A DNA stretch of 43,700 nucleotides from positions 1-43,700 of IMG/VR virus record IMGVR_UViG_3300027747_000922. One strand, given 5' to 3'. Made by a program: the position numbers and the translations under genes. Shown piece by piece: positions 1-43,700 of the stretch (position 1 is the first letter of the stretch; the number at the start of each line of letters is the position of its first letter). This DNA is from a virus. Below the pieces are notes generated by a model. The model saw only the letters and a list, made by a program, of their open reading frames with translations, made no database searches and was not told the origin of the DNA.

Positions 1-479
1 TGAACTTATCAAGAGCACCCAACCTTCAATACTTTTGCCAAACTGTAACATTACCAGGTCTTTCTACATCTGAAATACCTATCAATAATCCATTTGTTGA
101 ATTGTATGCACCAGGTGAAAAAGCAATCTATGATACGTTGAATGTTACTTTTCTAGTTGATCAAGAGATGACTGGCTGGTTAGAGATACACGATTGGCTC
201 CGTGCTATGACATTTCCCACATCATTTGAAGAGTATACTAGATTAGGTCAATTAAATAAATTCACCACTACAGCTGATTCTAAAACACCTCAATATGCCG
301 ATGGTTCGGTAACTATTCTTTCTGCTGCAAACAAACCTTATTTTAAAATTAACTTTATCAATATGTTTCCTATTGCTCTAGGTGGATTCATGATGTCTGC
401 TACTGATACACCAGAGACTATTATTACTTCTGATGCCACATTCAGATTTACCTATTTTAATATTGAAAAATTGATTTAG
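1..479 (+). CDS. T4 gp19-family tail tube protein, 3' part
   Basis: Partial gene cut by the window start; the frame is open from base 3 with no credible internal start, so the true start lies upstream. The 158 visible residues show an LPG turn early, then a Y-(A/x)-P-G-E/L-x-V-T-F beta region and a W-L-x-x-H-D-W helix. That layout is seen in T4 gp19-type tube proteins, which stack as hexamers to form the tail tube. The related baseplate tube initiator gp54 is an alternative. T4 gp19 has 163 residues, so little is missing. Its position just before uvsY places the end of a structural module here. Family call moderate, exact gene uncertain. Confidence 0.6.
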   Translation, partial: NLSRAPNLQYFCQTVTLPGLSTSEIPINNPFVELYAPGEKAIYDTLNVTFLVDQEMTGWLEIHDWLRAMTFPTSFEEYTRLGQLNKFTTTADSKTPQYADGSVTILSAANKPYFKINFINMFPIALGGFMMSATDTPETIITSDATFRFTYFNIEKLI

Positions 480-491
480 ATGTGATATACT
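463..491 (+). promoter_or_regulatory. sigma70-type promoter for uvsY
   Basis: TTGAAA (463-468), a 17-nt spacer and TATACT (486-491) overlap the end of the tail-tube gene. A GAGGAG ribosome site and the uvsY ATG follow at 511. Spacing is identical to the other promoters in the window. Confidence 0.7.
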
Positions 492-510
492 CCTAAAGAG
501 GAGATAAACC

Positions 511-945
511 ATGAGCAAACTTGATGATGTATTGAAGATGTGGACAGACGATTCTAACATAGATCGTACTGAACCAGGTAAAGCACTAATAGATATTCCC
601 AAACTTCACAGTAAGTATCTCAACATTCTATCACAACATAGATTGATGGTGAAAGATGCTGAGTTCAAATATAACCGAATGAAGAAACTCAAATGGGAAT
701 ATTACACAGGTAAATTAGATGATGATGACTTGAAGAAGTATGGTTGGGAACCATTTCCATTCACACTCAAATCCGACATCACTACATACTTGGATGCAGA
801 TGAGGATATTAATAAGTATCTGGCAAATAAAATGCTGAATGAAGAAGTTGTTGAAGTATGTAATGCTATATTAAAAGAACTTAACTCTAGAACGTTTCAA
901 CTTAGATCGTTCATTGATTGGGAAAAATTTATACAAGGTATATAA
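511..945 (+). CDS. uvsY: UvsY recombination mediator
   Basis: 144 residues (T4 UvsY 137). UvsY binds ssDNA and helps load UvsX recombinase onto Gp32-coated DNA during recombination-dependent replication and repair. The protein is all-helical and charged, with the central K-x-x-Y-Y-x-G-K/R helix and loop typical of the family. The identification is supported by uvsW two genes downstream. ATG 511 is preceded by a strong GAGGAG site and its own sigma70-type promoter. Its TAA overlaps the next ATG (TAATG), so translation is probably coupled. Confidence 0.88.
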   Translation: MSKLDDVLKMWTDDSNIDRTEPGKALIDIPKLHSKYLNILSQHRLMVKDAEFKYNRMKKLKWEYYTGKLDDDDLKKYGWEPFPFTLKSDITTYLDADEDINKYLANKMLNEEVVEVCNAILKELNSRTFQLRSFIDWEKFIQGI

Positions 946-1373
946 TGAGAATTGATCCAAGTAAAGACTTAATGCAACATCATAGCAAAAAATATCCAAT
1001 GGAGGTAGGTGCTCCAGTCTTTGCACCTGTTGCCGTCAAAGAAGAAAAAGATAAAAGTTTAAATGTAGCAAAACTACATGCCAAACAAGAGTATGAACGT
1101 ATTATGGAACAAGTTGATGTTCTACGCAAACAAGCAGAATCGTTGATGCGTAGATTAGATGTTACTCATATTGTTCATGAGTCTGATTGTAGTTTTAATC
1201 CAGGATTTAATCAAATATATTTTATTTACTTCAGTACAATACGCAATAAAAATGTAGTGATGTGTATGCATCCAGACCAATGGTGTATAGGTGGTATACC
1301 AGAACATCTAAACTTTATTGTTGCCATTCGTAAGAAAGGTGATAGCACTTGGGAAGAAGTTTTAGATGAATGA
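945..1373 (+). CDS. DUF2452 protein
   Basis: 142 residues from ATG 945, which overlaps the uvsY stop as TAATG; an upstream TTG in frame would add nine residues inside uvsY and is less likely. The middle is a helix rich in Q, V and L (roughly residues 45-70), followed by a beta-rich half with a Y-F-I-Y-F strand and W-C-I-G-G-I-P. This pattern matches the DUF2452 family found in phages, bacteria and eukaryotes. No biochemical role is established. Position between uvsY and uvsW is compatible with a DNA-metabolism accessory role, but that is inference. Confidence 0.65.
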   Translation: MRIDPSKDLMQHHSKKYPMEVGAPVFAPVAVKEEKDKSLNVAKLHAKQEYERIMEQVDVLRKQAESLMRRLDVTHIVHESDCSFNPGFNQIYFIYFSTIRNKNVVMCMHPDQWCIGGIPEHLNFIVAIRKKGDSTWEEVLDE

Positions 1374-2847
1374 TTTAGTTCTCTATAAACAGAATGAAGC
1401 CTTTATTCGTTTTGCATGTGAGAAAAGTCTTGCTCAAGAATTAGCAGACTACTTTACATTCTATGTTCCTGGTTATCAATTTATGCCAGCATACAAAAAC
1501 AGATTGTGGGATGGTAAAATAAGACTTGCAGACCTACGTACAAATACCGTGTATCATGGTCTTGTACCGTATATACAGAAGTTTTGCAAAGAGAGAGACT
1601 ATAAACTAGAGATTGATACTACGGTGAGTATTACTGAGAACTTTTCTGTCACTGAGGCTAAGGAATTTATAGATCAACTTCAATTGGACACCAGCATTAT
1701 AACAGAAGGTGTAAGAGAACATCAAGTAAAAGCATTCATTACTGCCGTAAGAAATAGAAGAATGCTTTTACTATCACCAACAGGTTCAGGTAAGTCTTTA
1801 ATACAATACCTTATATTAAGGTACTTGCAGTCTAAGGAATACAAAAAAGGTTTATTGATTGTTCCTACTACATCATTGGTAGAACAAATGTATTCCGATT
1901 TTAAAACATATGGATACGATTCAGAAAATAATTGTCACCGTCAATACTCAGGTAAAGACAAAGTAACAGATAAGTTTTTAACAATTACCACGTGGCAATC
2001 AATCTATAAGAACCCACCAGAATACTTTGAACAGTTTGATTTTGTTTTAGGTGATGAAGCACATCAGTTTAAAGCGAAGTCATTAACAACTATCATGACT
2101 GGTTTGACTAAGGCAAAATATAGAATTGGTTGTACAGGTACAGTAGACGGTACACAAACACATAAGTTGGTATTAGAAGGTTTGTTTGGTCCATTATATC
2201 AATCTACTACCACTGCCGAACTGATTGAGAATAAACAGTTAGCAGATTTTAAAATCAAATGTTTAGTATTAAAATATCCAGAAGAAGTATGTAAACTATC
2301 ACGTGGTTGGGACTATCAAAGTGAGATAAACTACATAGTTGGTAGTAATGCACGAAATGAATTTATCCGAAACTTGGTACTATCATTAGAAGGTAACTCA
2401 CTTGTATTATTTAATTTGGTAGAAAAACATGGAAAGATATTACACAAACTTATTAAAGAAAAAGCTGGTGATCGCCATGTTTTCTTTGTGTATGGTGGAA
2501 CAGACGTTGAAGTCCGTGAACAAGTTCGTGAGATTACAGAAAAACAAAATGATGCAATCATTGTTGCCTCTTACGGCACTTTTAGTACCGGCATTAATAT
2601 ACGGCATTTGCATAATGTCGTATTTGCTTCTCCAAGCAAATCAAGAGTAAGAAATTTACAGTCAATAGGTCGTGGTCTTAGAATAGGTAAGAATAAAACT
2701 GAAGCAGTTCTGTATGATATAGCAGACGATTTTCGTATAGGCAAACATGTTAATTTTACCTTGCTTCATCTACAGGAACGTGTTAAGATATACGATGAAG
2801 AAAAGTTCAAATATAAGTTTTACACTATAGAGGTCAAGAATGCATAA
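1366..2847 (+). CDS. uvsW: UvsW DNA/RNA helicase
   Basis: 493 residues, close to T4 UvsW (about 500). It is an SF2 helicase that unwinds R-loops, regresses forks and branch-migrates, switching T4 from origin to recombination-dependent replication. Visible: an N-terminal DNA-binding region with N-R-L-W-D-G-K near 45-51, REHQ (117-120), Walker A PTGSGKS (138-144), DEAH (230-233) and motif VI Q-S-I-G-R-G-L-R in the second RecA fold. The start overlaps the DUF2452 end by 8 nt and the end overlaps the next ATG. Confidence 0.92.
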   Translation: MNDLVLYKQNEAFIRFACEKSLAQELADYFTFYVPGYQFMPAYKNRLWDGKIRLADLRTNTVYHGLVPYIQKFCKERDYKLEIDTTVSITENFSVTEAKEFIDQLQLDTSIITEGVREHQVKAFITAVRNRRMLLLSPTGSGKSLIQYLILRYLQSKEYKKGLLIVPTTSLVEQMYSDFKTYGYDSENNCHRQYSGKDKVTDKFLTITTWQSIYKNPPEYFEQFDFVLGDEAHQFKAKSLTTIMTGLTKAKYRIGCTGTVDGTQTHKLVLEGLFGPLYQSTTTAELIENKQLADFKIKCLVLKYPEEVCKLSRGWDYQSEINYIVGSNARNEFIRNLVLSLEGNSLVLFNLVEKHGKILHKLIKEKAGDRHVFFVYGGTDVEVREQVREITEKQNDAIIVASYGTFSTGINIRHLHNVVFASPSKSRVRNLQSIGRGLRIGKNKTEAVLYDIADDFRIGKHVNFTLLHLQERVKIYDEEKFKYKFYTIEVKNA

Positions 2848-3259
2848 CGTAAAAATTATAAGAATGCAAACTGGCGAAGATATTATGGCATCTATGATAG
2901 GTGAAGAACAAGAAGAAACAGTTCTTCTGGAAGACCCAATGAGATTGATCTATCGCCGTATGCCTACAGGGCAAACTGTAATGATGATGATGCCGTGGTT
3001 ACCAGTAGAATTAATTAAAGATAATAATGCTTTAATATATAATTCGGACATCATTACTATTATTGATCCAAAAGAATCTATGATAGAATATTATGAAAAT
3101 CTTGTAATCAAAACCATGCTTGAGATGGAAAAGTCTGAAGATATGATTGCAGGACTTTTGAAAGATCAATCAGGTGAAGGTGAAGGTGATGTTGAAGAAT
3201 ATAGTATGGAAGATTTAATTCAATTTGTAGAAGAAGTGAAGAACAGGACACTACACTAA
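2840..3259 (+). CDS. Sm-like small phage protein
   Basis: 139 residues. The first ~75 have the layout of a small Sm/LSM-like barrel: V-K-I-I-R-M-Q-T-G-E-D-I at the start, then L-E-D-P and a long strand. An acidic helical tail (roughly 90-139) follows. A shorter protein at 25540 begins in the same way (I-K-L-I-T-F-x-T-x-Q-x-I, then N-P-V), so I read them as paralogues. Proteins of this type recur in aquatic T4-like phages without assigned function. An RNA-binding role would be a guess from the fold. The ATG overlaps uvsW by 8 nt. Confidence 0.5.
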   Translation: MHNVKIIRMQTGEDIMASMIGEEQEETVLLEDPMRLIYRRMPTGQTVMMMMPWLPVELIKDNNALIYNSDIITIIDPKESMIEYYENLVIKTMLEMEKSEDMIAGLLKDQSGEGEGDVEEYSMEDLIQFVEEVKNRTLH

Positions 3260-3277
3260 TTTGAGGACTATTTTGTC

Positions 3278-4069
3278 ATGAATTTATTTTTGTATCAAGC
3301 ATATTATGATGTTGAACAGATGAAACATTTGGATCCAATTTGTGTTCCATATGATAATCTTGCAAATCTTAATCCAACACTTCGTGAGTATCCTTTTATA
3401 AAAAATTTGTACGAGAAACATTCCAAAAATCAAGACGATTATTGGGGTTTGTTGTCGTGGAGATGGTACGATAAAACTAAACTTGAAATGAAAGAGTTTA
3501 GAGATTGGATATTAGACAATCCTGGTTATGATGTATATCACCTTGACCCATTTTTAGATGTGTCTGCCACTCACTTAAATTTATGGACTCAAGGTGACAT
3601 ATGGGTTCCTGGTATGATTGATTTCTGTGATAGATTATTTCCAAGACTAGGCATAGATGCTAATGTAAGAAATTTTGTTTATCACCCACAAGATTTTGCT
3701 ACATGCAATTATCATGTAGGTAATAATAAATTTTGGAAGAGTTTTATTGCGTTTGTCGATGAATGTTTAAACATCATTGAAACGGATACCGAAATGAAGT
3801 ATTATATGTATGATAAAAAAATACCTTATAACGGCGCAATGTTACCTGGTTTTATCTTTGTTATAGAAAGATTGTTTTCTATACACACAATGTTTAATCG
3901 AAACATAAAAATTAAGAAGTACCCAATTGAATCTCCTAACTATGAGCGATTATTTGGTAGTTCCCATAAATTTTATGTTGACTTATATAATCAAAAAATG
4001 ATAGAATATGAAAAGCATTTAAAAATTGAAATTGGAGATAGTGATGTTAAGAGATTTAAATTGGGATGA
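3278..4069 (+). CDS. Hypothetical, glycan-cluster type protein
   Basis: 263 residues, no signal peptide or membrane segment. Features: an aromatic Y-W-G-L-L-S-W-R-W block near 55-63, Y-D-V-Y-H-L-D-P-F near 89-97, and many Trp/Tyr/His residues. This resembles uncharacterised proteins found next to glycosyltransferases in surface-polysaccharide clusters, and its neighbours (2OG oxygenase, RmlB-like dehydratase, C-methyltransferase) agree. No catalytic motif I would stake a function on. Start ATG 3278 follows GAGGAC. Visibly more AT-rich than uvsW. Confidence 0.45.
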   Translation: MNLFLYQAYYDVEQMKHLDPICVPYDNLANLNPTLREYPFIKNLYEKHSKNQDDYWGLLSWRWYDKTKLEMKEFRDWILDNPGYDVYHLDPFLDVSATHLNLWTQGDIWVPGMIDFCDRLFPRLGIDANVRNFVYHPQDFATCNYHVGNNKFWKSFIAFVDECLNIIETDTEMKYYMYDKKIPYNGAMLPGFIFVIERLFSIHTMFNRNIKIKKYPIESPNYERLFGSSHKFYVDLYNQKMIEYEKHLKIEIGDSDVKRFKLG

Positions 4070-4835
4070 GATTGTAGATAGATTTACATCGTCCGAGCCA
4101 TTCAATCATGTTGTAATCGACAACTTCTTTATTCCAGAAGTAGCCGATAAAATTTCTGAAGAGTTTCCAGATTTTAATGATGGTGAATTGAATGATCATA
4201 ATAGTCCATTAGAAATTAAAAAAACTATGAATCGTTGGGATAAATTTCCAGCGACAACCTATCGAGCATTTTCTCTTTTTGGTAGAGAAAGTTTCTTACA
4301 GAACATGAGATATTTGGTGAACAGAGAAGATTTAGTTTTTGATTCTGGCCTTAATGGTGGCGGATGGCACATGCATGGGCGTGGTGGTAACAATAACATC
4401 CACCTTGACTATAATGTGCATCCTAAATTAAATCTACAAAGAAAACTTAATATAATTGTTTACATGACTCAAGATTGGCAGCCATCATGGAATGGTGGTC
4501 TTGAATTCTGGTCACATGATGATAAGACAAAACAACCCAAAGAACTTGTAAAAGTTATTGAAAATAAATTTAATCGTGCTATAATATTTGATACTACTCA
4601 GAATTCTTGGCATGGCCTTCCGAATACTATACTTTGCCCAGAAGGTATCTATCGCAAATCTATCGCTGCTTATTTTCTTTGTGCTGCTCCTGCAATAACA
4701 GAAGATCGTGGTCGTGCGTTATTTGCTCCAAGAGAAGAACAAAAAAATGATAAGTTGATTACGGAACTTATTCAAAAACGAGCATCGGTAACACAGTCTG
4801 CTTCCGTATATAATACAAAATATTCTCAAAAATAA
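4044..4835 (+). CDS. 2OG-Fe(II) oxygenase (prolyl-hydroxylase-like)
   Basis: 263 residues. I choose ATG 4044, with GGAG seven bases upstream, rather than an in-frame TTG six codons earlier. Iron ligands: H120 and D122 in the I-H-L-D-Y strand and H190 in S-W-H-G-L; R204 in Y-R-K-S sits where the 2-oxoglutarate carboxylate is bound. G-G-L-E-F-W after the proximal His fits prolyl-4-hydroxylase-type dioxygenases. Substrate unknown. The next genes make a modified deoxysugar, so a sugar or protein target is possible. Overlaps the previous gene by 26 nt. Confidence 0.8.
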   Translation: MLRDLNWDEIVDRFTSSEPFNHVVIDNFFIPEVADKISEEFPDFNDGELNDHNSPLEIKKTMNRWDKFPATTYRAFSLFGRESFLQNMRYLVNREDLVFDSGLNGGGWHMHGRGGNNNIHLDYNVHPKLNLQRKLNIIVYMTQDWQPSWNGGLEFWSHDDKTKQPKELVKVIENKFNRAIIFDTTQNSWHGLPNTILCPEGIYRKSIAAYFLCAAPAITEDRGRALFAPREEQKNDKLITELIQKRASVTQSASVYNTKYSQK

Positions 4836-4849
4836 TTGAAAGGTATATA

Positions 4850-5899
4850 ATGTCTAAACGTGTTCTTATTACAGGTGGTGCTGGTTTTATCGGACATCAC
4901 ATTATTGATTTGTTTTTGAAAAAAACAGACTGGACAATTGTGTCGTTGGATAGGTTAGATTATTCTGGTAATCTAAATCGTTTAAATGATGTTGTGGGTA
5001 AATACCCACCAGAAGTTCGTAAAAGAGTTAAAATTGTATGGCACGATTTGAAATCTGAAATACAAGACTTAACACAAAATCTTATTGGTGATGTAGATAT
5101 TATTTTACATCTTGCCGCATCTTCACATGTTGATCGTTCTATTACATATCCTATGGAATTCTTAATGGATAACACTGTGGGTACAGTGAACGTTCTTAAC
5201 TTTGCCCGTAAATTAAAAAATCTTGAACGTCTAATTTATTTCTCAACAGATGAGATTTTTGGTATTGCTCCAAATGATGTGGCGTATTCAGAACGTGATC
5301 GTTATAATTCAACAAACCCATACTCTGCATCTAAAGCAGCGGCTGAAGAATTCTGTGTAGCATATGAAAATACTTATAAACTTCCTATTTTCATTACACA
5401 TACAATGAACGTATTTGGTGAGCGTCAACACCCAGAAAAGTTTATTCCAATGAGCATTCGTAAAGTTCGTGATGGTCAAACTATTTACATTCATTCAGAC
5501 CCATCAAAGACTGTTCCTGGTTCACGGTTTTACATTCATGCTAAAGACGTTGCAGAAGCAATGTATTTCTTATTACATCTAAATGAAGATCAGAAAAAAA
5601 TAATTTATACACCAGACTATGGTGGTGCTAAGTGTCCCAAGTTCAATGTTGTTGGTAAAGAAGAAACTGATAATCTTAGACTTGTTACAGCAATTGCGAC
5701 GGCGCAGAATAAAGAATTGAAATATGAAATGGTAGACTTCCATACATCACGTCCTGGACACGACCTTCGTTATGCTTTATCTGGAGACTTCATGCGTCAG
5801 TTGGGATGGGAACCGAAATATTCATTCGATGACCGTATTAAAGAAGTTGTTGAGTGGTCAATCGCTAATCCAGAATGGATTGAACTGAGTGGAGAATAA
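4850..5899 (+). CDS. NDP-sugar 4,6-dehydratase (RmlB-like)
   Basis: 349 residues, the normal size for dTDP-glucose 4,6-dehydratase. SDR-extended fold: G9-x-x-G12-x-x-G15 for NAD, S-H-V-D-R-S (92-97), T133-D134-E135 (the dehydratase catalytic Asp-Glu pair), and Y158-x-x-x-K162. The TDE triad separates dehydratases from simple 4-epimerases. The product would be an NDP-4-keto-6-deoxyhexose, the natural substrate of the C-methyltransferase one base downstream. The ribosome site ATTGAAAGGTATATAATG is shared exactly with the gene at 23969. The exact nucleotide (dTDP, CDP, GDP) cannot be read. Confidence 0.85.
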   Translation: MSKRVLITGGAGFIGHHIIDLFLKKTDWTIVSLDRLDYSGNLNRLNDVVGKYPPEVRKRVKIVWHDLKSEIQDLTQNLIGDVDIILHLAASSHVDRSITYPMEFLMDNTVGTVNVLNFARKLKNLERLIYFSTDEIFGIAPNDVAYSERDRYNSTNPYSASKAAAEEFCVAYENTYKLPIFITHTMNVFGERQHPEKFIPMSIRKVRDGQTIYIHSDPSKTVPGSRFYIHAKDVAEAMYFLLHLNEDQKKIIYTPDYGGAKCPKFNVVGKEETDNLRLVTAIATAQNKELKYEMVDFHTSRPGHDLRYALSGDFMRQLGWEPKYSFDDRIKEVVEWSIANPEWIELSGE

Positions 5900-5900
5900 T

Positions 5901-7109
5901 ATGAATGACCAAATGAAACCTGTCAATCAGTGTATAGCCTGTGGTTCGAGTAATTTAAAATTCACTCTTAACTTGGGTGAACAACCATTAGCAAATTCTT
6001 TTAAGCCGACTAATGAAGTGCAGGATGAATATCCTTTGGCAATTAATCGATGTGAGGATTGCGACCATTTACAATTAACTCATATAGTTAATCCAGAACT
6101 CATCTATAAGAATTATGCTTACGTGAGTGGTACAACTAAAACTTATGTAGAATATATGTCATGGTTTGCTGATTGGACCAGAGAATATACAAATTGTTGG
6201 CAAGGAGATGTTCTTGATATTGGCTGTAATGATGGAACACAGTTGGATGCATTTGCAAACTTGGGGTTGAATACATTTGGTGTTGATCCTGCCGAGAATC
6301 TATTTGAAACAAGTTCTAAAAAAGGCCATAATGTTGTTTGTGGATTTTGGGATGAGAAAAGTGTTACAGAATTGAAAGACACTAAATTTGATATTGTAGT
6401 CTCACAAAACGCATTTGCACATATTCCCGATCCACATAAATATTTACAACTCCTTCATCCTCTAATGAAAGAAGGAGGATTATTCTTTATTCAAACCAGT
6501 CAAGCGGATATGGTATTGAACGGTGAGTTTGATACCATATATCATGAACACATTAGTTTTTATAATATTCAATCAATGAAAAGATTGGCTGAACGTTCTG
6601 GTTGGAACTTAGTGGATGTTATCAAAACACCTATTCATGGTACCAGTTATGTATTCGTGTTGAGTCCATATCGCAAACGTCCAGAAAACATTGTTAATCT
6701 AGTTGCAATGGAATCAAAACTACAGAGTTCGGCAACATATGATAAGTGGGCTGATGGTGTAACAAAAATTAAAGATGAATTTATAACTGTATGTGATGAA
6801 TTTAAATCAAAAGGTTATAAACTAGTTGGCTATGGTGCTGCCGCTAAAGGTATGACTTTATTGAACTATGTGAAAGTAGAATTGGATTTTATTATTGACG
6901 ATAATCCACTGAAACAAAATCAATATACGCCTGGTTTAAATATTCCAATTACTCCTATTTCTAAACTTGATGAAATACAAGAACCAATTTGTTTTGTTCC
7001 ATTGGCTTGGAATTTCTTCAATGAGATTGTAAAAAGAATTAAAGACCGTAGAGTTGATAGTCGAGATAGGTACATTACATATTTTCCAAAAGTTGAGGCT
7101 AAAGAATAA
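5901..7109 (+). CDS. NDP-hexose C-methyltransferase
   Basis: 402 residues from ATG 5901 (GGAG six bases before), chosen over a GTG four codons upstream. Three parts: an N-terminal zinc module C11-x2-C14 ... C51-x2-C54, a class I SAM fold with V-L-D-I-G-C-N-D-G (104-112), and a C-terminal nucleotide-sugar region with G-Y-G-A-A-A-K-G. This is the Methyltransf_13/11/14 order of enzymes that C-methylate 4-keto-6-deoxysugars. With the preceding dehydratase it forms a two-step branched-sugar module. The final acceptor is not visible. Confidence 0.85.
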   Translation: MNDQMKPVNQCIACGSSNLKFTLNLGEQPLANSFKPTNEVQDEYPLAINRCEDCDHLQLTHIVNPELIYKNYAYVSGTTKTYVEYMSWFADWTREYTNCWQGDVLDIGCNDGTQLDAFANLGLNTFGVDPAENLFETSSKKGHNVVCGFWDEKSVTELKDTKFDIVVSQNAFAHIPDPHKYLQLLHPLMKEGGLFFIQTSQADMVLNGEFDTIYHEHISFYNIQSMKRLAERSGWNLVDVIKTPIHGTSYVFVLSPYRKRPENIVNLVAMESKLQSSATYDKWADGVTKIKDEFITVCDEFKSKGYKLVGYGAAAKGMTLLNYVKVELDFIIDDNPLKQNQYTPGLNIPITPISKLDEIQEPICFVPLAWNFFNEIVKRIKDRRVDSRDRYITYFPKVEAKE

Positions 7110-7110
7110 A

Positions 7111-7650
7111 ATGGCAACCAATAACCACTACGTTAATAATGCCGATTTTCTTGCTGCGTTAATTAAATATAAAAGTGATTGTGTAGAAGCAGAGAAGAAT
7201 GATAAACCTGAACCAAAAGTACCAAATTATATTGGTGAATGTTTTCTAAAAATTGCTGAACATCTATCCCGCAAACCAAACTTTATCTCATATACTTATC
7301 GTGATGAGATGATTTCTGATGGTGTAGAGAATTGCATCATGTATTTTCGTAATTTTGATCCAGACAAATCAAAGAACCCATTTGCATACTTTACTCAGAT
7401 AATTTACTACGCTTTCCTTCGTAGAATTATGAAAGAAAAGAAACAATTATATGTAAAGTATAAAGCTACTCAACAGTTTGGGTTACTTGATGAAGGTGAG
7501 ATGTTTGAAGATGAAAATGGTAACATGAAACAGTTTGAACTGTATGACAATATTTCCGAATTCATCTTTAATTTTGAAGAGAATAAGAAAAAGAAAAAGG
7601 CAAAGAAGTCGGAAGGGCTTGAATCTTTCTTACAAGATGATGTAGAATAG
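7111..7650 (+). CDS. gp55: Late sigma factor gp55
   Basis: 179 residues (T4 gp55 185). It directs host RNA polymerase to TATAAATA late promoters with gp33 and the gp45 clamp. Y-R-D-E-M-I-S-D-G-V-E-N and F-D-P-x-K-S-x-N-P-F-A-Y-F-x-Q-I are the sigma region 2 equivalent. The C-terminus is lysine-rich then L-E-S-F-L, a short hydrophobic/acidic tail like the clamp-binding end of gp55. ATG 7111 is chosen; the longer frame extends into the methyltransferase. A TATAAATA core at 35285 gives it a plausible target. Confidence 0.9.
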   Translation: MATNNHYVNNADFLAALIKYKSDCVEAEKNDKPEPKVPNYIGECFLKIAEHLSRKPNFISYTYRDEMISDGVENCIMYFRNFDPDKSKNPFAYFTQIIYYAFLRRIMKEKKQLYVKYKATQQFGLLDEGEMFEDENGNMKQFELYDNISEFIFNFEENKKKKKAKKSEGLESFLQDDVE

Positions 7651-7673
7651 TAATTTTTGAGATTAATATTATT

Positions 7674-8201
7674 ATGAAATTAGAATTTTGTGCAGTTTGT
7701 GGAATTACTACAGACCTTCAACAGCATCATATTGAACCTGTAATACTTACAGGTATTAGTAGGAAAAAAATAAAGAGGTATGATGGTAATAAGCCATTAA
7801 AAGAATGTGACTCGATGGAAGTTTTTGCTTTTCTATTCGATCAAGGAATAATTTCTGATGATGGTGAATTAACCGTCTGCTCTTTTCACCATAATATACT
7901 TCATGGTATTGTCAAGTTTCAAAAAGCAAAATTAGGAACTTTAATTAAAGAAGGCCAATTACGAGCAAAGGAGAATGGTGTTACGATAGGACGACCTACT
8001 AAACTTAATTTTGATATTTATGAGAGAATTGAAACTATGAGAGATGACGGTATGGGTATCAAAGCCATTGCAAGAAAATTACGAATTGGTGTTGGAACTG
8101 TTTATTCTGCAATTGATAAAATAGAAAAAGGTATTATTCAAGATTTACAAAGAAAAAAATTAATAGAAGAAAACCCAGCAACATTTGTTGATTTAATTTA
8201 A
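7674..8201 (+). CDS. HNH-type zinc domain fused to resolvase-like HTH
   Basis: 175 residues. The N-terminal half has C6-x2-C9, H18-H19, C69 and H72-H73/H77, an HNH-like zinc/nuclease pattern. Residues ~85-150 contain A-K-E-N-G-V-T-I-G-R-P-T-K followed by a helix-turn-helix with G-I-K-A-I-A-R-K-L and T-V-Y-S-A-I. That is how serine resolvases end (GRP linker plus HTH_7). I infer a homing-type endonuclease with a DNA-binding tail. It sits between gp55 and gp47 and is very AT-rich (11 of 60 G/C in 8101-8160, versus 26 of 60 in gp47 at 8341-8400), which suggests insertion. Confidence 0.6.
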   Translation: MKLEFCAVCGITTDLQQHHIEPVILTGISRKKIKRYDGNKPLKECDSMEVFAFLFDQGIISDDGELTVCSFHHNILHGIVKFQKAKLGTLIKEGQLRAKENGVTIGRPTKLNFDIYERIETMRDDGMGIKAIARKLRIGVGTVYSAIDKIEKGIIQDLQRKKLIEENPATFVDLI

Positions 8202-8202
8202 T

Positions 8203-9273
8203 ATGAAAATATGCATACTTGGCGATACTCATTTCGGAATGAGAGGTGACTCTTTAGATTTCCATAAATACGTGGAGAAGTTCTATACGAACGTATTTTT
8301 CCCTTATCTAAAGGATCACAATGTTACTACCGTTGTACAACTTGGTGATCTTTTCGACCGTAGGAAGTTTATTAACTTCAACTCACTGTATCTGTGCCGT
8401 AAATATTTCTTCGAGAAATTACAAGAATATGGTATACAGTTCATTACACTGTTGGGAAACCATGATGTCGCATTCAAAAACACCTTACAGGTTAACTCAT
8501 CACAATTACTTCTAAACGAGTATGATAACGTTACTGTATGTGATTCTTTTACTACATTTAACTTTGACGGGATTGATGTTGATATCATACCTTGGATATG
8601 TGATGATAATGAAGTTGAAATCCTTGACAAGATAAAACAAAGTAAATCAGAAATCTGTTTTGGTCATTTTGAAATTGATGGATTTAAAATGGATGCAGTA
8701 AATGTGCATGAAGGTGGACTTAAAAAAGATAAACTATCAAAATACGATATCGTTTTAAGTGGACATTTTCATCACAAGTCAAATGATGGTCACATCTTCT
8801 ACGTTGGTACACCAAATGAAATGACTTGGATTGATTATAATGATCCAAGAGGATTTCATATCTTTGATACTGACACACGTGAAATGGAATTTATCAAGAA
8901 TCCATATCGCATGTTCTTCAAAATAAATTATGATGATTCATTAGAAAACATGGCACAACAATACCGAACATTTGACTACTCTGTGTATGAAGGTGCATAT
9001 GTCAAAGTTGTGGTAGTAAACAAAAATAATCCATTTATATTTGATATGGTAATTGATAATCTATACAAAGTAGGTGCTGCTGACATTTCCATCGTTGAAG
9101 ATTTTACTGATTTGACTATTGATTCTGACCAAGACTTGATTAACCAAGCGGAAGATACGATGACAATTCTTTCCAAATACATTGATAACTTGACATTGAA
9201 TGTAGAAAGTGATAAACTTAAAGGTCTTATGCGTGAACTTTATGTTGAAGCACTTAATACCGAAACTGAATGA
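8203..9273 (+). CDS. gp47: Recombination nuclease subunit gp47 (SbcD/Mre11-like)
   Basis: 356 residues (T4 gp47 339). Metallophosphoesterase motifs: D8-x-H10, G-D49 in L-G-D-L-F-D, G-N86-H87-D88, then G-H-F and S-G-H-F-H-H. With gp46 it forms the Mre11/Rad50-type complex that resects DNA ends for recombination-dependent replication and degrades host DNA. The stop overlaps the gp46 ATG (ATGA). Confidence 0.93.
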   Translation: MKICILGDTHFGMRGDSLDFHKYVEKFYTNVFFPYLKDHNVTTVVQLGDLFDRRKFINFNSLYLCRKYFFEKLQEYGIQFITLLGNHDVAFKNTLQVNSSQLLLNEYDNVTVCDSFTTFNFDGIDVDIIPWICDDNEVEILDKIKQSKSEICFGHFEIDGFKMDAVNVHEGGLKKDKLSKYDIVLSGHFHHKSNDGHIFYVGTPNEMTWIDYNDPRGFHIFDTDTREMEFIKNPYRMFFKINYDDSLENMAQQYRTFDYSVYEGAYVKVVVVNKNNPFIFDMVIDNLYKVGAADISIVEDFTDLTIDSDQDLINQAEDTMTILSKYIDNLTLNVESDKLKGLMRELYVEALNTETE

Positions 9274-10976
9274 TACTATTTAAAACTTTGCGTTGGAAGA
9301 ATCTTCTTTCAACTGGTAACTACTTTTCCGAAATACAACTGAATGCCAATACTAATAGTTTGATTATTGGTAAAAATGGTTCTGGTAAATCAACCATGTT
9401 GGATGCGTTATGCTTTGCTCTATTTGGCAAACCATTTCGTAATGTAAACAAACCTAATCTACTGAACTCAATCAATGGTAAAGATTGTGTAGTTGAGGTT
9501 GAGTTTAGTGTAGGTAATAAACAGTATAAGATAGTTCGTGGTATCAAACCAAATATCTTTGAAATATACCAAGATGGTATTCTAGTCAATCAAGATGCTG
9601 CATCAAGAGACTATCAAGAATACTTAGAACGATTTATTATCAAACTAAACTATAAATCATTCACTCAGATTGTTATTCTTGGTTCGGCATCATTTGTGCC
9701 ATTCATGCAGTTATCGGCATCAGATCGTCGTTCTATTATTGAGGACTTGTTAGACATTCAAATTTTTTCTACTATGAATAGTTTGGTAAAAGAAAGAATG
9801 AGCATCAACAAAGAGAACACTACACTCAAGAAAAGTGAAATAGAATTAATCAAACAACGGTATCAGTTGAAGAAAGAGTATCAAGATAAACTTAATGAAG
9901 ATAAAGACGCAAAGGTAAAAGAATATGAGAGTGAGATACAAAGTTGCAGAGAAACCATACGCACCTTACATAGAGACATTGACGATCTGGAGCGACAGAA
10001 AGAAGTATATACCGAAGTCTGCAAGAAAATTCCTGAAAATGAAAAAAAGATTACTGCGCTTAAAAAAATTGAATCTAAAATTGAAAGCAAGATATCCGAA
10101 GTGGGAACAGATAGAAGCTTCTATGAACACAATGCTGATTGCCCAACGTGTAGGCAGGCCATTACCATGGAGTTTAAGCAAGGGCACTTGGGCGAACTAT
10201 TATCAAAAGAACAGGAACTTACCACAGGTCTAACAGAACTTCAAACAAAGATATCAGAACATGAAACTTTGTTGGCAACTCTACGCTCAGAAGAACAAAA
10301 ATTACACACTGTAAGAATTGAACTTGCAACAAAACAAACTGGCAAAACAGGACTAGAATCAGTAATTGCAAAACTTGAAAAGCAAATTGCAGACTTAAAC
10401 ACCATTCAAGAAGATGCTGATACAAATGAATTGGTGATATTAAAAGAACAGATAACAACAACAGAAAATGATCTAAGAAATTTGATTGAAGAGAAATCTT
10501 ATTATGATACTGCGGCATCTTTGCTTCGAGATTCAGGTATCAAGACTAAGATCATCAAGCAATACTTACCAATCATAAACAAGTTAGTCAATAAGTATCT
10601 TGCATCATTAGACTTCTTTGTCAACTTCAACCTTGATGAGTCGTTTAAAGAAACAATTAAGTCTAGACACCGTGATGACTTTAGTTACCATAACTTCTCT
10701 GAAGGTGAGAAACAACGTATTGATATGGCATTGATGTTGACATGGCGTGCAGTTGCCAAGCTAAAGAACTCATCCAGTACCAATCTGTTAATACTTGATG
10801 AAGTGTTTGATTCGTCTTTAGATACTACAGGTACAGAAGAATTGATGAAGATACTACATGGTCTTGAAGATGTAAACCTATTTGTTATTAGTCACAAGGG
10901 TGATATACTTCAAGACAAATTTGCAAATACAATTCGGTTTGATAAGGTAAAGAATTTTTCAAGGATAGTAAAATGA
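9270..10976 (+). CDS. gp46: Recombination nuclease subunit gp46 (SbcC/Rad50-like)
   Basis: 568 residues (T4 560). SMC-like ATPase: Walker A G34-K-N-G-S-G-K-S-T42, two coiled-coil arms, a zinc hook C291-P-T-C294 in the middle, the signature F-S-E-G-E-K-Q-R, and Walker B L-L-I-L-D-E-V-F-D near 505-513. It dimerises through the hook and powers gp47 resection. Overlaps gp47 by ATGA; its own stop overlaps the next small gene by ATGA. Confidence 0.93.
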   Translation: MILFKTLRWKNLLSTGNYFSEIQLNANTNSLIIGKNGSGKSTMLDALCFALFGKPFRNVNKPNLLNSINGKDCVVEVEFSVGNKQYKIVRGIKPNIFEIYQDGILVNQDAASRDYQEYLERFIIKLNYKSFTQIVILGSASFVPFMQLSASDRRSIIEDLLDIQIFSTMNSLVKERMSINKENTTLKKSEIELIKQRYQLKKEYQDKLNEDKDAKVKEYESEIQSCRETIRTLHRDIDDLERQKEVYTEVCKKIPENEKKITALKKIESKIESKISEVGTDRSFYEHNADCPTCRQAITMEFKQGHLGELLSKEQELTTGLTELQTKISEHETLLATLRSEEQKLHTVRIELATKQTGKTGLESVIAKLEKQIADLNTIQEDADTNELVILKEQITTTENDLRNLIEEKSYYDTAASLLRDSGIKTKIIKQYLPIINKLVNKYLASLDFFVNFNLDESFKETIKSRHRDDFSYHNFSEGEKQRIDMALMLTWRAVAKLKNSSSTNLLILDEVFDSSLDTTGTEELMKILHGLEDVNLFVISHKGDILQDKFANTIRFDKVKNFSRIVK

Positions 10977-11140
10977 GTGAATATCAAAGTGGAAATAGAA
11001 TTGCTAAAATTTATCCAAGAACACTTGGTGGATATAGAGTATGGATGTATGATATATTTACTGAGTTTCAAGATGAAAAATATTTTGATAATAAATTAGA
11101 AGCAGAAACATCTGCAAAAGGATGGTGTAATTATGAGTGA
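10973..11140 (+). CDS. Small hypothetical protein, 55 aa
   Basis: A 55-residue ORF starting ATGA-overlapped with the gp46 stop and ending eight bases into the deformylase gene (ATG 11133). Both overlaps argue that it is translated. The sequence is rich in aromatic and charged residues (Y-R-V-W-M-Y-D near 21-27, W51), consistent with a small soluble alpha/beta protein. Function not recognised. Confidence 0.65.
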   Translation: MSEYQSGNRIAKIYPRTLGGYRVWMYDIFTEFQDEKYFDNKLEAETSAKGWCNYE

Positions 11141-11717
11141 GATATTAACGATTGATACCGCAGCAGGCATACAAACAACCGAAAAGATCGATCCATTACC
11201 ACTGTTTGGTGAAGATTATCCAATGTTACTTACTGTAATGCCAGAATATAAAGGTGGATTTCCCAGTCCAAGTATGGTAATGTTGGCAAAGAGAATGAAG
11301 ATGACCATGAAATTATATGGTGGTATTGGACTATCTGCCAATCAATGTGGGGTATCAGAAAGAATGTTTGTTATTGGTACGGACGAATTTCAAATGGTTT
11401 GTATAAACCCAAAAGTAATAAAGAAATCCGAAACTGCCGTTAAGAACAAGGAAGGTTGTCTTTCTTATCCGGGTTTATTTTTAAGTATTGACAGACCAGA
11501 CTGGATTGATGTAGAATATACAGATGAGTTTGGTAATACTAAAGAAAGTAGACTTGAAGGTGTAAGTGCTCAATGTTTCCTACACGAACTAGATCACTTA
11601 AACGGTATCAAGTTTGTTACTTATGTCAAACCAATTGCGTTACAGATGGCAAGAAAAAAACAAAAGAAAACCGTAAAAACAATTGTGAGAAAAGCAAAAA
11701 ATGGCCAAAATAGATGA
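11133..11717 (+). CDS. def: Peptide deformylase
   Basis: 194 residues. All three deformylase motifs are intact: G64-I-G-L-S-A-N-Q71, E107-G-C-L-S111 and H151-E-L-D-H155. The metal ligands would be C109, H151 and H155. The enzyme removes the formyl group from new N-terminal methionines. Phage versions are known from cyanophages and vibriophages. Unlike many phage deformylases it has a basic C-terminal extension (about 25 residues, rich in K/R), which might bind RNA or ribosomes (inference). It overlaps the DUF4338 gene by 17 nt. Confidence 0.92.
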   Translation: MSEILTIDTAAGIQTTEKIDPLPLFGEDYPMLLTVMPEYKGGFPSPSMVMLAKRMKMTMKLYGGIGLSANQCGVSERMFVIGTDEFQMVCINPKVIKKSETAVKNKEGCLSYPGLFLSIDRPDWIDVEYTDEFGNTKESRLEGVSAQCFLHELDHLNGIKFVTYVKPIALQMARKKQKKTVKTIVRKAKNGQNR

Positions 11718-13032
11718 TGTAGAAGTACAATGGACAAAATTTTTAGAAGAAAATCCTTCCGATTCATTGCCTGTTGTTGATGAAAATGCCTTGCGTGAAC
11801 GTATGATTAAAGAATTAACATATGTTTCTGCAATGGATGTTAAAGAATATACATTATACCAAAAATGGCATGAAATTCATACTAAATTTCCAAGCAAAAC
11901 TATAAATACATTGTTCGATGGAGAAGAAACTTTCCTGGCCGACCCTGTACAGGCAAAATATATTGCTGAAGCTAAAAGTAATATTTGGATTCCTGAATCT
12001 GTAGATGATTACATGGACTTGGAACCAGTGCTTGAATATACGGACGATTCAAGTAAAGGTTCCAAAAAAGGTATCGATGGTTCAGTAGTATCATATAATA
12101 TTGAACGAAACAAAGAGTTATCTATTCGTTGTAATGCCTTAAAAAGTTTTATTACAAATGGACGTAATAACAGTAACATTGGACGAAATCTTCACTTCAT
12201 AGTAAAAGACAATAAGACAAATAAATATCTTGGTGTAATTACAATTTCATCCGACTTTCTTGACTTGACGCCACGTGATAAATATATTGGTTGGGATAGA
12301 ACACTAAAAACGCAAGGTGGTATGATTAACCACACAGGTATAGGTTCATCAATTGTACCAACACAACCACTAGGTTACAATTATGTTGGTGGTAAACTTC
12401 TATCTTTATTGTGTCTTTCAGATGAAGTTCAACGTTTATGGAAAGAACAATACGGCGACATTATGGTTGGCGTTACAACTACATCATTATATGGAAACAC
12501 TAAGGTGGGTGGATTATCTCAATATGATGGGTTAGATTATTGGAATAAAATGGGATTCACCGCAGGTTCTGTATCATATGAACCTGAGAGGGAAACAATT
12601 TATTTAATTCGTGATTGGTTAAAAACCAAACACACACGTAAATACTTTGAATGGTATATTGCAACGAAATCAACTGGTCAACCATACAAACGTGACCACA
12701 AAAATCGTTCATTACAATTTGTTTATGCACAGATGAAAATTCCAAAAGAATTGATTCGTTCAGATCATGCTAGAGGTATTTACTTTAGTGAACTGTACAC
12801 AAACACAAATGAATTTTTACGTGGAGAAATTAAAGAAGATAGGTTGGTCAAAAAATTTGATTCAAGTTATGAAAATCTTGTAAAGATTTGGAAAGAGAAA
12901 CATGCACGTGGTCGTATCGGTTTTTTAAAGAAAAAAGATAAAGTATCCAAAGACATTTTGTTCCTTGATGATTTGATTTATATGAATTGGCAAGAAACGA
13001 AGGATAAGTACCTATCCCAGATCGGACGTTAA
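11701..13032 (+). CDS. DruA-like (DUF4338) protein, copy 1
   Basis: 443 residues. The core runs from ~161: G-R-N-L-H-F-I-V, Y-L-G-V-I-T-I-S-S, R-D-K-Y-I-G-W, then Y-N-Y-V-G-G-K-L-L-S-L-L-C-L-S, T-T-S-L-Y-G and S-Q-Y-D-G. The order matches my recollection of DUF4338/PF14236, the family of DruA from the Druantia anti-phage system (G-R-x-L ... R-D-x-W-I-G-W ... Y-G). The protein at 34160 shares the second half. Biochemical activity of DruA is not settled. It follows deformylase with a 17-nt overlap. The C-terminus is basic. The DUF4338 link is remote. Confidence 0.6.
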   Translation: MAKIDDVEVQWTKFLEENPSDSLPVVDENALRERMIKELTYVSAMDVKEYTLYQKWHEIHTKFPSKTINTLFDGEETFLADPVQAKYIAEAKSNIWIPESVDDYMDLEPVLEYTDDSSKGSKKGIDGSVVSYNIERNKELSIRCNALKSFITNGRNNSNIGRNLHFIVKDNKTNKYLGVITISSDFLDLTPRDKYIGWDRTLKTQGGMINHTGIGSSIVPTQPLGYNYVGGKLLSLLCLSDEVQRLWKEQYGDIMVGVTTTSLYGNTKVGGLSQYDGLDYWNKMGFTAGSVSYEPERETIYLIRDWLKTKHTRKYFEWYIATKSTGQPYKRDHKNRSLQFVYAQMKIPKELIRSDHARGIYFSELYTNTNEFLRGEIKEDRLVKKFDSSYENLVKIWKEKHARGRIGFLKKKDKVSKDILFLDDLIYMNWQETKDKYLSQIGR

Positions 13033-13046
13033 TAATCTGACAATAC

Positions 13047-13075
13047 TTGACAATCTCCTATTTTTATGCGATAAT
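13047..13075 (+). promoter_or_regulatory. sigma70-type promoter
   Basis: Perfect TTGACA (13047-13052), a 17-nt spacer and GATAAT (13070-13075) in the gap after the DUF4338 gene. AGGAG and ATG 13104 follow. TGACAAT occurs twice near the -35. Confidence 0.8.
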
Positions 13076-13103
13076 CCGTATATTGATTGATTAGGAGAAG
13101 AAG

Positions 13104-13271
13104 ATGTCAAGTTTGCAACAGTTTGCAGAATTGCAAGAGTTAGAATACTACGCCGCAGTTTCCGATATCAAAAATGCAATAGAACGATTCGGTATAGATA
13201 TAATTGCCGAGGCATTAGAGGATATCGGGTTGACAGATATCCAAACCTCTGATATACTGGTTGTTCACTGA
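13104..13271 (+). CDS. Small hypothetical protein, 55 aa
   Basis: A 55-residue ORF with a strong AGGAG site and its own consensus promoter upstream; a second promoter for the next gene lies inside its 3' end. The protein is acidic and helical (A-E-L-Q-E-L-E, I-K-N-A-I-E-R-F, I-I-A-E-A-L-E-D-I). No family recognised. A short early regulator or host-interaction peptide is possible, but that is inference from size and promoter only. Confidence 0.65.
   Translation: MSSLQQFAELQELEYYAAVSDIKNAIERFGIDIIAEALEDIGLTDIQTSDILVVH
13230..13258 (+). promoter_or_regulatory. sigma70-type promoter with dyad around the -35
   Basis: TTGACA (13230-13235), a 17-nt spacer and TATACT (13253-13258) inside the end of the 55-aa ORF, serving the gene at 13287. 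An inverted repeat GGATATC (13220-13226)/GATATCC (13236-13242) brackets the -35. Confidence 0.8.
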
Positions 13272-13286
13272 TAACGGGATTGTCAA

Positions 13287-15575
13287 ATGAGTAACATTCA
13301 AAATCAAAAGTCTGGTCTGGCCAAACTACTGGCGACCGAGAATCTAACAATACAACATCAAAAAATTCCTACCGCAGCATTTGATCCTAAAAATCGTGTA
13401 CTATACTGTCCTATCTGGGAAGATATGTCAGGCGACCTGTATGACCTATTGATGGGTCATGAAGTTGGTCACGCCTTAGATACTCCTTCTGATGGCTGGC
13501 ATGATGCAGTACATTCTATGGGTAAGAACTATAAAGGGTTCTTAAACGTGGTTGAGGATGCACGAATTGAGAAGCGTCAGAAACGCCGGTATCCAGGTCT
13601 ACGTTCATCATTCATCAAAGGTTATAATGAACTGATGAAGCGCAACTTTTTTGGTATTCAAGACCGTGACATTAATACAATGTCATTTATTGACCGATTG
13701 AATATTTTCACCAAGTCTGGTTACACTCATGAAATTCAATTCACCAAAGATGAATTGGTGATGATTGAAAAAGTTAAAGAATGTGAAACATGGGATGATG
13801 TTCTTCGTGTTACCGGTGAGATTTGGAACTATTCTAAAAAAGAACAGAAAGAAATTTTATTATCTGAAGAATACGATTATAGTTTTGAAAAGTCTGATCA
13901 AGGTGATGATTTTGAAACAGGTGACGGTGATGGTGATACCGAAACTGACGGTGAAGGTGATGATGAAGGTAAGTCCAAAGGCGACCTTGATGAAGATGGT
14001 GAAGAGGCTGAAGGTGAAGGCCAAGAACAAAATGATAATGACGGTGAATATGATGATGAAAATGATGAAATGTCCGATATCATCAACCGTAATAAAGAAT
14101 CCACTGGCACTGATGAGCACTTTGAACCAACATGCGAAACTGATGATAACTTCCGTAAAAATGAATCATCATTAATTGCAGCTAAGGCACGTGAGTATGT
14201 GTATGTAAATATTCCTACACCTAATCTAGATCGTATCGTTACACCTGCCAAACGTGTTCAAGAATTGTTGACCGAAGCATTTGTTGGCCAATATAGCACC
14301 GTATCGTATAGTAATATGGCAAATGAATTGTACACCGAGTTCCGTAAAAAGAATGAACGTTATATTTCTTTATTAGCAAAAGAATTTGAAATGCGTAAGG
14401 CGGCATCTAAGTTTGCAAAAGCAAAAGTGTCAGAGACTGGTGACATTGACGTAAATAAAATTTACAAGTACCAGATTGACGATAGTATTTTCAAAAAGAT
14501 TATGCGTGTTCCTAAAGGCAAATCGCATGGCATGATGTTGTTGTTGGATAAGTCTGGTTCAATGGCAGGTAACCTTGCGGCATCATACGAACAGATTCTT
14601 ATCCTTGCAATGTTCTGCCGTAAAGTAAATATTCCTTTTACAGCATACGGTTTTGGCAATCACCGTGGTCTACGTGATATGGATTATCCAAATGAACGAA
14701 ATAGTGACTTTGATGAAAAAGGTAACTATGTAAAAGGTGACAGTTCAGGTTGCTTTACTGAAAATGAGGGTGAAATTCATTGTTCAGAAGTTTATCTTCG
14801 TGAAATGATTAATTCTAAAATGAGCAACGCAGAATTTTCAAAATCAGTAAAGAACATTCTTTGTTTGATGGACGGATGGGCACACCGCTACGGTGCACCA
14901 GGTAAGTTCCTTCGTCCACAGTGTGATGCATTATCAAACACACCATTGTCAGAAGCATTGATTGCTATGCAACCAATTATCAAAGAGTTTCGCCGTATTA
15001 ATAACCTTGACATTGTGAATACTACAATTGTCCATGATGGTGATGCCGATTCTATAATCTGGGCTCATGCTTCTAATGGTGACAAAAAAACTTATTTTTC
15101 AACTACCAGTCAAAACGTTTTTCTGGTAGATAAGAAAAATAAAGTGCAAGTGAATTTGAAAGTAAGTGATGATGATGTTCGTGAAGGTATATGTGAATGG
15201 CTTCAGAAAACAACCGGTACCAAGATTGTTGGTTTCTATTTGACACCAATCTCTAATGCTAAGGCAGCATTGAAACGCCGTTTGTTTAATGATGAGTTGG
15301 ATGCGGTTCGTGGTGTGTATCATCAAACAATTGAAGTGATTACAAAACACGTAAAGAAATTGAAAAAAGAAAAGTACCTTGAATCAAAAAATGTAGGTTA
15401 TGATTCTTTCTATATTCTACCTGCTGGTAATGATCTGTCAATTGATGATGAATCGTTTGAGGTATCAGGTAAGGCAACAACAACAAATCTTACCAAGGCA
15501 TTTATGAAATTCAACAAAGCACGACAAATCAACCGAGTATTAGTTTCAAGATTTATAACACAGATAGCAGTTTGA
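13287..15575 (+). CDS. HExxH metalloprotease-like / vWA protein (CobT-like partner)
   Basis: 762 residues. N-terminal zinc-protease motif H58-E-V-G-H62 with V-E-D-A-R (89-93), then an extremely acidic low-complexity linker (about 203-268, mostly D/E/G). A C-terminal von Willebrand A domain follows with the MIDAS motif D421-x-S423-x-S425. The next gene is a MoxR/CobS-type AAA+ ATPase. Such ATPase-vWA pairs act as metal-chelatase or chaperone machines (CobS-CobT, MoxR-CoxE). Annotated CobS/CobT genes in aquatic T4-like phages are of this kind. Cobalt insertion is not demonstrated here; the HExxH suggests proteolysis or remodelling. Confidence 0.8.
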   Translation: MSNIQNQKSGLAKLLATENLTIQHQKIPTAAFDPKNRVLYCPIWEDMSGDLYDLLMGHEVGHALDTPSDGWHDAVHSMGKNYKGFLNVVEDARIEKRQKRRYPGLRSSFIKGYNELMKRNFFGIQDRDINTMSFIDRLNIFTKSGYTHEIQFTKDELVMIEKVKECETWDDVLRVTGEIWNYSKKEQKEILLSEEYDYSFEKSDQGDDFETGDGDGDTETDGEGDDEGKSKGDLDEDGEEAEGEGQEQNDNDGEYDDENDEMSDIINRNKESTGTDEHFEPTCETDDNFRKNESSLIAAKAREYVYVNIPTPNLDRIVTPAKRVQELLTEAFVGQYSTVSYSNMANELYTEFRKKNERYISLLAKEFEMRKAASKFAKAKVSETGDIDVNKIYKYQIDDSIFKKIMRVPKGKSHGMMLLLDKSGSMAGNLAASYEQILILAMFCRKVNIPFTAYGFGNHRGLRDMDYPNERNSDFDEKGNYVKGDSSGCFTENEGEIHCSEVYLREMINSKMSNAEFSKSVKNILCLMDGWAHRYGAPGKFLRPQCDALSNTPLSEALIAMQPIIKEFRRINNLDIVNTTIVHDGDADSIIWAHASNGDKKTYFSTTSQNVFLVDKKNKVQVNLKVSDDDVREGICEWLQKTTGTKIVGFYLTPISNAKAALKRRLFNDELDAVRGVYHQTIEVITKHVKKLKKEKYLESKNVGYDSFYILPAGNDLSIDDESFEVSGKATTTNLTKAFMKFNKARQINRVLVSRFITQIAV

Positions 15576-15580
15576 TAACA

Positions 15581-15606
15581 AACCACCACTTGACAAAGTG
15601 GTGGTT
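15581..15606 (+). terminator. Hairpin overlapping a promoter
   Basis: Perfect 11-bp inverted repeat AACCACCACTT / AAGTGGTGGTT around a GACA loop, six bases after the upstream stop and followed by ATTCTTTA, a weak T-tract. Probable terminator or RNA-stability hairpin for the upstream gene. The -35 of the next promoter falls in its left arm and loop. Confidence 0.65.
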
Positions 15607-15618
15607 ATTCTTTATAAT
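15590..15618 (+). promoter_or_regulatory. Consensus sigma70-type promoter
   Basis: TTGACA (15590-15595), a 17-nt spacer and TATAAT (15613-15618): a full consensus promoter for the ATPase gene at 15651, embedded in the hairpin at 15581-15606. Confidence 0.85.
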
Positions 15619-15650
15619 GGTAGTTCCTATTGTGAGATGGAGTTTATATT

Positions 15651-16832
15651 ATGACAAGTCGTTCTGATAAGCGTCAAGCATTTCTTGATGCATTAATTGC
15701 AACTGGCAAAGATGTTGTCAGTTTAACAGATATTAAAACAATTGCAAGTGATGCGGGTCTTGCAATACCCTACTGGTTCACCAATGATGAACAAAACAAG
15801 GTTAAACGTGGTCTATACCGTGTACCGGTGCAGTCTCCAACGCCTGTTCCAGCAGCAATCAATATGGTTGCTCAAGTAATACCAATGGCAGCACCCCAAG
15901 CGCCTTCTGGTAATCGTATTGCAAATGTGATAACAGACCTTGAGACTAAGGACTTGGTACCTTTCAAATATGACAACTATGTTCCTTTTGGTAACTTTGA
16001 GGATGTGTTGTCAATTATACAATCAAAACAGTTCTTTCCCGTATTCATTACTGGTCCCTCCGGCAACGGTAAGACTATGAGTATTGAGCAGGCTTGTGCC
16101 AAGGCAAAACGTAAATTCGTTTGCGTATCAATGACACCTGATACCGATGAAGGCGACCTACTTGGTAACTATGTTCTGATTAACGGTCAGATGGAATGGC
16201 GTGATGGTCCCGTTACACTTGCTGCCCGTCAAGGTGCCGTATTGTGTATTGACGAAATTGATTACGGTTCTAACAACCTGTCCTGTTTGCAGCGTGTATT
16301 TGAAGGCAAACCATTCTTACTAAAGAAAAAGAATGAGTTAATTTCTCCTGCTGCCGGTTTTACTGTATTCGCTACTGCTAACACCAAAGGTAAAGGTTCA
16401 GAAGATGGTCGCTACATGTTCACCAACGTTTTGAATGAAGCGTTCCTTGAGCGTTTCCCAAATACGTTTGAACAGGAATGGGCACCAGTATCAGTTGAGA
16501 AAAAGATTGTTGCCAAAGAATTAGAATCTGTTGGTAAAGAAGATAAAGATTTTGCCGACAAACTGGTAACATGGGCAACCGTAATTCGTAGCACCTTTGA
16601 TGAAGGTGGTTGTGATGAGGTTATTTCAACCCGCCGTCTGGTACATATCGTAAAGACCTACGGTATTTTTGGTGACAAACTGAAAGCAATTCAGTTCTGC
16701 TTGAATCGTTTTGATACTGATACCAAGGTTACTTTCCTTGATCTGTATACCAAGATTGATTCTGGTGTGGATCCAACAGCACCTGTATCAGCACCAGAAG
16801 TAACAGACCCATCAGTAGAAGTTCCATTTTAA
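15651..16832 (+). CDS. cobS: MoxR/CobS-type AAA+ ATPase
   Basis: 393 residues. Walker A G135-P-S-G-N-G-K-T142, Walker B V-L-C-I-D-E-I-D (197-204), and F-A-T-A-N-T as sensor 1 further on. The 100-residue N-terminal region includes a Pro/Ala-rich linker. This is the AAA+ subclass of MoxR and CobS; aquatic T4-like phages usually label it CobS. It would drive the vWA/metalloprotease protein encoded just upstream. Each gene has its own promoter rather than sharing one. The cobalamin role is doubtful because no other pathway gene is present. Confidence 0.85.
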   Translation: MTSRSDKRQAFLDALIATGKDVVSLTDIKTIASDAGLAIPYWFTNDEQNKVKRGLYRVPVQSPTPVPAAINMVAQVIPMAAPQAPSGNRIANVITDLETKDLVPFKYDNYVPFGNFEDVLSIIQSKQFFPVFITGPSGNGKTMSIEQACAKAKRKFVCVSMTPDTDEGDLLGNYVLINGQMEWRDGPVTLAARQGAVLCIDEIDYGSNNLSCLQRVFEGKPFLLKKKNELISPAAGFTVFATANTKGKGSEDGRYMFTNVLNEAFLERFPNTFEQEWAPVSVEKKIVAKELESVGKEDKDFADKLVTWATVIRSTFDEGGCDEVISTRRLVHIVKTYGIFGDKLKAIQFCLNRFDTDTKVTFLDLYTKIDSGVDPTAPVSAPEVTDPSVEVPF

Positions 16833-16834
16833 AC

Positions 16835-16863
16835 TTGACAGAGGCTTAGACCTCTGTCATAAT
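16835..16863 (+). promoter_or_regulatory. sigma70-type promoter with hairpin in spacer
   Basis: TTGACA (16835-16840), a 17-nt spacer and CATAAT (16858-16863). A perfect 9-bp inverted repeat TGACAGAGG (16836-16844)/CCTCTGTCA (16851-16859) spans from the -35 into the -10. It begins three bases after the upstream stop, so it may also act as an RNA hairpin on readthrough transcripts. Confidence 0.75.
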
Positions 16864-16870
16864 GTAATCT

Positions 16871-16889
16871 GTTCTTATGATATGAGAAC
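16871..16889 (+). promoter_or_regulatory. 5' leader hairpin before the DUF262-HNH gene
   Basis: GTTCTTA (16871-16877) pairs with TGAGAAC (16883-16889) with one G-U pair around a TGATA loop, just downstream of the promoter, followed by AATTTTTAAAA. It would lie at or near the 5' end of the transcript, as a stabilising hairpin or an attenuator. Function inferred only. Confidence 0.4.
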
Positions 16890-16924
16890 AATTTTTAAAA
16901 CCCTTGTTATATAAGGAAAATATT

Positions 16925-18295
16925 ATGAAAGTCAACAAAGTAACTCTTGGTATTGATCGCCAATATCCCTTGATAAGTGACAAAATTGCGGCCTTCCGCA
17001 ACAAAACTGTCCTAGACAAATCTTTCAATCGTAGTGCTTGTTGGGACAAAAACCAAGAATCACGTTATATTACTTCATTGATTACTGGTCAAGCACCATC
17101 TAAAATCATTGTTGCTAATATTGATGAATGCTTAAAACAAGCTCTTGAAGATACCCTTGACCATGAATATTTTAGCAATTTCTCTCAAATGGGATATGAC
17201 AAAATTGCTATTGATGGTAACAATCGTACACAAACAATTTTCAAATACCTGAATGGAGAAGTTGTCATTCAAAATGGACAATATGATTTACCAGATTTAC
17301 CTGTTGTAATTAATAACAACAATAACACATTCAAAACACATCCTAAGGCATTAAAAGATCACATTCGTAATAATGTAACTGTTACAATTTGTGAATATGT
17401 TATTGCTACAAGAGAAGATTTATCTCGTTTGTTTATTAATATTAATGATGGTTACACACTAAACGATCAAGAAATTCGTAATGCAATTCTTGTTCCTTTT
17501 GCTGAATATGTCCGTCAAATGTCTGAGAAACATGCAAACGCATTCAAATATATTTTTCGTAATGGTAATTTTCGTTTGAAACGTGATGAACAAATGGTCA
17601 ACTTATCAGTATGCTCTACTTATGGTCCTGCTCATGGCATTTCCAAAAAAGACAAATTCGAGGCATATGAAGATAACTCCACCGTTTGGACACATATTCT
17701 AAAAAAAGGTGGACAGAAAAATATTTCTGATGCACTTACGTTGATTGAAAAGTATGCTGACAAAGGATTCAAAGATACCTCAACTTTGACCAACTTTTTT
17801 ATGTTAATATGTCATATCAACAAAGAGAAAATTAAAATCTTAGATGAGAAAGCATTCTTCAAATGGTTTATGGCAACAGAAAACAAACGTGTTGCTAATG
17901 TTGACCGCAAAATTGTTACCTTGCAAAATGGTACTGAACTAAACTATAATGCAACAGGTTCTGCGGCTTCATCAATCTTTTTACCTGCTCGTTTTGAAAT
18001 CATCTTAGAAGATTTTGCAAAGATTCCAAAAGGTATCGTTACTGATGTTGATCCTGAGAGATTGTTTACACCAGTGCAGAGATATCAAGCGTGGGTAAAC
18101 CAAGGTGGTATTTGCCCACGTACAGGTAAAAGTATTTCGGAAGATGAAATCAATAACCACAATTTGTGGGCAGCTGATCACGTGATACCTTATTCAAAAG
18201 GTGGTAAAACTAACTTAGATAATTTAGAATTGGTTTGCCGCAAATACAACGAGTCTAAGGGCAATAGACCTGCAAAGAAATTAATTGCCGCATAA
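16925..18295 (+). CDS. DUF262-HNH nuclease (GmrSD-like)
   Basis: 456 residues from ATG 16925 with AAGGA upstream. The N-terminal DUF262/ParB-like NTPase fold is marked by D97-G-N-N-R101 (D-G-x-x-R is diagnostic) and F-I-N-I-N-x-G-x-x-L-N-x-x-E-x-R-N. The C-terminal HNH-type nuclease has C397, A-D418-H419-V-I-P, G-G-x-x-N-L-x-N-L and Y-N-x-x-K-G-N-R. The order is that of type IV (modification-dependent) restriction proteins such as GmrSD and BrxU, though those are longer. It has its own promoter and leader hairpin. Whether it cuts host DNA or competing phage DNA is not visible. Confidence 0.8.
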   Translation: MKVNKVTLGIDRQYPLISDKIAAFRNKTVLDKSFNRSACWDKNQESRYITSLITGQAPSKIIVANIDECLKQALEDTLDHEYFSNFSQMGYDKIAIDGNNRTQTIFKYLNGEVVIQNGQYDLPDLPVVINNNNNTFKTHPKALKDHIRNNVTVTICEYVIATREDLSRLFININDGYTLNDQEIRNAILVPFAEYVRQMSEKHANAFKYIFRNGNFRLKRDEQMVNLSVCSTYGPAHGISKKDKFEAYEDNSTVWTHILKKGGQKNISDALTLIEKYADKGFKDTSTLTNFFMLICHINKEKIKILDEKAFFKWFMATENKRVANVDRKIVTLQNGTELNYNATGSAASSIFLPARFEIILEDFAKIPKGIVTDVDPERLFTPVQRYQAWVNQGGICPRTGKSISEDEINNHNLWAADHVIPYSKGGKTNLDNLELVCRKYNESKGNRPAKKLIAA

Positions 18296-18299
18296 ACAC

Positions 18300-18328
18300 T
18301 TGACACTTCTGCAAGGGAGTGTTATACT
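18300..18328 (+). promoter_or_regulatory. sigma70-type promoter
   Basis: TTGACA (18300-18305), a 17-nt spacer and TATACT (18323-18328) immediately after the nuclease gene. AACACT (18295-18300) and AGTGTT (18318-18323) form a short inverted repeat bracketing the spacer. Confidence 0.8.
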
Positions 18329-18339
18329 TATATCTTATT

Positions 18340-18408
18340 ATGAAATTGCGGAGAAAGACTGCCTCTGTAATGTTTTTAAAATGCAGTCATATTTTATGGA
18401 GTTTTTGA
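18340..18408 (+). other. Possible 22-codon leader ORF
   Basis: An ATG at 18340 opens a 22-residue basic reading frame (M-K-L-R-R-K start) that ends TGA exactly one base before the ATG of the next gene at 18409. GACTGC and GCAGTC within it could pair. It may be a translated leader or chance; ribosome-site strength is poor. Confidence 0.25.
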
Positions 18409-18684
18409 ATGAAGTCAGCTAAACAAAAAGTGCTTGCATACCTTTCTAAAGAAGATGGTTACAACACACTAACCCCGAACAAAATGCAATCGCTTTATGG
18501 CATTGCAAATCCATCTGCAACTATTAATGAGTTGCGTAATGATGGTCACGCTATCTACTTGAATAGTCGCATCAACAGCAACGGTGATAAAATTTCTTTC
18601 TATCGTTTAGGTGCACCAACTAAGCGTGTAGTTGCTGCAGGTATCGCAGCACTTCGTGCTCAAGGCGAACGAGCATTTGCCTAA
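18409..18684 (+). CDS. Small winged-HTH-like protein
   Basis: 91 residues, basic. An N-terminal helix (A-K-Q-K-V-L-A-Y-L), then N-P-S-A-T-I-N-E-L-R-N-D-G-H-A-I-Y as a recognition helix and wing, then I-S-F-Y-R-L-G. The layout is a winged helix-turn-helix found in conserved small proteins of T4-like phages. Possible DNA-binding regulator; target unknown. It has its own promoter and is followed by a strong terminator, so it is a monocistronic unit. Confidence 0.65.
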   Translation: MKSAKQKVLAYLSKEDGYNTLTPNKMQSLYGIANPSATINELRNDGHAIYLNSRINSNGDKISFYRLGAPTKRVVAAGIAALRAQGERAFA

Positions 18685-18702
18685 AGTAGGTTGAAACTTA
18701 GT

Positions 18703-18743
18703 AGAGTGGAGACATATATACTTTGTGTCTCTACTCTTTTTTT
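18703..18743 (+). terminator. Rho-independent terminator
   Basis: 12-bp stem AGAGTGGAGACA / TGTCTCTACTCT with a single G-U pair and a loop containing TATATACTTTG, followed by seven Ts (18737-18743). Ends the small HTH gene unit. Confidence 0.85.
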
Positions 18744-18754
18744 ATGGATAAATT

Positions 18755-19570
18755 ATGCAAATACAAGTAAATATTGAAGAATTGAGAAAGAACAAACTGT
18801 TCGTGGCAACACCGATGTATGGTGGTATGTCACATGGACTGTATGTGAAATCTTGTCTTGATCTACAAACCGTAATGATGCGTTACGGCATTGAAGTAAA
18901 ATTCTCCTTCCTTTTTAACGAATCACTTATCACACGTGCCAGAAATTATTTGGTAGATGAGTTCCTTCGTACAGACTTCACACACATGTTGTTTATCGAT
19001 TCAGACATTCACTTTGATCCGAACGATATCGTAGCACTGATGGCACTTGATAAAGATGTTGTTGGTGGTCCTTACCCTAAGAAATCTATCAACTGGGGTA
19101 ACATTGCAGAAACTGCACGTAAGAATCCAGACTTGAATCCCAAAGAACTTGAGAATCTAGTTGGTGAATATGTGTTTAACGTTGTTAAAGGTACGCAACA
19201 GTTCCAAGTTTCAGAACCATTAGAAGTTATGGAAATTGGTACAGGTCATATGATGATCAAGCGTGAAGTTTTTGATAAGATGGCAATAGAATATCCTACC
19301 ATTCGTTACAAACCAGATCATGTTGGCCAAGCACACTTTGATGGCTCACGTTATATTCATGCTTACTTTGATACTGTAATTGACACCAAAGAGTCTATTG
19401 TTGGTGGTGGTTCAGAACGTTATCTATCAGAAGATTATATGTTCTGTCAAATGTGGCGTAAGATGGGTGGCCAAATCTTCTTGTGTCCTTGGATGAAAAC
19501 ACAACACATTGGTACCTATGCATTCACTGGTAACATGCCAGCGGTTGCTCAGTATACTGGTAAGTTGTAA
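18755..19570 (+). CDS. GT-A fold glycosyltransferase
   Basis: 271 residues. An N-terminal Rossmann-like strand L-F-V-A-T-P-M-Y-G-G, R-A-R-N-Y-L-V-D-E-F, then F-I-D82-S-D84-I-H-F as the DxD metal/nucleotide-sugar site; G-T-G-H-M-M-I-K-R and S-E-D-Y-x-F-C lie further on. The pattern is that of a GT2-like family common in phages of aquatic bacteria. Donor and acceptor unknown; DNA-base, virion or cell-surface glycosylation are all open. The stop overlaps the next ATG as TAATG. Confidence 0.7.
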   Translation: MQIQVNIEELRKNKLFVATPMYGGMSHGLYVKSCLDLQTVMMRYGIEVKFSFLFNESLITRARNYLVDEFLRTDFTHMLFIDSDIHFDPNDIVALMALDKDVVGGPYPKKSINWGNIAETARKNPDLNPKELENLVGEYVFNVVKGTQQFQVSEPLEVMEIGTGHMMIKREVFDKMAIEYPTIRYKPDHVGQAHFDGSRYIHAYFDTVIDTKESIVGGGSERYLSEDYMFCQMWRKMGGQIFLCPWMKTQHIGTYAFTGNMPAVAQYTGKL

Positions 19571-19911
19571 TGGATAAGGATGCTATCAAGGCATCCCAAA
19601 CAGCAACAACTGGTGGTCGTAAATTTGATGGTGGTAAAATTCGTTATGGTCTTTTACCACCATTAGCACTTAAAGCGACCGCAGATGTTCTGACATTCGG
19701 TGCTGAGAAATATGAACCAAACAATTGGAAACATGTTCCAGATTCACTTAACCGATACTTTGATGCAACACAACGACACATGTGGGCATACCAAGAAGGT
19801 GAAGCAATTGATCCTGAATCTGGTAAACATCATCTAGCACATGCAATTTGCTGCTTGATGTTTTTGTATGAACATGATATACTATATTCTGCAAGTGAAA
19901 AACAAACTTAA
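19570..19911 (+). CDS. dATP/dGTP diphosphohydrolase-like (DUF5664)
   Basis: 113 residues. Motifs K-F-D-G-G-K-x-R-Y, F-G-A-E-K-Y-x-x-x-N-W, H-M-W-A-Y-x-E-G-E and H-H-L-A-H-A-I-C-C-L-M-F-L form an all-alpha metal-binding NTP pyrophosphatase core of the DUF5664 family. Some members hydrolyse dATP or dGTP. This would trim nucleotide pools ahead of replication and fits the adjacent clamp gene. No PurZ or base-modification gene is visible nearby, so a Z-genome role is not supported. Confidence 0.7.
   Translation: MDKDAIKASQTATTGGRKFDGGKIRYGLLPPLALKATADVLTFGAEKYEPNNWKHVPDSLNRYFDATQRHMWAYQEGEAIDPESGKHHLAHAICCLMFLYEHDILYSASEKQT
19855..19883 (+). promoter_or_regulatory. sigma70-type promoter for gp45
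   Basis: TTGATG (19855-19860), a 17-nt spacer and TATACT (19878-19883) inside the end of the preceding gene. TATGGAGT and ATG 19926 follow. The -35 is weak (4/6) and the -10 good. Confidence 0.55.
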
Positions 19912-19925
19912 TTATGGAGTAACTG

Positions 19926-20606
19926 ATGAAATTATCAAACAACACATTGGGTGTATTGAAGAACTTCGCTTCAATCAACCAAGGTATGCTTTTCAAAAAA
20001 GGTAAGACTATTCGTACAGTCTCACCTCACAAAAATGTTATGGCAGAAGCAACAATCTCTGAAGAAATTCCAACAGAGTTTGGCGTCTATGACTTGAACA
20101 ACTTTCTTTCTATTCTAACTCTTCACAAAGAAGAACCAACAATTGACTTTGAAGATAACAGTGTTCTTATCTCTGGTCTAAAAGGTCGTAGTAAAATCAA
20201 GTATCGCTTCTGTGCTGCGAATATGATTGTTACACCACCAGAAAAACCATTGGCAATGCCTGACCCAGAAATTTCTTTTGAACTTTCAGCAGAAGATTTT
20301 GATTGGATCATGAGAACTGCAAATGTATTATCATCACCTCAAATTGCTGTTGAGTCTGACGGAGAAAAGATATTCATTACAACATTTGATTCTACAAATG
20401 ATGCTGCACACACAGAATCATTAGAGATCAGTAAAGGTAATGGAAACAAATATCGTATGATATTTAAAACAGAAAATCTGAAATTAATTTCTGGTGGTTA
20501 TATGGTTAAAATATCTTCCAAGAATGTTTCTCATTTTAAACATGCAACATCCGATGTTCAGTATTGGATTGCAAATGAAACTGGTTCAACTTTCACAAAG
20601 GCTTAA
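19926..20606 (+). CDS. gp45: Sliding clamp gp45
   Basis: 226 residues (T4 228). Trimeric processivity clamp for gp43, and also the mobile enhancer of late transcription. The sequence opens M-K-L-S and continues with the two-domain clamp pattern (F-x-V-Y-D-L-N-N-F-L, then F-E-L-S-A-E-D-F-D). It precedes clamp-loader genes in the usual T4-like order, with one short extra ORF between. Confidence 0.88.
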   Translation: MKLSNNTLGVLKNFASINQGMLFKKGKTIRTVSPHKNVMAEATISEEIPTEFGVYDLNNFLSILTLHKEEPTIDFEDNSVLISGLKGRSKIKYRFCAANMIVTPPEKPLAMPDPEISFELSAEDFDWIMRTANVLSSPQIAVESDGEKIFITTFDSTNDAAHTESLEISKGNGNKYRMIFKTENLKLISGGYMVKISSKNVSHFKHATSDVQYWIANETGSTFTKA

Positions 20607-20608
20607 TC

Positions 20609-20824
20609 ATGGCAATGAAAATGTTTACAAATGCATCACCATCTTTTGATGGTGAATCCATTGCTATCAATTCGGATATTGTGGCATCAGTATTTGAATT
20701 GATTCAACCCGATGCAGATGCTAAACTACAAATGCGTACAGTTATTTTTGGTGTCAATGGTACTGATTGGCACGTGAAAGAACCATACCTTGAAGTAGTT
20801 GCAACATTGAACCAAAAAGACTGA
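20609..20824 (+). CDS. Small hypothetical protein, 71 aa
   Basis: 71 residues beginning two bases after gp45, so surely cotranscribed. Beta-rich, acidic (M-F-T-N-A-S-P-S-F-D-G-E, W-H-V-K-E-P-Y-L-E-V-V). No motif. Location between clamp and clamp loader suggests a replication or transcription accessory role. No family recognised. Confidence 0.6.
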   Translation: MAMKMFTNASPSFDGESIAINSDIVASVFELIQPDADAKLQMRTVIFGVNGTDWHVKEPYLEVVATLNQKD

Positions 20825-20861
20825 TTGTTATTTTATATTATGATTTATGTGAAAGGTTTTC

Positions 20862-21794
20862 ATGGAACATCTTCTATGGACAGAACGTTACAGACCTCAG
20901 ACAGTGGAAGATTGTATTCTGCCAGAACGATTGAAAGTACCATTTCAGGAGTACGTCAATCAAAAGCAGATACCAAATCTTCTACTGACTGGTGGAGCGG
21001 GTGTAGGCAAGACCACGATAGCCAAGGCGATGTGCAACGAAATCGGTTGCGATTACATGGTGATCAATGGTTCTGATGAATCAGGTATTGATGTATTCCG
21101 TAACAAGATAAAAAACTATGCATCATCAATGTCATTGGCTGGTGGCCGTAAGGTCATCATCATTGATGAAGCAGACTATCTAAATCCAAACTCAACACAA
21201 CCAGCACTTCGTAATGCGATTGAAGAGTTTGCAGGCAACTGTTCATTCATATTCACTTGTAACTTCAAAAACCGTATCATTGATCCACTACATTCACGAT
21301 GTGCAGTGATTGATTTTGGTATGAAGAATGGTGAGAAACAAAAGATGGCAGGATCATTCTTTAAGCGTATTCAATCCATACTTGAATCTGAAAAAGTTGA
21401 ATATGATGCGAAAGTAATTGCTGAACTTGTTAAGAAATATTTTCCAGATTTTCGTCGTGTCATTAATGAACTACAACGATACTCTCAACTTGGTAAGATT
21501 GATGTAGGTATTCTTGCACAGATTGGTGATATATCCATTACACAGATTGTAAAGTTTATGAAAGACAAAGACTTTACTGCTGTTCGTAAATGGGTTGCAA
21601 CAACTGAAATTGATCCTGCAACTTTCTATCGTAAATTATATGATAGTCTATACGATATACTAAAACCTGCCAGTATTCCTGGTGTCGTTATAGTTCTTGC
21701 AGACTATCAATATAAACAGGCATTCGTTGCTGACCAAGAAATCAATTTGGTTGCTTGTTTGACCGAAATTATGGCAAATGGTGAATTTGTATGA
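20862..21794 (+). CDS. gp44: Clamp loader large subunit gp44
   Basis: 310 residues (T4 319). AAA+ with Walker A G44-G-A-G-V-G-K-T51, Walker B I-I-I-D102-E-A-D105 and the arginine-finger motif S145-R-C147, as in T4 gp44 and bacterial DnaX-type loaders. Four copies with one gp62 open the gp45 clamp. ATG 20862 has AAAGG upstream. It overlaps the following nuclease-like gene by ATGA. Confidence 0.93.
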   Translation: MEHLLWTERYRPQTVEDCILPERLKVPFQEYVNQKQIPNLLLTGGAGVGKTTIAKAMCNEIGCDYMVINGSDESGIDVFRNKIKNYASSMSLAGGRKVIIIDEADYLNPNSTQPALRNAIEEFAGNCSFIFTCNFKNRIIDPLHSRCAVIDFGMKNGEKQKMAGSFFKRIQSILESEKVEYDAKVIAELVKKYFPDFRRVINELQRYSQLGKIDVGILAQIGDISITQIVKFMKDKDFTAVRKWVATTEIDPATFYRKLYDSLYDILKPASIPGVVIVLADYQYKQAFVADQEINLVACLTEIMANGEFV

Positions 21795-22417
21795 TAAATC
21801 TTTTGCAATGTAGTTCGGAAAGAGTTCCAACCTTATTTGAATACGATCATGATTTTGTAACTCAATATTTAATAGACAATGTTAATTGGAATTTGGTATT
21901 TTCAGTTATGATTTCATTAAAAAGAAAATATAATACTGGAGCTGAAACATTTATTAAAGCGGATATTGTTGGTGAAGCAATCGAACAGGCTTCGAATAAT
22001 AAATTGAAGTATGTTAATGAAGTTGGTTGCGATTTTTATATACCAGAGTTAGATGTCAAAGTAGAAATGAAATCTTCTAATTCAAATATATTTCCAGAAA
22101 CAGGTAAAAGATTTACTACAACGATGAAGTTGAAAAATTTTCGTAGTTTAAAAGTAATAGATATTTCCAAAATAAAAAAAACATTTGACTATTTGTTGAT
22201 GGTTGAACCTCTAAGATGTGGTATTGTTTCTTATGAAAAAATTGTACCATACTTTCAATTATATTCTGACGGTATAGGTACAGTAGTTGATGTAGATGAC
22301 ATACAATTTATAAAGGAAGTATACTCTGTGAAAACAACCGACATTCTTTTGTTTGATAGATATGAACAGATGAAAAAACAGATTATACAAGATGTAAAGG
22401 ATAATTTGTATGAGTAA
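21791..22417 (+). CDS. PD-(D/E)XK nuclease-like protein
   Basis: 208 residues. Candidate active site: E63, G-C-D81-F-Y-I-P followed by V-E92-M-K94 (D-x10-E-x-K), the order of type II restriction enzymes. It lies between gp44 and gp62, which are normally neighbours. It overlaps both (ATGA, then 8 nt) and is much more AT-rich: sampled 60-base rows hold 12-18 G/C (21841, 21901, 22021, 22141), versus 27 in gp44 at 21121. I infer an inserted homing- or restriction-type gene. Other options are an orphan restriction enzyme paired with the methyltransferase at 29826, or a host-DNA nuclease. Confidence 0.55.
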   Translation: MINLLQCSSERVPTLFEYDHDFVTQYLIDNVNWNLVFSVMISLKRKYNTGAETFIKADIVGEAIEQASNNKLKYVNEVGCDFYIPELDVKVEMKSSNSNIFPETGKRFTTTMKLKNFRSLKVIDISKIKKTFDYLLMVEPLRCGIVSYEKIVPYFQLYSDGIGTVVDVDDIQFIKEVYSVKTTDILLFDRYEQMKKQIIQDVKDNLYE

Positions 22418-22796
22418 TCCATTTGATTACGTCAACCAGATTCTTCAAGGTAAGAAACAACTAATTGTAGATGAAATAACCGAGAAAGATTATGTACCTT
22501 TCTTGGTCAACCGGTCTCTTTCCTACCAGAAGGATTGTGTTCTATTTGCAAACGAGATGAACCAACGTCACCATTTAGACAAAAAGATGCAGAATGACTT
22601 TTTACTAAATACTGTAAGGTCTATGAAAAGACCATTTGCGAAGTGGGCAAAGTCGGAAAAAGATGATGATATAGCATGTGTCAAAATGGTCTACGGACTC
22701 TCCGACAGCAAGGCACGTGATGCCCTGCGTCTACTAACCAAAGAGCAAATCCAACAACTAAAAAAAGAAACCTTAACAGGTGGGTTAGGAAAATGA
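22410..22796 (+). CDS. gp62: Clamp loader small subunit gp62
   Basis: 128 residues, shorter than T4 gp62 (187) but near the size in cyanophage-type relatives. N-P-F-D-Y-V-N-x-I-L, Y-V-P-F-L-V-N-R-S-L-S and W-A-K are the conserved segments of the small, ATPase-less loader subunit. Position before regA agrees. Confidence 0.85.
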   Translation: MSNPFDYVNQILQGKKQLIVDEITEKDYVPFLVNRSLSYQKDCVLFANEMNQRHHLDKKMQNDFLLNTVRSMKRPFAKWAKSEKDDDIACVKMVYGLSDSKARDALRLLTKEQIQQLKKETLTGGLGK

Positions 22797-22797
22797 C

Positions 22798-23202
22798 ATG
22801 GTTGATATATCTAAATTTGTTGAGGTCACCTTAGTAGAACAGGATGACTTCCTGAAAGTTCGTGAGACACTAACGAGAATTGGTGTGTCCTCACGAAAAG
22901 AAAAGGTATTGTATCAATCTTGCCACATATTGCATAAGCAAGGTAAGTATTACATTACACATTTCAAAGAACTGTTTGCATTAGATGGTAAGTTGTCTAC
23001 GATTACTGAAAATGATATACAAAGACGCAACGCTATTGCCAATTTATTAGAAGAGTGGGGGTTGCTAAAGATTGTTGACTATGATATTATAGAACATAAT
23101 ATGGCACCAATACATCAGATCAAGATCATTGCTTTCAAAGAGAAAGATGAGTGGGAACTGATCGCTAAATATAACATAGGTAAAAAGAAGTCTGATTACT
23201 AA
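22798..23202 (+). CDS. regA: RegA translational repressor
   Basis: 134 residues (T4 122). Strong match to RegA: D-F-L-K-V-R-E-T-L-T-R-I-G, K-V-L-Y-Q-S-C-H-I-L, K-Q-G-K-Y-Y-I-x-H-F-K-E, L-L-E-E-W-G-L. RegA binds ribosome sites of early mRNAs, including those of gp44 and gp45, and stops their translation. The order 44-62-regA-43 is the T4 one, with insertions. Confidence 0.93.
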   Translation: MVDISKFVEVTLVEQDDFLKVRETLTRIGVSSRKEKVLYQSCHILHKQGKYYITHFKELFALDGKLSTITENDIQRRNAIANLLEEWGLLKIVDYDIIEHNMAPIHQIKIIAFKEKDEWELIAKYNIGKKKSDY

Positions 23203-23216
23203 TATGGTGAATCATC

Positions 23217-23399
23217 ATGCACAAAGCGAAAAACAATTTGGTCAAACTTGTAAATAAGTATACCAAAGAAGAAGTATTTACTAGAGATTACGATGATGTG
23301 ATTAGAGAAGGCGCCAATGAATTCGTTCGGGTCTTTACTCAATCAAATCCTCAAAGAACTTATCTTGTCAATCGCACAGCATTTGAGATTGACAAGTAA
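23217..23399 (+). CDS. Small hypothetical protein, 60 aa
   Basis: 60 residues, basic N-terminus then mixed, with E-E-V-F-T-R-D-Y-D-D-V-I-R-E-G and F-V-R-V-F. Looks like a small phage accessory protein. It is closed by a UUCG hairpin. The ribosome site is weak. Function not recognised. Confidence 0.55.
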   Translation: MHKAKNNLVKLVNKYTKEEVFTRDYDDVIREGANEFVRVFTQSNPQRTYLVNRTAFEIDK

Positions 23400-23401
23400 G
23401 T

Positions 23402-23422
23402 CGTGATGCCTTCGGGGTCACG
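23402..23422 (+). terminator. UUCG hairpin
   Basis: CGTGATGCC - TTCG - GGGTCACG with one G bulge and one wobble pair, capped by the stable C(UUCG)G tetraloop and followed by TATTTTA. Lies right after the 60-aa ORF, as in T4-type terminators. Confidence 0.7.
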
Positions 23423-23452
23423 TATTTTAACTTGCTTAATAAGGAGAAAACT

Positions 23453-23929
23453 ATGACTATTACTGGTCGATTTGGTCCAACTATTTTACATCAAACATTG
23501 GGCTTTGAAAACTTCATTCGTGATGTAGAAGCAATTCTAAATGACACTAAACCCGTAAGTAATTTTCCACCACATAATATCATCAAAGCAGATGAGAATA
23601 AGTATGTGGTAGAACTTGCAGTTGCAGGTTTTGCAAAAGATGAAATTGATATTCAAGTACAAGAAGGTAACTTGACTATCAGAGGTGAGAAGAAAGAAGG
23701 TACACCAGATATTCAATATCTACATCGTGGTATTGGTAATCGTTCTTTCACTAAAGTAATCACAATCGCAGACACCATTGAAGTGAAAGGTGCTGAATTC
23801 AAAGATGGTATTCTACGTATTGGACTTGAGAACATCATTCCAGAACACAAGAAACCACGCAAGATTGAAATTGGTAATGATTTAAAAGAGTTTAAGCCAC
23901 AACTTCTCCAAGAAAAAGAAGCGGCATAA
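23453..23929 (+). CDS. Small heat-shock protein Hsp20
   Basis: 158 residues from ATG 23453 (AAGGAG at 23441), rather than an upstream TTG. Alpha-crystallin domain about 45-140: K-Y-V-V-E-L-A-V-A-G-F-A-K-D-E-I-D-I, then N-L-T-I-R-G-E-K, R-G-I-G-N-R-S-F-T-K and G-I-L-R-I-G-L-E. An ATP-independent holdase common in aquatic T4-like phages, probably protecting proteins during infection or scaffolding assembly. Confidence 0.9.
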   Translation: MTITGRFGPTILHQTLGFENFIRDVEAILNDTKPVSNFPPHNIIKADENKYVVELAVAGFAKDEIDIQVQEGNLTIRGEKKEGTPDIQYLHRGIGNRSFTKVITIADTIEVKGAEFKDGILRIGLENIIPEHKKPRKIEIGNDLKEFKPQLLQEKEAA

Positions 23930-23931
23930 AC

Positions 23932-23952
23932 AGTGGGGCTTTATGCCCCACT
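23932..23952 (+). terminator. Hairpin after Hsp20
   Basis: Perfect 8-bp stem AGTGGGGC / GCCCCACT with loop TTTAT, followed by TATTG. It starts two bases after the stop. A competing stem GGCATAAA (from 23923) / TTTATGCC uses the same bases, so two exclusive folds are possible. The U-tract is short. Confidence 0.6.
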
Positions 23953-23968
23953 TATTGAAAGGTATATA

Positions 23969-24535
23969 ATGGATAGAAATATAGAATCATATCTAAAAGT
24001 TTATCAGGTACTATCTGAAGAAGATTGTATCAAGACAGTCAATGCTCTGGAAGAAAAAGAGAAAGAATTTCAAACGCATCAATTCTACAATGCATCTAAT
24101 AATACACATCATTCCTATGAACATGAACTTTCAGTAGCATATTCTCAAATTGAAACTAAAGATTTAATCATGAAAGAGATGTGGAATACTTTAAAAAAGT
24201 ATTTGGCTGACTTAGATATGAAAGGTTGGTTTGTAAGTTGGAATGGATATTCTGAAGTACGTTTCAATCGTTATCGTACTGATACACAAATGAAACTTCA
24301 TTGCGATCATATTCATTCCATGTTTGATGGACAACGCAAAGGTATTCCAACACTCTCAATCTTAGGTTCTTTGAACAATGATTATGAAGGTGGCGAACTT
24401 GTATTTTGGGATGATACAACTGTTGAATTAAAAGCAGGTGAGATTATGATTTTTCCTTCTAATTTTTTATATCCACATGAGGTCAAACTGGTAACAGAAG
24501 GTACCAGATACTCATATGTTTCTTGGGCATGGTAA
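23969..24535 (+). CDS. 2OG-Fe(II) oxygenase (PKHD-type)
   Basis: 188 residues from ATG 23969. Iron ligands H111 and D113 (L-H-C-D-H) and H170 (Y-P-H-E-V); R180 for 2-oxoglutarate; N-D-Y-E-G-G-E-L-V-F-W (137-147) is the classical strand of prolyl-hydroxylase-like dioxygenases. Substrate unknown. The upstream site ATTGAAAGGTATATAATG is identical over 18 bases to that of the dehydratase at 4850. The stop overlaps the next ATG (TAATG). Confidence 0.85.
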   Translation: MDRNIESYLKVYQVLSEEDCIKTVNALEEKEKEFQTHQFYNASNNTHHSYEHELSVAYSQIETKDLIMKEMWNTLKKYLADLDMKGWFVSWNGYSEVRFNRYRTDTQMKLHCDHIHSMFDGQRKGIPTLSILGSLNNDYEGGELVFWDDTTVELKAGEIMIFPSNFLYPHEVKLVTEGTRYSYVSWAW

Positions 24536-24702
24536 TGAAACCTAATTCAAACTTTAAAATGACAAAACCATTAAAGGTCCTGTTGGCCAACATGGAACCT
24601 GAATACAAAAAAATCTATCGTGATGCTATGATATCAGCAATCATTGCACCAAAGGTTGATTTCAAAAAGAAGAAAAAAGAGAATGCGGCAGAAGAATCTT
24701 AA
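24535..24702 (+). CDS. Small basic conserved protein, 55 aa
   Basis: A 55-residue ORF overlapping the oxygenase stop by TAATG. N-F-K-M-T-K-P-L-K-V-L-L-A, then Y-R-D-A-M-I and a Lys-rich tail. Small proteins starting with this N-F-K-M pattern are widespread in aquatic T4-like phages, with no known function. Basic, possibly nucleic-acid binding (inference). Confidence 0.65.
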   Translation: MKPNSNFKMTKPLKVLLANMEPEYKKIYRDAMISAIIAPKVDFKKKKKENAAEES

Positions 24703-24767
24703 TTCTGAAATAATCGCCAGAGAAATTGTCCAAACGCCTTACGTGAAGTGAATACTTACTTTTAATT

Positions 24768-25277
24768 ATGAAAACTAAATTTATACAAGCACACATGAAA
24801 GCGGCAGAGGTTTATGCCGAGTTATCATCAGCAACTAGACTTCACGTAGGTTGCGTAGTGGTAAAAGACAATACCATCATTGGTATTGGATATAACGGTA
24901 TGCCATCAGGTTGGAACAATACTTGCGAAGTGGTGATATACGTTCTCAAAGAAGAATGTTATAAAACTGACTTGGAAATGAGAGAACTTGGTTATACCGA
25001 AACTGTTCATGGTTGGGTAAAATATAAAACTAAACCGGAGGTACTTCATGCTGAAACAAATGCTTTAGCCAAGATTGCACGTTCTACCAATTCTTCCGAA
25101 GGCGCATCACTGTTCGTTACTCACGAACCTTGTTTAGATTGTGCTAAAATCATACATCAAGCAGGAATCAAAGAAGTGTATTACCGTAACGACTATCCAC
25201 GTGCCAACGGAGGTAAACAATTTCTAAAAAACTGCGGTATAGATGTATATAAACTTGACAAAGAATCAGAGTCTTGA
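24768..25277 (+). CDS. Deoxycytidylate deaminase
   Basis: 169 residues. Zinc deaminase: H94-A-E96 and P-C122-x2-C125, with an early V-G-C-V-V-V-K-D and G-Y-N-G-M-P-S-G-W motif typical of dCMP deaminases (T4 cd-like). It makes dUMP for thymidylate synthesis. The promoter for the next gene overlaps its 3' end. Confidence 0.88.
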   Translation: MKTKFIQAHMKAAEVYAELSSATRLHVGCVVVKDNTIIGIGYNGMPSGWNNTCEVVIYVLKEECYKTDLEMRELGYTETVHGWVKYKTKPEVLHAETNALAKIARSTNSSEGASLFVTHEPCLDCAKIIHQAGIKEVYYRNDYPRANGGKQFLKNCGIDVYKLDKESES

Positions 25278-25283
25278 TATACT
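25255..25283 (+). promoter_or_regulatory. sigma70-type promoter
   Basis: TTGACA (25255-25260), a 17-nt spacer and TATACT (25278-25283). The -10 begins just after the dCMP deaminase stop; TATGGAGT and ATG 25313 follow. Confidence 0.8.
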
Positions 25284-25312
25284 GTTTATAGTCTCAATTT
25301 TATGGAGTTAAT

Positions 25313-25543
25313 ATGAGTGTCACAACAAGAGTAGCAAAACAAATCGCAGAAACAAATCCAAAATATCCTAGAGCATATAAGTATGATGTTGTCTATCGTG
25401 AGTTTGACAACATGGTTGAGTTGATCGGTCTTGTTGACGATCCTACATATGACATCACTGACTTCCGTGGTCGTGAGATGTTGTTTCCTAAAAAATGGGT
25501 GACACTTGATGTCCTTGAAACTTCTATGAGGGTAGCAGCATGA
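25313..25543 (+). CDS. Small hypothetical protein, 76 aa
   Basis: 76 residues, strong TATGGAGT site and own promoter. Mixed alpha/beta: Y-K-Y-D-V-V-Y-R-E-F-D, L-I-G-L-V-D-D-P and F-P-K-K-W-V-T-L-D-V-L. The Sm-like gene follows with an ATGA overlap. No family recognised. Confidence 0.65.
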   Translation: MSVTTRVAKQIAETNPKYPRAYKYDVVYREFDNMVELIGLVDDPTYDITDFRGREMLFPKKWVTLDVLETSMRVAA

Positions 25544-25848
25544 GTAATATCAAACTAATCACATTTAACACACAACAAACAATCATCGCAGAAATTATTG
25601 AAGAAGATGATCTTGATTTGTTAGTAAAGAATCCAGTTCAAGTAATTGCTGTTCCACCACGCAATGCTAGTGATCAAGGTGGTGTTGGATTTGCACCATA
25701 TCTTGCTTACACTGAAGAGTTTGATAAAGGAATTCACATCAAACATGACAATGTGTTTTGTGTCACAACTCCAGTCAGTGATCTGCTAGAACAATATCGT
25801 AAAATGTTTAGTCGTATTGAAATTGCACCTGCTGGTCTAAAACTATGA
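25540..25848 (+). CDS. Sm-like small phage protein, second copy
   Basis: 102 residues with the same opening as the 2840 protein: I-K-L-I-T-F-N-T-Q-Q-T-I-I-A-E-I-I, then L-D-L-L-V-K-N-P-V-Q-V, consistent with a small Sm/LSM-like barrel; a helix closes it. Translationally coupled to the 76-aa ORF (ATGA) and placed 12 bases before DNA polymerase. Function unknown. Paralogy is judged by eye. Confidence 0.5.
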   Translation: MSNIKLITFNTQQTIIAEIIEEDDLDLLVKNPVQVIAVPPRNASDQGGVGFAPYLAYTEEFDKGIHIKHDNVFCVTTPVSDLLEQYRKMFSRIEIAPAGLKL

Positions 25849-25860
25849 TACAATAATTAA

Positions 25861-28392
25861 ATGTCAAAATATTACACCAATGTTGCCGTACATGGCAATC
25901 ACATATTGTTTCGTGGTGTAAACAACGGTCGGAGAGTTAAAGGCAAAGTGCCATACTCTCCGACTTTGTTTTTACAGTCTAACAAATCCACCGAATGGCG
26001 TTCATTGTTTAATGAACCATTGGAGGCTATGAAATTTGAAACCATCAGAGAGGCAAGAGACTTTGTTAAACGTTATGAAGAAGTTTCAAACTTTAAAATC
26101 TATGGTAATACAAGGTATGAATACGCATTCATTGCTGACAACCATAGAGGTATCATTGATTGGGATATTTCTGATCTATCAGTTACAATAATTGATATTG
26201 AAGTTGGTTCAGATAATGGTTTTCCTGATCCATATAAAGCAAATGAACCAATCACTGCCATTGCGATTCACCAATTGAATGGTGGCACTACAGTCTATGG
26301 TTGTGGTGAGTATAAAGTTCAAGGTGAAGAAATCTATATTAAATGTAAAGATGAAATTGATCTATGTAAAAAGTTTCTTACTGATTGGTCTGATAATTGT
26401 CCTGACGTTGTAACTGGTTGGAATACAAAGTTCTTCGATATACCTTATATTGTTAATCGTTTGACACGTGTACTTGGTGAAGATAGTGTTAAGAAACTAT
26501 CGCCTTGGGGTGTGTATTCTGAACGTAAAACAGTTTTCAAAGGCAGAGAACAAACTGTTTATGATATTGTCGGTGTTGCTGCACTTGATTACATGGAACT
26601 ATACCAATGGTATGCACCAGGCGGTAAGTCACAAGAATCATATCGGCTGGATAATATTGCACAAGTAGAACTTGGTGAAGGTAAGATTGCATATGATGAC
26701 TATGACAACCTGCACCAACTTTATAAACAGAACTATCAGTTGTTTATTGAGTATAACATTAAAGATGTACATTTGATTCTGAAGATGGAAGATAAGTTGA
26801 AGTTGATTGAATTGGCTTTGACTCTTGCATATGATACCAAGTGTAACTATGATGATGTATTTGCACAAACAAGAATGTGGGATGCACTGATCTATTCCTA
26901 TCTACTTAATAAAAAGATAATTGTACCGCCACGCCGTATCAGTAAGAAATCTGAAGCCTTTGAGGGTGCATATGTTAAAGACCCGCAAGTAGGTTTACAT
27001 AATTGGGTTGCATCATTCGATTTGAACTCTTTGTATCCGCATTTGATGATTCAATACAATATTTCACCAGAAACGTTGGTTGATATAGACGATTACACCG
27101 ATGAAATGAGAGAAGTAATTTCTAACGGTGTTTCAGTTGATGACTTGTTAATGAAACAGGTAGATACTTCCGGGCTTACTAATGTTACATTGACACCTAA
27201 TGGTCAATTTTTCCGTACTGATGAACAAGGTTTTCTTCCTACGATGATGGAAGAAATGTATGAAGATCGTAAGAAGTTTAAGAAGTTGATGTTGAAGTCT
27301 CAACAAGACTATGAAGATGAAAGTGATCCAAAGAAAAAATATGAAATAGAGAAATTGATTGCACGATATAATAATCTTCAGTTAGCAAAGAAAGTTTCAT
27401 TGAACTCTGCTTATGGTGCGATGGGTTCACAGTATTTCCGATTCTATGATTTGAGACAGGCACTTGCAGTTACCTCTGCTGGTCAGTTGTCTATTCGTTG
27501 GATTGAAAACAAACTAAACGAATATCTAAACAAACTACTGAAAACTGAAAAAGATTATGTTATCGCCTCTGATACAGATTCAATTTATCTCAATCTTGGT
27601 CCTTTGGTTAATAGTGTCTACAAAAAAGGAAAAGAAACTTCAGCAATTATCTCCTTCATGGATAAGGTCTGTGAAGATAAAATTCAACCGTTTATTGATG
27701 AGAGTTATAAAGAACTTTCTGACTATGTACATGCGTATGACCAAAAAATGATTATGAAACGTGAAGGTCTTTCAGATAAAGGTATCTGGACTGCCAAGAA
27801 ACGTTACATTCTCAACGTGTACAATAATGAAGGTGTTCAGTATAATGAACCTCACCTTAAAGTTATGGGTCTTGAGATGATCAAATCATCTACACCTGCA
27901 CCTGTTCGTGAGAAAATGCGCCAACTGATTAAGTTGTTGATGATTGCTGAAGAATCAGATATTCAAGAGTTTATTGCCAACTTTAAAGAAGAGTTTAAAA
28001 CTTTACCTGTAGAAGAAGTTTCTTTTCCACGTGGTCTTAATGGTCTGAAAGAATATTCAGATTCAAAAACATTATATAAAAAAGGCACACCTATTCATGT
28101 TAAAGGTGCAATTCTATATAATCATTTTCTAAATGAAAAGAAACTGACTACAAAGTATCAGTTGATTCGTGAAGGTGAAAAATTAAAATTCACGTATCTC
28201 AAATCACCTAATCCATTTAAAGATACAGTAGTTTCTTTTCCAACACGATTACCAAAAGAGTTTGGTCTGCAAGAATATATTGATTACGATACTCAGTTTG
28301 ATAAAACCTTTTTAGAACCCGTTAAAGTTATTCTTGATTGTGTTGGTTGGCGAGCTGAGAAACAATCTACATTGGAGAGTTTTTTTGGATGA
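25861..28392 (+). CDS. gp43: DNA polymerase gp43 (family B)
   Basis: 843 residues (T4 898). Proofreading domain: Exo I D112-I-E114, then N-T-K-F-F-D-I-P-Y and Y-N-I-K-D-V. Polymerase: motif A F-D387-L-N-S-L-Y-P, motif B K-K-V-S-L-N-S-A-Y-G (~510-520), motif C D-T-D-S near 571-574. Length and uninterrupted motifs show no intein or split gene. The C-terminus ends T-L-E-S-F-F-G, a clamp-binding peptide of the gp45-partner type. The ribosome site is unusually weak. The stop overlaps the next ATG. Confidence 0.95.
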   Translation: MSKYYTNVAVHGNHILFRGVNNGRRVKGKVPYSPTLFLQSNKSTEWRSLFNEPLEAMKFETIREARDFVKRYEEVSNFKIYGNTRYEYAFIADNHRGIIDWDISDLSVTIIDIEVGSDNGFPDPYKANEPITAIAIHQLNGGTTVYGCGEYKVQGEEIYIKCKDEIDLCKKFLTDWSDNCPDVVTGWNTKFFDIPYIVNRLTRVLGEDSVKKLSPWGVYSERKTVFKGREQTVYDIVGVAALDYMELYQWYAPGGKSQESYRLDNIAQVELGEGKIAYDDYDNLHQLYKQNYQLFIEYNIKDVHLILKMEDKLKLIELALTLAYDTKCNYDDVFAQTRMWDALIYSYLLNKKIIVPPRRISKKSEAFEGAYVKDPQVGLHNWVASFDLNSLYPHLMIQYNISPETLVDIDDYTDEMREVISNGVSVDDLLMKQVDTSGLTNVTLTPNGQFFRTDEQGFLPTMMEEMYEDRKKFKKLMLKSQQDYEDESDPKKKYEIEKLIARYNNLQLAKKVSLNSAYGAMGSQYFRFYDLRQALAVTSAGQLSIRWIENKLNEYLNKLLKTEKDYVIASDTDSIYLNLGPLVNSVYKKGKETSAIISFMDKVCEDKIQPFIDESYKELSDYVHAYDQKMIMKREGLSDKGIWTAKKRYILNVYNNEGVQYNEPHLKVMGLEMIKSSTPAPVREKMRQLIKLLMIAEESDIQEFIANFKEEFKTLPVEEVSFPRGLNGLKEYSDSKTLYKKGTPIHVKGAILYNHFLNEKKLTTKYQLIREGEKLKFTYLKSPNPFKDTVVSFPTRLPKEFGLQEYIDYDTQFDKTFLEPVKVILDCVGWRAEKQSTLESFFG

Positions 28393-28934
28393 AAAATATT
28401 CGTATAATTAAAACTGGCATTAACGTTTCAAAGATAAAGAAACAATTAGAAGAACATGCGTCTGATTGGAATTATCAGAAAGAACTGCAACATGCCACGG
28501 TACTTGATCCAGATGTTTATCTAAGCCAAAGTGGTGTGTTGCAATTAGTAATTGGCACGATTGATAAACCTGGTGATTATGTATTTGATTCTGAAGGTTG
28601 TATGGAAGCACCAGCATATTACCGACATACTGAAGCTGTTTCATTTATGAAACGACATTTCAAAGATTTTAAACGGTGTGGATTTCTTTCTATACCTGTA
28701 GGTGGTGAAGTTGGCAAACATATTGATTTTGGCACTTATTACCTTAATAAAGACAGATATCACTTGTCAATACAAGGTCGTTACGTGTATACTGTAGGAG
28801 ATGAAAGTTTAGTTGTTGAGCCAGGTACATTATTTTGGTTTAATAATAAATTAGAACACTCTGCCAAAAACATAGGAGACAATGTACGCATCACGTTAGT
28901 ATTTGATGTGCCACATAATAAACGCAATCCATGA
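28389..28934 (+). CDS. Aspartyl/asparaginyl beta-hydroxylase family protein
   Basis: 181 residues. H111-x-D113 in G-K-H-I-D-F, R-Y-H-L-S-I-Q-G (123-130), H157 in L-E-H-S-A and R167 in N-V-R-I-T-L-V-F-D. This is the cupin-type 2OG-Fe(II) dioxygenase core of Asp/Asn beta-hydroxylases, here as a stand-alone catalytic domain. It probably hydroxylates a protein side chain; target unknown. Coupled to gp43 by ATGA and to the membrane protein after it. Confidence 0.8.
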   Translation: MKNIRIIKTGINVSKIKKQLEEHASDWNYQKELQHATVLDPDVYLSQSGVLQLVIGTIDKPGDYVFDSEGCMEAPAYYRHTEAVSFMKRHFKDFKRCGFLSIPVGGEVGKHIDFGTYYLNKDRYHLSIQGRYVYTVGDESLVVEPGTLFWFNNKLEHSAKNIGDNVRITLVFDVPHNKRNP

Positions 28935-29839
28935 TACATGCTATATTACCATTTCTGACTGCAATTGCTTTATCTACTATCGCAGCATACTATTCAGTAA
29001 TAGGTCTTGCACAGATATTTCCAGGTTCATATTGGCCGATTATTATTATGGGTTCGGTACTTGAAGCAGCAAAATTGGTAACAGTATCTTGGCTACATAC
29101 TCATTGGAAAGATACATTCTCCGCATTAAAAGTATATTTTCTAATTGCTGTTATACTACTCATGGCAATTACATCGATGGGTATTTTTGGTTATTTGTCA
29201 AAAGCACATATCGAACATTCTACTGGTATCACACCACTGATTGAAAAGGAAATGATTTATGAGGAGAAGATTAAAACCCTCAAAGAGAGCATCGAGACTA
29301 ATCGCAAAAATGTCTTACAGTTGGATGCGGCGGTTGACCAAGTCATGGCACGCTCAACGGACGAAAGGGGTGCAGAGAGGTCGAATCAAATCCGCAAAGC
29401 CCAACAGAAAGAGCGCACACGAATCTCTGATGAGATTGCTAGGTCGCAGACCGAAGTACAGAAAATTACGGAAGAAAAGTCTCCTATATCATTGGAAATT
29501 AAAAAGGCTGAATCAGACTTGGGGCCTATAAAATATGTTGCTGAAGTAGTTTACGGCACACAAGATCGTGATTTGATTGATAGAGCAGTTAGATTAGTGA
29601 TCTTTGTTATTATTGTAGTATTTGATCCACTTGCAGTATTGTTACTAATTGCCTCTAATCAAACGTATCGTAGATTGAAAGATAAACCTGAAATAGAAAT
29701 CAAAAAGGTAGTGAAGAAGAAAAAGATTGACAAGAAGGATGGTCCTAGTTTAGAATCCTTCTTTGTAGATGATAAACATCAAGTAATACCGAAAGATAAA
29801 ATTGCTGATATGAATGGAGAAATGAATGAGCGTTCTTGA
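28931..29839 (+). CDS. Membrane protein with coiled coil
   Basis: 302 residues. Three hydrophobic segments (about 4-27, 35-56, 66-90), a long charged coiled coil (105-200), a fourth segment (220-242) and a Lys-rich then acidic cytoplasmic tail. No enzyme motif. The last residues (G-E-M-N-E-R-S) are read from a 24-bp direct repeat that also carries the next ORF start. Similar membrane/coiled-coil proteins occur in aquatic T4-like phages. Host-membrane action is inferred. Confidence 0.75.
   Translation: MIHAILPFLTAIALSTIAAYYSVIGLAQIFPGSYWPIIIMGSVLEAAKLVTVSWLHTHWKDTFSALKVYFLIAVILLMAITSMGIFGYLSKAHIEHSTGITPLIEKEMIYEEKIKTLKESIETNRKNVLQLDAAVDQVMARSTDERGAERSNQIRKAQQKERTRISDEIARSQTEVQKITEEKSPISLEIKKAESDLGPIKYVAEVVYGTQDRDLIDRAVRLVIFVIIVVFDPLAVLLLIASNQTYRRLKDKPEIEIKKVVKKKKIDKKDGPSLESFFVDDKHQVIPKDKIADMNGEMNERS
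29816..29839 (+). repeat. 24-bp direct repeat, left copy
   Basis: Perfect 24-base match to 30859-30882, starting GGAGAAATG and ending CGTTCTTGA; bases on both sides differ. It contains the ribosome site, the ATG and the first codons (M-S-V-L) of the methyltransferase; the right copy holds the same signals of uvsX. Repeat start-to-start distance is 1043 bases. Confidence 0.95.
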
Positions 29840-30689
29840 ACAGAAGGAAAAATATGAAAGAGTTGATTTTCTATCCACATATGGAATAATTCCATATTCA
29901 ATATGGGAAACCGAAAACGCTAAATTTTCAAATTCTATATTGAAAGAATTGAAAGAACGAAATGGAGAATCAACTAGAGAAAACACATTGAAAAGTTTTG
30001 GCGGTGCAGGAAAAAAAACAGCATATACTTCAACTACAAGTTATTTCAATCCTAATCTTTGTAAGATAATATATTCGTCATATTGTCCACCAAAAGGTAA
30101 AATATTTGATCCGTTTTCTTCTGTAGTTCGTCCATATATGGCAAAAAGTTTAAGATATAACTATGTCGGCTGTGAAATTCGTGAGAGTGAAGCAGAAAAA
30201 ATTCAAAAAATATTAGATAATTCTTTTATTTTTGGTGAAGAATGTAGTGTCAATGTTCATAATATAGATTGTAGAAAATTTCAAACAGATGAAAAGTTTG
30301 ATTTGATTTTTACCTGTCCTCCATATTGGACATTAGAAACCTATTCACAAGAAGAAGGAGATATTAGTAATATTTCCGACTATAAAATGTTTCTATCAGA
30401 AATGGAAAATGTTTATAGAAAATGTCTCTCTTTAATGCATGAAAACTCATATTGTTGTTTTGTTGTTGCAGATTTTAGAGATTACACTGAAGGTAGAAAA
30501 CTTGTAAACAGGCTTGTTCCATTTGTGTCGGATATGATAAGATGTGGAGAAGATGCTGGTCTTGTTTTATACGATAAAGTTATACTAAAAAAACCTATAG
30601 GAACAGCACCATCAAGATTAAAGTTGTGGAATAATAGAAAAACTGTTAGAATACATGAAGAACTTTTAGTTTTTAGGAGAGAAATGTGA
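29826..30689 (+). CDS. DNA methyltransferase (N6-adenine/N4-cytosine type)
   Basis: 287 residues. Motif IV T163-C-P-P-Y-W168 and a motif I-like F94-D-P-F97 followed by Y-N-Y-V-G-C-E; the order IV after I needs checking for class. The F-x-G-x-G glycines are replaced by F-S-S-V-V, unusual. C-P-P-Y-W variants occur in phage and plasmid DNA methylases. AT-rich (rows at 30061 and 30181 hold 16 and 15 G/C of 60; uvsX at 31021 holds 26). Its start is a duplicate of the uvsX start, so the gene is probably inserted. Likely protects phage DNA. Confidence 0.7.
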   Translation: MSVLEQKEKYERVDFLSTYGIIPYSIWETENAKFSNSILKELKERNGESTRENTLKSFGGAGKKTAYTSTTSYFNPNLCKIIYSSYCPPKGKIFDPFSSVVRPYMAKSLRYNYVGCEIRESEAEKIQKILDNSFIFGEECSVNVHNIDCRKFQTDEKFDLIFTCPPYWTLETYSQEEGDISNISDYKMFLSEMENVYRKCLSLMHENSYCCFVVADFRDYTEGRKLVNRLVPFVSDMIRCGEDAGLVLYDKVILKKPIGTAPSRLKLWNNRKTVRIHEELLVFRREM

Positions 30690-30868
30690 TTACAAATTAT
30701 GAGAAGTCTGTGTCAATTTATGAAACGGGAGGTCAATATGCTGTTTATAAAGCAGTGGAAAAAGGACACCTATACGCAGATTCATGGCAAAAGTGTTTGC
30801 CGTGTGAAGATAAAACACCACATGAAGTAAATATATGTTTGGTTTGCGGAACACAACAGGAGAAATGA
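30686..30868 (+). CDS. Small zinc-ribbon-like protein, 60 aa
   Basis: 60 residues from GTG 30686 (GGAG upstream), overlapping the methyltransferase stop. C-L-P-C and C-L-V-C-G (two CxxC knuckles about 12 residues apart) suggest a zinc ribbon. Its end is read from the right direct repeat region, so it belongs to the same inserted segment or marks its edge. Function unknown. Confidence 0.6.
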   Translation: MITNYEKSVSIYETGGQYAVYKAVEKGHLYADSWQKCLPCEDKTPHEVNICLVCGTQQEK

Positions 30869-30882
30869 ATGAGCGTTCTTGA
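30859..30882 (+). repeat. 24-bp direct repeat, right copy
   Basis: Identical to 29816-29839. Contains the ribosome site, ATG 30869 and first codons (M-S-V-L) of uvsX. Confidence 0.95.
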
Positions 30883-31930
30883 TAAGTTGAAAAAGAGTTC
30901 AACGATTAAAGAGACTTCCATACTTGCGAAGTCTCAATTCTTTACTGAGAAAGATATGATTCAAACTGATGTGCCTATTGTAAACGTGGCACTATCAGGC
31001 AATCTAGATGGTGGTCTGACACCAGGTCTGACTATGTTTGCAGGTCCATCAAAACACTTTAAGACGGCATTTGCTTTGTTGATGGCATCTGCTTATATGA
31101 AGAAGTATCCGGATGCGGTAGTTCTATTTTATGATTCTGAGTTTGGCACACCACAGAAATACTTTGAAACATTTAATATTGACACTGACCGTGTTCTACA
31201 CACACCGATCACTGACGTTGAACAATTGAAACATGATATCATGGTGCAGTTACAACAGATTGAAAAAGGTAATAAAGTTATTATTATTCTTGATTCAATT
31301 GGTAATCTAGCATCAAAGAAAGAAGTTGATGATGCAACAGAAGGTAAGACTGTTGCAGATATGAGTCGTGCAAAGCAAATGAAGTCGTTGTTCCGTATGG
31401 TCACACCACACTTGACTATCAAAGATATTCCAATGATTGTGGTAAATCACACATACAAAGAGATTGGTTTGTATCCTAAAGACATCGTTGGTGGTGGCAC
31501 AGGTTCTTACTACTCAGCAGATACAATTTGGATTCTTGGTCGTCAGCAAGAAAAAACCGGCACCGAAATCACAGGATATAACTTCATCATCAACGTTGAG
31601 AAATCACGTTTTGTTCGTGAGAAGTCTAAGATACCTGTAACAGTTTCATTTGATGGGGGCATCAATAAGTATTCTGGTCTACTTGATATTGCACTTGAAG
31701 GTAACTTTGTACAAAAACCATCTAATGGTTGGTATGCAAAGGTCAACCAAGATACAGGTGAGATTGGTGACAAGAAACGATTAGATGATACACAGAATGC
31801 TGAATTCTGGAATGATATTCTTGCTAATGAGAAATTTAAAGAATATGTAAGGAAGAGATATGAGATCACGTATAGTAGCATTCTTGGACAAGATACAGTT
31901 TTGGAAAAAGAAGATGTCTCAGAAGTATGA
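30869..31930 (+). CDS. uvsX: UvsX recombinase
   Basis: 353 residues (T4 391). RecA-like strand-exchange ATPase with Walker A G59-P-S-K-H-F-K-T66 (the non-canonical T4 form), Walker B V-I-I-I-L-D-S-I-G-N-L, V-V-N-H-T and G-G-G-T-G-S-Y-Y-S-A. It acts with UvsY in recombination-dependent replication. The C-terminus overlaps the next gene by 17 nt. Confidence 0.93.
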   Translation: MSVLDKLKKSSTIKETSILAKSQFFTEKDMIQTDVPIVNVALSGNLDGGLTPGLTMFAGPSKHFKTAFALLMASAYMKKYPDAVVLFYDSEFGTPQKYFETFNIDTDRVLHTPITDVEQLKHDIMVQLQQIEKGNKVIIILDSIGNLASKKEVDDATEGKTVADMSRAKQMKSLFRMVTPHLTIKDIPMIVVNHTYKEIGLYPKDIVGGGTGSYYSADTIWILGRQQEKTGTEITGYNFIINVEKSRFVREKSKIPVTVSFDGGINKYSGLLDIALEGNFVQKPSNGWYAKVNQDTGEIGDKKRLDDTQNAEFWNDILANEKFKEYVRKRYEITYSSILGQDTVLEKEDVSEV

Positions 31931-32231
31931 AGTAGATATTGATTATCAGTTTATACCATCTGATGATGAACAGATAACAGGCATCGGCATACTAAAAGGA
32001 AAGTATGCCGGTGTTCTGTATCACTATGGTAAAGCAAAGGTAATAGAAGAAGGTGAGTTTGCCAGACTCTACTTTGATTATACCATTGAACATACACCCA
32101 CTTTCAGCGTTCATGACTTGACAATTGATCAGGAATTTCATACAATGATAGGTGACATCTTAACAGAAATCTTAATGAAACAAACCAATGAAACGACTAG
32201 AGACGACGATATTAAAGAATTTGATATTTAA
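31914..32231 (+). CDS. Conserved hypothetical between uvsX and gp41
   Basis: 105 residues from ATG 31914 inside the uvsX end. An acidic beta-rich domain (V-D-I-D-Y-Q-F-I, G-I-L-K-G-K-Y-A-G-V, A-R-L-Y-F-D-Y) then a helix. T4 has gene 40 (head-vertex chaperone, 114 aa) in this slot, and similar small genes sit here in related phages. I cannot confirm homology, so gp40-like is only a positional suggestion. Confidence 0.5.
   Translation: MSQKYEVDIDYQFIPSDDEQITGIGILKGKYAGVLYHYGKAKVIEEGEFARLYFDYTIEHTPTFSVHDLTIDQEFHTMIGDILTEILMKQTNETTRDDDIKEFDI
32118..32146 (+). promoter_or_regulatory. Possible sigma70-type promoter before gp41
   Basis: TTGACA (32118-32123), a 17-nt spacer and TACAAT (32141-32146) inside the preceding coding region, 42 bases before the gp41 ATG. 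Good match, but within coding sequence, so chance is possible. Confidence 0.4.
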
Positions 32232-33594
32232 TGAGGACTATGCTCGTAAGATTTTACCTTTCATAAAATCGGAATACTTTACCGACAATACCGAGAAAAT
32301 ACTTTTTGAAGAAGTCAATGAGTATATTAATCACTACAAGAATCTTCCAACCTATGAATCTTTGGTAATTAATTTTACAGAATCTAAAAAACTGACCGAA
32401 CAACAAGTTCGTGATTCAGTTGAAATGCTTCGTGAAATTAATGCAGAGAAAGAAGAGAAATCGGATAACGCATGGTTAATTGATAACACTGAAAAGTTCT
32501 GTCAAGATAAAGCAATCTATAATGCTATCATGAAGTCTGTACAAATTCTTGATAACAAATCCGAAAATGATAGTAAAGGTTCTATACCAAAGTTATTGAG
32601 TGATGCACTTGGTGTATCATTTGATTCATCCGTTGGTCACGATTATGTTGAAGATGCGGATAATCGGTTTGACTTTTATCATAAACACGAAACAAAGATT
32701 CCATTTGACCTAGACATCTTCAACAAGATTACCAAAGGTGGTTTGCCACAGAAAACGTTGAACATTGCTTTGGCCGGCACAGGCGTTGGTAAATCTTTGT
32801 TCATGTGTCACGTTGCAGGTTCTTGTTTGTCTCAAGGTCTAAACGTATTGTACATCACGATGGAAATGGCTGAAGAACGAATCGCTGAACGTATCGATGC
32901 CAATTTATTGAACATCGATATTGCAGACTTGAATTCTATCAGCAAACAAGATTATGACCGTAAGTTTTCTGCATTGAAAGTAAAGACACAAGGCAAGTTA
33001 ATCATCAAAGAATATCCAACTGCTGCAGCATCTGCACTGCACTTCCGTTCTTTGTTAAATGAATTGCAACTAAAAAAGAGTTTCAAACCTGATATCATTT
33101 TTATTGATTATCTTAACATTTGTGCAAGTGCTAGAATCAAGGCTGGTGCGAATGTCAATAGTTATTCTTATATTAAGGCTATTGCGGAAGAACTCAGGGG
33201 TCTTGCGGTTGAGTTTTCGGTACCCATAGTATCTGCCACACAGACAACACGTTCCGGCTTCACCTCCAGTGATCCAGGTCTTGAGGATACTAGTGAATCC
33301 TTTGGTCTACCTGCAACTGCTGACTTTATGTTCGCTTTGATAAGTACCGAAGAGTTGCAACAATTGAATCAAATTATGGTCAAACAATTAAAGAACCGAT
33401 ATAATGACCCGAATACATTCAAACGATTCATGGTGGGTATTGACAGATCAAAGATGAAACTGTATGATGTTGAACAGTCAGCACAAGAAGATTTGATTGA
33501 TGCTGGTCAAGTTGATGATAAACCATTGAATTCGTTTGGTGATCGTGAAAGACTTAGTGGTATGAAAAATAAGTTTGGAGGATTTAAAGTATGA
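32188..33594 (+). CDS. gp41: Replicative helicase gp41 (DnaB-like)
   Basis: 468 residues (T4 475). SF4 hexameric helicase with Walker A A-G-T-G-V-G-K-S (about 195-203), I-T-M-E-M-A-E-E motif, Walker B I-I-F-I-D-Y-L-N and a later T-T-R arginine region. It unwinds the fork and partners with the primase. Starts in the end of the preceding ORF. Confidence 0.92.
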   Translation: MKRLETTILKNLIFNEDYARKILPFIKSEYFTDNTEKILFEEVNEYINHYKNLPTYESLVINFTESKKLTEQQVRDSVEMLREINAEKEEKSDNAWLIDNTEKFCQDKAIYNAIMKSVQILDNKSENDSKGSIPKLLSDALGVSFDSSVGHDYVEDADNRFDFYHKHETKIPFDLDIFNKITKGGLPQKTLNIALAGTGVGKSLFMCHVAGSCLSQGLNVLYITMEMAEERIAERIDANLLNIDIADLNSISKQDYDRKFSALKVKTQGKLIIKEYPTAAASALHFRSLLNELQLKKSFKPDIIFIDYLNICASARIKAGANVNSYSYIKAIAEELRGLAVEFSVPIVSATQTTRSGFTSSDPGLEDTSESFGLPATADFMFALISTEELQQLNQIMVKQLKNRYNDPNTFKRFMVGIDRSKMKLYDVEQSAQEDLIDAGQVDDKPLNSFGDRERLSGMKNKFGGFKV

Positions 33595-34154
33595 GTTACG
33601 TGAAATATTATGATAATGTTTTGCCTAAGACATTTTGTGATTCTGTTATAAAGAAGTTTGAGAATCATCCAAAACAACACAGAGAAACCTTTTTAGAAGG
33701 GCATCGTTCATTCACCGAATTAAATTTGAATGAGAACATTGTAAGTTGGAAATCTGAAATAGACTATCTAGTAAGCACGATGCAAACCTATATGGATGTG
33801 TATAAGAAGGATGTCGGTGTTGATTTGATGGCATGGCCAGAAAACTTTGGATTTGAACAATTAAGGATGAAACGATATCTACCAAACGATCAAGATGAGT
33901 TTAAGTTTCATGTAGATGTACAAGACTATGCCTCAGCACGTAGATTTTTGGTATTTTTTTGGTATCTGAATGATGTGGAAGAAGGTGGACAGACAGCATT
34001 TCAACTCAACAGAAATCAACCGGTTAAAGTTAAAGTACAACCTAGAACAGGTCGCTTGCTAATGTTTCCACCATTGTGGACACACCCACATGTGGCATTC
34101 AAACCAGTAGATGTACCAAAGTATATTGTTGGTGGTTACTTACATTACGTTTAA
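33591..34154 (+). CDS. 2OG-Fe(II) oxygenase (prolyl-hydroxylase-like)
   Basis: 187 residues. H107-V-D109 (F-H-V-D-V), distal His H165 or H167 (W-T-H-P-H-V), and K177 where Arg usually binds 2-oxoglutarate. Y-L-N-D-V-E-E-G-G-Q-T-A-F (125-137) is the typical strand. Coupled to gp41 by ATGA. The Lys at the oxoglutarate site is a known variant in the P4H family. Target unknown. Confidence 0.85.
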   Translation: MSYVKYYDNVLPKTFCDSVIKKFENHPKQHRETFLEGHRSFTELNLNENIVSWKSEIDYLVSTMQTYMDVYKKDVGVDLMAWPENFGFEQLRMKRYLPNDQDEFKFHVDVQDYASARRFLVFFWYLNDVEEGGQTAFQLNRNQPVKVKVQPRTGRLLMFPPLWTHPHVAFKPVDVPKYIVGGYLHYV

Positions 34155-34159
34155 AAATT

Positions 34160-35275
34160 ATGAATCTAACTAGAGATCAAGCAGTATATTGTGCTAACAT
34201 CTATTCAAAATACTTTGATAAATTTCAGAGAATTGATGATTATATTCGTGATCAAAAACTAAATTCTTTATCTGAAAGACCTCCTACTTTGTTTGGTATG
34301 GGACCAGAAGAAGATTTATTTTCAGACTTTGATATACACCCACAAGATATGGAGTTTGAACTTGTAGAACTACCACAAAATAATTGGGACATTTATTTGA
34401 ACATGATTTCTTCACATTCAAATATGACTAGTATTCCTGGTAGATGTTTTCGTTTGGCAGTACAAGAAAAGAATACAAAGAAGTGGGTTGGTTTCATTCG
34501 TTTGGGTTCTCCTGTTATTAACATGAAACCAAGAAATGAAATGTTGGGTGGTGTATTTTCTCAAACACCCGAATCTGCAAAGTCATTTAATCACACATCG
34601 ATTATGGGTTTTGTGATTGTACCTTCACAACCCTTTGGTTTTAATTACCTTGGTGGTAAACTACTTGCTGCAATCTGTTGTTCACATTGGGTCAAAGAAA
34701 AGTTAGATGCAAAGTATGACATGAATACCTGTTTGTTTGAAACGACAAGTCTTTATGGCAGTTCAAAGTCATCATCACAATATGATGGCATGAAACCATA
34801 TTTAAGATTCAAAGGTTTGACTGACAGCAATTTCTTACCAATGATGCACGGTAAACCTTATGATGATTTAAAGAACTATGTTGAGAATGCGATTGGTGAA
34901 TTCGTACCTGCTGATGCATCATCACGTAAACTGAAAGTCTCAAACGCAATCATTTCAATGACTAAAGTGGCATTGAAAGGTTCACCAGAAGGTGAGAAGT
35001 TTGCACAGACTGTGGAGAATGCCTTGTCATTGACAGAAAAGAAACGATACTATGCCTCAAATTATGGTTACAGTAACTTTACAGATGTGGTCATGGGTAA
35101 AACGGACAAATTGATTCCAGACAAGGAGAACTATGATAAGTTTCATCTGGAGACGATCATAGACTGGTGGAAGAAGAAATCAACGACCAGATATGATACA
35201 CTCAAGTCTGAGAATAGGCTACGCTCCGAGATAGAAGTATGGACAGGCGAAAAAGAACTTGACATTATCAGGTAA
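34160..35275 (+). CDS. DruA-like (DUF4338) protein, copy 2
   Basis: 371 residues from ATG 34160; the longer reading frame runs back into the oxygenase. It shares with the 11701 protein R-C-F-R-L-A-V / W-V-G-F-I-R-L-G-S, the block N-H-T-S-I (identical NHT), Q-P-F-G-F-N-Y-L-G-G-K-L-L, T-T-S-L-Y-G-S-S-K and S-Q-Y-D-G-M. The C-terminal ~140 residues are basic and unrelated by eye. The same remote DUF4338 link holds. One-base-scale spacing to the oxygenase suggests cotranscription. Confidence 0.55.
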   Translation: MNLTRDQAVYCANIYSKYFDKFQRIDDYIRDQKLNSLSERPPTLFGMGPEEDLFSDFDIHPQDMEFELVELPQNNWDIYLNMISSHSNMTSIPGRCFRLAVQEKNTKKWVGFIRLGSPVINMKPRNEMLGGVFSQTPESAKSFNHTSIMGFVIVPSQPFGFNYLGGKLLAAICCSHWVKEKLDAKYDMNTCLFETTSLYGSSKSSSQYDGMKPYLRFKGLTDSNFLPMMHGKPYDDLKNYVENAIGEFVPADASSRKLKVSNAIISMTKVALKGSPEGEKFAQTVENALSLTEKKRYYASNYGYSNFTDVVMGKTDKLIPDKENYDKFHLETIIDWWKKKSTTRYDTLKSENRLRSEIEVWTGEKELDIIR

Positions 35276-35292
35276 TCCTGTTAGTATAAATA
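35259..35292 (+). promoter_or_regulatory. Late promoter TATAAATA, overlapping a sigma70-like site
   Basis: TATAAATA (35285-35292), followed by C, is the T4 late core recognised by gp55, 26 bases before ATG 35318. The same bases overlap a sigma70-like TTGACA (35259-35264), 17 nt, TAGTAT (35282-35287). Dual use is inferred. Confidence 0.6.
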
Positions 35293-35317
35293 CTTCATCA
35301 ATCATATGGAGTATTAA

Positions 35318-36439
35318 ATGGCAAAATCTTATTCAGCTGCAGAATTAACAAAGATGCAAGAACTCGGTTCTGCGTGGGTTTTTCGTAGAGTATTGAATGA
35401 TAATCAAATATACAACACTCCAGACGATATTGTAAAAGATAAAAAGTATAGTGAGTTGGTGAAAATTTATCCAGCAATAAATGCTGAATGGTTGAAAGCA
35501 TTTCATGCCCAACAAAAAACTATGTTTAAAGAATTCGCATCATCTAAGTTTACAGAGTTCACAAGAGATGGTGGATTTATGGATTACATTACAGAACTTG
35601 TTCGCACAAAATTTAAAATTTCTAAAAAAGATTCTTGGGATCCCGCTGATATTTGGTGTGTTCAGAATGAACAAAAAGTTATTGCGGATATTAAAAAGAT
35701 AATTGAAGATGGTAAAGCATCCAGTCTTTTAGAGTTAAATGCTCTTATGAGAACAATGTATAAAGAAAGAAGGCTTGTTGGTGTTTCTCTAAAATTAATT
35801 TCTGGTAAAGAAGCAAAGTATGAAGAAGTTAATATAAATGAGGCTGATTTTCCTGATAAGAAAAATTATAATTTCAACATATCATCAATGAAGTGCCCTT
35901 TAAATTTAAAAAATGGAACACAATTTGCAACGCAAGATACTAGAATTATTGTGGAAGGTGATGGCGTAAAATATGATTTTCAAATTAAAGCAAATAGCAC
36001 ATCTGGTTATAATAACTTAAAATTTGAACCAACTTCATCAGCAGGTACTAAAGCGAGATTAGGTAAAACACCACTTGACTTGTTAGCAAAACTACTGAAA
36101 GATTATAAACTGCCATTTAAAAATAGTCATAAAGAATATCCAATGACTGGCGCAGAGTTCAATGATAAAACTTCTTTACAATATGCCAAGAATGTATACA
36201 ATTCAATTGTTGCGGCAAAAGTTGATACTGGTGTGAAAAATGAAGAAGAGTTTATTGCAAATATGCAAAAAGTATTTACACTTGAACCACATACAGCGAA
36301 TTCTAAATTAATGCAGTTAAACTTTTTATACAATATTTGTGAAATGGAAAAAGAAGAAAGAGATAATCTATTAACTGATATGTGCTTTCTTGCTCAGAAA
36401 AAAGGCCGCCAATTTGGTCCATTTGGAAAATTATACTAA
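35318..36439 (+). CDS. Conserved hypothetical, possibly nuclease-fold
   Basis: 373 residues with a TATGGAGT ribosome site. Region 105-175 has K-K-D-S-W-D-P-A-D-I-W, then E-L-N-A-L-M and R-L-V-G-V-S-L-K; D ... S-L-K in this arrangement is reminiscent of PD-(D/E)XK folds, but I would not claim activity. More AT-rich than its neighbours. Preceded by a late promoter, so it may be expressed with virion genes. Similar ORFs occur in other T4-like phages. Confidence 0.5.
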   Translation: MAKSYSAAELTKMQELGSAWVFRRVLNDNQIYNTPDDIVKDKKYSELVKIYPAINAEWLKAFHAQQKTMFKEFASSKFTEFTRDGGFMDYITELVRTKFKISKKDSWDPADIWCVQNEQKVIADIKKIIEDGKASSLLELNALMRTMYKERRLVGVSLKLISGKEAKYEEVNINEADFPDKKNYNFNISSMKCPLNLKNGTQFATQDTRIIVEGDGVKYDFQIKANSTSGYNNLKFEPTSSAGTKARLGKTPLDLLAKLLKDYKLPFKNSHKEYPMTGAEFNDKTSLQYAKNVYNSIVAAKVDTGVKNEEEFIANMQKVFTLEPHTANSKLMQLNFLYNICEMEKEERDNLLTDMCFLAQKKGRQFGPFGKLY

Positions 36440-36440
36440 A

Positions 36441-37670
36441 ATGAAATTCAGAGAATATTTAACCGAAGCAAAAAAAGAAGGTAAGAACGTTCACCTAGAA
36501 CATCTTGAAGATAATGTATTGAACAATGGTGTGTCTGGTGCAAGAGAAGCAATCAACTTTCTGCGTTCACTTCGCAATATGTTAGCAGGTCATTCCGATG
36601 TTAAAGTAAACGTGACAACAAAATGGGATGGTGCACCTGCAATATTTTGTGGCATTAATCCAGAAAACGGTAAGTTCTTTGTTGGTACAAAATCTGTGTT
36701 CAACAAGAATGCCAAACTAAACTATACTGACGCAGACATTGATGAGAATCATCCATCAGAAGGACTGAATGATAAACTGAAGATTGCACTTGCATACTTA
36801 CCAAAGTTAGGTATCAAGGGTATTCTGCAAGGTGATATGATGTTCACCAAAGATGATTTAAAACACGAAACGATTGATGGTGAAGAGTATTTAATATTTC
36901 AACCGAATACAATTGTGTATGCAGTACCAGCAAATACTAAACTGGCTAAGATGATGCAAGCCGCACAACTTGGTGTGGTATTTCATACATCATATGTTGG
37001 TAAAAATATTGAGAACATGAAAGCATCATTCAATATCGATATTGGTCATTTACAAACAACTAAAGATGTTTGGTTCCGTGATGCATCATTCACTGACGCA
37101 TCTGGTTCTGCCACATTCACAGAAAAAGAAACTGCTGACCTCACATCAATTCTTTCACAAGCAGGAAGATTGTTCACTACAATACCTGCACTCATACTTA
37201 ATAAGATTGCATCATCCGAAACTTATCTGATGCAAATTAAAACGTACAACAATACCAAAGTGCGTGAGGGTCAAGAGATTCGTGATACTAGGGCACATGT
37301 AACCGGTTTGATGAAGTGGGTAGAAGATAAACTGAACAAAGAAATCTCTGCTGCAAAGAAAGCAGATACGAAAGAGAAACGCATCAAAGAGAAAACAGAA
37401 GTCATGCGATTCTATCGTACCAATGCTGCACAACTAAAAAACATATTTGATTTGATGAATATGATCATTGAGGCAAAACTTATGATCATTCGTAAGTTGG
37501 AAACTATTCGTTCAATCGGCACATTTGTTCGTACTGATGATGGATTCAGAATCACAGCACCAGAAGGATTTGTAGCAGTAGATAAACTAAAAGGTAATGC
37601 ATTGAAATTAGTTGATCGTTTAGAGTTCAGTCATCAGAATTTTAGTGCTGCTAAAAATTGGAGTAAATGA
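36441..37670 (+). CDS. Ligase-like KxDG nucleotidyltransferase (DUF6267-type)
   Basis: 409 residues from ATG 36441. K61-W-D63-G64-A-P-A has the motif I of ATP-dependent DNA/RNA ligases and capping enzymes; F-V-G-T-K-S (80-85), L-Q-G-D-M-M-F (129-135) and a Y-L-I-F-Q-P-N strand (150-157) follow in the expected order. C-terminal half helical with a Lys-rich coil (about 295-330). Members of this group in T4-like phages are mostly uncharacterised. An adenylyl-transfer role is inferred; motif V is not certain. Confidence 0.6.
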   Translation: MKFREYLTEAKKEGKNVHLEHLEDNVLNNGVSGAREAINFLRSLRNMLAGHSDVKVNVTTKWDGAPAIFCGINPENGKFFVGTKSVFNKNAKLNYTDADIDENHPSEGLNDKLKIALAYLPKLGIKGILQGDMMFTKDDLKHETIDGEEYLIFQPNTIVYAVPANTKLAKMMQAAQLGVVFHTSYVGKNIENMKASFNIDIGHLQTTKDVWFRDASFTDASGSATFTEKETADLTSILSQAGRLFTTIPALILNKIASSETYLMQIKTYNNTKVREGQEIRDTRAHVTGLMKWVEDKLNKEISAAKKADTKEKRIKEKTEVMRFYRTNAAQLKNIFDLMNMIIEAKLMIIRKLETIRSIGTFVRTDDGFRITAPEGFVAVDKLKGNALKLVDRLEFSHQNFSAAKNWSK

Positions 37671-37942
37671 TGGAATACGATATCAATAAGATTATGGCAG
37701 AATATGGAGATAAAGATTTTGGTTTCTCCACAGTTGACGAAGTTGAATATGAAGCAGTTATTGCAGAAAAAAATGATACAGTCCAAGAATACAAAGATCG
37801 TTTAACTGAAGTAGAAAAAATTATCATGCCATTTTTGACCAATTTGCTCAAGTCAAAAGATCAACCATACATTCATTGGCCTAATCGTGGTCCAATCATT
37901 GAGAAACAAATACAGAAGATATTGACGTTGACGAGGAATTAG
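37667..37942 (+). CDS. Small conserved hypothetical, 91 aa
   Basis: 91 residues, ATGA overlap with the ligase-like gene. Acidic N-terminus, then a helix with K-I-I-M-P-F-L-T-N-L-L-K and P-Y-I-H-W-P-N-R-G, a block I recognise from small T4-like phage proteins of unknown role. Coupled to the following GTG gene. Confidence 0.65.
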   Translation: MMEYDINKIMAEYGDKDFGFSTVDEVEYEAVIAEKNDTVQEYKDRLTEVEKIIMPFLTNLLKSKDQPYIHWPNRGPIIEKQIQKILTLTRN

Positions 37943-38100
37943 TGAAATCGTTCAAAGAATATATTAAAGATTTAAAAGGTACACAAGAGTTTGTATCTAA
38001 GGCTGGTGCTGGTGAATGGGGTAGACCAGAAACGGTACAAAAATATGTAAAAGACACACCAGGACAAACTATAGAACTATATAAGAAATACACTAATTAA
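37942..38100 (+). CDS. Small hypothetical protein, 52 aa, GTG start
   Basis: 52 residues beginning at GTG 37942, which overlaps the previous TAG; GAGGA lies four bases upstream and no ATG is available between the in-frame stop at 37900 and here. Basic: F-K-E-Y-I-K-D-L-K-G, W-G-R-P-E-T-V. Function unknown; the coupling makes it credible. Confidence 0.55.
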   Translation: MKSFKEYIKDLKGTQEFVSKAGAGEWGRPETVQKYVKDTPGQTIELYKKYTN

Positions 38101-38119
38101 TTTTTTACGTGAGGATATT

Positions 38120-38962
38120 ATGAAAGATTTGATCATTGGCTGCGCCACGAATTATAATTGGTCCAAATTAAAGTATTGGGTCAACTCTATCAATCAATCA
38201 GGCTTTGAAGGTGATAAATGCCTGATTCTTATGAATTGTGATAAAGAAACCGTAGATAAGATTTCTGATGCGGGTTTTGCTATCATAGCATTCAATCAAG
38301 ATTCAAATGGTAATCTAACATACAACTCTAACATGATGGTGCATGTTGAGAGGTTCTTCCACATCTACAATGTTCTAAAAAATAATCTATATCGATATGT
38401 AATTACCACTGATGTTAAAGATGTGATATTTCAAAAGAACCCATCTGAATGGTTAGAAAATAATTTATCAAAAGATGAAGATTTAGTATTTTCATCTGAG
38501 AGTATGAAATATAAAGATGAGCCGTGGGGTAATCAAAATCTTATGGAAACATTTGGATCACAAATATATGAAGAGTTTAAGAATAATACTATCTTCAATG
38601 TAGGTGTTCTTGCTGGTCGTGGTTACGCCATGAAAGATTTGATGATGAATATCTTTACATCATGCGTTGGTCGTCCAATCAAAATTTGTGATCAGTCAAC
38701 ATTCAATTTCTTGATTTCACAACATCCATATCTAAAAACTTCCATGTATACCAAATCAGAAGATGGTTGGGCATGTCAGTTGGGCACAACTGCCGATCCA
38801 AGTAAGATAGATGAATTCCGTCCATTCTTACTTGAACCATCACCGAAATTAGATGGTGATAAGGTTGTAACTTCAGAAGGAATAGAGTATACTATAGTAC
38901 ATCAATATGATCGTGTCCCAGAGTGGAAGAAAGTAATCGAGGAGAAATATAATGGTTTATGA
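38120..38962 (+). CDS. GT-A-like glycosyltransferase
   Basis: 280 residues. D-L-I-I-G-C-A-T-N-Y at the N-terminus, then Y-V-I-T-T-D98-V-K-D101-V-I-F-Q-K-N-P, the DxD-like nucleotide-sugar site, and N-V-G-V-L-A-G with D-Q-S-T-F-N. First of a coupled run of sugar genes. Donor and acceptor not identifiable. Starts after AGGATATT. Confidence 0.65.
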   Translation: MKDLIIGCATNYNWSKLKYWVNSINQSGFEGDKCLILMNCDKETVDKISDAGFAIIAFNQDSNGNLTYNSNMMVHVERFFHIYNVLKNNLYRYVITTDVKDVIFQKNPSEWLENNLSKDEDLVFSSESMKYKDEPWGNQNLMETFGSQIYEEFKNNTIFNVGVLAGRGYAMKDLMMNIFTSCVGRPIKICDQSTFNFLISQHPYLKTSMYTKSEDGWACQLGTTADPSKIDEFRPFLLEPSPKLDGDKVVTSEGIEYTIVHQYDRVPEWKKVIEEKYNGL

Positions 38963-39674
38963 AAAAATGTATATTAATAGTGATAATGAAACATCACCTC
39001 AATCTAATCTAAAAGAAATATTCTGGAATTTGGACAAAGGTTGTACTAAATGGTCGGGTTACTTTGATGTGTATGAGAGACATCTGAGTAAATTCGTTGG
39101 TAAATCACCACGAATTTTGGAAATTGGTGTTCTTGGTGGTGGATCAATTGAGATGTGGTTAAAATACTTTGGTGAAGGCACAGAAGTTGTTGGTGTTGAC
39201 ATTAACGAAGAATGTAAAAATTATGTGTATGATGGTAAAGTAGAAATTGTAATGGGTGATCAAGGTGATCCACAATTTTGGGATCAATACCTATCAGACA
39301 AAAAAGGATTTGATATCGTCATTGATGATGGTTCGCATGTGATGCAACATCAAATTACTACACTCAATAGTGTATTTCCACATGTAAGACCTGGTGGTGT
39401 TTATATTTGTGAAGATACACATACAAGTTACTGGCCACAACCATGGGGTGGTTCATTCCGTGGCGCTGGCACGTTCTTGGAACATGCCAAACGCACGACA
39501 GACATTTTAAATCAACAACACTTTCAGGGTGAACCAATAATGCCTGAAGTTTTATCAAAATATTCAGGTCTATACTCTGTAGCATTCTATAATAGTATGG
39601 TTGTATATGAAAGAGAATCATTAAAAACATTTGGTATTGTAGATAACAAAGCAAATGTAGGACGTGATCTATGA
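38952..39674 (+). CDS. SAM-dependent sugar O-methyltransferase-like
   Basis: 240 residues. I-L-E-I-G-V-L-G-G-G-S (56-65) SAM loop, V-V-G-V-D-I-N (79-85), and I-D-D125?-G-S-H region near 124-129, the metal/catalytic acid-His of the TylF/MycE macrocin- and mycinose-type O-methyltransferases. P-W-G-G-S-F follows. Fits methylation of a deoxysugar in this cluster. Overlaps both neighbours. Confidence 0.7.
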   Translation: MVYEKMYINSDNETSPQSNLKEIFWNLDKGCTKWSGYFDVYERHLSKFVGKSPRILEIGVLGGGSIEMWLKYFGEGTEVVGVDINEECKNYVYDGKVEIVMGDQGDPQFWDQYLSDKKGFDIVIDDGSHVMQHQITTLNSVFPHVRPGGVYICEDTHTSYWPQPWGGSFRGAGTFLEHAKRTTDILNQQHFQGEPIMPEVLSKYSGLYSVAFYNSMVVYERESLKTFGIVDNKANVGRDL

Positions 39675-40387
39675 AGATAGCATTATGTTTATCTGGTCAA
39701 GCACGAAGTGTGGAAGCAGGATATGAATTTCATAAGAAAAATATTATAGAAGGTAATGATGTAACTGTATTCTTTCACACATGGACACAAGATGATATGA
39801 GTTTCTATCGGAAGATTATAGACTTGTATAATCCTGAATTATCGGTTGCTGAAGATCCGCTTGATGAAGATTTGTCAAAATACACAAGAACTCCACCACC
39901 ATCACCAAACTGGAAAGTAAAGGATGGTAGAATGTCAACATTTGCTCAACTGTATGCTATTCAAGGTTGCAATCAGTTGAAATCTGAATATGAACTTGAA
40001 AACAATATGACATTTGATTGGGTGATTCGGTCACGATTTGATTTTGCCATCAACGCTAAGATACCGTTTGATGAATTGGATAACAGCAAACTGTACATTC
40101 CAAATTGCCGTATGGTACCAACCAAAGATTTTGGTAATGATCAGTTCGCATTCTCATCATCTAAGAATATGGATAACTATGCAGAATGTTATAATCATAT
40201 TGACAAATTCTATGATTCTGGTGTACAATATATGTGTGAAGATTTTATGAGTGCTAACTGGAAGAAATACGGTATGGTTGGTGAGAATCTGGTATACTGT
40301 GATGTCAACCATCCATTTCCACCAGGTGAGTATAACGGAACACCACATTCTTTAATCAGGGAAGATTTTAAAAAATGGTTAACTTAG
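39671..40387 (+). CDS. Hypothetical glycosyltransferase-like protein
   Basis: 238 residues. Starts I-A-L-C-L-S-G-Q-A-R, contains F-F-H-T-W, V-I-R-S-R-F-D-F near 123-130, D-F-M-S-A-N. This set is seen in uncharacterised glycosyltransferase-type proteins of phage and bacterial glycan loci. Coupled by ATGA to the methyltransferase. Function inferred from context and a few motifs. Confidence 0.55.
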   Translation: MKIALCLSGQARSVEAGYEFHKKNIIEGNDVTVFFHTWTQDDMSFYRKIIDLYNPELSVAEDPLDEDLSKYTRTPPPSPNWKVKDGRMSTFAQLYAIQGCNQLKSEYELENNMTFDWVIRSRFDFAINAKIPFDELDNSKLYIPNCRMVPTKDFGNDQFAFSSSKNMDNYAECYNHIDKFYDSGVQYMCEDFMSANWKKYGMVGENLVYCDVNHPFPPGEYNGTPHSLIREDFKKWLT

Positions 40388-41112
40388 TTATCTGTATGGC
40401 GGGTTATAATACCCGTTTTCATGATGTTGGTTTTGATATTCCAAAGTATCTGTTGCCTTGGAATAACACAACAATCATTCACGATATCTTAAATAATTTT
40501 GGTGAAACGTACCAAACAATTCTTGTTGCAAACAAGCGTGATGTTTATTTCAAAGATCAATTACTAGAAACCATCAAACCATTTGGATTAGATGAGAAGA
40601 ACATTCTATACATTGGTGATACTAAAGGTCAAGCACATACTGCTGCCATAGGTATTGATCAACTGTATGATGACAACATACCAACATTCATTCATAATGC
40701 AGATACAATTGTTACAGGTCGATCTTTAAATCTGATTGCTGATTCGATGAATAATCTGTATGATGCTTATATTGATGTGTTTGTTGGCAACTCACCAAAG
40801 TATTCATATGTTCGGGCATTTGAAGAAACTGTACTGGAAATTGTAGAGAAGAAACAAATCTCACCATATGCTTCATCAGGACTATATGGATTTTTGACGG
40901 GTAATATGTACATGAGTTTTTTTAATTCACTTTGGGCGAAACAATATGAAGAAAAGAGTGAACTGTATGTAGCAGATGTGATTCAAAGTATGATTGCTGG
41001 AGGTAAACAAGTATTCATGAATGGTCTTGGAAATAACCAAGAAACGATTGTACTTGGCAGTCCACAAGAATATGGTATTGAGATAGCAAGACAAACATTA
41101 GGTGCAAGATGA
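40375..41112 (+). CDS. Sugar nucleotidyltransferase
   Basis: 245 residues. NTP_transferase fold: M-A-G-Y-N-T-R-F (8-15; the usual G-x-G-x-R is A-G-Y-N-T-R here), P-K24-Y-L-L-P, and D at I-H-N-A-D-T. It would activate a sugar or cyclitol phosphate as an NDP-sugar. Overlaps the previous gene by 13 nt and the next by ATGA. Confidence 0.75.
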   Translation: MVNLVICMAGYNTRFHDVGFDIPKYLLPWNNTTIIHDILNNFGETYQTILVANKRDVYFKDQLLETIKPFGLDEKNILYIGDTKGQAHTAAIGIDQLYDDNIPTFIHNADTIVTGRSLNLIADSMNNLYDAYIDVFVGNSPKYSYVRAFEETVLEIVEKKQISPYASSGLYGFLTGNMYMSFFNSLWAKQYEEKSELYVADVIQSMIAGGKQVFMNGLGNNQETIVLGSPQEYGIEIARQTLGAR

Positions 41113-42077
41113 TATCCGCAGTAAAGAAACTTAAAGGTGGTTCCCTTAGTTCCACATACTATATTAAATCTTGTGAACAAGAATGTATCAGTAAAGAAAT
41201 TGTTCGTGATCAAAATCGTGAATATGGTTTCGTTCGTTGGTATTCACAACTAAAGAAATTGCAACGATATAATACATTGTATCCTAATCTATTTCCACAA
41301 GTTATTAATGTTGGTGTTGATCACAATAAAGCATTCTTCAAAATAGAATATATGAAAGGTTTTCGTGACATTAAAAATATTCTGACTAACGACACTCTGA
41401 CTGATGAACAAATCTTTCGTATGAGTCAAGCGGTGTGGAAAGGTCTGAATCAACTTCATTCAGTCACACATGATCCAATACCGGGAGCAGGTAATTTATA
41501 TTTTGAAGAAGAAGTACAACAAAAGATAACCGATGCACTTGTTGTGCCAGAGTTTGCTGAGTTTTATTCTTATGGAACATATGAGTATCATGATACAATT
41601 GTTCAAGGTATAGGTGCTTCAATAAACGACTTAGAAAATTTCTTTTCCGAGTTAAAGTTGGTACAAGAGGAAAACATTCATGGTAATCCTACACTAGAAA
41701 ACATTTTATATTCATTTGAGGAAGATCGTGTGGTATTTATTGATGTATATGAAGAAAGTATGATTGATACTAGGTTTTTGGACTATGCACAAGTTTTACA
41801 ATGCTCACGCAGTAATTATGGTTACATAAATGATAATCAGGTAGATATAGATGGTGTTTCTGTAACTCATAGGTTGCAGATACCAAAGAATTTTGAAACC
41901 TTTAACTATCATTTTGAGTCAGGAATTACCGAAAAAAGAACTAAAGAGATTGTGAACATTTTTGAGGCAACTCAGTTCATTCGTATGCTTCCATTCAAAG
42001 TTCTGGCAGGTGATATAGATAAAGCAAAGTTCTTTTATATTCAGGCGTGTTATTTGTTAAGTAAGGTATTTAAATGA
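41109..42077 (+). CDS. APH/choline-kinase-like phosphotransferase
   Basis: 322 residues. N-lobe K29 in S-K-E-I-V, C-lobe H191-G-N193-P-T-L-E-N198-I-L, then V-F-I-D212-V-Y. The usual H-G-D catalytic Asp is Asn193, so activity may be altered or the family subtype differs. Between a nucleotidyltransferase and a cyclase, it could phosphorylate a cyclitol or sugar. Overlaps both neighbours by ATGA. Confidence 0.6.
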   Translation: MISAVKKLKGGSLSSTYYIKSCEQECISKEIVRDQNREYGFVRWYSQLKKLQRYNTLYPNLFPQVINVGVDHNKAFFKIEYMKGFRDIKNILTNDTLTDEQIFRMSQAVWKGLNQLHSVTHDPIPGAGNLYFEEEVQQKITDALVVPEFAEFYSYGTYEYHDTIVQGIGASINDLENFFSELKLVQEENIHGNPTLENILYSFEEDRVVFIDVYEESMIDTRFLDYAQVLQCSRSNYGYINDNQVDIDGVSVTHRLQIPKNFETFNYHFESGITEKRTKEIVNIFEATQFIRMLPFKVLAGDIDKAKFFYIQACYLLSKVFK

Positions 42078-43213
42078 ATGATTTTATGATGGATTACGAC
42101 AAGTTCAAACGGACTTGGACAGTCAAAACAGAATTACCAGTAGAGTTCAAACTAACATACTCTGCTGATATTTTCAATCCTTTGAACCATGACTTGGTAT
42201 CGTATAAGACTAACGATAGAGTGATGATTGTTATTGATCAGAATGTTCATAAGTTTTACACTGTAGAATTAATGAACTATTTCAATTCCCATAATGTTAA
42301 ATATTCTATGTTGGTTATTGATACTGACGAAGAAAGCAAGACATGGGAAGATGCAGACTATATTTTACAATTTTTTGAAGATGAAGGAGTGTTACGCCGT
42401 GAACCGATTATCGCCATTGGTGGTGGTGTCTTGCTTGACATTGTTGGGTTTGCTTGCAGCATATATCGCCGTGGAATCCCTTACATCAAAGTCCCAACTA
42501 CTTTACTGGCCATTGTTGATGCTTCCGTAGGGTCGAAGGTAGCAGTTAATCATTTTGAAAGACGCAATCGTCTTGGTGCATACTATCCACCAATTGCCAC
42601 ATTGATCGACAAGAAGTTCATTAAGACACAAAGTGAACGTGAAATCGTTAATGGTATTGCTGAGATATTCAAGTTAGCAGTTATCAAATCACCAGAACTA
42701 TTCACACTACTTGAAGAGAATGCTGAACTGTTGATTGAAGAGAAGTTTCAGCACGGCGCAGTACCAGTTCGTGTCATCAATCTTGCTATCACAGATATGA
42801 TTGCTGAACTTGGTCCTAATCTATGGGAAAGAAAACTAGATCGATGTGTAGACTTTGGTCACACATTCAGTCCTGTGATTGAGATGACAAATATACCAGA
42901 ATTATTGCATGGGGAAGCAGTAGCACTTGATTGCTTGTATAGTTCATGTATTGCTTGTCTGCGTGGTTACATAGGTCAGAGTGTTCTCAACAGAATATTC
43001 AATCTAGCAAAACGATTAAAACTAAAAACATTTCATGAAGGTTTCACAAACATGGAATTACTTCAGAAAAGTTTATCGGACGCAACTAAACATCGTAATG
43101 GTAATCAGTATGCACCGTTGCCAATATATGTGGGTAATTATAAAATTGTGAATGATATTACAAAATCGGAAATGGAATACGCTATCGCACTTTTTAGGAC
43201 TTATCATGATTAA
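42074..43213 (+). CDS. Sugar phosphate cyclase (EEVS/DHQS superfamily)
   Basis: 379 residues. NAD site G-G-G-V-L-L-D (116-122), P-T-T-L-L-A-I-V-D, E197-x2-K200, D260-F-G-H263-T-F-S-P267 and L-H279-G-E. Probable metal ligands are E197, H263 and H279. Dehydroquinate synthases have N-F-G-H-T-F-G-H; D-F-G-H-T-F-S-P and N-R-L-G-x-Y-x-P-P (166-173) are what I know from 2-epi-5-epi-valiolone-type synthases, which cyclise sedoheptulose 7-phosphate. So a C7-cyclitol product is more likely than shikimate. Coupled to the kinase and the SDR. Confidence 0.75.
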   Translation: MNDFMMDYDKFKRTWTVKTELPVEFKLTYSADIFNPLNHDLVSYKTNDRVMIVIDQNVHKFYTVELMNYFNSHNVKYSMLVIDTDEESKTWEDADYILQFFEDEGVLRREPIIAIGGGVLLDIVGFACSIYRRGIPYIKVPTTLLAIVDASVGSKVAVNHFERRNRLGAYYPPIATLIDKKFIKTQSEREIVNGIAEIFKLAVIKSPELFTLLEENAELLIEEKFQHGAVPVRVINLAITDMIAELGPNLWERKLDRCVDFGHTFSPVIEMTNIPELLHGEAVALDCLYSSCIACLRGYIGQSVLNRIFNLAKRLKLKTFHEGFTNMELLQKSLSDATKHRNGNQYAPLPIYVGNYKIVNDITKSEMEYAIALFRTYHD

Positions 43214-43700
43214 GAAAAATGCTGTGGTGACAGGTTGCAGTTATGGTTTGGGTGCAGAGATTTGTCGTAAATTAATTGACGATGGTTATCATGTCTATGG
43301 TCTATCACGCAGTAAACCACCAGAAAGTTTCTTGAAATTTCCAGAAGATTTTACATGGGTTGAATGTGATATTTCAAGTTACGATGACGTTAGATTGGCA
43401 TTCAAATATATGAACCAATATACCGATATCCTAGTCAATAATGCTGGTGTATTTACTGGTGGAAAGTTTGCAGCACAAAATCATGAAGCAATTGATAAAG
43501 TTATTGATGTTAATGTCAAAGGTGCGATGTATGTTACCAACGAAGCATTGAAGTGGATGCCATCAGGATCACGCATATTCTTTATTAATTCAGTTTCTGG
43601 TTTGTATGAGATAGAGTATGAAGCAATCTATGGTGCATCTAAACATGCACTCACTGCATTTGCGGGTGTGTTAGGTAAAGAATTGCAAAGTCGTGGCATC
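43206..43700 (+). CDS. SDR oxidoreductase, 5' part
   Basis: First 165 residues; the window ends inside the gene. T9-G-C-S-Y-G14-L-G16 dinucleotide site, N-N-A-G (78-81), S129, Y142-x-x-x-K146. Overlaps the cyclase end by eight bases. A cyclitol or ketose dehydrogenase acting on the cyclase product fits, but SDR specificity cannot be read. Confidence 0.85.
   Translation, partial: MIKKNAVVTGCSYGLGAEICRKLIDDGYHVYGLSRSKPPESFLKFPEDFTWVECDISSYDDVRLAFKYMNQYTDILVNNAGVFTGGKFAAQNHEAIDKVIDVNVKGAMYVTNEALKWMPSGSRIFFINSVSGLYEIEYEAIYGASKHALTAFAGVLGKELQSRGI

Follow-up and report, generated by a model that had tools for sequence, protein, structure and literature searches.

Apparent gain of a methyltransferase gene, with duplication of the uvsX start, between two overlapping genes of a T4-like phage

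How can a foreign gene be added between two core genes that overlap, with neither of them being damaged? For T4-like phages, there is little documentation of how foreign genes come in where core genes are tightly packed or overlap; in particular, the agents of lateral gene addition in T4-related genomes are little known, and the junctions usually carry no familiar signature (PMC2993671). The question is raised here by one locus in a 43,700-nucleotide stretch of viral DNA, the whole of which we call the window, where a DNA methyltransferase gene and a small open reading frame (ORF) lie between a membrane protein gene and uvsX. An earlier note on this DNA had claimed that the start of uvsX occurs again further upstream, and indeed we find a perfect 24-bp direct repeat, GGAGAAATGAATGAGCGTTCTTGA, the two copies of which begin 1043 bp apart and match without a single mismatch (Table 1). 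The locus is preceded by a DNA polymerase ORF and by a gene of beta-hydroxylase-like type, and downstream of uvsX there is a DnaB-like helicase ORF, named by its sequence.

Table 1. Features of the locus, with positions in the window
Feature	Position	Strand	Remarks
Membrane protein gene	28931..29839	+	ORF; last 8 codons, including the stop, are the left repeat copy
Left copy of the 24-bp repeat	29816..29839	+	ribosome site, ATGAGCGTTCTTGA; terminates on the membrane-gene stop
DNA methyltransferase gene, 287 aa	29826..30689	+	N6/N4 amino-methyltransferase type, motif TCPPYW; starts inside the left copy
60-aa ORF	30686..30868	+	CxxC...CxxC, zinc-ribbon-like by eye; stop inside the right repeat
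Right copy of the 24-bp repeat	30859..30882	+	uvsX ribosome site, start and first codons
uvsX, RecA-like recombinase	30869..31930	+	PF21134 1.5e-14, PF00154 2e-9, phrog_97 9.5e-89; start inside the right copy
Net insert relative to the empty site, 1043 bp	29840..30882 (equivalently 29816-30858)	+	window minus this segment aligns gap-free to the closest relative, L001

How long a repeat would chance produce? In sequences simulated from the window with an order-3 Markov model, exact repeats within 3 kb peaked at 13-17 nt over 60 runs, and at any distance no repeat exceeded 18 nt in 30 runs, as compared with the 24 nt observed. Moreover, it is the only repeat in the window that scores at least 18 within 2.5 kb, and elsewhere in a 146-kb sister contig, in the parts sampled, all local repeats with such scores lie in low-complexity stretches resembling repetitive structural genes. 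What is more, the boundaries of the repeat coincide with functional boundaries. Namely, the 24 bp consist of the 10 nt 5' of the uvsX ATG, with its GGAG ribosome site, and of a 14-nt gene overlap. A shorter duplication would truncate either the end of the membrane protein or the start of uvsX, and the observed length is therefore the smallest unit that spares both. The boundaries would have been set by selection for an intact membrane gene and an intact uvsX, and their coincidence with function, being explainable by selection, is not proof of any one mechanism. The claim that the membrane protein ends within the left copy holds to the last base, while the accompanying idea that it could end against uvsX is refined: in relatives the two genes do more than adjoin, overlapping by 14 nt, the membrane stop lying exactly that far inside uvsX in 17 of them, checked codon by codon.

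What does the locus look like where the methyltransferase is missing? Among 80 uvsX loci collected from IMG/VR, the closest relative is L001, with an identity of 97.5% across 4.5 kb on the downstream side and of 98.6% across the 138 bp that it offers upstream. It has a single copy of the repeat and a membrane gene that continues straight into uvsX, without the methyltransferase/zinc-ribbon cassette. Once the 1043 bp are taken out of the window, the two align across the junction with no gap. Upstream of the junction L001 differs from the window at two positions only (29780 and 29821), and past the repeat the first 180 uvsX bases are the same in both. This one-copy arrangement, in which the membrane gene and uvsX are directly joined, is what the earlier note had set beforehand as the expectation for relatives free of the methyltransferase, and the empty site in L001 supports its reading of the locus as an insertion of a methyltransferase plus zinc-ribbon gene accompanied by duplication of the uvsX start. 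Every close relative seen has one copy and no cassette, and the membrane-gene homologues adjoining uvsX in close relatives are 73-94% identical. No relative was seen with two copies and no methyltransferase, and the cassette is carried by some relatives, not by all, which likewise agrees with that expectation. Overall, the membrane gene and uvsX occur without a methyltransferase between them in 54 loci, being adjacent in most; in three of the 54, a different insert of about 0.6 kb separates the two. The membrane gene/uvsX interval holds 2OG-oxygenase inserts in L029, L030 and L065, and at these no retained duplication was found. In the window, the duplication separated two overlapping genes and damaged neither.

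The repeat itself bears on the direction of this change. L001 and most relatives read GGAGATATG, the common T variant, and both window copies read GGAGAAATG. As the two copies share the same A variant, they would both derive from one local A-bearing sequence. In IMG/VR the exact A-variant repeat is present in occupied contigs only (twice in L089, twice in L090 and once in L088, the last because this contig begins inside the small ORF), and no empty site bearing it, i.e. no product of precise excision, is found there. The cassette as such is present in three separately named contigs, L081, L090 and L088; L088 matches the window with zero mismatches over 6.3 kb and L090 with one over 13.8 kb. 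Judging from these sequences, the direction of change is a gain of the cassette with duplication.

We regard it as probable that a foreign methyltransferase gene and a small ORF were inserted recently at the membrane gene/uvsX overlap, within the polB-to-uvsX cluster of a T4-like phage, via illegitimate recombination or template switching together with selection. In the course of this, the 24 bp made up of the uvsX ribosome site and the 14-nt overlap would be duplicated. The left copy would preserve the C-terminus and the stop of the membrane protein, the right copy would preserve the uvsX start, and the left copy would in addition hand the methyltransferase a ribosome site, an ATG and four codons. 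T4-like phages replicate by recombination, and it is in the course of this replication that illegitimate recombination or template switching at microhomology would act as the agent, with the survivors being only those products that spare both overlapping genes. Illegitimate repair at microhomology has been described in T4 (reviewed in PMC2988022), and ectopic insertion and illegitimate recombination are considered likely, poorly documented sources of new genes in T4-related genomes (reviewed in PMC2993671). The left junction includes the seven bases ACAGAAG. Profile searches recognised no transposase, integrase or nuclease in the cassette, with only the methyltransferase and the 60-aa ORF lying between the repeats, and neither of these ORFs matched GIY-YIG, HNH or LAGLIDADG.

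The main rival to illegitimate recombination is an endonuclease acting in trans, or more generally a nuclease break at the uvsX start (staggered or resected, and made by such an endonuclease, a transposase or an integrase), the repair of which added the cassette with a target-site-like duplication. We consider this unlikely, given the lack of any recognised enzyme of this kind in the cassette and of reported terminal inverted repeats at it, and given that 24 bp is long for the target duplication of a transposase. That said, the phage does encode an HNH-type protein (16904-18295) and an HTH_7 protein (7674-8201), the duplication-flanked insert of L064 discussed below is itself GIY-YIG-like, and endonuclease-driven transfer has been proposed for T4 relatives (PMC2993671).

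It is rather improbable, too, that the import was one-sided, coming from a donor already arranged as methyltransferase, small ORF and uvsX, such that the right side was exchanged by homologous recombination inside uvsX and only the left junction was illegitimate. T4-like phages recombine readily, and in L087, another phage, the methyltransferase occurs within this cluster as well. However, the 180 uvsX bases shared with L001 after the repeat leave no excess divergence on the right side, both copies carry the A variant that L001 lacks, and no such donor was seen. Could the two-copy cassette state instead be ancestral, with the relatives having lost the cassette by precise deletion between the repeats? 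Direct repeats of 24 bp can recombine in T4-like phages, but the single copy in all close relatives, the T variant of L001, where precise excision of A-bearing copies would leave A, and the confinement of the exact A-variant repeat to occupied contigs make this very improbable. Finally, although every sequence used is a metagenome assembly, it is very unlikely that an assembly chimera made the cassette junctions, since three separately named contigs, which as assemblies may share one source site, span one or both junctions in agreement, differing by no more than one mismatch over as much as 13.8 kb.

Returning to a recent insertion by illegitimate recombination or template switching as the preferred reading, what did the phage acquire? 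The methyltransferase matches PF01555 above the curated cut-off (39.2 bits as against 26.7, E 1e-9), as well as phrog_12517 (1.6e-49) and PADLOC MTase_II (8e-16), and its best solved relative by sequence match is a putative modification methylase, PDB 2zie (1.3e-7). The catalytic motif of the (D/N/S/T)PPY type reads CPPYW and is conserved in relatives, the C before PPY being a variant of the usual D/N/S. The predicted structure is of low confidence (mean pLDDT 44.7). A profile search of bacterial genomes gave no relative, and no restriction endonuclease was recognised beside the gene, its neighbours being the membrane, small ORF and uvsX genes. The most likely role of the enzyme is methylation of phage DNA, plausibly as a protection from host restriction. 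The accompanying 60-aa ORF has a GTG start that overlaps the methyltransferase stop by 4 nt; it found no family above cut-off in profile searches and no phage match at E 1, and in IMG/VR it is confined to the three occupied contigs. The methyltransferase is AT-rich, as the earlier note had it, with a GC content of 29.8% compared with about 37% in the neighbours; the zinc-ribbon ORF, at 36.7%, is not.

The beginning of the methyltransferase carries a further trace of the event. Five relatives of 73-77% identity start with MSEKYERVDF or nearly so, and the window protein starts with MSVLEQKEKYERVDF. The residues MSVL, which are absent from the relatives and encoded by the copied uvsX start, therefore derive from uvsX, and these borrowed codons argue for the suggestion that the duplication supplied the new gene with a start signal. 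The predicted accessibility around the copied start equals that around the uvsX start (mean unpaired 0.61 vs 0.61), and translation of the methyltransferase would most likely begin at the copied start.

Elsewhere, another T4-like phage (L094) carries a member of the methyltransferase family flanked by an AAA gene on one side and a glycosyltransferase-like gene on the other, and in L083-L086 members of the family have unrelated surroundings. L087 comes from another phage, in whose corresponding gene cluster the methyltransferase directly precedes the membrane gene and the small ORF is missing. The proteins of L087 and the window are 84% identical for the methyltransferase fragment, compared with 74% for uvsX and 51% for the membrane protein, a contrast that is consistent with a later transfer of the methyltransferase. 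Just before the real uvsX start, L087 also contains a remnant-like, decayed second uvsX start (1180-1275, GGAGAATTAAAATGAGGTTACTT...), possibly the scar of an earlier insertion.

Is the locus the only one of its kind? When about 790 kb of related loci were scanned for border repeats, one further case emerged in the polB-to-uvsX interval. Namely, in L064 the space from polB to the membrane gene holds a T5orf172/GIY-YIG-like ORF (2075-2727), the end of which repeats the last codons of polB (KTNSLESFFG and the stop) at 30/33 positions. A homologue at another site, in L116, ends in NTNTLIL instead. The tail of the L064 ORF would thus be a duplicated polB end, the newcomer being again joined to its neighbour's end, this time C-terminally. 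The decayed uvsX-like start of L087 is a weaker hint of border duplication. It is conceivable, if still doubtful, that T4-like phages recurrently gain genes in the replication cluster at gene borders, with border duplications of 20-35 bp that leave the neighbours intact and fuse the newcomer to a neighbour's end. Tentatively, what such a duplication supplies would be the uvsX start in the present case and, in L064, the polB C-terminal tail SLESFFG, which has the look of a sliding-clamp-binding motif.

A candidate third border duplication was rejected. The Dam-type methyltransferase of phage C48C1 (L113:305-1189), also in the polB/uvsX interval, ends in STLDAFFG where polB has TLEDFFG. At the DNA level the two agree in no more than 23/36 positions, and the alignments of homologues at other sites reach almost to that end, which makes a conserved functional tail more likely. 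In cyanophages, homologues of this methyltransferase align almost to the STLDAFFG end, and a clamp-type tail is probable.

Tails of a related appearance are seen in the window. A motif like that of sliding-clamp-binding peptides occurs in the tail of the membrane protein (PSLESFFVDD, 29747-29764) and is shared by the polymerase C-terminus (TLESFFG, 28369-28386) and by a sigma-factor-like ORF close to its end (GLESFL, 7615-7632). A loose form of the motif is present in 47 of the 60 rows of membrane-protein homologues. It may be that the membrane protein anchors the replication machinery at the membrane.

How does the locus compare with known systems? Like the lateral gene additions of T4-related genomes (PMC2993671), it has a foreign gene between core genes of the replication cluster, with no transposon signature, and the cassette is absent from close relatives that are otherwise syntenic; what differs is that here an almost identical empty site, together with a perfect duplication, defines the junction. 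Intergenic insertion in the replication cluster is shared with the free-standing homing endonuclease genes of T4-like phages (PMC2988022), but the cassette encodes a methyltransferase and not an endonuclease. The gene resembles the orphan amino-methyltransferases of phages (PF01555; phrog_12517) in its family, in TCPPYW and in having no restriction partner recognised beside it, and differs from them in its N-terminal extension copied from uvsX and in a small CxxC partner seen nowhere else. As to restriction-modification systems, the cassette contains no cognate endonuclease gene. As with insertion sequences, a direct repeat generated at the target flanks the cassette, and L001 and other relatives have a one-copy empty site. 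In contrast to them, no transposase was recognised, no inverted ends were reported, and the repeat is longer than usual and fitted to gene boundaries. In the literature searched we found no described phage insertion that duplicates a gene start, which does not prove that there is none.

The locus is, in other words, an event of an expected sort seen at good resolution, and not a new kind of element. Its value is that the two junctions can be seen side by side with an almost identical empty site, that the direction of change can be read, and that a reason can be given for how long the duplication is. Along with L064, it suggests a rule: where genes overlap, an insertion would be viable only if it duplicates no less than the overlap and the ribosome site, the duplicated piece being incorporated into the new gene.

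Several minor observations may be added. Two paralogous DruA-like proteins of the window (11701-13032 and 34076-35275) share an 85-nt segment at 71%; the former matches the Druantia DruA profile at 1.7e-17, and PADLOC DruA-like matches for the pair are 3.6e-17 and 2e-7. The HNH protein at 16904-18295, with weak GmrSD_N similarity, and the HTH_7 protein at 7674-8201, the N-terminus of which looks HNH-like by eye, are both candidate free-standing endonucleases. In two of the contigs that carry methyltransferase relatives, L084 (997-1067 and 1837-1908) and L086 (1766-1820 and 2527-2581), repeated promoter-like segments (TTGACA ... TATAAT-like) precede successive small genes.
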